NCBI GenBank assembly: GCA_018241665.1
Contig: JAFEDK010000019.1
Coordinates: 1 to 46,219 of the forward strand
Reading direction: 5' to 3'
Source of the DNA: Pseudomonadota bacterium
GTDB lineage: Bacteria > Pseudomonadota > Gammaproteobacteria > Burkholderiales > Rhodocyclaceae
Length of the DNA stretch: 46,219 bases
The notes below the pieces were generated by a model. The model was given only the letters and a program-made list of their open reading frames with translations, was not told where the DNA came from and made no database searches. How positions within the stretch are numbered: position 1 is the first letter of the stretch; the number at the start of each line of letters is the position of its first letter. Made by a program: the position numbers and the translations under genes. This document shows, piece after piece, positions 1 through 46,219 of this stretch.

Positions 1-243
1 ACGCCCGCCGTCATCACCACCGACCTGCGCCTCAACGAGCCGCGCTACGTCACGCTGCCAAACATCATGAAGGCCAAGAAGAAGCCGCTCGACACCGTCA
101 AGCCGGCCGACCTGGGCGTCGATGTGACCCCGCGCCTGAGCACCCTGAAGGTCGTCGAACCGGCCGCCCGCAGCGCCGGCGTCAAGGTTGCCGATGTGGC
201 CCAGCTGGTCGAGAAGCTCAAGAACGAAGCGAAGGTGATCTGA
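1..243 (+). CDS. etfB: Electron transfer flavoprotein subunit beta (C-terminal part)
   Basis: The reading frame is open from the first base of the window and stops with TGA at 241-243, so only the last 80 residues of the protein are visible. The tail ([13 protein letters not shown], then a charged helix ending in KNEAKVI) matches the C-terminus of EtfB, which holds AMP and docks on acyl-CoA dehydrogenases. Together with EtfA it carries electrons from dehydrogenases to ETF:quinone oxidoreductase, and all of these partners follow directly downstream. A repeat element begins 8 bp after the stop. The identification relies on the tail and on context and is firm. Confidence 0.93.
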
Positions 244-251
244 GCCACTGA

Positions 252-317
252 GGGGGCGAATCCATTCGCCCTCCCCGGCTGCCCCACGCACGACGGGCGA
301 GTGAATTCGCCCCCACA
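252..317. repeat. REP/BIME-like paired inverted repeat, locus A
   Basis: Two arms face each other: a left arm at 252-271 (GGGGGCGAATCCATTCGCCC, one base off the family core) and a right arm at 295-317 with core GGGCGAGTGAATTCGCCC followed by CCACA. Each arm is nearly self-complementary, and the two arms are also reverse complements of each other, so the transcript can fold into one long or two short hairpins. It fills most of the 103-bp gap between etfB and etfA. Confidence 0.85.
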
Positions 318-346
318 GGAATAGAGAAAGCGAGTCAGGAGACAAA

Positions 347-1282
347 ATGCCCATCCTCGTCATTGCCGAACACGACAACGCCGGCCTGAAGGCCGCCACC
401 CTCAACACCGTCAGCGCTGCCACCAAGCTGGGTGCCGACGTCGAAGTGCTGGTCGCCGGCGCAGCCTGCGGCGCTGCCGCCGAAGCCGCCGCCAAGCTGG
501 CCGGCGTCGCCAAGGTCAAGGTCGCCGACGGCGCCGCCTACGCCGAGCAGAGCGCCGAGAACCTCGCCGCGCTGCTGGTGGATGTGGTCAAGGCCGGCGG
601 CTACAGCCACGTACTGGCCCCCGCTACCACCTTCGGCAAGAACGTGCTGCCGCGCCTCGCCGCGCTGCTCGACGTAGCCCAGATTTCCGACATCGTCGCC
701 ATCGAGTCCGCCGACACCTTCGTGCGCCCGATCTACGCCGGCAACGCGCTGGCCACCGTCAAGTCCGCCGACCCGATCAAGGTCATCACCGTGCGCACCA
801 CCGCGTTCGATGCGGCTGCTCAAGGCGGCTCCGCCGCTGTGGAAGCCATCGCTGCCGGCGCCGAGCTGGGCCTGTCCAAGCTGGTCGGCCGCGAACTGAC
901 CGTGTCCGCCCGTCCGGAACTCGGTGCCGCCAAGATCATCGTGTCCGGCGGCCGTGGTCTCGGCAACGGCGACAACTACCGTGCAGTGCTGGAGCCCCTG
1001 GCCGACAAGCTCGGTGCTGCCCTCGGCGCATCCCGCGCCGCCGTCGATGCCGGCTTCGTGCCCAACGACTACCAGGTCGGCCAGACCGGCAAGATCGTCG
1101 CGCCGCAGCTCTACCTGGCGGTCGGCATCTCCGGCGCCATCCAGCACCTGGCCGGCATGAAGGACTCCAAGGTGATCGTCGCGATCAACAAGGATCCGGA
1201 AGCGCCGATCTTCCAGGTGGCCGACTACGGCCTCGTCGCCGACCTCTTCGAGGCCGTGCCGCAGCTGGCGTCCGCACTGTAA
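347..1282 (+). CDS. etfA: Electron transfer flavoprotein subunit alpha
   Basis: This 311-residue protein has the normal EtfA length. The N-terminal half is the ETF alpha/beta-type domain (starting [11 protein letters not shown]). The C-terminal half is the FAD-binding ETF_alpha domain, with the motif VSGGRGLG, then [21 protein letters not shown] and [12 protein letters not shown], which are the residues that hold FAD. With EtfB it forms the soluble heterodimer that takes electrons from acyl-CoA dehydrogenases. The ATG at 347 is preceded by GTCAGGAGAC, a usable ribosome site. It is the second gene of an etfB-etfA-dehydrogenase-ETF:QO series, each separated from the next by a repeat element. 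Confidence 0.97.
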
Positions 1283-1290
1283 GCAATCGT

Positions 1291-1359
1291 TGTTGGGGCG
1301 AATTCATTCGCCCCAAGCTGGCTGAGCGAAGTTCGTGGGCGAATGAATTCGCCCCAACA
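1291..1359. repeat. REP/BIME-like paired inverted repeat, locus B
   Basis: The left arm is at 1291-1314 and the right arm at 1337-1359, both with the exact core (GGGCGAATTCATTCGCCC and reverse complement). The outer flanks differ from the other loci in a matched way: TGTTGGGG on the left and CCCCAACA on the right, where the other loci have TGTGGGGG and CCCCCACA. The change keeps the outer stem paired. It starts 8 bp after the etfA stop codon. Confidence 0.88.
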
Positions 1360-1411
1360 CGACCGAAGCAGCCCGCAAAAAATCCATTTACCGAATTCGC
1401 AAGGAAACACC

Positions 1412-3202
1412 ATGAGCAATTACGTCGCCCCCGTGAAGGACATGCTGTTCGCCATGAACGAGCTGGCCGGCCTGCAGGAAATCGTCGGGCTGCCCGGCAA
1501 CGAGGAAGTGTCCACCGACCTGGTCGAGGCCATCCTCGAGGAAGCCGGCAAGTTCGCCACCGAAGTCGTCGATCCGCTCAATCCCGTGGGCGACAAGCAG
1601 GGCAACAAGTGGAACAACGGCGTGGTGACCACCGCCGACGGCTTCAAGGAAGCCTATGCCTCCTTCTGTGAAACCGGCTGGAACGGCATGCCCGCCTCCA
1701 CCGAGTTCGGCGGCCAGGGACTGCCGGTGACCGTGTCCACCGCCGTGCTGGAAATGTGGAAGTCCGCCAGCATCTCCTTCTCCCTGTGCCAGATGCTCAC
1801 GCTGGGCGCGGTGGAAGCCATCGCCCACCACGGCTCCGACGAGCTGAAGGCGACCTACCTGCCCAACATGGTGTCCGGCAAGTGGACCGGCACGATGAAC
1901 CTCACCGAGCCGCAGGCCGGCTCCGACCTCGCTGCCATCCGCAGCAAGGCCGAACCCCGCGCCGACGGCAGCTACGCGATCAGCGGCACCAAGATCTTCA
2001 TCACCTGGGGTGAGCACGACATGGCCGAGAACATCGTCCACCTCGTGCTGGCCCGCCTGCCGGACGCCCCTCCGGGCGTGAAGGGCATCTCCCTGTTCAT
2101 CGCGCCGAAGTTCCTCGTCAATGCGGACGGCAGCCTCGGCGAGCGCAACGACCTGATCTGCGCCTCCATCGAGCACAAGATGGGCATCCACGGCAGCGCC
2201 ACGGCAGTGATGTCCTTCGGAGACAAGGGCGGCGCCATCGGCTACCTGGTCGGCGAGCCGAACCGCGGCCTCGAGTACATGTTCACGATGATGAACCACG
2301 CCCGCCTGAACGTCGGCCTGGAAGGTGTCGGCGTTTCCGAGCGCAGCTACCAGCATGCCCTCGCCTACGCCCGCGAGCGCATCCAGGGCAAGATCATCGG
2401 CGACAAGTCCGGCGAGAAGAAGCCCATCCTGCACCACCCGGACGTGCGCCGCATGCTCATGGACATGAAGTCCCGCACCGAAGCGGGCCGTGCCCTCGCC
2501 TACTACGTGGCCGGCTGCATGGACCGCGCCAAGAGCCACCCGGACGCCGACGTGCGCGCCGCCAACCAGCGCCGCCTCGAACTGCTGACCCCCGTGGTGA
2601 AAGGCTGGTGCACCGAGAACGCCCAGGGCATCACCTGGAACGGCGTGCAGGTACACGGCGGCATGGGCTTCATCGAGGAAACCGGCGCCGCCCAGTACAT
2701 GCGCGACGCCCGCATCATCACCATCTACGAAGGCACCACCGCGATCCAGGCCAACGACCTGATCGGCCGCAAGACCGCCAAGGAAGGCGGCAAGAGCATG
2801 CAGCAACTGCTCGCCGAAATCGCCGAGACCGCTTCCGCGCTGCGCGGCTCCGACAACGCAACGCTGAAGGGCCTGGCCGACGCGCTGGGCACCGGCATCG
2901 CCGCGCTGGACGAAGCCACCAACTGGCTGCTCGCCAACTACGACGCCAACCCGCAAGCCGCCGCAGCCGGCTCGGTGCCCTTCCTCAAGCTGACCGGCAT
3001 CGTCGTCGGCGGCTGGCTGATGGCCCGCTCCGCACAGATCGCCGCCACCCGCCTGGATGCGGCCGATGGCGACTTCTACAAGGCCAAGCTGGCCACCGCC
3101 GCCTACTTCGCCCAGCACGTGATCCCCGAAGCCAACAGCTACCGGGATGCCATCGTGAATGGCGCCGAGTCGGTGCTGGCCCTGGAAGAAGCCCTCTTCT
3201 AA
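1412..3202 (+). CDS. Acyl-CoA dehydrogenase, long DmdC-like type
   Basis: The 596-residue length and the N-terminal extension (MSNYVAPVKDMLFAMNEL) fit the long acyl-CoA dehydrogenase family that includes 3-methylmercaptopropionyl-CoA dehydrogenase DmdC. It should oxidise an acyl-CoA to the 2-enoyl-CoA and pass electrons to ETF, whose genes lie just upstream. Visible motifs are the FAD/substrate loop NLTEPQAGSDL, QVHGGMGFIEE, and IYEGTTAIQ with the expected catalytic glutamate at about residue 440. An in-frame ATG at 1343 lies inside the repeat element; ATG 1412 with AAGGAAAC upstream is the better start. The actual substrate cannot be told from sequence; medium- or long-chain fatty acyl-CoA is as likely as a sulfur compound. 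Confidence 0.92.
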   Translation: MSNYVAPVKDMLFAMNELAGLQEIVGLPGNEEVSTDLVEAILEEAGKFATEVVDPLNPVGDKQGNKWNNGVVTTADGFKEAYASFCETGWNGMPASTEFGGQGLPVTVSTAVLEMWKSASISFSLCQMLTLGAVEAIAHHGSDELKATYLPNMVSGKWTGTMNLTEPQAGSDLAAIRSKAEPRADGSYAISGTKIFITWGEHDMAENIVHLVLARLPDAPPGVKGISLFIAPKFLVNADGSLGERNDLICASIEHKMGIHGSATAVMSFGDKGGAIGYLVGEPNRGLEYMFTMMNHARLNVGLEGVGVSERSYQHALAYARERIQGKIIGDKSGEKKPILHHPDVRRMLMDMKSRTEAGRALAYYVAGCMDRAKSHPDADVRAANQRRLELLTPVVKGWCTENAQGITWNGVQVHGGMGFIEETGAAQYMRDARIITIYEGTTAIQANDLIGRKTAKEGGKSMQQLLAEIAETASALRGSDNATLKGLADALGTGIAALDEATNWLLANYDANPQAAAAGSVPFLKLTGIVVGGWLMARSAQIAATRLDAADGDFYKAKLATAAYFAQHVIPEANSYRDAIVNGAESVLALEEALF

Positions 3203-3238
3203 GCACCCCGGGGAGGCTGGCCCTCCCCCTCTCTCCCC

Positions 3239-3307
3239 TGTGGGGGCGGATTCATTCGCCCTCGGACCGAGAACCATGCCGTGAGGGCGAGTGAATTCGC
3301 CCCCACA
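3239..3307. repeat. REP/BIME-like paired inverted repeat, locus C
   Basis: The left arm is at 3239-3261 (core GGGCGGATTCATTCGCCC, one change) and the right arm at 3285-3307 (core GGGCGAGTGAATTCGCCC, one change, the same change as at locus A). The outer flanks TGTGG/CCACA pair. It occupies half of the 141-bp gap between the acyl-CoA dehydrogenase and ETF:QO genes. Confidence 0.87.
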
Positions 3308-3343
3308 GGACACGTGCAACCTGAATTTCTGGAGAACGCAGCA

Positions 3344-4975
3344 ATGACCCGTGACGCGATGGAATACGACGTGGTGATCGTCGGCGCAGGCCCCTCCGGC
3401 CTGACGACCGCGATCCGCCTGAAGCAACTGGCCGCGAAGGCCGGCAGCGAGCTTTCGGTGTGCGTCGTCGAGAAAGGCTCCGAAGTCGGTGCCCACATCC
3501 TGTCCGGCGCGGTCATCGAAACCCGTTCCCTGGAAGAACTCTTCCCCGACTGGAAGGAACGCGGCGCGCCCCTCAACACGCCGGTGAAGGAAGACCGCTT
3601 CCTGTTCCTGACCACCGACAAGGCCTACAAGCTGCCCACCCCGCCGCAGATGCACAACGATGGCAACTACATCGTCAGCCTCGGCAACGTGGTGCGCTGG
3701 CTCGGCCAGCAGGCCGAAGAGCTGGGCGTCGAGATCTACCCGGGCTTCGCCGCCGCCGAGGTGCTTTACCACGAGGACGGCTCGGTGAAGGGCATCGCCA
3801 CCGGCGACATGGGCCTCGAGAAGAACGGTGAGCCCGGCCCCAACCACCAGCCGGGCATCGAGCTGCACGCCCACCAGACGGTGTTCTCCGAAGGCTGCCG
3901 CGGCTCCCTCACCAAGGGCCTGTTCACCAGGTTCAACCTGCGCGACGGCGCCGATCCGCAGACCTACGGCATCGGCATCAAGGAGCTGTGGGAAGTCCGC
4001 CCCGAAGTCCATCAGCCGGGCCTCACCGTGCATACCGTCGGCTGGCCGGTGTCGTCGGACGTGTATGGCGGCTCCTTCCTGTATCACCTGGAGAACAACC
4101 AGGTCGCGGTCGGCTTCGTGGTCGGCCTCGACTACAGCAACCCGCACCTGTCTCCCTACGAGGAATTCCAGCGCTTCAAGACCCACCCGGAGATCCGCAA
4201 GTATTTCGAAGGTGGCCGACGCATCGCCTACGGCGCACGGGCCCTCAACGAAGGCGGCTTCCAGTCGGTGCCCAAGCTCACCTTCCCCGGCGGCGTGCTG
4301 GTCGGCGACACCGCCGGCTTCCTCAACGTGCCGAAGGTCAAGGGCACCCACATGGCCATGAAGTCGGGCATCGAGGCCGCCGAGGCGATCTTCGCCCACC
4401 TGGGCGCCGAAGGGCAGACCGGCCACGAAGTGCTCGGCTACCCGGAGCGCCTGAAGAAGAGCTGGCTGTGGGACGAGCTGTACACCGTGCGCAACATCCG
4501 CCCGAGCTTCCGCTGGGGCCTGTGGGGCGGCATCGCCTACAGCGCCATCGACACCTTCCTGCTGAAGGGCCGCGCGCCATGGACGCTGCGCCACCACGCC
4601 GACCATACCCAGCTGAAGAAGGCTTCGGAATGTGCGCCGATCGTCTATCCGAAGCCGGACGGCAAGATCAGCTTCGACCGCCTGTCGTCGGTGTTCATCT
4701 CGGCCACCAACCACGGCGAGGACCAGCCCTGCCACCTGCGCCTGAAGGACGCCTCGGTGCCGGTGGCCACCAACCTGGCCCTCTACAACGCGCCGGAAAC
4801 CCGCTACTGCCCGGCCGGCGTGTACGAAATCGTCGAAGACACGAGCGGCCCACGCATGCAGATCAATGCGCAGAACTGCCTGCACTGCAAGACCTGCGAC
4901 ATCAAGGATCCGACACAGAACATCGACTGGGCAGTGCCCGAAGGAGGCGGCGGCCCGAACTACCCGAACATGTAA
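3344..4975 (+). CDS. Electron transfer flavoprotein:ubiquinone oxidoreductase
   Basis: This 543-residue protein has the full ETF:QO layout. It contains an N-terminal FAD dinucleotide fold ([13 protein letters not shown]), a central quinone/membrane-contact region, a second FAD stretch ([19 protein letters not shown]), and a C-terminal ferredoxin-like 4Fe-4S site with cysteines in RYCPAGVYE and [12 protein letters not shown]. It takes electrons from reduced ETF and gives them to ubiquinone at the inner membrane face, completing the path from the acyl-CoA dehydrogenase upstream. ATG 3344 follows TGGAGAACGCAGCA, so the Shine-Dalgarno is slightly distant but acceptable. The often-used symbol etfD or fixC-like is not assigned. 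Confidence 0.97.
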
Positions 4976-5076
4976 GACCCGCAGTACCCATAAAAAAGCA
5001 AGACCGGGGGAGAACAGCACTCACCCCACAAAACCAGAAAAACCAGAGACCTTCAACACCTTCCAAAGGAGTAATC

Positions 5077-5388
5077 ATGTCAGCGGAGATCTACAGGAAA
5101 GTGCGGGCCAACCCGCTCTTCTCGGAACTCGAAGGCAAGCGCAGCCGCTTTGCCTATCTGCTCAGCGCGATCGTGCTGATCACCTACTACGCGATGATGA
5201 TGCTCGTCGCCTTCGCCCCCGAGGTGATGCGCACGCCGATCTCGGCGGGCTCGACCCTCACCATCGGGGTGCCCGTCGGCGCCGTCATCATCATCGGTTC
5301 CTGGGTACTCACCGGCTGGTTCGTCAGCCGCTCCAACGGTGAGTTCGACCGCCTCAACAACGAGATCATCCAGGAGGCCACCAAGTGA
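5077..5388 (+). CDS. DUF485 small inner-membrane protein (YjcH-like)
   Basis: This is a 103-residue protein with two hydrophobic segments (about residues 25-46 and 63-85) and the DUF485 pattern [16 protein letters not shown] near its start. DUF485 proteins are nearly always encoded directly before ActP-type solute:cation symporters, as here, where the symporter start overlaps this stop by four bases (GTGA). They are presumed to assist or regulate the symporter, but no biochemical role is established. AAAGGAG lies seven bases before the ATG. Transcription probably begins in the 101-bp gap after ETF:QO or reads through from it. Confidence 0.9.
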
Positions 5389-7055
5389 GCGCACACAAGC
5401 AAATCCTCGGCGCGGCACTGCTGACCCTGATGGGTGCCGCCGCCTATGCCGCCGACGCCATCGGCGCGGTGCAGAAGCAGCCCCTCAACATGACCGCCAT
5501 CGGCATGTTCTTCGTGTTCGTGGTGGCCACCATGGGCATCACTTACTGGGCGGCCAGCCGCACCAAGTCCACCGCTGACTTCTACACCGCCGGCGGCGGC
5601 ATCACCGGCTTCCAGAACGGCCTGGCGATCGCCGGTGACTACATGTCCGCAGCGACCCTGCTGGGCCTGTCGGCGATGACCTTCTCGAAGGGCCTGGACG
5701 GCTTCATCTACGCCATCGGCTTCTTCGTCGGCTGGCCGGTGATCCTGTTCCTGATGGCCGAGCGCCTGCGCAACCTGGGCAAGTTCACCTTTGCCGACAT
5801 CGCCTCCTACCGCCTCGAACAGGGCACCATCCGCAGCTTCGCCGCCTTCGGCTCGCTGACCGTGGTGTGCTTCTACCTGATCGTGCAGATGGTCGGCGCC
5901 GGCCAGCTCATCAAGCTGCTGTTCGGCCTCGACTACACCACCGCGGTGATCGTCGTCGGCGTGCTGATGGTGATCTACGTGACCTTCGGCGGCATGATCG
6001 CCACCACCTGGGTGCAGATCATCAAGGCCTGCCTGATGCTGTTCGGCGGCACCGTGCTGCTGTTCCTGGCCCTCAGCCAGTTCGGCTTCAGCCTGGAAAC
6101 CGCCGCGCAGAAGGCCGTCGAGGTGCACAAGGATGGCGGCAAGATCATGGGCCCCGGCTCCCTGCTGGCCGACCCGGTCAACGCGGTGTCCCTGTCCCTC
6201 GGCCTGGTTTTCGGCACCGCCGGCCTGCCGCACATCATGATGCGCTTCTTCACCGTTCCCAACGCCAAGGAAGCCCGCAAGAGCGTCTTCGTGGCGAGCG
6301 GCTGCATCGGCTACTTCTTCATGGTGGTGTGCGCGCTGGGCCTGATGGCGATCGTCATCGTCGGCACCAACCCCGAGTTCTTCGAAGGTGGCGACACCGC
6401 CGGCAAGCTGATCGGCGGCGGCAACATGCCGGTGATGCACCTGGCCAAGGCGGTCGGCGGCAACCTGTTCCTCGGCTTCATGTCGGCAGTGGCCTTCGCC
6501 ACCATCCTGGCGGTCGTTTCCGGCCTCGCGCTGGCTGGCGCCTCGGCCATCGCCCACGACATCTACGCCCGGGTGATCTGCAAGGGCAGCGCCAGCGAAA
6601 CCCAGGAAATGCGCGTTTCCAAGCTGGCCACCGTAGCCCTCGGCGTGGTCGCGGTGCTGCTCGGCATCCTGTTCGAGAAGCAGAACATTGCCTTCCTGGT
6701 CGGCCTGACCTTCGGCATCGCCGCCTCCACCAACTTCCCGATCCTGATCCTGTCCATGTACTGGAAGGGCCTGACGACCCGTGGCGCGCTGCTCGGCGGC
6801 CTGGTGGGGCTGATCTCGGCGGTGGGCTTCGTGGTGCTGTCCAAGGCCGTGTGGGTGGTGGTGCTCGGCAATGCCGCGCCGATCTTCCCCTACGAGCAAC
6901 CGGCCCTGTTCTCGATGCCGCTGGCTTTCTTCTTCACCTGGCTGTTCTCGGTGACCGACAGCAGCGCCCGCTCCAAGACCGACAAGGCAGGCTTCGACGA
7001 CCAGTACGTGCGTTCCCAGACCGGCATCGGCGCTGCAGCGGCCAGCGCCCACTGA
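5385..7055 (+). CDS. actP: ActP-type acetate/cation symporter (sodium:solute symporter family)
   Basis: This 556-residue membrane protein of the SSS family starts at GTG 5385, inside the stop of the DUF485 gene. An N-terminal signal-like hydrophobic segment ends near AAYA-ADA, followed by about 13 membrane helices. The stretch [16 protein letters not shown] followed by [14 protein letters not shown] is typical of ActP, which imports acetate and other short monocarboxylates. The second in-family signature [15 protein letters not shown] is present. Together with the DUF485 partner it suggests growth on acetate or short fatty acids, in keeping with the beta-oxidation genes upstream. A strong terminator follows. 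Confidence 0.93.
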
Positions 7056-7105
7056 GAGCGAGCCAATCCCTTATCTTTCCTCCATCCCCCTCGAGGAAAT
7101 GTTTC

Positions 7106-7136
7106 GGGCGCCCCTTGGGGCGCCCGCTTTTTTTTT
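7106..7136 (+). terminator. Rho-independent terminator of actP
   Basis: A GC-only stem (GGGCGCCCC pairing with GGGGCGCCC, sharing a TT loop) is followed by nine T residues on the plus strand, about 50 bp after the actP stop. Confidence 0.93.
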
Positions 7137-7170
7137 GGCTGCACGCAGACGCCCGGCACGAGCGGCCAAA

Positions 7171-7206
7171 ATGCAAAAAGCCCAGCAAATGCTGGGCTTT
7201 TTGCAT
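7171..7206 (-). terminator. Terminator of the cold-shock gene (works on both strands)
   Basis: The stem ATGCAAAAAGCCCAGC pairs with GCTGGGCTTTTTGCAT around a short AAAT loop. Both strands end in a T-run, so it can end the cold-shock transcript from the right and any actP read-through from the left. Confidence 0.88.
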
Positions 7207-7246
7207 CGCAACCCCGCCGTGGCAGGATTGCTCCGTCAGGCCGGAA

Positions 7247-7453
7247 TTACTCGGCGGCGCGGATGTTGGCGGCCTGCTGACCCTTCGGGCCGGACACGAT
7301 GTCGAAGACAACGCGCTGACCTTCAGCCAGGGTCTTGAAGCCCTTGGACTGAATGGCGGAGAAGTGAGCGAACAGATCGTCGCCGCCACCTTCCGGGGTG
7401 ATGAAACCGAAGCCCTTAGCGTCGTTGAACCACTTCACGGTACCAGTTGCCAT
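7247..7453 (-). CDS. Cold-shock domain protein (CspA family)
   Basis: This 68-residue single cold-shock domain has the nucleic-acid binding motifs KGFGFI (RNP1, residues 13-18) and DLFAHF (RNP2, about residues 26-31). It binds single-stranded RNA and DNA and usually melts mRNA structure in the cold or acts as a general RNA chaperone. The start ATGGCAACTGG is preceded by TTGAGGTTATTCAAA; an in-frame upstream codon adding MRLFK is less likely. The spacing to the next minus-strand gene leaves a leader of up to about 250 bases, as is common for csp genes, although cold inducibility cannot be read from sequence. Confidence 0.96.
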
Positions 7454-7640
7454 TTTGAATAACCTCAAATAAAAAATTACGGAGTTGCCCCGAGGGCAGG
7501 GCGAAGCTCAAGACGGCGGGGTGATGAAGGGAAGACAACCGCAGGACTGCGGATACTGAACCAGACAACAACAACACTACTTCTTGAAGATCGCAAGGCC
7601 GCACTGTGCACTGAAACCAGCCCCAACGCAAACACTATTT
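7454..7640 (-). promoter_or_regulatory. Probable 5' leader of the cold-shock gene
   Basis: No coding frame of convincing composition is present here. On the minus strand the segment holds a perfect hairpin at 7539-7552 (CCGCAG/CTGCGG) and an A/T-rich stretch right before the ribosome site (TAATTTTTTATTTGAGG). A structured leader is usual for cspA-type mRNAs. I could not locate a convincing -35/-10 pair, so the transcript start is unknown. Confidence 0.35.
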
Positions 7641-7710
7641 GCATCACGACACGAAAATAGTTCTGGCCATCCTGCCGCGCCATCTGCCACGCCACGATGG
7701 CCTTCGCGAA

Positions 7711-7929
7711 TCAGGCGCGCAGCAGGGCCTTCACCATGCGCTCGGACAACTGCTCCGGCGTGAACTGCGGCTCATTGGGCGGGTAGAGTTCCTGCTCGTC
7801 GAGGTTGAAGTCGTACTCCTTCGCCAGGGTCAGCATTTCACGGATCTTCTGACAGGCGGCGAGCTTGTCCTTCAGTTCGGGATTGGTACGGGCCAGATCG
7901 GAAAAGGCCTTGATATCCTTGATAGCCAT
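7711..7929 (-). CDS. Stand-alone Nif11-like domain protein
   Basis: This 72-residue protein resembles the Nif11/leader family: a helix with repeated charged residues (IKAFSDLARTNPELKDKL) then LAKEYDFNLDEQEL, matching the family's A-x-E-x-x-F/DF-E pattern. Nif11 domains occur near nitrogen-fixation genes and, in longer forms, as leader peptides of modified natural products. Here there is no Gly-Gly cleavage site, no Cys/Ser/Thr-rich core and no modifying enzyme nearby, so a precursor-peptide role is not supported. AGGAAGAACCGT precedes the ATG at 7929. Its function is unknown. An in-frame upstream extension to 8097 lacks a ribosome site and is rejected. Confidence 0.75.
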   Translation of the reverse strand: MAIKDIKAFSDLARTNPELKDKLAACQKIREMLTLAKEYDFNLDEQELYPPNEPQFTPEQLSERMVKALLRA

Positions 7930-8207
7930 ACGGTTCTTCCTGTGCAAATACGGGTCGAATGCTCGGACTGCGCGGTTTCCGACAAAACCCGACACGACGG
8001 GCGGCTTTGTCGTCGCAAGCCCTCCAAAAACGCCTGCCAAGACAGACGTTGACATGCAGTCAGCAAGGAATGCGCCACCTGCGACAATCAACCGCATTCC
8101 CGCCGGCCGGCAGGCCCGCTACAGTGCGTTCCACCGGCAGGCACGGCGCTCCCCCCGGCGCCCTGTCACCTGCTGCCTGCCGGCGCTTACCCTCTCCCTG
8201 CTTCGGG

Positions 8208-8213
8208 GATAAT
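8208..8213 (+). promoter_or_regulatory. Candidate -10 box directly before the regB start codon
   Basis: GATAAT lies six bases before the ATG at 8220, which would put the transcript start at or next to the A of ATG and give a leaderless mRNA. No Shine-Dalgarno is present upstream of this ATG. The -35 region (around 8185-8191, GCTTACC) is poor, so the call is tentative. Confidence 0.4.
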
Positions 8214-8219
8214 GGCCCG

Positions 8220-9485
8220 ATGCCGCTACCGATACTTGCCGACAGCCCCCTCCGCCCCACCGACGCGCTGCGCCGACTGATCGGCCTGCGCTGGTTGTCC
8301 CTTGGCGGCATGCTGACGACCATCGTCGCGGTGCCCTGGCTGCTCGACATTCCGCTGCCGGCACGCCCGCTGCTCGACATCTGGCTGGCGCTGGCGCTGT
8401 TCAACGGGGCCAGCCAGTTTCGGGCGCGCCGTCTCAACGAAGTGCGCGGCATCGAGCTGTTCCTGCAGCTGGCAGTCGACCTCCTCGGCTGGAGCGCCTT
8501 CCTGTACTTCACGGGCGGCGCGACCAATCCGCTGATCTCCCTGCTGCTGCCGCTGGTGGCCATCGGCGCCGCCACCCTGTCCGCCCCTTGGGCCTGGCTG
8601 CTGGCGGTGCTGGCGGTGGCCGCCTACTCGACCCTGTGGGAGTTCAACGAACAGCTGGACATCTACGATTCGGGCCTGGCCGTGCATTGGCACCTGGCCG
8701 GCATGTGGCTGACCTTCGCGCTGTCGGCCGGGGTCATCGTGTGGTACGTGGTGCGCATGACCGCCGCGATCCGCCTGCGCGACCAGGCCCTGTCCGAAGC
8801 CCGCGAGGCACGCCTGCGCAACGAACGCATCGTGGCCCTCGGCAATCTCGCCGCCGGCGCAGCCCACGAGCTGGGAACACCGCTGGGCACGATGGCCATC
8901 GTGGCCGGCGAGCTGGCCCGCAACCCGCAGCTGGACGACGATATCCGCGCCGACGCGGAGCTGCTGCGCGAGCAGATCGCCCATTGCAAGACCATCCTCG
9001 GCGGCCTGACTCTGCGCGCCGGCAGCCTGCGCGCCGAAGGTGGCAAAACCCTGCCTGCCGACACCTGGCTGCAGGGCATCACCGAACGCTGGCGCCGCCT
9101 GCGCCCCCATGTCCCACTGACGGTCCGCTGCGACTGCGGGAGGCCGGCCCCGGCCCTGATCGCCGACGCCACGCTGGAACAGGCCCTCCACAACCTCATC
9201 AACAACGCCGCCGATGCGTGCCCGGGTGGCGTCGAGTTCGATGCCATGGTCACCGAAGACGCCTTGGTGGTCCGTGTGCTGGACCGCGGCCCAGGCATGC
9301 CCGACACCCTGCAGCCGCATGCAGGACGCCAGCCCCTAGACAGCCGCAGCGAAGGGCTCGGCATCGGCCTGCTGCTGGCCTTCGGCGCGGTCGAGCGCTG
9401 CGCTGGGCAGATCCGCTTCGCCCCCCGCCCCGGCGGCGGTACCGAGGCCACCCTCACCCTTCCACTATCGGCCCTTCGCCCATGA
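8220..9485 (+). CDS. regB: Redox-sensing histidine kinase, RegB/PrrB/ActS family
   Basis: This 421-residue sensor has six membrane segments in the first 180 residues. It carries the quinone-linked redox box GGATNPLISLLLP (residues 99-111), the RegB-type H-box AAGAAHELGTPLGTM with phospho-accepting His216, a cysteine at 256 (IAHCKTIL) at the place of the redox-active cysteine of Rhodobacter RegB, and an ATPase domain (HNLINNAADA; GPGMP; EGLGIGLLLAFGAVE). It should sense membrane quinone/redox state and phosphorylate the response regulator whose gene overlaps its stop codon (ATGA). The family controls respiration, denitrification, carbon or nitrogen fixation. Targets here cannot be named. Confidence 0.95.
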   Translation: MPLPILADSPLRPTDALRRLIGLRWLSLGGMLTTIVAVPWLLDIPLPARPLLDIWLALALFNGASQFRARRLNEVRGIELFLQLAVDLLGWSAFLYFTGGATNPLISLLLPLVAIGAATLSAPWAWLLAVLAVAAYSTLWEFNEQLDIYDSGLAVHWHLAGMWLTFALSAGVIVWYVVRMTAAIRLRDQALSEAREARLRNERIVALGNLAAGAAHELGTPLGTMAIVAGELARNPQLDDDIRADAELLREQIAHCKTILGGLTLRAGSLRAEGGKTLPADTWLQGITERWRRLRPHVPLTVRCDCGRPAPALIADATLEQALHNLINNAADACPGGVEFDAMVTEDALVVRVLDRGPGMPDTLQPHAGRQPLDSRSEGLGIGLLLAFGAVERCAGQIRFAPRPGGGTEATLTLPLSALRP

Positions 9486-10024
9486 TCCAGCCGGACGCGC
9501 CCCACATTCTCGTCATCGACGACGACCCCGCCTTCAACCGCGTGCTGACCCGCGCCCTCGGCCAGCGCGGCTTCGCCGTCTTCGGCGCCCAGGAACCCGA
9601 GACGGCACTGGCACTGGCCCGCCAGCACGAGCCGGAATACGTGGTGCTCGACCTCAATATCGGCGGCAGCTCGGGGCTGCGCCTGATCGAGCCGCTGCTG
9701 GCGGTCAATCCCGACTGCCGCATCCTGGTCCTCACCGGCTACGCCAGCATCACCACCACGGTGGATGCGATCAAGCTCGGTGCCACCCAGTACCTGGCCA
9801 AGCCGGCCGACGTGGATGCGATCCTGAAGGCCCTCAACGCCACCGAGGTCGTCATCGACGACGAAGTGGCCACCAGCCCGATGTCGGTGGACCGGCTGGA
9901 ATGGGAGCACATCCAGCGCGTGCTCGCCGAACACGACGGCAATGTGTCAGCCACGGCGCGTGCGCTTAAAATGCACCGACGCACCCTGCAACGGAAACTG
10001 GCCAAGCGACCAGTCAAGGAATGA
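9482..10024 (+). CDS. regA: Response regulator of the RegA/PrrA/ActR family
   Basis: This 180-residue protein has a receiver domain (acidic pocket IDDDP at residues 12-16, phospho-acceptor Asp57 in VVLDLNIGG, switch Thr in LVLTGYASI, Lys in YLAKPAD) and a C-terminal Fis-like helix-turn-helix (HIQRVLAEHDGNVSATARAL then MHRRTLQRKLAKRP). Both halves are near-diagnostic for RegA. It begins at an ATG that overlaps the kinase stop and ends by overlapping the start of hslR, so the three are translationally coupled. Confidence 0.95.
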   Translation: MIQPDAPHILVIDDDPAFNRVLTRALGQRGFAVFGAQEPETALALARQHEPEYVVLDLNIGGSSGLRLIEPLLAVNPDCRILVLTGYASITTTVDAIKLGATQYLAKPADVDAILKALNATEVVIDDEVATSPMSVDRLEWEHIQRVLAEHDGNVSATARALKMHRRTLQRKLAKRPVKE

Positions 10025-10422
10025 AACCTTCAGACAACCCCGACGATCGCGTCCGCCTCGACAAATGGCTGTGGGCGGCGCGTTTTTACAAGCACCGCAC
10101 ACTGGCCACCGAGGCCGTGGACGGCGGCAAGATCCAGCTCAACGGCATCCGCGTGAAGCCGGCCAAGGAAGTGAAGATCGGCGACACCGTCGACATCCAG
10201 CTCGCTGAAACCCACTTCAAGGTGATCGTGAAGGGCATCGCCGACAAGCGCGGCAGCGCCCCGGTCGCCCAGGGCCTTTATGAGGAAACCGCCGACAGCG
10301 TTACCGCGCGGGAAAACCAGAAAGAGCAGCGCCAGCTCGCCGCCACACCGGGCGCCGACCTGCACGGCCGCCCGACCAAGCGCGACCGCCGCCAGATGGG
10401 CCGCTTCACCGGCGAGTATTGA
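10021..10422 (+). CDS. hslR: Heat-shock protein 15, S4-domain RNA-binding protein
   Basis: This 133-residue protein has an N-terminal S4 RNA-binding domain (VRLDKWLWAARFYKHRTLA, then GGKIQLNGIRVKPAKEVKIGD) and a basic C-terminal tail (GRPTKRDRRQMGRF). This is the layout of Hsp15, which in E. coli binds stalled 50S subunits carrying nascent chains and helps recycle them. The start codon overlaps the regA stop (ATGA). The coupling to a redox two-component system is a neighbourhood observation; functional linkage is unproven. Confidence 0.92.
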   Translation: MKPSDNPDDRVRLDKWLWAARFYKHRTLATEAVDGGKIQLNGIRVKPAKEVKIGDTVDIQLAETHFKVIVKGIADKRGSAPVAQGLYEETADSVTARENQKEQRQLAATPGADLHGRPTKRDRRQMGRFTGEY

Positions 10423-10476
10423 GCCCCTTTAGCGGGCGGGATACGGATACCGCCCCTGCCAGCCTGGGCCTGGGCC

Positions 10477-10602
10477 TGGGCCTGGGGCTGTGGGCCTGGG
10501 GCTGTGGGCCTGGGGCTGTGGGCCTGGGGCTGTGGGCCTGGGGCTGTGGGCCTGGGGCTGTGGGCCTGGGGCTGTGGGCCTGGGGCTGTGGGCCTGGGGC
10601 TG
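10477..10602. repeat. Nine exact tandem copies of a G-rich 14-mer
   Basis: The unit TGGGCCTGGGGCTG repeats nine times without error and is preceded by a short GGGCCT series (10466-10476). The last copy runs straight into the left arm of repeat locus D. The plus strand therefore has about 21 consecutive runs of three or more G, spaced 3-4 bases apart, a strong G-quadruplex pattern. It lies in the 3' region of hslR. All frames are open on the minus strand only because the unit lacks stops; there is no reason to think it codes. Confidence 0.95.
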
Positions 10603-10670
10603 TGGGGGCGAATTCATTCGCCCAAGAAGCTTGTTTTTGCCGACGGAGGGCGAATGAATTCGCCCCCACA
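10601..10670. repeat. REP/BIME-like paired inverted repeat, locus D
   Basis: The left arm is at 10601-10623 and the right arm at 10648-10670, both with exact cores. It sits between convergent hslR and the AEC transporter gene. The right side continues into three spaced copies of CCCCACA (10664-10670, 10679-10685, 10694-10700), and the left side is the 14-mer array, so both outer edges carry reiterated pieces of the element's end. Confidence 0.9.
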
Positions 10671-10730
10671 AGAGGCACCCCCACAAAAGACCTCCCCACA
10701 GGTCGGTTCGCCCTGGGTTGGGCCTGCCCC

Positions 10731-11603
10731 CTACAGTCCGAGGGCCAGCGCCAGCGGCAGGAAGCCCAGTGCCGCCAGGTTGCCGATCAGCACGATGGAG
10801 GCGACCTTTTCCGGCTCCTGGTGGTAGCGCTCGGCGAACATGTAATTGAGCACCGCCGGCGGCAGCGCGCCGAACACCAGCAGCAATGCCCGCTCCTGGG
10901 GCGCCAAGGGCACCAGCAGCATCAGCCCGGCGGCCAGCAGCATGCCGATCAGCGGCCGCGCGACGGCGCCAAGCAGGCCAAGGCGGATCTCGGCGATGCG
11001 CGACTCGGTGAGCCGCACACCCAGCGCAAACAGCATGAGCGGGATCGAGATGTCGCCAAGCATCTTGATCGCCAGCATCGCCGGCGGCCACACCTCGATG
11101 CCGGCGATGCCCACCGCGAGGCCGGCCACGGTGGCCAGTACCGACGGCACTCTCCACACGTTGCCCAGCTTCGTATGGTGATCCAGCAGCCAGGCGCCAA
11201 AGGAAAAGTGCAGCAGGTTGGAGACCATGAACATCACCACCGCCGGTGCCAGCGCCTGCTCGCCAAAGGCCAGTACCGCCAGCGGCAGGCCCAGGTTGCC
11301 GCAGTTGTTGAACATGATCGGCGGCATGAAGGTCTTCGGCTGGAGGCCCAGCAGTTTGGCGACCCACCAGCCGGCCACGCCGGAACCGATCACCAGAGCC
11401 AGCGTCACCCACAGCAGCGGCAGGTATTCGACGATATGAAAGGACTTGTTGGCGAGCGCGGCGAAGATCAGCGCCGGCACGAAGACGTCCAGATTCAGCT
11501 TGTTGGCGTGAGACAGGTCGGGACGGGCACGCTTGCCAACCAGATAGCCGACCGTGGTGATGGCGAACAGCGGGAAAAGAATAGAGACGATGCGGAGGAG
11601 CAT
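10731..11603 (-). CDS. AEC-family (auxin efflux carrier-like) transporter
   Basis: This 290-residue protein has about ten hydrophobic helices in two halves, with the family patterns PLFAITTVGYLVGKRA near the start and MFNNCGNLGLPLAVL in the middle (the conserved Asn-Cys-Gly-Asn break of bile acid/AEC-type carriers). Family members export or exchange small organic anions such as malonate or malate; the substrate here is unknown. ATG 11603 (MLLRIVSILFPLF) gives a normal N-terminus; a longer in-frame start at 11723 would run through the hslU terminator and is rejected. It is transcribed in the same direction as hslVU but separated by a large palindrome. Confidence 0.88.
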   Translation of the reverse strand: MLLRIVSILFPLFAITTVGYLVGKRARPDLSHANKLNLDVFVPALIFAALANKSFHIVEYLPLLWVTLALVIGSGVAGWWVAKLLGLQPKTFMPPIMFNNCGNLGLPLAVLAFGEQALAPAVVMFMVSNLLHFSFGAWLLDHHTKLGNVWRVPSVLATVAGLAVGIAGIEVWPPAMLAIKMLGDISIPLMLFALGVRLTESRIAEIRLGLLGAVARPLIGMLLAAGLMLLVPLAPQERALLLVFGALPPAVLNYMFAERYHQEPEKVASIVLIGNLAALGFLPLALALGL

Positions 11604-11690
11604 GGCACGCAGGCAAGAAGTTGAGGGAGCTGCACGCCGCCCCTCCCAGTGGCTGCGCGCCGTCACACATATACGCGATTCATTCTGCAA

Positions 11691-11728
11691 ATGAAATGAG
11701 GGGCTGCCCGGGCAGCCCCTCATTTCAT
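11691..11728 (-). terminator. Perfect 38-bp palindrome after hslU
   Basis: ATGAAATGAGGGGCTGCCC is followed at once by its exact reverse complement. It lies 22 bp past the hslU stop and before the AEC start region, so it most likely ends the hslVU transcript. After the stem the minus strand reads only TTTGC, a weak T-tract. It could instead act as an mRNA 3' stabiliser. Confidence 0.7.
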
Positions 11729-11750
11729 GCCATCGCGCTAACGCGGCGTA

Positions 11751-13088
11751 TTACAGCACGTAGCGGGCGAGGTCTTCGCGCTGGGCCAGCATCTCAAGGC
11801 GGGCATCCACGTAGGCCGCATCGACCAGTACCTTCTGGGCGCCAGCCTTGCCGGCTTCGAAGGCCAGCTCCTCGAGCAGCTTTTCCATCACCGTGTACAG
11901 ACGGCGGGCACCGATATTCTCGGTTTTCTCGTTCACCTGGAAGGCGATCTCGGCCAGGCGGCGGATGCCTTCCGGCGCGAACTCGAGGCTCACGTCATCG
12001 GTGGCCAGCAGGGCTTCGTACTGGCGGGTCAGGCAAGCGTCGGTCTGGGTCAGGATGCGCTCGAAATCCTCGACGGACAGGGACTCCAGCTCGACACGGA
12101 TCGGGAAGCGGCCCTGCAGCTCGGGGATCAGGTCGCTCGGGCGGGACAGGTGGAAGGCCCCGCTGGCGATGAACAGGATGTGGTCGGTCTTGATCATCCC
12201 GTACTTGGTGCTGATCGTCGTACCTTCCACCAGCGGCAGCAGGTCGCGCTGCACACCCTGGCGGGACACGTCTGCGCCGTGGCTGTCGGAGCGGGTGGCG
12301 ATCTTGTCGATCTCGTCGAGGAAGACGATGCCGTTCTGCTCGACCATGCGCAGCGCCTCGGTCTTGAGGTCTTCCTCATTGACCAGCTTGGCGGCCTCCT
12401 CGTCGGCGAGCAGCTTGATGGCCTCGCTGATCTTCAGCTTGCGGGACTTCTTCTTTCCGCCGCCCATGTTCTGGAACATGCTCTGCAGCTGGCCGGTGAG
12501 CTCTTCCATGCCCGGGGGCGCGAGAATCTCGGCGGTCATGCCCGGCACGGACACTTCGAGTTCGATCTCCTTGTCGTCGAGCTCGCCCTCGCGCAGCTTC
12601 TTGCGGAATTTCTGGCGCGTGGCGTTATCTTCGGCGGCCGGGGCCTCCTCGCCAAAACCGATGGTCGGCCGGGCCGGCGGCAGCAGGATGTCGAGCACCC
12701 GATCTTCGGCAGCGTCCAGCGCGCGATCACGGACCTTCTTCATGGCCTGCTCGCGATGGCCCTTGATGGCGATTTCCACCAGGTCGCGGATGATGGTGTC
12801 CACGTCGCGGCCCACATAACCGACCTCGGTGAACTTGGTCGCCTCGACCTTGATGAAAGGCGCGTTGGCCAGGCGGGCCAGGCGGCGGGCGATCTCGGTC
12901 TTGCCGACACCGGTCGGCCCGATCATCAGGATGTTCTTGGGGGTGATCTCGCTCTTCAGCGGCTCGGCCACCTGGGCGCGCCGCCAGCGGTTGCGCAGGG
13001 CCACCGCAACGGCCTTCTTGGCCTTGCCCTGGCCGACGATGTGCTTGTCGAGTTCGGAGACGATCTCCGGAGGCGTCATCTGGGTCAT
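11751..13088 (-). CDS. hslU: ATP-dependent protease ATPase subunit HslU
   Basis: This 445-residue AAA+ unfoldase has Walker A GPTGVGKT (57-64), the pore motif region GYVGRDV, Walker [10 protein letters not shown], sensor residues in the [20 protein letters not shown] region, and the HslU C-terminus ending LARYVL that docks into HslV. It forms a hexameric ring feeding unfolded substrates to the HslV dodecamer in the cytoplasm. ATG 13088 is chosen because it overlaps the hslV stop by four bases; a longer start at 13133 lies within hslV. Confidence 0.98.
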
Positions 13089-13624
13089 GGGGTCAGCACC
13101 TCGATGGTATGGCACTGGTTGGTGTAGATGCACAGGTCGCCGGCGATGGTCAGGGACTTCTTGATGACCTCTTCGGGCGCCAGCTCGGTGTTCTCGATGA
13201 GGGCGCGCGCCGCCGACTGGGCGTAGGCGCCACCGCTGCCGATCGCGACGATGCCCTGCTCCGGCTCCAGCACGTCGCCGTTGCCGGTGATGATCAGGGA
13301 GTTGTCCAGGTCGGCCACCGCCAGCATGGCTTCCAGGCGGCGCAGCGCGCGGTCGGTACGCCAGTCCTTGGCGAGCTCGACGGCACTGCGCACCAGGTTG
13401 CCCTGGTGTTTCTCGAGCTTGGCCTCGAAGCGCTCGAACAGCGTGAAGGCATCCGCGGTACCACCGGCAAAACCGGCCAGGATGCGGTCCTGGTACAGCT
13501 TGCGGACCTTGCGGGCGCTGGCCTTGATGACGATGTTACCGAGCGTGACCTGGCCGTCGCCACCAAGGGCCACGTGCCGGCCGCGCCGGACCGAGAGGAT
13601 GGTAGTGCCGTGATATTGTTCCAT
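13085..13624 (-). CDS. hslV: ATP-dependent protease peptidase subunit HslV
   Basis: This 179-residue protein has a proteasome-type fold. The start reads [15 protein letters not shown]; as in other betaproteobacteria a short propeptide ending in Gly precedes the catalytic threonine (Thr7), which becomes the N-terminal nucleophile. Conserved patterns are [18 protein letters not shown] and [12 protein letters not shown]. The stop overlaps the hslU start, giving the usual hslVU operon. No clear sigma-32 promoter was recognised in the 79-bp gap upstream, so it may share a transcript with the STAS gene before it. Confidence 0.98.
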
Positions 13625-13703
13625 CGGACCGATCTGGGGGCGGAAAAAAGGATTGCAAGCCCTGTCGGGCCGCAAATTATCAACCGGACAACCCGTCGCG
13701 GCC

Positions 13704-14930
13704 TCAGCCGCGCAGTTCGATGCGTGCTACCTGGTGCACGCCCATCACCTGCATCAGGGCTGCCACCATCGAGTTGACGCTCTTCAGGACCACCAGCCGC
13801 CCCTGGGCATGCAGCTGCGAGATCACGTTGAACAGCGTGCCGGCGGACACGAAGTCCATGCGGCGCAGGCGGCTACAGTCCACATCCACCTTGTTGCGGT
13901 TGTGGGCGAAGCTGGAGATCTTGCGCAGGATGTCGGCATTGGGACCGGTCACCTCACCCTCCAGCACATAGGTATCGCTCATCTCGACGGCCAGGGAGTC
14001 GGCCTCGATCTGGCTGTCGGTCACCGCTGGCGGCGGCTCCCAGGACGGTGGCGACTCCTCGAAGGTCATCGCGTATTCGAGGGCCTGCTCCTCGAAGCGC
14101 TCCTGCTGGTCGGTGTATTGCAGGATCTCTAGGAACAACAGCCAGATGGTCTGGTTCTCGCGCTTGCCGCTCTTCACCATGCCACCCAGCACGCTCGCCA
14201 GATGTGGCGCACCGAGCAGGGACAGCTTGATCTTGGCCCGGCGCAGCCCGCGGACGGCACGCAGCAGCAGCTCCGCGCCGGCATTGTCGACGCCGCGCAG
14301 GCGGGTCAGGTCGATACGCAGCGCACCGGTGCGCATGCCGATCTGGATCAGCTGGGCAAACTGGGCTGCGGCCTGTGAACCCAGCACGCCGGACAGGTTG
14401 ACCGTCTGGGCCTTGGCTTCGCTACCCCGCGAGGCCTGCAGGGAGAGATCCTGCCAGGCGGGCGGCGAGCGTTCGAATTCGGTGGCAAAAGTGAGGCTCC
14501 GGGTCTCGAAACACTCTTTCTGGCCGGTCAGGCGGAGCAGGTCGAGCAGCATGCCCCACAGCACAAAGCGGGCATCCCCCGGGATCGTCGTATCAAGCGC
14601 GTGCTCCAGTACCGAGCGTGCGTCCTCGTAGCCGCCATTGGCGTAGAGGATGGCCGCCTCCTCGGCCGACGGGGACATCTCCTCGACGCCTTCTTCGATA
14701 TGCACCTTGTCGGCACACTGGGCCAGCACCCGGTTGAGGTCGCCGCCGGCGACGGTGAACTCAAGGGACGAGGATTCGGTACGGGGCCCCGGCGAGCGGG
14801 GTGTGGAAGGGCGCGGGGCCGTGGTCGGCGGCGGCGGTGTCGATGGCGCAGCGGATCCCGTCGAAGCCCGGGAACGGGGTGCAGGACTTCCGGCAGGTAC
14901 AGGCTTCTTGCCGAAAAACGGTAGCACCAC
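13704..14930 (-). CDS. Protein with two STAS-like domains and an internal duplication
   Basis: This protein of about 408 residues has a Pro/Ser/Thr-rich linker near the N-terminus, a helical segment, a first STAS-like domain (about residues 174-254), a second helical segment and a C-terminal STAS domain (about 314-407; [20 protein letters not shown]). A motif is repeated in front of or between them: [20 protein letters not shown] (about 140-159) and [20 protein letters not shown] (about 279-298). STAS domains act as anti-anti-sigma switches or in transport regulation. GTG 14930 has GGAGG eight bases upstream; TTG 14963 is an alternative 11 codons earlier with a weaker site. It is encoded just upstream of hslV. 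Function unknown. Confidence 0.8.
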
Positions 14931-15003
14931 TCCAATTTCCTCCGCGGTAATTGCTTTTGACAATTAAAGAGGATACCACTCTACAAAGCACCCAATCGCT
15001 GTT

Positions 15004-15795
15004 TTACATCCGGTCGTATTTCACGGACGAAACCACAAACAGCATAACCATCAGCAATACGCATATCGGCCCGAAGGGTTGATCGAAGCCCAGGGAAACC
15101 GCAAAGGCAAAGGCATAGCCCGCCATGCCGATCAGCGCCGACCAGCCCAGCCCGGCGCGCCAGCTGCTGCCGAAGCGGTAGGCGATCAGCGGCGGCACGA
15201 ACACCAGCGCGAAGGCCGCCATCACGCCGAGGCTGACGGTTGCCAGGGCCACCGCCAGGCCGGCGAGAAGATCGAAGAGCATCAGGCGCGGCCGCTCGCT
15301 GCGCCCCCGTGCCTGATAGAAGGCCGGGAAGAAACGCCCAAGCAGCAGCGGCCGGGACAGCCAGGCCAGCAGCGGCAGGACCACGACGCAGGTGGTGGCG
15401 GCCGCCGCCAGATGGCCCTCCCCGGTGAAATACAGCTGGCCGTCGAACAGGGCATGACCAGCCTGCTCGGCCAGCGGGTGGTTGGCCACCAGCAGCACGC
15501 CGCCGGCCCAGGCCAGCAACATCATCAGCGCGTAGGCATTGGCACCGGCGCGCGCCGCCAGCCCTTTCAACACCGCCGCCAGCAGGGCGGCCAGCACGCC
15601 ACCGGCCACCATCGGCCAGTCGAGGACCATCGCCAGCAGCGCGCCAGCCGAGGCCATCTGCGCGAAGGCCAGCGCAGCCAGCCACTCGTTGCGCAGGCGC
15701 AGGTACATGCCGATCAGCGGCAGGAGCCCGGCCAGCAGCAGGCCGGTGAAAAATGGCACCCGGAACAGCGGGTCGAACAACAGATCGAAACTCAT
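15004..15795 (-). CDS. Metal ABC transporter permease (ZnuB-like)
   Basis: This 263-residue membrane protein of the ABC-3 family has about eight helices, beginning PLFRVPFFTGLLLAGLLPLI and including MASAGALLAMVLDWP. Such permeases import zinc, manganese or iron with a periplasmic binding protein and an ATPase. The start overlaps the ATPase stop (ATGA), and the binding protein gene is next upstream, so the three form a complete importer. Metal identity is inferred from the COG0523 GTPase in the same gene run and remains open between zinc and manganese. Confidence 0.88.
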   Translation of the reverse strand: MSFDLLFDPLFRVPFFTGLLLAGLLPLIGMYLRLRNEWLAALAFAQMASAGALLAMVLDWPMVAGGVLAALLAAVLKGLAARAGANAYALMMLLAWAGGVLLVANHPLAEQAGHALFDGQLYFTGEGHLAAAATTCVVVLPLLAWLSRPLLLGRFFPAFYQARGRSERPRLMLFDLLAGLAVALATVSLGVMAAFALVFVPPLIAYRFGSSWRAGLGWSALIGMAGYAFAFAVSLGFDQPFGPICVLLMVMLFVVSSVKYDRM

Positions 15796-16361
15796 GCGCC
15801 AATCTCCACCACGCGTGTGCACACCTCGTCGATCAGGCCGTGGTCGTGGGACACGATGACGATCCCCTGCCCCGCATGGGCGTGCCCGAGCCAGTCGATC
15901 AGGAAGGCCACGCCGGCCCGGTCGAGGTTATTGGTCGGCTCATCGAGCAGGATCAGGTCCGCCGGCGCCGTCAGGCAAGCCCACAGGCGCAAGAACTGCA
16001 ACTGGCCGCCGGACAGGCGGTCGAGGCGCCGGTCCAGCCTTTCGGCAAGCCAGGACGGCAGGCCGTCCGGCGTCGCACCGGTCAGCGCCAGCAGCTCCCG
16101 GCCGGTCAATGGCACCCCGCGCAGATCGTCAAAGCCTTGGGCCTGATGGGAGATCTGCAGGCCCGGAGCCTTGTCGACCGCCCCCTCGAAGACTCTCACG
16201 CCACCCCACAGGGCTTTCAGCAGCGTGGACTTGCCGGCCCCGTTGGGGCCAGCAAGGCCGAGGATCTCCCCCCGGTTCAGCGCGAAACTCAGCGGCCCGG
16301 CCACTGGCGCGGCATAGCCCGCCACCAGTCCGCTCACCCGCAGCAGAAGATCATCGGCCAT
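15792..16361 (-). CDS. Metal ABC transporter ATPase (ZnuC-like, short)
   Basis: At 189 residues it is shorter than typical ZnuC (about 250). All catalytic elements are present: Walker A GPNGAGKST, Q-loop (ISHQAQGF), signature LSGGQLQ, Walker B LILLDEPTNNLD and the switch histidine in VIVSHDHGLID. The missing length is mostly the region after the switch histidine, where larger homologues have a C-terminal extension. Its start lies 10 bp after the binding-protein stop and its stop overlaps the permease start. Confidence 0.88.
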   Translation of the reverse strand: MADDLLLRVSGLVAGYAAPVAGPLSFALNRGEILGLAGPNGAGKSTLLKALWGGVRVFEGAVDKAPGLQISHQAQGFDDLRGVPLTGRELLALTGATPDGLPSWLAERLDRRLDRLSGGQLQFLRLWACLTAPADLILLDEPTNNLDRAGVAFLIDWLGHAHAGQGIVIVSHDHGLIDEVCTRVVEIGA

Positions 16362-16371
16362 CTCGCAGTCC

Positions 16372-17280
16372 TTACTTCAGCCCGGCCAGCAGGCGGCGGA
16401 TCGTGTCGTCGAAGAGGGCGAACAGGTCAGCCGCCTCCGCATCCCCCCCCACCGTGAACGGCAGCACGACGACCGGCAGGTGTGCCCGCTCACCGAGCCA
16501 TTCCGACGCCGTGGGACGCGCATAGGCGGCCCGCAGGATCAGGCGCGCCGGGGTCGCCTTCTGGCGCTCGAGGATGCCGGCCAGATGGGCGCTCGACGGC
16601 TCGACGCCGGGCTTCGGCTCCAGCGCGCCGAGCTCCTTCAGGCCCAGCCAGTCGGCCAGGTAGGGGAAGGAACGGTGCTGGACCCACACGGGCACGCCAC
16701 GCAGCGGCGCGGCGGCCTGCTCCCAACGGACCAGCGCGGCCTTCCAGCGCTCGCTGAAGCGGGCCAGGCCAGCCTTGTAGGCCGCCGCATTGGCCGGATC
16801 CAGCTGGCTCAGCCGGGCGGTCAGCGCATCGGCCACCTTCAGGAGGTTGCGCGGATCGGTCTGGATGTGGGGGTTACCGCCGGGATGCACATCGCCGTCG
16901 GCCCGGTCGAGACGCGCCGGCATCTCCAGCAGGCGGACCGTCGAGGCCGCCTCCAGATAGCCTGGCTGCCCCGGCTGGATCGCCGCATTGCCGGCTTCGC
17001 GCAGGACCACTGGCAGCCAGCCGACCTCCAGCTCGGCACCGGTGGCGATCACCAGCTGGGCGCTGCGCGCGCGGGCGATCAGCGACGGCTTGGCTTCGAT
17101 GCGGTGCGGGTCCTGCAGCGCGTTGGTGGCGGAGAACACATTCAGCTTGTCACCCCCGATCTCCCGGGCCAGCGCAGCCCATTCGGGCACTGTGGCGAAC
17201 ACGTTGAAGGCGGCGGATGCCGGCATCGCGGCAAAGGCCATCAGGACGACGGCCAGACGCAGAATTGCTTTCGAAAACAT
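16372..17280 (-). CDS. Periplasmic metal-binding protein of the ABC importer (ZnuA-like)
   Basis: This 302-residue cluster A-I solute-binding protein has an N-terminal signal peptide (MFSKAILRLAVVLMAFAAM, then PASAA). Likely metal ligands are His59 (QDPHR), His138 (GNPHIQ), His202 (VWVQHRSFPYLADWLG) and an acidic residue near the end. The long His/Asp-rich loop of E. coli ZnuA is reduced to DGDVHPGGNPH. It lacks a lipobox, so it should be soluble in the periplasm. It sits between the porin gene (11 bp away) and the ATPase gene, giving a complete outer-membrane-to-cytoplasm path. Confidence 0.88.
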   Translation of the reverse strand: MFSKAILRLAVVLMAFAAMPASAAFNVFATVPEWAALAREIGGDKLNVFSATNALQDPHRIEAKPSLIARARSAQLVIATGAELEVGWLPVVLREAGNAAIQPGQPGYLEAASTVRLLEMPARLDRADGDVHPGGNPHIQTDPRNLLKVADALTARLSQLDPANAAAYKAGLARFSERWKAALVRWEQAAAPLRGVPVWVQHRSFPYLADWLGLKELGALEPKPGVEPSSAHLAGILERQKATPARLILRAAYARPTASEWLGERAHLPVVVLPFTVGGDAEAADLFALFDDTIRRLLAGLK

Positions 17281-17291
17281 TCCGGAACTCC

Positions 17292-18728
17292 TCAGAACTT
17301 GTGGGCGCCGTGGGCGCCAAGGCTCATGATGTACTGCAGCCAGACCTGGTTGTCGGCCTCCCCGTTGCGCGACTGGTCGCGCGCCACCTGCAGGCGCAGG
17401 CGCGAGAACTCCGACGGCGACCAATCCACCATCGCCGACTGGCGGCGCGGATCGTAGCCGGCCAGGATCGGAAGATCGGCCGCACTGAGCGTGCCCAAGT
17501 CCGTCGTGCCGCTGCGCAGCCAGTCGCCACGCACGCCGACGCGCCATTGCGGCATGAACTGGTAGACCGCCTGCAGGTAGCCGCCGGACGGACGGAAGCG
17601 GGCCGCCGACGAGGCCGCGACGCCCTCCGTGTCATAGGTCAGCTCACCCGTTTCGCGGCGCTGGAAATACTCGCCCTGCAGCTTGAAGTTGGTCACGCTG
17701 CTGTTGCCGTTGGGAGCCCACTTATAGACGAAGTCGGCAATCCAGGTCTGGCTGCGCCCGGAGAAGGCGTTATTGACGCCGTTGTCCTCGAAGCTGCGCT
17801 CGCGCGGATTGCTATGCACATGAGACAGGCCGACGCGCCACGCCGACGACTCGCCAATATCCCCGCCGACGTGGGCGAAGGCCGTCCACAGGCCGGCGCC
17901 GTTGGCCTTGCGCTCGGCTCCGGGGAAGCGTTCGCCGCTCGCCACCTCGGCACCGAACTCCATGAACAGCTCGGTCGGTGCCACCCAGCGCAGCTGCAGG
18001 CCGTCGTTCTGCAGGCGCGGCCCGAAAAAGGCCTTGTAGGCCAGCGGCGCGTCGCTGAAATCCCACTCGTGGGGATGCTGCTGGTTGAGGTAGCCGACCC
18101 CGGACAGGAAGCGCCCGGCCTTCAGCTTGAGGCCGGCCGGCATGGCCAGGGTCTCCACATTGACCTCCTCCACCTCGACCGTGCCCTGTCCGTCGTCTTC
18201 GGCCAGCGAAAAGCGCGCATTGCCGCGGAACAAATGATCCACATTGGCCGAGAAGGCCAGTTCCGACTCACCGAGGGAGAAGCCCTTGCGGGGTGGCCCG
18301 ACCTCGCCGCCGGACGGCATGAAGCCGTCGATGCGGTAGGAAGCCGGGTCACGCTGGAAACGCGTGAACTTGCTGTCGAGGATCAACGAGACGGCGGGGT
18401 TGAAGGCGCTCTCCCCGGTGGGGCGACGGGCCACGCTGTCGGCCGCCGCCTGGGCTTCGGCGGCACGGCTTTCCACCTGCACGACGGAGCGGGCGGCAGC
18501 ACTGGCCGTCGTGTCCGCCTCCGCGGCGCTCACGGCAGCTTGGCTGGCCTGTTTCTCGGTTTCGGCCAGGCGCTGCTCCAGTGCCTGGATACGTTGTTCA
18601 TAGGATTGGCGCAGCTCACGCAACTGCTCGCGGAGTTGCTTCAAATCGGCGTCGGTAGCGGCAGATGCCGCGGCGGGAAAGGCCGCGGCCAGGGCGGCGC
18701 ACAGCACGCCCGGACGTACGAAAGTCAT
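17292..18728 (-). CDS. Outer-membrane beta-barrel porin-like protein with coiled-coil N-terminus
   Basis: This 478-residue protein has a signal peptide (ending PAAASAATD), a coiled coil at about residues 28-75 (KQLREQLRELRQSYEQRIQA), then alternating beta-strand sequence to a terminal phenylalanine (GAHGAHKF), the mark of a BAM-inserted barrel. It has no TonB box or plug domain. The coiled coil followed by the barrel recalls DcaP-type and related porins. Its place directly before the metal-binding protein suggests it admits metal or a metal complex through the outer membrane; that is inference from position. Confidence 0.75.
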   Translation of the reverse strand: MTFVRPGVLCAALAAAFPAAASAATDADLKQLREQLRELRQSYEQRIQALEQRLAETEKQASQAAVSAAEADTTASAAARSVVQVESRAAEAQAAADSVARRPTGESAFNPAVSLILDSKFTRFQRDPASYRIDGFMPSGGEVGPPRKGFSLGESELAFSANVDHLFRGNARFSLAEDDGQGTVEVEEVNVETLAMPAGLKLKAGRFLSGVGYLNQQHPHEWDFSDAPLAYKAFFGPRLQNDGLQLRWVAPTELFMEFGAEVASGERFPGAERKANGAGLWTAFAHVGGDIGESSAWRVGLSHVHSNPRERSFEDNGVNNAFSGRSQTWIADFVYKWAPNGNSSVTNFKLQGEYFQRRETGELTYDTEGVAASSAARFRPSGGYLQAVYQFMPQWRVGVRGDWLRSGTTDLGTLSAADLPILAGYDPRRQSAMVDWSPSEFSRLRLQVARDQSRNGEADNQVWLQYIMSLGAHGAHKF

Positions 18729-18812
18729 GGTCGGATCTCCTGGGATCGGTCCAGATAGGGGCGGGCCGGCGCAGCCACTGCAGGCGCACCGGTCCAGATG
18801 TCGGGAAACGGA

Positions 18813-19175
18813 TCAGACAGGAGAGAGGGGAGGACCGCGGCTATGCGGGCACGGCAGGCGTGCCACCCGGCCGGCAACCGGGCTGTCTGCCAGCACGGCG
18901 GGCGGCAGTGCCTGGGGCGGCAGGAAGGGGGTCGTAGACGGCAGGGCCGACGCAAGGTCGGCCGCCGCCAGGCACAGCAGGCAGCGCTCGTGACGCTCGG
19001 CGGCGGGCATGCCGCCCTCGAAGGGCACCGATGCTGCAGTCGATTCGTTGCGCGCCAGGCTGGCCAGTTCGCCGACGTGGCTCAGCGCGTGTGCCGCCGC
19101 AAAGACCTGGGCGCACACCAGCAGCAGCGCAAGCATGCTGCGGAACACGGTGGAAGGACGGCCCTGGCAACGCAT
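18813..19175 (-). CDS. Small secreted or membrane Cys/His protein (DUF2946-like)
   Basis: This 120-residue protein has a hydrophobic N-terminal segment (RSMLALLLVCAQVFAAAHAL), then HALSHVG and HERCLLCLAAAD, giving possible metal ligands His29, His33, His62, Cys65 and Cys68. This resembles DUF2946 proteins often found near metal transport genes. Its start codon overlaps the stop of the COG0523 GTPase gene (ATGA), so translation is coupled. A periplasmic or membrane metal-handling role is plausible but not shown. Confidence 0.65.
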   Translation of the reverse strand: MRCQGRPSTVFRSMLALLLVCAQVFAAAHALSHVGELASLARNESTAASVPFEGGMPAAERHERCLLCLAAADLASALPSTTPFLPPQALPPAVLADSPVAGRVARLPCPHSRGPPLSPV

Positions 19176-20224
19176 CAGGCCGCCTTGCCCAGATGGCGGA
19201 AATGCTCGAAAGCCCGTTCGACGACGGCCTGCTCAAGATCCCGCACGATGAAGACCAAGCGCGTGCGACGGTCATCCCCGGGCCAGGCCGGCAGGATGGT
19301 CTCGGGATAACGCAGGTGATGCACGCACTGCACGACCCGCGGGACCGCCTCGCCACTGACGTTCACGATGCCTTTGATACGCAGCAGTTGCGGCCCATAG
19401 CCGGTCTGCAGGAGGTCGAGGGCCGCCGAAAAATCGCCCCACGACACTGGGGCGTCAAGAACCACTACGAAGGCGTGGACCGCCTCGTCGTGACGCACTG
19501 CAGCCAGGGAAAGGGGCGGCGCGTAGGAGGGACGGCGGGCGCTTACGGTCGCGACAGCGTCCACCAGCCAGCGGCTCATTTCGGCGGAAGCGCCCTCCCC
19601 CGCTCGCCCACAAGCGATGAGCGCCGCCGGATCCACCTGCCCGGCGATCGCCCGGATCTGCCGTGCGCCCGGATTGAGCTGGCCGAGCCTCGTGGACAGC
19701 CCTTCAACCGCCGCTGGGTCCGCCAGATCGCACTTGGCGATCACCAGACGATCCGCCAAAGCCACCTGCTTGCCGGCTTCAGGCCGACTCGCCAACTGCT
19801 CGAGCCCGAACTGGGCATCAACCACCGTAACGACACCATCCAGCCCATAGCGCTCGGCGATGAAGAAGTCCCGCTGCAGCGTAAAGATCACCGGTGCAGG
19901 ATCGGCGAGCCCAGTGGTCTCGATGACGACCCGCTGGAGCGCCGGCAACTGACGGCGCAGCCTGCGCATGAAGAGATCCCGCAGGGCGCGGGCCAGATCA
20001 CCGCGCACGGAGCAGCAGATGCACCCCGACTCGAGCAGGACGAGGTTTTCGTCGAGGCGCTCGACGAGCAGGTGATCGATCGGCTCCGCACCAAATTCGT
20101 TCATCAGCACCACGCTGCCGGCCATTTCGGGGCGGCGCAGCAACTTATTGAGGAGCGTGGTCTTGCCTGCCCCCAGGAAACCGGTAAGCAGGGTGACAGG
20201 GATGCGGTTTGCCGAAACGCTCAT
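19175..20224 (-). CDS. COG0523 GTPase metallochaperone (CobW/ZigA/YjiA-like)
   Basis: This 349-residue GTPase has Walker A GFLGAGKT (15-22), the family metal site ESGCICCS (Cys68, Cys70, Cys71), Walker B region (VVIETTGLADP), the NKxD-type motif as AKCDLAD, and a C-terminal CobW_C domain. COG0523 proteins load metals, often zinc under zinc limitation, into client proteins. It lies between dksA and the small Cys/His protein, upstream of the metal importer. ATG 20224 is chosen; an in-frame extension to 20374 would overlap dksA and lacks family sequence. Confidence 0.92.
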   Translation of the reverse strand: MSVSANRIPVTLLTGFLGAGKTTLLNKLLRRPEMAGSVVLMNEFGAEPIDHLLVERLDENLVLLESGCICCSVRGDLARALRDLFMRRLRRQLPALQRVVIETTGLADPAPVIFTLQRDFFIAERYGLDGVVTVVDAQFGLEQLASRPEAGKQVALADRLVIAKCDLADPAAVEGLSTRLGQLNPGARQIRAIAGQVDPAALIACGRAGEGASAEMSRWLVDAVATVSARRPSYAPPLSLAAVRHDEAVHAFVVVLDAPVSWGDFSAALDLLQTGYGPQLLRIKGIVNVSGEAVPRVVQCVHHLRYPETILPAWPGDDRRTRLVFIVRDLEQAVVERAFEHFRHLGKAA

Positions 20225-20270
20225 GAAATCGGGGGCGGCCCCACCTGGCGGAGGGGCCTGCGGGGATGAC

Positions 20271-20705
20271 TTACTCCCCGTACAGCTTCTGGGTCCGCTC
20301 GCGGCGCTCCTGGGCGTCGATCGACAGGGTTGCCGTCGGACGGGCGAGCAGCCGGCCGATCCCGATCGGATCACCGGTTTCCTCGCACCAGCCGTAATCG
20401 CCTTCGGCGATGCGGCCCAGGGCCTCGTCGATCTTCTTCAGCAGCTTGCGTTCGCGATCACGCACACGCAGTTCGAGGGCGTGTTCTTCCTCGACCGTGG
20501 CACGGTCAGCCGGGTCGGCCACCAGTTCGTTTTCACGCAGGTTGGCGCCCGTGCTGGCGGCGTTCTCGAGAAGCTCTTCACGCATCTTGGTGAGACGGTC
20601 CCGGAAGAACTCCAGCTGGGCCGGGTTCATGTAATCGTCTTCCGGCATGGCCAGAATTTCGGCCTCGGTAAGCAGCTTCTCATTGCTTGTCGTGGTTGCA
20701 ACCAT
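20271..20705 (-). CDS. dksA: RNA polymerase-binding regulator DksA, lacking the zinc cysteine quartet
   Basis: This 144-residue protein has the DksA coiled coil with the tip acidic pair in DPADRAT (Asp64, Asp67), which enters the polymerase secondary channel and acts with ppGpp. The zinc-finger positions read WCEETG and TLSIDAQ, so of the four usual cysteines only Cys107 remains, with Thr110, Ser128 and Ala131 in the other places. It should therefore work without zinc, like Pseudomonas DksA2; I recall similar sequences in other alpha- and betaproteobacteria. It is first in a gene run that continues into the COG0523 GTPase 46 bp later. Confidence 0.95.
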   Translation of the reverse strand: MVATTTSNEKLLTEAEILAMPEDDYMNPAQLEFFRDRLTKMREELLENAASTGANLRENELVADPADRATVEEEHALELRVRDRERKLLKKIDEALGRIAEGDYGWCEETGDPIGIGRLLARPTATLSIDAQERRERTQKLYGE

Positions 20706-21014
20706 GTCTCATTCCTCCCATGAATCGACTGTCGGGCCCAGGTGCCGATGGCCATCCCGAACGTCGGCCCTTTTCGCGACTCTCGCAGGATACGTGGCCA
20801 ACAGCCACGATCCGCCATCACGCGCAGACTACTCTGCACATATAACCAATGCACGAAACGCACCAGTTTTCATCAAGAGCGCGATTCTATGCACAGGATC
20901 ACTGCAATTACAACGGCACCCAGGCGGTCAGCGGCAAGTCGACACCTACATTCTGCAACACTGAATCGCCGCGGCGGCTACAGCAACAGCCCTTCCCTGC
21001 GGTAAAATGCTGCG
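20706..21014. other. Divergent promoter region between dksA and ybgC
   Basis: This 309-bp non-coding stretch between two divergent operons has no convincing ORF. It is less GC-rich than its surroundings at 20820-20925. I looked for a palindromic AT-rich Zur-type site on both strands and saw only a half-site-like TATAACC at 20840. No other motif is clear apart from the -10 box for ybgC at its right edge. Confidence 0.5.
21003..21008 (+). promoter_or_regulatory. Candidate -10 box immediately before the ybgC start
   Basis: TAAAAT ends six bases before the ATG at 21015, predicting transcription from the start codon itself (leaderless mRNA). There is no Shine-Dalgarno between them. The -35 region is weak. 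Confidence 0.4.
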
Positions 21015-21473
21015 ATGCATGCATCGACCCCCCCCGCTCCGGTTGAGGGCAAGAAGCTCTTTTCGCTGCCGGTCCGGGTGTACTACGAAGACACCGACGC
21101 TGGCGGCGTCGTCTATTACGCCAACTACCTCAAGTTCTGCGAACGCGCCCGCACCGAGGTGCTGCGTGAGGCGGGTTTCGAGCAGAACCGGCTGCTTGCC
21201 GAGCAGGATATCCTATTTGTGGTGCGCACCGTACAGGCGGACTACCTGCGCTCGGCGGCCCTCGACGACCTGCTCGACGTCCGGACGACAATCGCCAGGC
21301 TCGGCCACGCCAGTTTGAGCTTCGCCCAACAGATTTGCTGCGGAGGCACGACGATTTTCGCGGCAAACATCACGATCGCCTGCATCCGCGCCAGCACCAA
21401 ACGCCCCACCCCGATCCCCCCCGCCGTACGCGCCCTGTTCGCCACCCTGGTTGAAACCGATGAACGTCACTGA
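21015..21473 (+). CDS. ybgC: Tol-Pal-associated acyl-CoA thioesterase YbgC
   Basis: This 152-residue single hotdog-fold thioesterase has VYYEDTDAGGVVYYANYL and FCERARTE; Asp28 corresponds to the catalytic Asp18 of E. coli YbgC. The family hydrolyses acyl-CoAs and is thought to link phospholipid metabolism to the Tol-Pal system. It is the first gene of the tol operon and overlaps tolQ by 14 bp. Confidence 0.96.
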   Translation: MHASTPPAPVEGKKLFSLPVRVYYEDTDAGGVVYYANYLKFCERARTEVLREAGFEQNRLLAEQDILFVVRTVQADYLRSAALDDLLDVRTTIARLGHASLSFAQQICCGGTTIFAANITIACIRASTKRPTPIPPAVRALFATLVETDERH

Positions 21474-22134
21474 AGACCTTTCCATCCTGTCCCTGATCGC
21501 CAATGCCAGCCTGCTCGTCAAGCTGGTGATGGCCGTCCTTGGCACCGTTTCCTTCATGTCCTGGTACTGGATCTTCCGCAAGTGGTTCCAGATCCGCGAC
21601 GCCAAGAAGAAAACCGACCTCTTCGAACGTGATTTCTGGAGCGGCGGCGACCTCAACGCCCTGTACCAGAGCGCCGCCACGAGCCGTCACGAAGCCGCCG
21701 GCATGGAACGCATTTTCGAAGCCGGCTACCGGGAGTTCGCCAAGCTGCGCGGCAAGAACCTCGACCACGGGGCGATCATGGACGGCGCCCGCCGCGCCAT
21801 GCGCGCCACCTACCAGCGCGAGGTGGACGACCTGGAAGCCCACCTGGCCTTCCTCGCCTCGGTCGGTTCGGTGTCGCCTTACGTCGGCCTGTTCGGCACC
21901 GTGTGGGGCATCATGAACGCCTTCCGTGGCCTCTCCAACGTCGGCTCCGCCACCCTCGCCCACGTGGCGCCGGGCATTGCCGAAGCCCTCGTCGCCACCG
22001 CCATCGGCCTGTTCGCGGCGATCCCGGCGGTCGTGGCCTATAACCGCTTCGCCCACGACATCGACCGCATCGCGATCCGCTTCGAGAGCTTCACCGAGGA
22101 GTTCCTGAACATCCTCCAGCGCCAACAGCGCTGA
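21460..22134 (+). CDS. tolQ: Tol-Pal system inner-membrane proton channel subunit TolQ
   Basis: This 224-residue protein of the MotA/TolQ/ExbB family has three membrane helices, at about residues 15-37, 130-153 and 168-192. The conserved stretch [17 protein letters not shown] and the third helix ending [11 protein letters not shown] are present. With TolR it forms the proton-driven motor that energises TolA for outer-membrane constriction at division. ATG 21460 is preferred; a TTG three codons earlier is in frame. It begins inside the end of ybgC, so translation is likely coupled. Confidence 0.97.
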
Positions 22135-22150
22135 CCGGAGCCCCGCCGCC

Positions 22151-22558
22151 ATGCGTCAACGCCGCCTGATGAACCAGATCAACGTCGTGCCTTACATCGA
22201 CGTGATGCTGGTGCTGCTCGTCATCTTCATGGTCACCGCGCCGATGATCCAGTCCGGCTCGGTGAATCTGCCCAGCGTGGACAAGGTTCCCGCGCCCCCC
22301 ACCGACGCGATGATCGTCCAGGTCAAGCCGGACGGGGAGCTGAGCCTGCGCACCTCAAGCAACGCCCCGGAGAAGAGTTTCAACCGCCAGGACCTGATCG
22401 CCGAAGTGCAGTCCGTGGTGTCCGCCAACCCCGGCCAGCCGGTGGTCATCGCCGCGGACAAGAGCGTCAAGTACGAGCAGGTGATGAATACCCTCAACGA
22501 CCTGCGTAACGCAGGCGTCAACAAGGTCGGCCTGCAAACCCAGGTCGGCAAGCAATGA
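22151..22558 (+). CDS. tolR: Tol-Pal system protein TolR
   Basis: This 135-residue ExbD/TolR protein has one N-terminal membrane helix containing the essential aspartate (Asp17 in YIDVMLVLLVIFMV), then a periplasmic domain with IAADKSVKYEQVM. It is the stator partner of TolQ in the cell-envelope motor. It overlaps tolA by four bases (ATGA). Confidence 0.97.
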   Translation: MRQRRLMNQINVVPYIDVMLVLLVIFMVTAPMIQSGSVNLPSVDKVPAPPTDAMIVQVKPDGELSLRTSSNAPEKSFNRQDLIAEVQSVVSANPGQPVVIAADKSVKYEQVMNTLNDLRNAGVNKVGLQTQVGKQ

Positions 22559-23583
22559 ATCCTGCCCCACCCGCCAACGAGCGCGGCAAGTGGGCGTCAC
22601 TCCTGCTTGCCGCGGCGGTGCATATCGCCCTCGGCCTGTTCCTGTTCTACGGGGTGCGCTGGCAGAACCGCCTGCAGGAAACCGTGGAAGTGGACCTGGT
22701 TGGCGCGCCGCTGCCGGCCGCAGCATCGCCCGCCCCTCCTCCACCGCCCCCTCCTCCCGTGGAAGAGGAGGCGCCAGCACGTCCAGCGCCGCCCGCCCCG
22801 CCGAAGGCCGCCGCCAGGCCCGCCCCCGAACCGGAACACGAGCCGCCTGCGCGCAAGCAGCCGGACATCGCGATCAAGGCTCCGGAACACAAGAAGCAGC
22901 CCCCCAAGCCTGAACCCAAGCCCGAGCCGAAGCCGGAACCCAAGCCTGAGCCCAAGAAAAAGCCCGAGCCCAAACCGGAACCGAAGCCTGAACCCAAGCC
23001 GGAGCCGAAAAAGAAGCCCGAGCCCGAACCGAAGAAGCCTGAGCCGAAGAAACCCGAACCGGAAGCCAGGCCGAAGACCGAGGCCAAGCCTGAGCCGACC
23101 AAGGCAGACAAACCGGCCAAGCCGGTAGACAAGAACGCCAAGACCGACAAAAACTCCAAGTCGGAGGCCGAGCACAGCCGGGAACTCGAAGATCGCCGCA
23201 TGCGCGAGCTGATGGCCCGCGACAGTGAGAGCGCCAGCCAGAGCAAGCAGATCCAGGAGGAACTTGCGCGGGTTGCCGGCGCCAAAGCCAGCGCGGCGCG
23301 CAGCAAGGCCATCGAGGCCTACATCGAGAAGATCCGCGCCAAGGTGAAGGGCAACATCGTGTTGCCGCCGGGTGTCAGCGGCGATCCGTTCGCCCTGTTC
23401 TACGTGGATCAGCTGCCCGACGGCTCGGTGATCGAGGTGCGCCTGAAGCGCTCTACCGGCAATGCGCAGCTCGACGGGGCTATCGAACGGGCCATCCAGA
23501 AGTCGAGCCCGCTGCCCAAGCCCGACAAGCCCGAACTGTTCAACCGTACGCTGGAGCTGAAGTTCTATCCGCTCCGCGACTAA
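22555..23583 (+). CDS. tolA: Tol-Pal system protein TolA with a Lys-Pro-Glu-Pro repeat stalk
   Basis: This 342-residue protein has an N-terminal membrane anchor (about residues 13-33), a proline run (61-68), a stalk rich in KPEP repeats (118-170), a charged helical part (200-265) and a C-terminal TolA/TonB-like domain (GNIVLPPGVSGDPFA onward) that contacts TolB and Pal. The stalk differs from the Ala/Lys/Glu helix of E. coli TolA: KPEP repeats should make a stiff extended polyproline-like rod. The DNA of this part (22906-23064) is itself repetitive and may vary in length between strains. Confidence 0.94.
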   Translation: MNPAPPANERGKWASLLLAAAVHIALGLFLFYGVRWQNRLQETVEVDLVGAPLPAAASPAPPPPPPPPVEEEAPARPAPPAPPKAAARPAPEPEHEPPARKQPDIAIKAPEHKKQPPKPEPKPEPKPEPKPEPKKKPEPKPEPKPEPKPEPKKKPEPEPKKPEPKKPEPEARPKTEAKPEPTKADKPAKPVDKNAKTDKNSKSEAEHSRELEDRRMRELMARDSESASQSKQIQEELARVAGAKASAARSKAIEAYIEKIRAKVKGNIVLPPGVSGDPFALFYVDQLPDGSVIEVRLKRSTGNAQLDGAIERAIQKSSPLPKPDKPELFNRTLELKFYPLRD

Positions 23584-23593
23584 CCCACGAGCC

Positions 23594-24886
23594 ATGCCCA
23601 TGAATCAACGCATCCTGACCGTCCTGCGCCGCGCCGTCCCGGGCTGCGCGCTGGTCCTGGCCTCGGCCGCCGCCCAGGCGCAGCTGGCCATCGAGATCAC
23701 CGGCGCCGGTGCCAACCGCATGCCGGTAGCCGTTGCCGCCTTCGAAGGCGAAAACGCGCTGCCCCGCGCGGTCACCGACGTCGTCCGTGCCGACCTGGAA
23801 CGCAGCGGCCTGTTCAAGATGGTCGAACTCGGCCCGTCGCCGATGGGCGCCAACGCCCCGGTGGATTATGGTCGGGTCCGCTCCCGCGGCGCCGACGCGG
23901 TGGCGGTCGGCACCGTCGCCCCGAGCAGCGGCGGCCGCTATCAGGTCCAGGTCCAGCTGCACGACAGCCAGAAGCAGGCCAGCCTCGGCGGCCAGGCCAT
24001 GACGATGGCCCCCAACCAGTACCGGGCCACCGGCCACCGCATCGCCGACTTCATCTACGAGAAGCTGACCGGCGAGCCCGGCGTGTTCTCCACCCGCATC
24101 GCCTACGTGCTGAAGGTGGGCTCCCGTTACGAACTGCAGATCGCCGATGCCGACGGCAGCAATGCCCAGACCGCCCTCGCCTCCAAGGAGCCGATCATTT
24201 CCCCGGCCTGGTCGCCCGACGGCACCCGCCTAGCCTACGTGTCCTTCGAGTCCAAGAAGCCGGTGGTTTACGTGCACTCCCTGGCCACCGGCCAGCGCAA
24301 CGTCGCCGCCAACTTCAAGGGCTCCAACTCCGCGCCCGCCTGGGCGCCGGACGGCCGCCGCCTCGCCGTGGTACTCACCAAGGACGGCCAGTCCCAACTC
24401 TACAGCGTGAATGCCGACGGTTCCGGCGTGCAGCGCCTGGCCTCGTCGGCCGGCATCGACACCGAACCGTCCTGGTCCATCGACGGCATGATCTACTTCA
24501 CCTCCGACCGGGGCGGCAGCCCGCAGATCTACCGCGTGTCGGCCGGCGGCGGCAACGCCGAGCGGGTCACCTTCGAGGGCGGCTACAACGTGAGTCCGCG
24601 TCCGTCGCCGGATGGCAAGAGCCTGGTCTACGTGTCCCGCAACGGCGGCCGCTTCCAGATCACCATGCTCGACCTCGCCTCCCGCCAGACCCAGATCCTC
24701 ACCGACACGTCCAAGGACGAGTCGCCGAGCTTCGCCCCCAACGGCCGCATGATCCTCTACGCCACCGAAACCGGCGGCCGCGGCGTGCTGGCGGCGGTAT
24801 CTGCGGACGGTCGTGTGAAACAACGACTGTCGGTACAATCCGGCGACGTGCGCGAACCCGCCTGGGGTCCGCAGCCGCGCAACTGA
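23594..24886 (+). CDS. tolB: Tol-Pal system periplasmic beta-propeller TolB
   Basis: This 430-residue protein has a signal peptide (ending SAAAQAQ), an N-terminal TolB domain and a six-bladed propeller with repeated PAWSPDGTRLAYVS-type blades (SPAWSPDG, APAWAPDG, EPSWSIDG, SPRPSPDG, SPSFAPNG). It bridges TolA and Pal at the peptidoglycan/outer membrane. ATG 23594 is given; ATG 23600 two codons later is equally possible. Neither has a strong ribosome site, so coupling to tolA (10 bp upstream) is likely. Confidence 0.97.
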   Translation: MPMNQRILTVLRRAVPGCALVLASAAAQAQLAIEITGAGANRMPVAVAAFEGENALPRAVTDVVRADLERSGLFKMVELGPSPMGANAPVDYGRVRSRGADAVAVGTVAPSSGGRYQVQVQLHDSQKQASLGGQAMTMAPNQYRATGHRIADFIYEKLTGEPGVFSTRIAYVLKVGSRYELQIADADGSNAQTALASKEPIISPAWSPDGTRLAYVSFESKKPVVYVHSLATGQRNVAANFKGSNSAPAWAPDGRRLAVVLTKDGQSQLYSVNADGSGVQRLASSAGIDTEPSWSIDGMIYFTSDRGGSPQIYRVSAGGGNAERVTFEGGYNVSPRPSPDGKSLVYVSRNGGRFQITMLDLASRQTQILTDTSKDESPSFAPNGRMILYATETGGRGVLAAVSADGRVKQRLSVQSGDVREPAWGPQPRN

Positions 24887-24936
24887 CAAGACCAACGGAT
24901 CCTCCCCAACCCGCCCGACTGCCCACGGAGCCCACC

Positions 24937-25494
24937 ATGAAGTTCGCCCGCCTCACGCTGTCCCTGATCGCCGTCGGCCTGCTGGCCGCCTGCTCGTCAG
25001 CCCCCAAGACCGACGCCGACCAGGGCGGAGCGGCCGTCGAGGAGCGCTCCAGCGGCGCCTCCACCTCCGGCATCGACAACAACCGTGTCGTGCCGGTGGA
25101 TGCGGGCAGCGCCAGCGGCACCAGCATCGCCGCGCTGAAGGACCCGAAGAGCATCCTGTCCAAGCGCAGCGTGCTGTTCGACTACGACAGCTACGTGATC
25201 AAGAGCGAATACCAGGCGCTGATCGAGGCCCATGCCAAGTTCCTGCTGGCCAACCCGAAGATGAAGATGCTGATCCAGGGCAATACCGACGAACGGGGCA
25301 GCCGCGAATACAACCTCGCCCTCGGCCAGAAGCGCTCCGACGCGGTGAAGAAAGCCCTGACCCTGCTCGGTGTCCCCGAGGCCCAGCTCGAGTCGGTCAG
25401 CCTCGGCGAGGAAAAGCCCAGCTGCGGCGAAGCCAGCGAATCCTGCTGGGCCGCCAACCGCCGCGGCGACATGCTCTACTCGGGTGAATTCTGA
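24937..25494 (+). CDS. pal: Peptidoglycan-associated lipoprotein Pal
   Basis: This 185-residue protein has a lipoprotein signal with lipobox LAAC, so Cys19 is the lipidated residue. An OmpA-like domain (about residues 70-183) contains the peptidoglycan-binding pattern NTDERGSREYN. It anchors the outer membrane to the wall and to TolB. GGAG precedes the ATG. The stop shares one base with the cpoB start. Confidence 0.97.
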   Translation: MKFARLTLSLIAVGLLAACSSAPKTDADQGGAAVEERSSGASTSGIDNNRVVPVDAGSASGTSIAALKDPKSILSKRSVLFDYDSYVIKSEYQALIEAHAKFLLANPKMKMLIQGNTDERGSREYNLALGQKRSDAVKKALTLLGVPEAQLESVSLGEEKPSCGEASESCWAANRRGDMLYSGEF

Positions 25495-26246
25495 TGGTCC
25501 GCCGCCTCCTGCCGCTGCTGCTGGTCGGGCTGTTCAGCGCCCACGCCCACGCCGGCCTGTTCGACGACGAAGAGGCACGGGCGCGCATAAACAAGATGCG
25601 CGACGACTTCAACACCCGCATCACCAAGCTCGAAGACGCGAACAACCGGGCCCAGCTAGACTTCGCCAACCAGATCGAGCAGTTGAAGACCGAGATTGCC
25701 CGCCTGCGCGGCGAGAATGAAGTCCTGACCAACGACCTGGCCAACGCCAACAAGCGCCAGAAGGACTTCTACGTCGATCTCGACAACCGCCTGCGCAAGC
25801 TCGAATCCGCGCCGGGCACCGGTGATGGCGCCCAGCAGGCTCAGCCCCAGCAAGCCGCAGTGGCAGCCGCCGACCCTGCCAACGAGACCCGCGACTATGA
25901 AGCCGCGCTGAACCAGCTGCGCGCCGGCAAATACAAGGACGCAGCCGCCGGCTTCAACGCCTTCCTCAAGAACTACCCGAACAGTGGTTTCCAGCCGAAC
26001 GCCCATTTCTGGGCTGCCAGCGCGTTGTACCAGGCCAAGGACAATGTCGGCGCTGCCGAGCACTACGCCAAGGTTACCAACCAGTGGCCGGACGACACCC
26101 GCGCCCCCGACGCCCTGCTCGGCCTGGCCAATGCTCAGCAAGGACTCAACGACGCCAAGGGCGCCACCAAGAGCCTGGAGCGTCTGCTCGCCAAGTACCC
26201 CAACAGCTCGGCGGCGCAGATCGCCCGCCAGCGCCTCAAGAAGTAA
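25494..26246 (+). CDS. cpoB: Cell division coordinator CpoB (YbgF)
   Basis: This 250-residue periplasmic protein has a signal peptide (ending AHAHAG), a trimerising coiled coil (about residues 25-100), a Gln/Ala-rich linker, and three TPR-like repeats to the end (DYEAALNQLRAGKYKDAAAG onward). It coordinates PBP1B-driven wall synthesis with Tol-mediated constriction. It is the last tol-pal gene; its start overlaps pal by one base and a terminator follows. Confidence 0.95.
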   Translation: MVRRLLPLLLVGLFSAHAHAGLFDDEEARARINKMRDDFNTRITKLEDANNRAQLDFANQIEQLKTEIARLRGENEVLTNDLANANKRQKDFYVDLDNRLRKLESAPGTGDGAQQAQPQQAAVAAADPANETRDYEAALNQLRAGKYKDAAAGFNAFLKNYPNSGFQPNAHFWAASALYQAKDNVGAAEHYAKVTNQWPDDTRAPDALLGLANAQQGLNDAKGATKSLERLLAKYPNSSAAQIARQRLKK

Positions 26247-26273
26247 TCCCTCCAGAAGCAACCCCAACCGCTC

Positions 26274-26302
26274 CGCCCTTGCGCGGGGCGTCTTTCTTTT
26301 TT
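26274..26302 (+). terminator. Terminator at the end of the tol-pal operon
   Basis: A CGCCC/GGGCG stem with a 7-base loop is followed by TCTTTCTTTTTT, 28 bp after the cpoB stop and just before queE. Confidence 0.7.
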
Positions 26303-26309
26303 CAGCACC

Positions 26310-26969
26310 ATGTCTTCATCCGGCCGCCCCGTCACGCTGCGCATCACCGAGATCTTCCATTCACTGCAAGGGGAAACCTCGCGGGCCGGGCTGCCCACGG
26401 TCTTCGTCCGCCTTACCGGGTGCCCGCTTCGTTGCAGCTGGTGCGACACGGAATACTCTTTCACCGGCGGCACCACGCGCACGCTGGACGAGGTTCTTGC
26501 CGAAATCGCCAGTTACGGCTGCCAGACGGTCTGTGTGACCGGCGGCGAACCACTGGCCCAGAAATCCTGCCTGGCCCTGCTCGCTGCGCTGTGCGACGCC
26601 GGCTACTCGGTCTCGCTGGAAACCAGCGGCGCCCTCGACATCGGCGGCGTCGATCCGCGCGTGTCACGCATCGTCGATCTCAAGGCGCCGGGCTCCGGCG
26701 AATCGGAACGCAACCTGCTTGGCAACATCCCGCTTCTGACGCTCCACGACGAGCTCAAGCTGGTGCTCGCCAGCGAAGCGGACTACGAGTGGGCCAAGGC
26801 CCAGATCACCGCTTACGGCCTGACCGAGCGCTGCCCGGTCCTCCTCGCCCCGGTACAAGGCCAGCTGAAGCCGGCTGACCTGGCCGCCTGGATCCTGCGC
26901 GACCGCCTGCCGGTACGCATGCAAGTGCAACTGCACAAGATCATCTGGGGCAACGAACCCGGACGCTGA
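26310..26969 (+). CDS. queE: 7-carboxy-7-deazaguanine synthase QueE (radical SAM)
   Basis: This 219-residue radical SAM enzyme has the CX3CX2C cluster motif at Cys38, Cys42 and Cys45 ([11 protein letters not shown]), the substrate pattern [10 protein letters not shown] and VTGGEPLAQ. It converts 6-carboxytetrahydropterin to 7-carboxy-7-deazaguanine, the step before QueC in queuosine synthesis. The start lies within 10 bp of the tol-pal terminator, and no Shine-Dalgarno is evident, so an internal promoter must lie in or before the terminator region. Confidence 0.96.
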
Positions 26970-27043
26970 GCTGCCGCCGTCACGGTTTTATCCCAGCCGA
27001 CCGCCAGTCGGCGTTACCATTTTCCGACTTGCCCGGAGACTCC

Positions 27044-27727
27044 ATGAACACTCCACGTCCGCGCGCCGTCGTGCTGCTGTCCGGCGGCCTCGATTCCGCC
27101 ACCTGCCTGGCCATCGCCAACTCCGCCGGCTTCGATGCCTATGCCCTGTCCGTCGAATACGGCCAGCGCCACGCCGCCGAGCTGGCCGCCGCCCAGCGGG
27201 TCGCCAAGGCACTGGGCGCCGTAGCACATCGGGTCGCCCACGTGGACCTCGGCCAATTCGGCGGCTCCGCCCTCACCGACCCTGCTCTCGCCGTGCCGAC
27301 CGACGGCGTCGATGGCGGCATCCCGATCACCTACGTGCCAGCCCGCAACACCATCATGCTGTCCATCGCCATGGCCTGGGCGGAAGTGCTCGGCGCGCGG
27401 GACATCTACGTGGGCGTAAACGCCGTCGACTACTCCGGCTATCCGGACTGTCGACCGGCCTTCATCGAAGCCTTCGAACGCATGGCCAACCTCGCCACCA
27501 AAGCTGGCGTCGAAGGGCAGCGGCTGCACATCCACGCACCGCTGATCGACCTTTCCAAAGCCGACATCGTGCGGCGCGGCACCGCGCTGGGGGTCGATTA
27601 CGGTCTCACCGTGTCGTGCTACCAGGCCGATGACGACGGCCGCGCCTGCGGACTATGCGACGCCTGCCGCCTGCGCCGGGCAGGTTTCGAGGCGGCAGGC
27701 CTGCCCGACCCGACGTCCTACCGCTAA
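27044..27727 (+). CDS. queC: 7-cyano-7-deazaguanine synthase QueC
   Basis: This 227-residue PP-loop ATPase has the ATP motif [11 protein letters not shown] (residues 11-21) and a C-terminal zinc site made of Cys192, Cys202, Cys205 and Cys208 ([19 protein letters not shown]). It turns carboxy-deazaguanine into preQ0 for queuosine. ATG 27044 has CCCGGAGACTCC upstream; an in-frame TTG 15 bases earlier is less likely. No preQ1-type riboswitch was seen in the 74-bp gap after queE. Confidence 0.97.
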
Positions 27728-27784
27728 GCCGGCGGGCGGCCACAGCAGCATGCCCTCGAGCCTCAAGATTCAGCCAAGAGCCAG

Positions 27785-27812
27785 TTGACAAAGCTGCGCC
27801 AATGGCTATAAT
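27785..27812 (+). promoter_or_regulatory. Consensus promoter for the tRNA-Lys pair
   Basis: TTGACA (27785-27790) and TATAAT (27807-27812) are both perfect sigma-70 hexamers with a 16-base spacer, ending 14 bp before the first tRNA. Confidence 0.93.
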
Positions 27813-27826
27813 GCGCATCTCTTCCG

Positions 27827-27902
27827 GGGTCGGTAGCTCAGTCGGTAGAGCAGCGGACTTTTAATCCGTTGGTCGCGAGTTCGAATCTCGCCCGACCCAC
27901 CA
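27827..27902 (+). tRNA. tRNA-Lys(UUU)
   Basis: A 76-base cloverleaf with acceptor stem GGGTCGG/CCGACCC, T-loop GTTCGAATC, encoded CCA end and anticodon TTT at 27860-27862 in loop CTTTTAA. Confidence 0.98.
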
Positions 27903-27945
27903 GCGAAGGTGGGGTCACGAATGTAGCCGGCTCCAAGGCAAGAAT

Positions 27946-28021
27946 GGGTTGTTAGCTCAGTTGGTAGAGCAGCGGACTCTTAATCCGTAGGTCGAGTGTT
28001 CGAGTCACTCACAACCCACCA
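27946..28021 (+). tRNA. tRNA-Lys(CUU)
   Basis: A 76-base cloverleaf with acceptor stem GGGTTGT/ACAACCC, T-loop GTTCGAGTC, encoded CCA and anticodon CTT at 27979-27981. It is 43 bp after the first tRNA-Lys and probably on the same transcript. The anticodon-arm half is nearly identical between the two, suggesting duplication and divergence. Confidence 0.98.
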
Positions 28022-28036
28022 GAACACACGCAGAAA

Positions 28037-28061
28037 GCCAATCCTTCGGGGTTGGCTTTTT
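28037..28061 (+). terminator. Terminator of the tRNA-Lys transcript
   Basis: GCCAATCC and GGGTTGGC pair around a TTCG tetraloop, followed by TTTTT. Outer bases (ACGCAGAAA / TTTTCTGCGT) extend the stem. It starts 15 bp after the second tRNA. Confidence 0.9.
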
Positions 28062-28244
28062 GCTTTTCTGCGTCAGGACAACCCCCGAAGCCTGCAAACG
28101 TTCCCGCAGGCGCTCCTGCCGCGAATCCCCGGGCAAGGCCCCGCGAGCCTGCCTATTCACACCTCGGAGGCCGGCGCAAGTGGCAGGCACGGCAAGTAAG
28201 GCGTGGATCAATACCCCGCAGCTCACAGCCCGGACGCAAAAATG

Positions 28245-28273
28245 TTGCAATGCACAACGGAATTGCTCTATGC
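28245..28273 (+). promoter_or_regulatory. Candidate promoter for an orphan small RNA
   Basis: TTGCAA (28245-28250) and TATGCT (28268-28273) are separated by exactly 17 bases, with no gene start downstream until infA at 28885. Each hexamer matches consensus at four of six positions. Confidence 0.45.
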
Positions 28274-28279
28274 TTGGCC

Positions 28280-28349
28280 CGTCTCCTCCACCCTCTCCTC
28301 CATTGGTGTGGATTTCAACCCGAGCGGCCCCGGCCCCTCGGGTTTTCTT
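28280..28349 (+). ncRNA. Candidate C-rich small RNA with anti-Shine-Dalgarno motifs
   Basis: The predicted transcript of about 65-70 bases starts near 28280 and contains TCTCCTCC twice (28281-28288 and 28293-28300). A stem of TCCACC (28286-28291) with GGTGTGGA (28304-28311, two-base bulge) leaves the second copy in a 12-base loop. It ends in an intrinsic terminator, AACCCGAG (28316-28323) with CTCGGGTT (28336-28343), followed by TTTTCTTT. No plausible ORF lies inside. The form recalls proteobacterial sRNAs that show CU-rich loops to ribosome-binding sites, but this one is predicted only from sequence. Confidence 0.5.
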
Positions 28350-28449
28350 TCGGCGTCAAGCCGCCACGGCTCCACCGCACAAATGCGGAAAAGCAAAACA
28401 TAACAACGACTTATCTCACATAAAAAAGACCCGTTGCGGCCAGAAGGTC

Positions 28450-28478
28450 TTGCCATGCATCCCCTGCGGGACTATCAT
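28450..28478 (+). promoter_or_regulatory. Candidate infA promoter
   Basis: TTGCCA (28450-28455), a 17-base spacer and TATCAT (28473-28478). A start near 28485 would give infA a leader of about 400 bases. Confidence 0.5.
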
Positions 28479-28484
28479 ACTTGG

Positions 28485-28884
28485 AGGTTTTGAAGTTTCG
28501 GTGAGTTGCCTTTGCCGGTCATTGCCCAGGTCGACGGACTTACTTGATCCATCGGTCGAGCGCACCAGTCGCTCAACGACCGCTCAGAATTTCAATGACT
28601 TGGGCCACCCTCGAGGTGGCCCAAGGCTTTCAGGCTCAGCCCGTCCATTGCCGATCCGGCTTGCGTGCGAGTTACCGGGGAGCCTGACAGCAACGCACCA
28701 CTCATCTTCGCCTGCGACGCCACGCGCAGGCGGCTTATCCGCCGGCCCGCCAATCTACGCGCCGACATTCAATCGCCACTGCCCTTCGAGGTCCTGGCAG
28801 AACTTGGCCCACCAAGGTGGTGGCGGGCCCCGGCCGACGCGCCCCATCCCGGGATGCTGCACGGCCACCACATGGAGCATGTAC
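28485..28884 (+). promoter_or_regulatory. Long structured 5' region of infA
   Basis: This is about 400 bp without a credible gene. It holds a perfect 10-bp hairpin at 28600-28624 (TTGGGCCACC/GGTGGCCCAA around CTCGA) followed by only three T, so it is more likely a leader element than a terminator. The segment GGCCACC recurs at 28863-28869, just before the ribosome site TGGAG, and could compete for the same GGTGGCC partner. Other parts look unremarkable. An in-frame extension of infA through this region has no protein-like character. Confidence 0.4.
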
Positions 28885-29148
28885 ATGGCCAAAGAAGAAC
28901 TCATCGAAATGCACGGTAAGGTTACCGAAGTTCTCCCTGACGGGCGTTATCGCGTCACCCTCGACAACGAGCACAACCTGATCGCCTACGCTGGCGGCAA
29001 GCTGAAGAAGAACCACATCCGCATCATCGCCGGTGACGAAGTCACCCTCGAAATGTCCCCCTATGATCTGAGCAAGGGGCGCATCACCTTCCGCCACCTG
29101 CCGCCCAAGACCGGCAACATGGCACCGCCGCCGGCTCGTCGCTACTGA
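28885..29148 (+). CDS. infA: Translation initiation factor IF-1
   Basis: This 87-residue S1-like OB-fold protein begins [20 protein letters not shown] and contains [20 protein letters not shown], the core of IF-1, which occupies the A site of the 30S subunit with IF-2 and IF-3. At 87 residues it is longer than the 72 of E. coli because of a tail ending APPPARRY, like the stand-alone betaproteobacterial IF-1 paralogue. It is a single-gene unit here, not part of a ribosomal protein operon. TGGAG lies eight bases before the ATG. Confidence 0.96.
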
Positions 29149-29206
29149 GCCCTGCTAGGCCGCACAGCCTGAGATCCGCCCCGCACAATCAAGGCGACGG
29201 ATCGTG

Positions 29207-29241
29207 AAAAAGCCCCTGCCGAACAGCGACAGGGGCTTTTT
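29207..29241. terminator. Bidirectional terminator between infA and fpr
   Basis: AAAAAGCCCCTG pairs with CAGGGGCTTTTT around an 11-base loop. T-runs exist on both strands, fitting two convergent genes. Confidence 0.92.
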
Positions 29242-29279
29242 ACTTTTGCGGCGTCCAAACGCCTCTGCGGGCAGCGCCC

Positions 29280-30056
29280 TTACTTTTCCACGAAGGCGTG
29301 CTCGATCACGTAATCACCGGGCTCGCCGATGCGCTTCGACATCTTGAAACCCCGCTTGTCGAGCAGCTCGCGGGAATCCTTCAGCATCGCGGCGCTACCG
29401 CAGATCATGACCCGATCCACGGCCGGATCGAGCGGCGGCAGGCCGATGTCCTCCAACAACTTGCCGCTCTCGATCAGGTCGGTGAGACGCCCCTGGTTGC
29501 GGAAGGGCTCGCGCGTCACCGTCGGATAGTAGATCAGCTTGTCGCGCACGGCCTCGCCGAGGAATTCGTGGTGCGGCAATTCATGGGTGATGTAGTGCTC
29601 ATAGGCGACTTCGCTGACCGTGCGGACACCGTGGATCAGGATGACCTTCTCGAAACGGTCATACACGTCCAGGTCACGGATCACGCTCATGAACGGAGCC
29701 AGCCCGGTACCCGTAGAGAACAGGTACAGGTGCTTGCCCGGCAACAGATCGTGCAGCACCAGCGTCCCCGTGGGCTTGCGCGATACCAGCAGATCATCGC
29801 CCGGCTTGAGGTGCTGCAGGCGCGAGGTCAACGGACCATTGGGTACCTTGATGCTGAAGAACTCGAGGGTTTCCTCGTAGTTCGCGCTGGCGATCGAGTA
29901 CGCACGGGTCAACGGACGGCCATCCACTTCCAGGCCGATCATCACGAACTGACCATTCTCGAAGCGGATCGCCCGATCGCGCGTCGTGGTGAAGGAAAAC
30001 AGGGTGTCGTTCCAGTGATGAACGGACAGGACTTTTTCGGTGATGTAAGCGGCCAT
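29280..30056 (-). CDS. fpr: Ferredoxin/flavodoxin-NADP reductase
   Basis: This 258-residue protein of the bacterial Fpr class has the FAD motif RAYSIAS, the NADP motif GTGLAPFMS and ICGSAAML, ending in a terminal-aromatic-type region AFVEK. It moves electrons between NADPH and ferredoxin or flavodoxin and is often induced by oxidative stress. ATG 30056 (MAAYITEKVLSVHHWND) is the family start; an in-frame upstream start at 30143 is rejected because no family sequence precedes it. Confidence 0.95.
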   Translation of the reverse strand: MAAYITEKVLSVHHWNDTLFSFTTTRDRAIRFENGQFVMIGLEVDGRPLTRAYSIASANYEETLEFFSIKVPNGPLTSRLQHLKPGDDLLVSRKPTGTLVLHDLLPGKHLYLFSTGTGLAPFMSVIRDLDVYDRFEKVILIHGVRTVSEVAYEHYITHELPHHEFLGEAVRDKLIYYPTVTREPFRNQGRLTDLIESGKLLEDIGLPPLDPAVDRVMICGSAAMLKDSRELLDKRGFKMSKRIGEPGDYVIEHAFVEK

Positions 30057-30322
30057 GGTATCGCCAAAAGAACGAATGGACAGGGGCCGAATTCTATCGC
30101 GGGGACACCCGTGCCAACACTGCCCGCGCACTCGCGCGCCCACTCAAACGTGAAATATCTTTGTCAAAGTGCCCACAGCAGCTCGAAATGGGATGAAGAC
30201 AGACTTCCGTCACGCCCGAAAAGTCAGCCTTCACGTTATAAAGCAGTCATTCTGCCAAGCAGCATTAGCCCCTTTACCAACAATCTCGCTGACGCGAAGA
30301 CCGATCCAAGGCCTCCACGCTC

Positions 30323-31225
30323 ATGAACAAGACTCTCTCCACAGCAAGCAAGCTCATCCTCGCCGGCGGCCTCCTGTGTGTTTCCGCCCAAGCCAGCGCT
30401 CTGCGATCCTGCAACACGGCCGACGTCAAGATCACCAGCGTCAGCATGTATTCAGACACGACGAGCAGCGCCACCCTGCAAACCATCTACTCCGGCAGCC
30501 AGGCTGCAGCCGACTGTGCCGGCGCCTTCGCCGGCAACGACGAGTTCGCCCCCACCACCAACCTTGGCTACGCCGGTGATGGCTTGCTGAACGGTGGCGT
30601 CCAGAACGGAAAGAATGGTGGCACGCTCTTCCCGGGCGGCGCCTTCATCACGCCCCAATACCCGCTGCAGGACCTGGACAAGGACGGCCAGGCCACCGAC
30701 CCGGGCTGGATCATGCTCGGGAAGTATCAGGAACTCAGCAAGAACGGCCCCTGGGCCTTCGTTCCCAATACCATCGATGGCCACAGCGATATCGTCACCT
30801 CCTCCTTCTTTACTGCCACGATCAGCACATCCGGCAAAGGGACTTGGGCCTTCACGCCCGACGCTACCGTCGCCCAACGCACCAGCACCATCCTCGGCCG
30901 CAACTACTTCGACCAGTTCGCACTGGTGTTCAAGGCCGGCGAGTCCTTCTCGGTTTATGACTTCACCCCCGATCTGTTCAACATGGCCCCGCCGGACGTG
31001 GATGATCCGGTCATGAACTGGTTCGGCACCTACGACGTCAGCGGCACCCTGCGCGCAGGCAAGGATGACAAGAACCCGGCTGGCCTGTCGCACATCAGCC
31101 TGTGGGTGCGCGACCCGGCCGCGAGCGTGCAAACGACCACCACCCAGGTTCCGGAACCCAGCACCCTGGCCCTGCTGGGCCTGTCGGCCGCAGCGCTGAT
31201 CAGGACACGCCGCAAGAGCGCCTGA
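30323..31225 (+). CDS. PEP-CTERM sorting domain protein
   Basis: This 300-residue exported protein has a signal peptide (ending SAQASA-LRS) and a C-terminal PEP-CTERM tail: VPEPSTLALLGLSAAALI then RTRRKSA. The tail directs processing by exosortase (EpsH/XrtA), usually encoded in an exopolysaccharide locus elsewhere. The middle is Gly/Asn/Thr-rich, with two cysteines near the N-terminus (RSCNT, AADCAG) and no recognised catalytic motif. It is a lone gene with its own terminator, typical for this scattered family. A role in biofilm or floc surface is inferred from the family. Confidence 0.9.
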   Translation: MNKTLSTASKLILAGGLLCVSAQASALRSCNTADVKITSVSMYSDTTSSATLQTIYSGSQAAADCAGAFAGNDEFAPTTNLGYAGDGLLNGGVQNGKNGGTLFPGGAFITPQYPLQDLDKDGQATDPGWIMLGKYQELSKNGPWAFVPNTIDGHSDIVTSSFFTATISTSGKGTWAFTPDATVAQRTSTILGRNYFDQFALVFKAGESFSVYDFTPDLFNMAPPDVDDPVMNWFGTYDVSGTLRAGKDDKNPAGLSHISLWVRDPAASVQTTTTQVPEPSTLALLGLSAAALIRTRRKSA

Positions 31226-31244
31226 GGACCGGGCCCGAACAGGG

Positions 31245-31291
31245 CATGAAAAAAACCGGCTGCGCCGAAAGGCGGTGCCGGTTTTTTCATG
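31245..31291. terminator. Bidirectional terminator between the PEP-CTERM gene and yebC
   Basis: CATGAAAAAAACCGGC pairs with GCCGGTTTTTTCATG; an inner GCGCC/GGCG stem caps it. T-runs on both strands serve two convergent genes. Confidence 0.93.
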
Positions 31292-31340
31292 GGCAGCGAT
31301 TCCGCGAGGAGTCGCTGCCGTCACAAGGCGCAGAAGGCCC

Positions 31341-32069
31341 TTACTCTTCGTCCATCGCCGCGGAGGTATACACGGCCTGCACGTCATCGAGGGATTCCAG
31401 CGCATCGAGCAGCTTCTGCATGCGCACGGTGTCGTCGCCAGCCAGCTCGGTCTCGTTGAGGGGCTTCATCGTCACTTCACCGAACTCGGCGGTGAAACCG
31501 GCCTTCTCGAGGGCCTCCTTCACTTCGCCGAACTGGTAGGGATCGGTCAGCACTTCGATGGAGCCGTCATCGTTGGTGGCCACGTCGTCGGCGCCAGCTT
31601 CCAGCGCGGCTTCCATCAGCGCATCTTCCGACGTGCCCGGCGCGAACAGCAGCTGGCCACAGTGCTTGAACTGGAAGGACACGCAGCCGTCGGTGCCCAT
31701 GTTGCCACCGTACTTGTTGAAGGCATGGCGCACGTCAGCCACGGTACGGGTCTTGTTGTCGGTCAGGCAATCGACCATCACCGCCGCTCCGCCGATGCCG
31801 TAGCCTTCGTAGCGGGCCTCCTCGTAGGTGACGCCCTCCAGCTCGCCCGTGCCCTTCTTGACCGCCCGGTCGATGTTGTCGGCGGGCATGTTCACCGCCT
31901 TGGCCTTGTCCACCGCCAGACGCAGACGCGGATTGAAACTGGCGTCGCCCCCGCCCATGCGGGCTGCGACGGTGATTTCCTTAGCCAGCCGCGAGAAGAC
32001 GCGACCGCGCTTTTCGTCCTGCCGGCCCTTGCGATGCTGGATATTGGCCCACTTGGAATGACCCGCCAT
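31341..32069 (-). CDS. YebC/PmpR family regulator
   Basis: This 242-residue protein has the standard YebC start [20 protein letters not shown] and the three-domain layout with [19 protein letters not shown]. The family was described as DNA-binding regulators; members are now also linked to relief of ribosome stalling at polyproline in other bacteria. TolA in this window has an eight-proline run, but no direct link is implied. It is a single gene. Confidence 0.95.
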
Positions 32070-32146
32070 GATGCGCTAAACCTATAAATCGAAAGCTTTA
32101 AAGTATAGCGCACGGGCAGGCGGGCTGCCCACGCGCGCACTGTTGA

Positions 32147-33694
32147 TCAGGGACAGGTCTGCATGGTCGGCCGCTTGGATTTTGTCACCGCCGTGTTCTT
32201 GGCCAATGAGAAGTAAGGATCACAGGCCGGTGCCGACGTCGCGGTACGCACCTCGACGACACCGGACGAAGCCGGCCCACCACCGCTGAACACCGCACTG
32301 ACCCGGTAACGATAGGTACTATCCGGGCCCAGAGCGCCATCCACAAAACTCGTGCGGGACGCCGGGAGCATCGCCACATCGGACTCTGCTGCGCCCGCTG
32401 TCGCCCGCAGCACACGGTAGGCAGTTGCCGCCGGCACCGGTGTCCACACCAGCGCCACCTGGCTGGCACTGCGATCCACCACCTGCAACGCCGGCATGCT
32501 GACCGCGGAGGCTACAGCCTCCATCGGCACCGCACGGGCGGCCAGCCTCGTCGCCATCCGCCACACCGCGCCGATCTGCGCGCCGCCCTTCTGGGCATAG
32601 CGGCCAGCGCTGGTGTCGTACAGGAAATCGTTGTAACCCCACCAATCCCAGCATCCCATGGGGTTCGTCGGTACGGACGATGAGGCCGGCGTGGTGATCG
32701 TGGCACGTGCCTGCGGGTACAGCACCACGATGCGGTTCTTGTCCGCCCATTCGTTGAAGCCGGCGCCTGCCGCAAACTGGTTGCCGATCGACCCCGCATC
32801 CTGCATGCAGCCATGGAAGGCAATGTGCAGGCGGCAGGGCTCGCCGGCCTTGCAGGCCTGCGGCACATAGACGTAGCCGGTATCCCCCATCGCCAGGCGG
32901 ATCGGCAGCACCGGCGCGCCCTGGCGGTCCTTCGTGAAGGGCTGCTGTTCGAAGGTCTCGAGGCTGCTGCCGAGTTGGGCCGTCACAACGCGTTGCAACG
33001 GACCGTAGAAGAGTTGCAGCGCCGCACCGGCCGCATCATAGAGCCCGCTGGCCGCAGGCTTGTCGGCACAGGCATTGATGAACTTCCCGCCGGTCTGCGC
33101 ACAGGGATTGCAGGATCCACTCGACGCATCGGCACAGGCAGCGGAAATCTGCGCGTGGCCCGCATTGAGGTCGTCCTTGTAGAAAACCTGGCTGGCTGGC
33201 GTGAAACCCTGATACCAATCACGCAATGCATCGTTGGCCGGCTTCTTGACGATGCCGTCGTTGTAGCCGTGAAACAGCCACACGCTCTGCCCGGCCAAGC
33301 CGTCCACTGGATCGATCAAGCCCCGCGCCGACCAGGCACGCGCCGCCGCCTGCATCTGTGCCAAGGTATCGGCGGTAATCGGTGTCACGCCGTAGTCCGG
33401 ATCGCCCTGCATGCAGCGCCGGATCGCCCGACTCACCCCGGCACCACCCAAGGCGTCCTGCAGCGCACAGAAGTACGGCCCGCCAGCCGTGGCCGCCACG
33501 CCTTTCACGTCCGCCGAATGGGCAACCCCCATCTGCACCGCCATGAAGGCCCCCGACGAAATGCCGGACACGGTGGTCTGCTTGAGATCGATGTTCAATT
33601 CAGGCAGCTCCGCGGCCTGCAATGCGGGCGTGATCCCCAGCAGGACGACCAGACGGAGTGCCGCCGAGCACGATGACAGGGAAACGAAATTCAT
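32147..33694 (-). CDS. Extracellular PHB depolymerase, type II catalytic domain with fibronectin III module
   Basis: This 515-residue protein has a signal peptide (ending PALQAAELP), a lipase box GISSG with Ser46 near the N-terminus, a likely catalytic Asp in FHGYNDG and His in NAGHAQIS, and the oxyanion-hole histidine later, in HIAFHGCMQ. This order (lipase box before the oxyanion motif) marks type II PHB depolymerases. A fibronectin III-like domain follows (about residues 395-490: VDRSASQVALVWTPVPAATA). The cysteine-rich catalytic part fits a secreted enzyme. It should hydrolyse external polyhydroxybutyrate. No separate C-terminal substrate-binding domain is obvious beyond the last 25 residues. 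Confidence 0.85.
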   Translation of the reverse strand: MNFVSLSSCSAALRLVVLLGITPALQAAELPELNIDLKQTTVSGISSGAFMAVQMGVAHSADVKGVAATAGGPYFCALQDALGGAGVSRAIRRCMQGDPDYGVTPITADTLAQMQAAARAWSARGLIDPVDGLAGQSVWLFHGYNDGIVKKPANDALRDWYQGFTPASQVFYKDDLNAGHAQISAACADASSGSCNPCAQTGGKFINACADKPAASGLYDAAGAALQLFYGPLQRVVTAQLGSSLETFEQQPFTKDRQGAPVLPIRLAMGDTGYVYVPQACKAGEPCRLHIAFHGCMQDAGSIGNQFAAGAGFNEWADKNRIVVLYPQARATITTPASSSVPTNPMGCWDWWGYNDFLYDTSAGRYAQKGGAQIGAVWRMATRLAARAVPMEAVASAVSMPALQVVDRSASQVALVWTPVPAATAYRVLRATAGAAESDVAMLPASRTSFVDGALGPDSTYRYRVSAVFSGGGPASSGVVEVRTATSAPACDPYFSLAKNTAVTKSKRPTMQTCP

Positions 33695-33853
33695 GGACAG
33701 CTCCTGATCATGACAAGTGGGATCTGTTCAGATTAGACATTCATGCTGCGCAGCACAATGACAAAAGATTGTCGTTCGACGAAATATCCCAACTGGCCGA
33801 AGCGCCCCAATCCCGCTACCCTCACGGCTTCACCCGTTTGCCTGGAGCACCCC

Positions 33854-35398
33854 ATGACCGAACCGCTGCTCATCGCCAAGACCAAGGACAAGGAAATCCA
33901 CCTGCTGCCCCAGCTCGCCAACCGCCACGGCCTGATCACCGGCGCCACCGGCACCGGCAAGACGGTCACGCTGCAGAAGATGGCCGAATCCTTTGCCCGT
34001 ATCGGCGTGCCGGTCTTCATGGCCGATGTGAAGGGCGACTTGTCAGGCATCGGCGCCGCCGGCGTCGACTCCCCAAAGCTGAGGGAGCGCCTGGCCGCCA
34101 TCGGCATCGACGAGTTCACGCCGCGCGCCAACACCGCAGTGTTCTGGGATGTCTTCGGCGAGGCCGGACACCCGGTACGGGCCACCATCTCCGACATGGG
34201 CCCGCTGCTGCTGGCCCGCCTGCTCAACCTCAACGACACGCAGACCGGCGTGCTGCAACTGGTCTTCAAGATCGCCGACGACCAGGGCCTGCTGATCATC
34301 GATCTGAAGGACCTGCGCGCCACCATTCAGTACGTCGGCGACAACGCCAAGGATTTCACCACCCAGTACGGCAACATCTCGGCGGCCTCGATCGGCGCCA
34401 TCCAGCGCGGCCTGCTGACGATCGAGACCCAGGGCGGCGACAAGTTCTTCGGCGAGCCGATGCTCGACATCGCCGACCTGATCCAGACCGACGCCGACGG
34501 CCACGGCGTGATCAACGTCCTCGCCGCCGACAAGCTCTACAACTCGCCCAAGCTGTACTCCACCTTCCTGCTGTGGCTGCTCGCCGAACTGTTCGAGCAA
34601 CTGCCGGAAGTGGGCGACGTGGACAAACCCAAGCTGGTGTTCTTCTTCGACGAAGCCCACCTGCTCTTCAACGAAGCGCCCAAGGCCTTGCTGGAGAAGA
34701 TCGAACAGGTAGTACGCCTGATCCGCTCGAAGGGCGTCGGCGTCTATTTCGTGACCCAGAACCCGCTCGACGTACCCGAGTCGGTGCTCGGCCAGCTCGG
34801 CAACCGGGTCCAGCATGCGCTGCGGGCATTCACGCCGAAGGACCAGAAGGCCGTCAAGACCGCTGCCGAAACGATGCGTGCCAACCCGGAATTCGACGCC
34901 GCGACGGCCATCATGGAACTGGGCGTCGGCGAGGCACTGATCTCCTTCCTCGACGAGAAGGGCCGCCCGGCCATCGTCGAGCGCGGCTTCATCGTCGCCC
35001 CGGATTCACGCCTCGGCCCGCTGACACCGGCCGAGCGCAAGGCCGCCATCGAGGGCTCGGTGATCTACGGACACTACGAACAGATGGTGGACCGGGAGTC
35101 GGCCTTCGAGAAACTCACCGGCGCGGCCGCCTCCGGCAATGGCGCATCGGCAGCAAACGGCAGCGCTACGCCGGGCAATACCGCCCCCGCGCAGGAGGAA
35201 AGCAGCAGTGGCGGCCTGCTCGGCGGCCTCAGCGACATCCTCTTCGGCAGCACCGGACCGCGTGGCGGGCGTCACCCCGGCCTGGCGGAAACCGCCGCCC
35301 GCAGCGTGGCGCGCACCGTCGGCTCGACGATCGGACGGGAAATCGTGCGCGGCGTGCTGGGCTCGATCCTCGGTGGTGGGGGCAGCCGCCGACGCTGA
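33854..35398 (+). CDS. HerA/DUF853-family ATPase (YjgR-like)
   Basis: This 514-residue P-loop ATPase has Walker [11 protein letters not shown] (about residues 28-37), Walker [13 protein letters not shown] and [20 protein letters not shown] in the sensor region. The C-terminus has a glycine-rich tail ([18 protein letters not shown] and [12 protein letters not shown]). DUF853 proteins are related to HerA-type DNA translocases; their physiological task is not established. ATG 33854 with CCTGGAG upstream is chosen; in-frame extensions upstream reach into the divergent promoter region. Confidence 0.9.
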
Positions 35399-35415
35399 AT
35401 GGTTCGGGCGGGAGT

Positions 35416-35632
35416 GGGCGAATGAATTCGCCCCCACAAGACCCAGCCTCCCCATAAAACCCGGCCTCCCCACAGGCTCCGGCCCCACGCAGGACTTCTC
35501 CCCCAGGGCTTAGGCCCGCAGGCTGTGCCCCCACAGCCCCCTGGGGACTTCCCTTGCGGAAAGCCCGGCATGACTTGGGTTCCCCACGCGGCCCAGCGGT
35601 TGCCCGACTTGTGGGGGCGAATTCATTCGCCC
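35416..35632. repeat. REP-like arms in reversed order, locus E
   Basis: A right-type arm (35416-35438) comes first and a left-type arm (35610-35632) second, 171 bp apart, both with exact cores. This is the opposite order to all other loci. The intervening DNA is C-rich, with decayed reiterations of CCCCACA and CTCCCCA (35445-35545), resembling the edge arrays at locus D. It fills the 281-bp gap between convergent genes. Confidence 0.85.
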
Positions 35633-35679
35633 GCGAACACAGGCCGGAGCGATGCCTCCGCGGAACAGCCCGCCGGGCC

Positions 35680-36387
35680 TTACCAGACCCCTAGTGCGCT
35701 GAGCTGCTTCGTCGCCGCTTCGCTCCAGCCCCGGTTGGCTGCCGGGCTGGCCGGGCTGGGATGCAGCACGCGGCCGAACTGCAAGGGCAGGCCGGACAGC
35801 GCCTCGCGGGCGCGCAGCTCGGCCCACGCGCCGACCCCGATCACCCACTCCGGCTGCAGGGCCTCCACTACCTGGCGCAGATGTGCATCACAGGCGGCCA
35901 GCAGCGGCCCCTGCTCGACCGCCGGCAGCTTGTCCGGCGTCACATTGCGACCGCCGTCGAAGAAGGCCAGCGGGCAGTAGTTGGCGACGAAATGCTCGGC
36001 GAAGAACGCCTCTGCGGTGCCGAAGCGTTCTGCGAACAAGCCCCACAGACGCCGCCCGCTGACTTCCGAGCGGGGACACGCGAAGCCCTCGATGGGACGC
36101 TTCGGGTTTTCTGCGGCCGGCTTCACGACTTCCGCCTCTATCCCCATCCAGTCGCGCACCGCGGCGATCTCGCCGAAGGGTACGCCGGTCTGCACCATAC
36201 CGAAGGGGCCGGGGTTCATGCCGACGAAGACCACCTTCTTGCGGCCCTGGCCGAAACGCTGCAGGTACAGCGCGTTGGGTGCCCACGCGTAGCTGAGCGG
36301 GTTATAGACGTGGGACACGGGCGCCGCAAAGCGCATCGGGTCGAGAATGTCGCACAGCGTGCGGGCAGCGGATTCGAGAGGCGTCAT
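35680..36387 (-). CDS. Single-strand-selective uracil-DNA glycosylase family protein (SMUG1-like)
   Basis: This 235-residue protein has the SMUG1 motif 1 GMNPGPFGMVQTGVPFGE and motif 2 HPSPASPAANRGW, both needed to flip and excise uracil (and oxidised pyrimidines in known members). The start ATG 36387 (MTPLESAARTL) is chosen; upstream in-frame sequence overlaps the neighbouring permease gene. It lies 16 bp after the AmpG-like gene and is probably cotranscribed with it. Confidence 0.9.
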   Translation of the reverse strand: MTPLESAARTLCDILDPMRFAAPVSHVYNPLSYAWAPNALYLQRFGQGRKKVVFVGMNPGPFGMVQTGVPFGEIAAVRDWMGIEAEVVKPAAENPKRPIEGFACPRSEVSGRRLWGLFAERFGTAEAFFAEHFVANYCPLAFFDGGRNVTPDKLPAVEQGPLLAACDAHLRQVVEALQPEWVIGVGAWAELRAREALSGLPLQFGRVLHPSPASPAANRGWSEAATKQLSALGVW

Positions 36388-36403
36388 AGCAGGAACAAGA
36401 GGA

Positions 36404-37666
36404 TCAGGCGGTCGCCACACGGGCTTCGCGCCACGGCGCGACCTTGAACAACAGCAGCATGCCGGGCACCGCCAGCACACCGCACAGCATGAAGAAATCG
36501 AACCAGCCGAGGCTTTCCACCAGCCAGCCGGCGGACGCGTTGATGAAGGTCCGCGGCACCGCCATCAGGCTGGTGAACAAGGCCAGCTGGGTCGCCGTAT
36601 AGGCCGGGTGGGTGGTGCGCGCCATGTAGGCGACGAAGGCCGTCGTACCGAGCCCGACCGCCAGCGCCTCCAGGCCAATGACCACCGCCAGCACGCCCAG
36701 GCGGCCGGCGTCGGCCTCCGCCGGGCCGAGCCAGGCCAGCCACGCAAAACCGTAGATCGCCAACCACTGGACCAGGCCGAACACCCACAGCGCGCGGTTG
36801 ATGCCCAGCTTGACCATCCACAGCCCGCCGAGCAGGCCGCCGATCACGCTCGGCCACAGGCCCGCATTCTTCGCCACCAGGCCGATCTCGGTCTTCGAGA
36901 AGCCCATGTCCAGGTAAAAGGGCGTTGCCAGCGCGGTGCACAGGGAGTCGCCGAGCTTGTAGAGAAAGATGAAGGCCAGCACCACCAGGGCGGAACGCAC
37001 GCCATGGCGGCCGAAGAACTCCCGGAACGGCTCCACCACCGCGTCTCGCAATGTACGTGGCGCCCCGCTGGCCGTTGCCGGCTCCTTCACCAGCAGGGTC
37101 ATCACCAGGCCCGGCAGCATGAACAGTGCCGTCACCACGAAGACCTCGGCCCACGGCAGGTGATCGGCCAGCACCAGGGACAAGGAGCCCGGCACCAGCC
37201 CGGCCAGCTTGTAGGCATTGACATGGATCGCGTTGCCGATGCCCAGCTCGATCTCCGGCAGCAGCTCGCGCCGGTAGGCATCCAGCACGATGTCCTGGGT
37301 GGCCGACAGGAAGGCTATCAGCGCCGTCAGCCCGATCACCATGCCGAGGTTGGCCGTCGGTGACAGGCTGCCCAGCCAGGCGATGGCCGCCAGCAGCAAC
37401 AGCTGGGTCGCCCCCATCCAGCCTCGCCGGCGGCCGAGCAGCGGCAAGGCGTAGCGATCAAGGAAGGGCGACCAGACGAACTTCCAGGTGTAGGGAAACT
37501 GGATCAGCGCGAAGGCGCCGATGGCTTTCAGCGACAGCCCCTCGGTCTTCAGCCAGGCCGGGATGAGGTTGAGCAGCAGGTACAGCGGCAGCCCGGAAGA
37601 AAAGCCGGTCAGCACACAGATCAGCATGCGGCGGTTGGCGAGGGCACGCCAGGGGGATTCGGTCAT
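36404..37666 (-). CDS. ampG: AmpG-like MFS permease
   Basis: This 420-residue membrane protein of the major facilitator family has 12 or more helices and the AmpG start pattern RRMLICVLTGFSSGLPLYLL, then SPFLDRYALPLLGRRRGW and SATQDIVLDAYRRELL. AmpG imports anhydro-muropeptides for cell-wall recycling and is linked to beta-lactamase induction in some bacteria; no ampR/ampC is in this window. ATG 37666 (MTESPW) is preferred over an ATG three codons upstream. Confidence 0.9.
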   Translation of the reverse strand: MTESPWRALANRRMLICVLTGFSSGLPLYLLLNLIPAWLKTEGLSLKAIGAFALIQFPYTWKFVWSPFLDRYALPLLGRRRGWMGATQLLLLAAIAWLGSLSPTANLGMVIGLTALIAFLSATQDIVLDAYRRELLPEIELGIGNAIHVNAYKLAGLVPGSLSLVLADHLPWAEVFVVTALFMLPGLVMTLLVKEPATASGAPRTLRDAVVEPFREFFGRHGVRSALVVLAFIFLYKLGDSLCTALATPFYLDMGFSKTEIGLVAKNAGLWPSVIGGLLGGLWMVKLGINRALWVFGLVQWLAIYGFAWLAWLGPAEADAGRLGVLAVVIGLEALAVGLGTTAFVAYMARTTHPAYTATQLALFTSLMAVPRTFINASAGWLVESLGWFDFFMLCGVLAVPGMLLLFKVAPWREARVATA

Positions 37667-37777
37667 GGGAAACACGGCTCGGAACGAGCTGCGAATGATA
37701 ACAATCGGTTACTTGCTTCCGTTGATGCAGCGCCGAAAAATGCGCCCATGCAGGACAGAAGAACAACAGGAGGCAGC

Positions 37778-38092
37778 ATGCACCAGGTCATCGTCGTGTT
37801 GCGGGCCGACCGGGAATATGAATTCACCGTGCACGCCGACGAAATCGCCGGGCTCACCGACGAAGCTGCGCGGGCCTGGCTGCTCGCGGAGTTCGAAGCG
37901 CTGGAATGCACGCCCAGCAATCCGATGGGCAAGGTGCTGATCCTCGACGTGATCCTCAACGTCGCCAAGTACGGCGGCGAGGCCCGCTTTGCCCACGGGG
38001 GGGACTGGGCCAGGCGCTTTGCGGCCTGTGTCGGGGTGGCCCTCGACCGGCGGGCCGTCAGGGTGGACGTGCCGGCCTTCGTGGTCGGCTGA
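37778..38092 (+). CDS. Uncharacterised 104-residue cytoplasmic protein
   Basis: The ATG has a strong AGGAGG ribosome site seven bases upstream, and the reading frame has coding-like composition. The protein begins MHQVIVVLRADREYEFTV and has a mixed alpha/beta look with one Cys in LECTPSNPMGK and one in FAACVGVAL; no signal or membrane segment is seen. I do not recognise the family. It is divergent from the AmpG-like gene and convergent with the GGDEF gene, so it is a single-gene unit. Confidence 0.75.
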   Translation: MHQVIVVLRADREYEFTVHADEIAGLTDEAARAWLLAEFEALECTPSNPMGKVLILDVILNVAKYGGEARFAHGGDWARRFAACVGVALDRRAVRVDVPAFVVG

Positions 38093-38129
38093 GCGCCCCG
38101 GCAGGACTTGAGCAGCAGGCGGGCCGGCC

Positions 38130-39104
38130 CTAGCCTCCCGCCACCATCGACACATCGGCGGCAACGGAGCAGGCCTCGGCCCGATTGCGCCCATTCCGTT
38201 TGGCCTGGTAGAGGTTTGCGTCAGCATTGCGGAACAGCAGGGCCAGGCGGCCCTCCGCCCGAGCCACATAGGCCCCGCCCACGGACAGGGTCACGATGCC
38301 CCAATCCGCATTGTGGGCATGGGGAATCTCCAACTGCCGGACCGCATCGAGGAGTTGCTCGGCGACCGTCAGGTAATCCACCTCGGCGCAGCGCGGCATC
38401 AGCACCGCGAACTCCTCGCCACCGTAACGGGCAACGAAGGCGTCGCGGCTCAGGCACTTGGCAACGGTGCGCGCCACCACTTCCGCCATCGCAGCGGCAA
38501 TTGCCCGCAGACAGTCGTCACCAGCCTGGTGGCCATAGTGGTCGTTGTAGCGCTTGAAATTGTCCACATCGATCAGCAGCAGCCCAAAGGGCGCGCCACA
38601 CAGTTGGGCCTCGCTCCACTGGTGGTCGAGGCGCAGGTCCATGTAGCGGCGGTTGTAGATGCCGGTCAGACCGTCCTGGTGGGCCAGCGCCTCCAGCTTG
38701 TGGTTGGCTTCGAAGAGCTGCTTGCGCAGGCCGGCGATGCGCGCCATCGCTTTCATCTTGGCCTGCAGCACGGCTTCCGGCACGGTCTTGGCGATGAAAT
38801 CGTCACCGCCGGCCTCGATGGCAGTGACCAGGTTCTCGGGCGTATCGGAGGCTGTCAGGAAGATGATCGGCGTCCATGCCCAGTCCTGCTTGGCCTCGAA
38901 GGCCCGGATCCGCTCGGCGGCCACAAAGCCGTTCATCACCGGCATTTCCACGTCCATCAGCACAAGATCGGGCGGACAGCAGCAGAAGCTGTCGACCCCC
39001 AACTGGCCGTTCTCGGCCTGGGTCACCTCATGGCCGAGCAGCGTCAGACGAGCCGCCATCACGGCCGCCACTGCACGGGAATCGTCCACCAGCAGAATCC
39101 GCAT
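38130..39104 (-). CDS. Response regulator diguanylate cyclase (REC-GGDEF)
   Basis: This 324-residue protein has a receiver domain (ILLVDDSRA, phospho-acceptor Asp51 in LVLMDVEMPVMNG, switch Thr in IFLTASD), a linking helix, and a GGDEF domain with active site YGGEEF (228-232) and DGLTGIYNRRYMD. It should make c-di-GMP when phosphorylated. The inhibitory RxxD site normally five residues before GGEEF is absent (SRDAFVARY). Three cysteines in a row (41-43) lie close to the phosphorylation site. No cognate kinase gene is adjacent. It is divergent from norE. Confidence 0.93.
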   Translation of the reverse strand: MRILLVDDSRAVAAVMAARLTLLGHEVTQAENGQLGVDSFCCCPPDLVLMDVEMPVMNGFVAAERIRAFEAKQDWAWTPIIFLTASDTPENLVTAIEAGGDDFIAKTVPEAVLQAKMKAMARIAGLRKQLFEANHKLEALAHQDGLTGIYNRRYMDLRLDHQWSEAQLCGAPFGLLLIDVDNFKRYNDHYGHQAGDDCLRAIAAAMAEVVARTVAKCLSRDAFVARYGGEEFAVLMPRCAEVDYLTVAEQLLDAVRQLEIPHAHNADWGIVTLSVGGAYVARAEGRLALLFRNADANLYQAKRNGRNRAEACSVAADVSMVAGG

Positions 39105-39203
39105 CGTGCTCACTTCCGATTTTTTTATATCGAAAGTAATAGTAGCGCAGTCCACGCAGGAAGTTGTCCCCATTACACATGCCTTAACAAGTCCTCGCGG
39201 AAC

Positions 39204-39217
39204 TTGGGACAGATCAA
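39204..39217 (+). promoter_or_regulatory. Candidate FNR/DNR-type site before norE
   Basis: TTGGGACAGATCAA fits the TTGAT-N4-ATCAA consensus at eight of ten positions. Its centre is 41.5 bp before the norE ATG, the usual activator spacing if transcription starts at or next to that ATG. Confidence 0.45.
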
Positions 39218-39251
39218 GGTTTTGGTGGCCCCAGGCGGCCAAACTGCCGGC

Positions 39252-39842
39252 ATGGACATCGCCCCCGACACTCCCCGCGCCACCCCGGCCGCCGCACCAC
39301 CGGGGGATCTGGCGATCTGGTTCTTCATCCTCGCCGAGCTGCTCGCCTTCGGCGTGTTCTTTGCCGCCTATGCCTTCGGCCGCGCGCACAACGTCGCGCT
39401 GTTCAACGAGATGCAGCAGACCCTGGACCGCGAAGCCGGCGCCCTCAACACCGTGCTGCTGATCACCGCCAGCTGGTGCGTGGCCCGCGCGGTCGAGGCG
39501 GTCGGGCGCAGTCGCCCGGCCACCGGCGCACGCTGGTTGCTGGCCGGCATCGCCTGCGGCGGCGGCTTCCTGGTGGTGAAGGGCTTCGAATACGCCGACA
39601 AGTTCAGCGCCGGCATCAACCTGTCCACCAACACCTTCTACATGTTCTACCTGTCGCTGACCTTCTTCCACTTCATGCACGTGATCCTCGGCCTGGTGAT
39701 CCTCGTCGCGCTGTGGGTGAAGACCCGCCAGGGCGCCTACGGCCCGGCCGACATGAACGGCATCGAGAGCGGCGCGGCCTACTGGCACATGGTGGACCTG
39801 GTGTGGATCGTCCTCTTTCCCCTGGTCTATGTGATGCGATGA
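39252..39842 (+). CDS. norE: Nitric oxide reductase accessory protein NorE (cytochrome oxidase subunit III family)
   Basis: This 196-residue membrane protein with about five helices has the subunit III/NorE patterns GDLAIWFFILAELLAFGVFF, NTFYMFYLSLTFFHFMHVIL and AAYWHMVDLVWIVLFPLVYV. NorE is not part of the NorBC core but supports nitric oxide reductase activity, with NorF. No Shine-Dalgarno precedes the ATG. The next gene is norF, 184 bp on, after a repeat element. Confidence 0.88.
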   Translation: MDIAPDTPRATPAAAPPGDLAIWFFILAELLAFGVFFAAYAFGRAHNVALFNEMQQTLDREAGALNTVLLITASWCVARAVEAVGRSRPATGARWLLAGIACGGGFLVVKGFEYADKFSAGINLSTNTFYMFYLSLTFFHFMHVILGLVILVALWVKTRQGAYGPADMNGIESGAAYWHMVDLVWIVLFPLVYVMR

Positions 39843-39882
39843 AGATGGACGACGAGCGCCGGGCCGCAGACCTCCCCCGAAG

Positions 39883-39927
39883 CACACCTGCCTGTGGCAC
39901 ACCTGCCTGTGGCACACCTGCCTGTGG
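39883..39927. repeat. Three tandem copies of a 15-mer at the edge of locus F
   Basis: CACACCTGCCTGTGG occurs three times without error. The last copy overlaps the first five bases of the left arm of locus F, so the array looks like reiteration of the element's own border. Confidence 0.93.
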
Positions 39928-39990
39928 GGGCGAATTCATTCGCCCACGGAGTTCGCTCAACCTGCGGAGGGCGAATGAATTCGCCCCCAC
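39923..39990. repeat. REP/BIME-like paired inverted repeat, locus F
   Basis: The left arm is at 39923-39945 and the right arm at 39969-39990, both with exact cores. It lies between norE and norF, two genes expected to share one transcript. Confidence 0.9.
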
Positions 39991-40026
39991 GGGATTCGCA
40001 TGGACGCTTCTTTCCGGGATCCAAGC

Positions 40027-40299
40027 ATGAACACCCGTCACCTCAACACCGTCTGGGTGGTGCTGATGCTGGCCACGCTCGGCACGCTGGGCATTGGCGA
40101 GTTCGGCGCCCGCTTCGGGCTCGCCGGCCCGCTGGCGATGGCCGCGCTGCTGGTCATCTGCTTCGTCAAGGGTCGCCTCGTGGTGCTCGACTTCATGGGC
40201 CTGCGGGGAGTCAAATTCTTCTGGCGCGGCCTGCTGCTCGGCTGGCTGCTGCTCGTTTCGGCGCTGATCGCCATCGCCTACTGGATCGCCCTCAAATGA
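40027..40299 (+). CDS. norF: NorF-like protein (cytochrome c oxidase subunit IV family)
   Basis: This 90-residue protein has three hydrophobic helices (VWVVLMLATLGTLGIGEFGA, PLAMAALLVICFVKG, GLLLGWLLLVSALIAIAYWI), as in NorF/COX4-like proteins that follow norE. The first ATG (40000) is an alternative; 40027 (MNTRHLNTVWVV) better matches the family length. The stop overlaps the norQ start (ATGA). Confidence 0.82.
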   Translation: MNTRHLNTVWVVLMLATLGTLGIGEFGARFGLAGPLAMAALLVICFVKGRLVVLDFMGLRGVKFFWRGLLLGWLLLVSALIAIAYWIALK

Positions 40300-41093
40300 A
40301 CGCACCGCTGCCCACCGAAATCCCCTTCTACGAAGCCGCCGGCAACGAGATCACGGTCTTCGAGCAGGCCTGGAAGAACCGCCTGCCGCTGCTGATCAAG
40401 GGCCCCACCGGGGTCGGCAAGACCCGCTTCGTGGCCCACATGGCCGCCCGCCTGGGCCTGCCGCTGTACACCGTGGCCTGCCACGACGACCTCACCGCTG
40501 CCGACCTGGTCGGCCGCCACCTGCTCGGCGACGGCCAGACCGTGTGGTGCGACGGCCCGCTGACCCGCGCGGTGCGCGAGGGCGGCATCTGCTACCTGGA
40601 CGAAGTGGTGGAGGCCCGCCGCGACACCACGGTGGTGATCCACCCGCTTGCCGACGACCGCCGCACGCTGCCCATCGAGCGTACCGGCGAAGTCCTGCAC
40701 GCGCCCGACCGCTTCATGCTGGTGATGTCCTACAACCCGGGCTACCAGAACTTTCTCAAGGGCCTCAAGCCGTCCACGCGCCAGCGCTTCGTCAGCCTGC
40801 GTTTCGACTTTCCGGCGGCCAGCCGCGAAGAGACCATCCTCGTTGGCGAGACCGCCTGCGATCCGCTGCTGGCCCGCCAGCTCGTCTCCATCGCTCAGCG
40901 CCTACGCAGCCTGAAGGACGTGGACCTGGAAGAAGTGGTGTCCACGCGCTTGCTGGTCTATGCCGCCAAGCTGGTCAAGGTCGGCCTCGACCCGGTGGAA
41001 GCCTGCCGCTCGGCGCTGGTGGAGAGCCTCACCGACGACGAGGACGTGGCGGACGCGCTGCTCGAAGTGGTGAAGGCGACCTTCGGGCGCTGA
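40296..41093 (+). CDS. norQ: MoxR-type AAA+ ATPase NorQ/CbbQ
   Basis: This 265-residue AAA+ protein has Walker [12 protein letters not shown], the CbbQ/NorQ pattern ACHDDLTAADLVGRHLL, Walker B GICYLDEVVEAR and VMSYNPGYQ. NorQ works with the VWA-domain protein NorD to activate nitric oxide reductase, probably at iron insertion; CbbQ does the same for RuBisCO with CbbO. Placement behind norEF favours NorQ. No norD, norC or norB lies in the window, which is unusual. Confidence 0.9.
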   Translation: MNAPLPTEIPFYEAAGNEITVFEQAWKNRLPLLIKGPTGVGKTRFVAHMAARLGLPLYTVACHDDLTAADLVGRHLLGDGQTVWCDGPLTRAVREGGICYLDEVVEARRDTTVVIHPLADDRRTLPIERTGEVLHAPDRFMLVMSYNPGYQNFLKGLKPSTRQRFVSLRFDFPAASREETILVGETACDPLLARQLVSIAQRLRSLKDVDLEEVVSTRLLVYAAKLVKVGLDPVEACRSALVESLTDDEDVADALLEVVKATFGR

Positions 41094-41146
41094 GCCCTGG
41101 GCCAGCCCAGGCCAAGCGCCCGCTTCCGTCCCCCTGCCTTTCCCCT

Positions 41147-41215
41147 TGTGGGGGCGAATTCATTCGCCCTCTGTGGGCTGATTTGGCTCCGAGGGCGAAT
41201 GAATTCGCCCCCACA
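41147..41215. repeat. REP/BIME-like paired inverted repeat, locus G
   Basis: The left arm is at 41147-41169 and the right arm at 41193-41215, exact cores and TGTGG/CCACA flanks. It lies between convergent norQ and the TRIC-like gene. No tandem array accompanies it. Confidence 0.9.
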
Positions 41216-41240
41216 GCAGTTCCCCCCAGAGCAGACGCCC

Positions 41241-41876
41241 TCAGCGCCCCTTCTCGGGCGGCCAGGCGGGGATGCGCCAGCCCCGGCCCACGGCCAGCAG
41301 GCGCAGGCCGGTGATGGTGCAGATGCCGGTCAGTGTGGACAGCTGCGGCGCCACGCCCAGCGCATGCAGGCCGAGGAACAGGCCGCAGCCGATGAAGGCG
41401 CACAGCGTGTAGGGCCGATGGTCGTGGAAGACCTTCGGAATCTCATTGCACAGCACATCCCGCAGCACCCCGCCGAACACCGCGGTGATGGCCCCCATCA
41501 GCACCGCGACGATACCCGGCATGCCGGCCGCCAACGCCACCGACGCGCCGGAAATGGCGAACAGGCCCAGCCCGCAGGCGTCGGCGGCCTCCATCAGGGT
41601 GTCGGTCAGTTGCAGCCGCCGCGCGCGCAGCAGCAGCGGCGTGATCAGCGTCATCCCCAGCACCAGCCACACGTATTCCTGGTGCTGCACCCAGAACAGC
41701 GGGCGGCGGTCGAGCAGAATGTCGCGCAGCGTGCCGCCGCCAAAGGCGCTGACGAAGGTCACCGAGAACACCCCGATGACGTCCATGCGCTTTCGCGTGG
41801 CCTCGATGAGGCCCGACAGCGCAAAGGCGATGGTCGCGGCGATCTCGATGGCGGTGAGGAGGAGTTCGATCTTCAT
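41241..41876 (-). CDS. TRIC-type membrane channel (YicG/UPF0126 family)
   Basis: This 211-residue protein is made of two homologous three-helix halves, each with the signature Gly-rich Arg-Asp motif: AFGGGTLRDILLDRRP and VFGGVLRDVLCNEIP. The family was renamed after structural similarity to trimeric intracellular cation channels; bacterial members have been linked to potassium or small-molecule transport. The native substrate is unknown. ATG 41876 (MKIELLLTAIEIAA) is the family start. It is downstream of metH on the same strand but behind a terminator. Confidence 0.9.
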   Translation of the reverse strand: MKIELLLTAIEIAATIAFALSGLIEATRKRMDVIGVFSVTFVSAFGGGTLRDILLDRRPLFWVQHQEYVWLVLGMTLITPLLLRARRLQLTDTLMEAADACGLGLFAISGASVALAAGMPGIVAVLMGAITAVFGGVLRDVLCNEIPKVFHDHRPYTLCAFIGCGLFLGLHALGVAPQLSTLTGICTITGLRLLAVGRGWRIPAWPPEKGR

Positions 41877-41910
41877 GGCGAAAGCGGGCGCCTGTCTCGG
41901 GCGCCCTGAA

Positions 41911-41940
41911 AAACGCGGAGGGCGGCCGCAGCCGCCCTCC
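41911..41940 (-). terminator. Terminator of metH
   Basis: On the minus strand GGAGGGCGGC pairs with GCCGCCCTCC around a TGCG loop, followed by GCGTTTTT. It lies about 30 bp after the metH stop. Confidence 0.88.
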
Positions 41941-41969
41941 AATCTAGACCGTTTTGCGCGGTCGGCGTA

Positions 41970-45671
<3,702 letters not shown>

Positions 45672-45731
45672 GGATCTACCTCGGTACGGATTTGTCAGCC
45701 GGGAGAAATGCGCTGCAGCGACGCAAAAGCG

Positions 45732-45773
45732 AACGGCGCGGCAAACCCGGCTGGAAGGTTTGCGAGCGCCGTT
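45732..45773 (-). terminator. Expression-platform hairpin of the metH leader
   Basis: On the minus strand AACGGCGC (45773-45766) and GCAAACC (45763-45757) pair with GGTTTGC (45747-45741) and GCGCCGTT (45739-45732), making about 15 bp with a 9-base loop. Its 5' strand includes the riboswitch pseudoknot segment, so the two structures exclude each other. The T-tract (CTTTTG) is short, so termination strength is uncertain. Confidence 0.6.
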
Positions 45774-45828
45774 GATGATTGCCGAGCCTGGCCCACGGTT
45801 TTCGCAGGTCGCAACGCTCCTCGGCAAG
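45764..45828 (-). promoter_or_regulatory. S-adenosylhomocysteine (SAH) riboswitch
   Basis: The minus strand reads GCCGAGGAGCGTTGCGACC, then GTGGGCCAGGCTCGGC, then AACGGCGCTC. This matches the known SAH aptamer in order: P1 strand with GAGGAGCG, the conserved GCCAGGCTCG, and the downstream pseudoknot strand pairing GAGCG with CGCTC. Such aptamers precede metH or ahcY genes in beta- and gammaproteobacteria and turn expression on when SAH is high. It starts at the predicted transcript start, about 93-157 bases before metH. Confidence 0.92.
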
Positions 45829-45834
45829 AGCCGG

Positions 45835-45864
45835 ATTTTACGGGGTTTTCAGTCCATCTGCCAA
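45835..45864 (-). promoter_or_regulatory. Promoter of the metH transcript
   Basis: On the minus strand TTGGCA (45864-45859), an 18-base spacer and TAAAAT (45840-45835). The start near 45828 coincides with the first base of the riboswitch. Confidence 0.65.
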
Positions 45865-45877
45865 GATCGGGCAGCGT

Positions 45878-46117
45878 TCAGGCGTCGACCGCGGCGAGCA
45901 ATTCGCGGGCGTCATCCCGCCACCAACCGAGAGCCGCATAGAAGCCCTCCCACACGCAGCCGTTGCAGCCGCGCCCACAGCAGGTGGTCGGTGCCGGCGG
46001 CGGATTGCGGTGCGCCAGCCCGGCGGCGTCCAGCAGGCCGCGGATCGCGGCAACCTGCGCGTCAGCCTCGGCGAGGTTAGCAGGACGACGGGTAAAGGGA
46101 TCGGCAAACGCAGTCAT
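45878..46117 (-). CDS. Small oxidoreductase-like domain protein
   Basis: This 79-residue protein carries the short Cys motif PTTCCGRGCNGCVWEGFYAA, typical of the oxidoreductase-like (PF09791-type) family, where the cysteines probably bind a metal or cluster; the residues before it are a simple helix. The function of the family is not established. ATG 46117 (MTAFADPFTRRPANLAEAD) with GGAGCTGCCGCC upstream is the likely start. It ends 14 bp before the metH promoter and reads in the same direction. Confidence 0.85.
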   Translation of the reverse strand: MTAFADPFTRRPANLAEADAQVAAIRGLLDAAGLAHRNPPPAPTTCCGRGCNGCVWEGFYAALGWWRDDARELLAAVDA

Positions 46118-46189
46118 GGCGGCAGCTCCAGCGGGGCCGCGACGATAGCACGCCCCGGGTCGGAGGACACGGCACATGCCGCGGACTGC

Positions 46190-46219
46190 CGCTGTGGGGC
46201 TGTGCTGTGGGGGCTGTGC
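46190..46219. repeat. Tandem GCTGTGGGG-type repeat at the window edge
   Basis: The last 30 bases repeat GCTGTGGGG and GCTGTGGGGG with GCTGTGC between and after. The same words form the 14-mer array and left border of locus D, so a further repeat element may begin just outside the window. Confidence 0.5.

What the first reader, a model, noticed from the sequence alone, without database searches (positions are those of the whole stretch)
28245..28349. Orphan small RNA with two anti-Shine-Dalgarno motifs
In a gene-poor region a 17-bp-spaced promoter is followed within about 70 bases by a strong terminator, with no ORF. The RNA between has TCTCCTCC twice, once in the open 5' end and once in a hairpin loop. 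UCUCCUCC pairs with GGAGGAGA, the strongest form of a ribosome site, so it could block many mRNAs, as known C-rich-loop sRNAs do in other proteobacteria. Within the window, AGGAGG before the small gene at 37778 and GGAGGA before the STAS gene at 14930 are possible targets.
Basis: partly seen in the sequence, partly recalled or inferred. Interest (0 to 1): 0.75.

Follow-up and report, generated by a model that had tools for sequence, protein, structure and literature searches.

The report
Small RNA under plastic-granule repressor PhaR
The window holds what looks like a real small-RNA gene of a known betaproteobacterial type thought to block ribosome-binding sites, and the new point is that its promoter, like those of many of its relatives, carries what looks like the DNA site of PhaR, the repressor that senses stored carbon (PHB plastic granules).

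Summary
A predicted 72-nt RNA (28280-28351, +) with its own promoter and terminator carries TCTCCTCC twice. It is not an orphan: it is a divergent homologue of Rfam RF02278 ("Betaproteobacteria toxic sRNA", the double-hairpin RNAs of Burkholderia cenocepacia), 46.9 bits against a curated cut-off of 50. Three siblings in the same genome (probably Zoogloea) pass the cut-off.

The addition made here is an operator. TGTTGCAATGCACAA (28243-28257) covers the -35 box. It matches the published PhaR consensus, recurs before three phasin genes and a PhaM-like gene of this genome, and is conserved in three syntenic relatives while the upstream flank and spacer are not. In 120 genomes of the same order the exact PhaR core lies within 100 nt upstream of RF02278 loci in 33 of 69 cases where the genome has phaR and in 0 of 24 where it lacks it. 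That contrast rests on few independent losses of phaR.

Best model (inferred): PhaR represses the RNA; PHB granules titrate PhaR; the released RNA slows translation of uptake and catabolic genes. No binding or expression was tested.

The parts
28243..28257 (+). PhaR-type operator TGTTGCAATGCACAA (core TGCAATGCA 28246-28254), covering the -35 hexamer
   Evidence: Fits the inner 15 positions of YTKNTGCRNYGCANMAR, with mismatches only at the two outermost of 17 (consensus from PMC12849132; fit read off the sequence). Same pattern before three phasin genes and a PhaM-like gene of this genome. 13/15 columns identical in four syntenic genomes.
28245..28250 (+). -35 hexamer TTGCAA
   Evidence: Read from the sequence; position similar in relatives.
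28269..28274 (+). -10 hexamer TATGCT, spacer 18
   Evidence: 6/6 columns identical in four syntenic genomes.
28280..28351 (+). RF02278-like small RNA (predicted extent)
   Evidence: cmscan 46.9 bits, E 1.5e-8, model positions 1-64 of 64; fold z = -4.1.
28282..28289 (+). first anti-Shine-Dalgarno motif TCTCCTCC, 5' part unpaired
   Evidence: Exact TCTCCTCC in 80 of the 93 order-wide RF02278 matches. It is also in 34 of 34 rows, but those were picked by a pattern containing it.
28294..28301 (+). second anti-Shine-Dalgarno motif TCTCCTCC, in the loop of hairpin 1
   Evidence: CCTCC follows the first motif in 73 of 93 order-wide matches; most close relatives have CTCCTCC here, the window group has one to three more bases.
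28287..28312 (+). hairpin 1
   Evidence: pairs unchanged in 34 of 34 aligned copies, so they give no covariation evidence.
28317..28350 (+). intrinsic terminator (stem 28317-28344 and T-rich tail)
   Evidence: stem kept in close copies, mostly without sequence change, one pair A-U to G-C in 4 of 34.

Best explanation
28280-28351 encodes a trans-acting small RNA homologous to the RF02278 double-hairpin family. Its two UCUCCUCC stretches mimic the 16S anti-Shine-Dalgarno, and it most likely works by pairing, with Hfq, to GGAGGAGA-type ribosome sites and lowering translation of transport and catabolic genes. Its promoter is most likely repressed by PhaR, which would sit on the -35; PHB granules would pull PhaR off the DNA, so the RNA would rise when the cell is storing carbon, as phasin PhaP1 does in R. 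eutropha. Homology, predicted structure, operator match, operator conservation and the presence of phaR and hfq are shown here by computation. Transcription, PhaR binding, the sign of the control and the targets are inferred. Siblings share much the same RNA body behind different promoters, so the family looks like one effector wired to several signals.
For: RNA family: RF02278 46.9 bits, E 1.5e-8; siblings at 65, 64.9 and 59.4 bits in the same genome; 56 of 120 genomes of the order have a match at E <= 1e-6, 49 of 120 one over the cut-off. Operator: published R. eutropha PhaR consensus and Herbaspirillum PhbF motif TG[N]TGC[N]3GCAA with a DNase footprint. Positive control in this genome: the pattern gives 56 matches (41 distinct sites) against 1 for the reversed pattern. 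Sites lie about 32 and 67, 35 and 94, and 135 bp before the called starts of three phasin genes and 83 bp before a PhaM-family gene. PhaR is encoded next to a PHA synthase and an acetoacetyl-CoA reductase. Order-wide: exact core within 100 nt upstream in 33/69 loci of phaR+ genomes and 0/24 of phaR- genomes (25/39 and 0/17 genomes); phaR+ flanking windows 6/69, 6/69, 2/69 upstream and 9/69, 1/69, 2/69 downstream; shuffles 0.25/69. Relaxed motif in 120 nt 49/69 against 2/24, genomes 33/39 against 2/17; its flanks in phaR+ 12/69, 7/69, 11/69, 2/69. Close relatives: 50 of 78 copies have the core, 34 copies at -33 to -37. Footprint. Hfq is encoded. Targets: GGAGGAGA-n1-10-ATG, 54 matches against 5 for the reversed pattern, including MadM, a branched-chain amino acid ABC ATPase, LamB, phenol hydroxylase and a sigma-54 activator. 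Published for the family: CU-rich regions predicted on ribosome sites, growth slowed on overexpression; direct repression by S17 of a sigma-54 regulator gene (abstract).
Against: The match is under Rfam's gathering score. No transcript or binding data exist in what I saw for this organism. The phaR+/phaR- contrast is mostly one clade: only 3 supported independent pairs, so a sign test cannot reach significance. Some phaR- calls may be incomplete genomes (G238 is 87% complete and its same-genus kin G193 has phaR). 36 of 69 loci in phaR+ genomes lack an exact core within 100 nt, and one sibling here (C18) has no box. With the 3-mismatch rule of PMC12849132 the contrast is weaker: 51/69 against 7/24, with 24/69 in the first 120 nt downstream and 6.6/69 in shuffles. 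20 of the 41 pattern sites in this genome fall inside ORFs called by a crude script, the window site among them, and most other neighbours have no evident PHB link, so the pattern alone is not specific. S17 of B. pertussis did not impair exponential growth of E. coli, so 'toxic' may mislead. PhaR can also activate (R. eutropha phaP3).
Confidence: 0.7

Rival explanations
1. It is an RF02278 sRNA, but the palindrome is the site of another regulator, or is a by-product of the TTGC-rich -35 of this promoter type.
For: Many promoters in the set have -35 boxes such as TTGCAA or TTGCGC. Siblings carry other palindromes, so other regulators probably act on the family.
Against: TTGC lies at -100 to -30 in 21 of 24 phaR- loci (44 of 69 phaR+), yet exact cores are 0/24. 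In loci that seem to have a longer transcript (e.g. L202, L203, L223, L228) the box lies clear of and upstream of the -35. The same pattern marks phasin genes here.
Confidence: 0.17
2. It is an RF02278 sRNA whose PhaR link is real, but PhaR activates rather than represses it.
For: R. eutropha PhaR represses phaP1 but activates phaP3 (PMC12849132 passages).
Against: The operator covers the -35 here, an arrangement expected to block RNA polymerase; the phaP3 sites are predicted about 70 and 200 bp upstream of its start and inside the coding region.
Confidence: 0.1
3. The region is part of a neighbouring transcript (3' end of the tRNA-Lys operon or leader of infA), not a separate gene.
For: It lies between the tRNA-Lys pair and infA, and the infA leader is itself conserved. 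In one other genome (L021) a copy also lies beside a tRNA-Lys pair.
Against: A terminator-like site at 28030-28063 lies before it and its own after it. 26 of the 30 loci have neither queC nor infA within the roughly 1.5 kb held on each side.
Confidence: 0.04
4. Chance: a C/U-rich spacer that folds.
For: Two TCTCCTCC matches in 46 kb are expected by chance.
Against: E 1.5e-8 to a curated family, fold z -4.1, conserved footprint.
Confidence: 0.01

Closest known systems
RF02278 Betaproteobacteria toxic sRNA / double-hairpin RNAs ncS03, ncS05, ncS27, ncS62 of Burkholderia cenocepacia
   Same: 5' GUCUCCUCCA, hairpin with a CU-rich loop, GUGGAUU, terminator; several copies per genome; predicted to cover ribosome sites.
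   Different: The window copy is 3 bits under the gathering score and has a full second UCUCCUCC. The 2017 paper notes a common upstream motif for three of four copies and does not mention PhaR, PHB or phasin in its main text; here an upstream motif is identified as PhaR-type. Whether it is the same motif could not be checked.
S17 of Bordetella pertussis (PMC11722255)
   Same: Near-identical 5' region with two single-stranded stretches complementary to ribosome sites; reported targets include transporters and a sigma-54 regulator, as some candidates here do.
   Different: S17 is cut from a longer RNA by RNase E and is high in the Bvg+ mode. In phaR-lacking genomes of this sample 17 of 24 RF02278 promoters carry another palindrome, not the PhaR box; whether Bordetella is among them is not known, the genomes being unnamed.
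MmgR of Sinorhizobium meliloti
   Same: An sRNA reported to be repressed by PhaR (AniA) and tied to PHB storage.
   Different: Alphaproteobacterial; no homology was tested here. MmgR is reported to lower phasins, whereas this RNA would act on ribosome sites of many genes.
anti-hemB RF02837 (Burkholderia)
   Same: CU-rich loop and terminator.
   Different: 19.7 bits against a cut-off of 49.5.

Membership tests
RF02278 Betaproteobacteria toxic sRNA | Rfam gathering score of 50 bits | tested here: not met
   46.9 bits, E 1.5e-8. Called a sub-threshold homologue, not a curated member; three siblings in the same genome pass.
RF02278 Betaproteobacteria toxic sRNA | Full-length match with 5' UGUCUCCUCCA, CU-rich loop, GUGGAUU and terminator | tested here: met
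   Model positions 1-64 of 64, first base C instead of U; fold.
RF02278 Betaproteobacteria toxic sRNA | Several copies per genome (three to five reported for Burkholderia) | tested here: met
   Four matches at E <= 1e-6 in the genome.
RF02278 Betaproteobacteria toxic sRNA | Expressed, and slows growth when overexpressed | not testable with these tools
   Known for relatives from papers, not for this copy.
PhaR regulon | Operator matching YTKNTGCRNYGCANMAR at the promoter | tested here: met
   Inner 15 positions fit, two outer mismatches, over the -35; the paper allows three mismatches.
PhaR regulon | Genome encodes PhaR and PHB genes | tested here: met
   TIGR01848 169 bits, beside a PHA synthase (cut by the locus edge) and an acetoacetyl-CoA reductase.
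PhaR regulon | PhaR binds and controls the promoter | not testable with these tools
   Needs EMSA or footprint and a phaR deletion.
MmgR | Sequence homology to MmgR | not tested
   Used only as an analogy for how it may work.
anti-hemB RF02837 | Gathering score of 49.5 bits | tested here: not met
   19.7 bits.

The most novel reading that the evidence does not exclude
Across PHB-storing betaproteobacteria the 'toxic' anti-Shine-Dalgarno RNAs are a core part of the PhaR regulon: the PHB granule, by soaking up PhaR, releases sibling RNAs that brake translation of carbon and amino-acid uptake and catabolism, so stored polymer itself tells ribosomes to stop importing carbon. Lineages that lost PhaR kept the RNA and put it under another regulator.
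Probability: 0.55. Interest if true: 0.75.

Novelty: new variant of a known kind. Interest (0 to 1): 0.58.

Why it matters
The 2017 B. cenocepacia paper states that what regulates accumulation of its sRNAs is unknown, and the S17 paper postulates an unknown repressor. A PhaR-type box over or just upstream of the -35, in about half (exact core, 33/69) to 71% (one mismatch, 49/69) of copies in phaR-bearing genomes, gives a named, testable answer for those species. It would tie a widespread translational brake to carbon storage, fit the reported rise of these RNAs in glucose medium, and give a small-RNA handle on PHB production, where a 2021 review calls riboregulation in Cupriavidus undeciphered (passage).

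Tried and rejected
Rejected: chance origin; a cis leader or part of the tRNA transcript; anti-hemB (19.7 bits) and ErsA (RF01719, 16.8 bits) membership.

Led nowhere or weak: the class-level sample was too broad (8 of 104 genomes at E <= 1e-6, one over the cut-off). A plasmid-collection search for named copies found nothing. The phylogeny-aware test was underpowered: 54 RecA rows of 56 genomes (G229 had no recA match and G211's recA was split, so both were left out; G037 partial), 3 supported independent pairs, p not below 0.05. A control Shine-Dalgarno pattern gave only 12 matches and was not annotated, so no functional enrichment of the target list is claimed; of 30 fetched candidate loci 20 proteins were annotated. 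Covariation gives nothing for hairpin 1, whose pairs do not vary. Kimelman 2012 is not held; Sass 2019 was seen only as cited in other papers. Supplementary figures were not read, so that the upstream motif of PMC5688073 is the PhaR box is a guess.

Counts: one search used all 93 places; phaR absence means no TIGR01848 match at E <= 1e-10. One search covers 78 of the 82 places; four (one on G018:C37, and those in G029, G033, G035) did not fit the script's pattern, which itself contains the first motif. The pattern was drawn partly from the sRNA promoters, so the order-wide test used the published core instead. Genes were called by crude scripts, not a gene finder.

Full report
What is there. 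Window 28280-28351 (+) is a compact predicted RNA gene between a tRNA-Lys pair (27827-27902, 27946-28021) and infA (about 28885-29148; TIGR00008). Promoter elements are TTGCAA at 28245 and TATGCT at 28269, spacer 18 (read). The RNA folds into hairpin 28287-28312 with a CU-rich loop and a terminator 28317-28344. TCTCCTCC occurs at 28282 and 28294.

What it is. Rfam at default thresholds reports nothing here, but a permissive search of 28150-28500 gives RF02278, Betaproteobacteria_toxic_sRNA, 46.9 bits, E 1.5e-8, full length; the gathering score is 50. The same genome has three copies over the cut-off (65, 64.9, 59.4 bits). In a sample of 120 genomes of the order, 56 have a match at E <= 1e-6 and 49 one over the cut-off; in a class-wide sample 8 of 104 and 1 of 104. 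The genome is probably Zoogloea: the closest of the 80 named infA loci returned is 92% identical, from a Zoogloea MAG.

Published work on that family (passages read unless said). Four copies in B. cenocepacia, expression confirmed by Northern blot, inhibitory to E. coli on a vector (PMC4603805, citing Kimelman 2012). 'Double-hairpin RNAs' whose CU-rich regions are predicted to lie on ribosome sites, with ncS27 overexpression slowing growth and silencing speeding it, and 'a common upstream motif' in three of four (PMC5688073). Four copies in Herbaspirillum (PMC7011215). S17 in B. pertussis, which represses a sigma-54 regulator gene (PMC11722255, abstract, passages and Discussion). ncS27 as a brake on use of several carbon sources (review PMC10987360).

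The promoter operator. Listing promoters of relatives showed a palindrome fixed at the -35. It fits the PhaR consensus YTKNTGCRNYGCANMAR deduced for R. eutropha phaP1/phaP3 (PMC12849132 passages) and, with one mismatch, the PhbF motif TG[N]TGC[N]3GCAA, footprinted at the phbF promoter of Herbaspirillum (PMC3206438 passages). In the window's own genome the pattern TNNTGCRHYGCANMA gives 56 matches (41 distinct sites) against 1 for the reversed pattern. Three of the genes with sites shortly upstream are phasins, two of them with two sites each, and one is a PhaM-family gene. PhaR itself (TIGR01848, 169 bits) stands next to a PHA synthase and an acetoacetyl-CoA reductase. Against this, 20 of the 41 sites fall inside ORFs called by my crude script (the window site among them, in a frame I regard as spurious), and most other neighbours annotated have no evident PHB link. 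Two of the four RF02278 copies of this genome have an exact box at the -35 (window and C15). The C12 copy has a near-box (TTGTGCCGCGGCGCACAA) directly upstream of its apparent -35, and the C18 copy has none.

Order-wide test. For all 93 RF02278 places the exact core TGCRNYGCA lies within 100 nt upstream in 33 of 69 loci from genomes with phaR and in 0 of 24 from genomes without (phaR presence). In phaR+ genomes the next 100-nt windows give 6/69, 6/69 and 2/69 upstream and 9/69, 1/69 and 2/69 downstream; phaR- genomes give one hit in all six (1/23 at -300 to -201); shuffles give 0.25/69; the reversed motif gives 0/69 in the promoter window. With one mismatch allowed in TNNTGCRNYGCANNA and 120 nt the counts are 49/69 and 2/24, or 33/39 and 2/17 genomes, with phaR+ flanks of 12/69, 7/69, 11/69 and 2/69. 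With two and three mismatches in the full consensus they are 38/69 against 2/24 and 51/69 against 7/24. A TTGC-type -35 alone does not explain it: TTGC lies at -100 to -30 in 21 of 24 phaR- loci. Phylogeny limits the test: on a RecA tree of 54 genomes loss of phaR has about three supported independent events. Over random pairings the exact box goes the same way in 2.1 of 3 pairs and the other way in none (relaxed box 1.6 and 0.1), and a sign test cannot be significant.

Close relatives. Of 82 similar places in 36 of 60 genomes, 78 could be read in register. 50 have the exact core in the roughly 110-120 nt upstream; 34 copies have it at -33 to -37 from the RNA start and 17 at -84 to -112, apparently just upstream of the -35 of a longer transcript. 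14 have only a second palindrome (TTAT-n-ATA type), 6 have both, 14 neither. 21 of 23 own and same-genus genomes have at least one boxed copy. At the syntenic locus in four genomes the operator, -10 and RNA stand out as islands of identity against the upstream flank and spacer.

How it may work. Shown by computation: homology, predicted structure, operator match, conservation, presence of phaR and hfq. Inferred: PhaR on the -35 blocks transcription; PHB granules titrate PhaR (published for R. eutropha phaP1); the RNA then covers ribosome sites. Candidate targets with a perfect 8-nt complement before ATG number 54 matches against 5 for the reversed pattern. Among 20 annotated: malonate symporter MadM, branched-chain amino acid ABC ATPase, LamB porin, phenol hydroxylase, two ferredoxin-type proteins, a CoA-transferase, pterin-4a-carbinolamine dehydratase, a sigma-54 activator, and also less fitting ones such as a phage-sheath-like protein, a haem peroxidase and an RND-type pump. 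Eight checked duplexes are -21.7 to -29.7 kcal/mol. No enrichment test was made.

Literature position. Searches listed no paper that, from title, abstract or the passages I read, joins RF02278 RNAs with PhaR. One search listed only 15 of 6,051. The 2019 ncS27 paper was not read and supplementary figures were not seen, so prior report cannot be excluded. The nearest parallel is MmgR of S. meliloti, an sRNA repressed by PhaR/AniA (PMC12542648 and PMC8401924 passages).

Verdict. As an sRNA it is a sub-threshold sibling of a known family. As a circuit, a PhaR-controlled anti-Shine-Dalgarno RNA family across PHB-storing betaproteobacteria, it is a testable new variant with good sequence support and no experiment yet.

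Noticed in passing
RF02278 promoters of phaR- genomes, e.g. L204, L214, L216, L220: A palindrome of the type TTAGAnAATnCTAA (script allowed slight variants) overlaps the apparent -10 in 17 of 24 phaR- loci against 2 of 69 phaR+ loci; it may be the site of the regulator that replaced PhaR. Regulator not identified.
   Followed up: partly
Sibling copies, e.g. G000:C18 (L032), G016:C87 (L262), G021:C70 (L269): A TTAT-n-ATA palindrome starting at -59 or -60 marks 12 of 22 copies lacking a box at the -35, an activator-like position; three genomes (G005, G007, G009) have two copies each with both signals.
   Followed up: partly
28451-28884: The roughly 430-nt leader of infA is about 70% identical in four syntenic genomes (302/434 columns) and partly in a Zoogloea MAG (76% over 186 nt, the only hit among 80 named infA loci); no Rfam match at gathering. 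A structured infA leader is possible.
   Followed up: partly
32147-33694 (-): Extracellular short-chain-length PHA depolymerase (NF050059), about 4 kb from the sRNA; the only PhaR-pattern site in the window is the one at the sRNA.
   Followed up: no
30323-31225 (+): Protein with a C-terminal VPEPSTLALLGLSAAALIRTRR tail, which looks like a PEP-CTERM sorting signal (recalled; no NCBIfam match at E <= 1e-5).
   Followed up: no
45757-45828 (-) and 7172-7566 (-): SAH riboswitch and cspA thermoregulator.
   Followed up: no
7074-7133 (+): Weak RF02278-like match, 25.9 bits, E 0.011 for the genome; in the same search 11 of 14 control genomes also ring at E <= 1.
   Followed up: no
G003:C49, G005:C67, G007:C248, G009:C76 (L251, L253, L258, L259): Two RF02278-like copies about 1.4 kb apart on one strand in four same-genus genomes; the gene between was not identified.
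   Followed up: no
L021 (G023:C7): A copy lies about 0.1 kb upstream of a tRNA-Lys pair, the other side from the window's arrangement.
   Followed up: no
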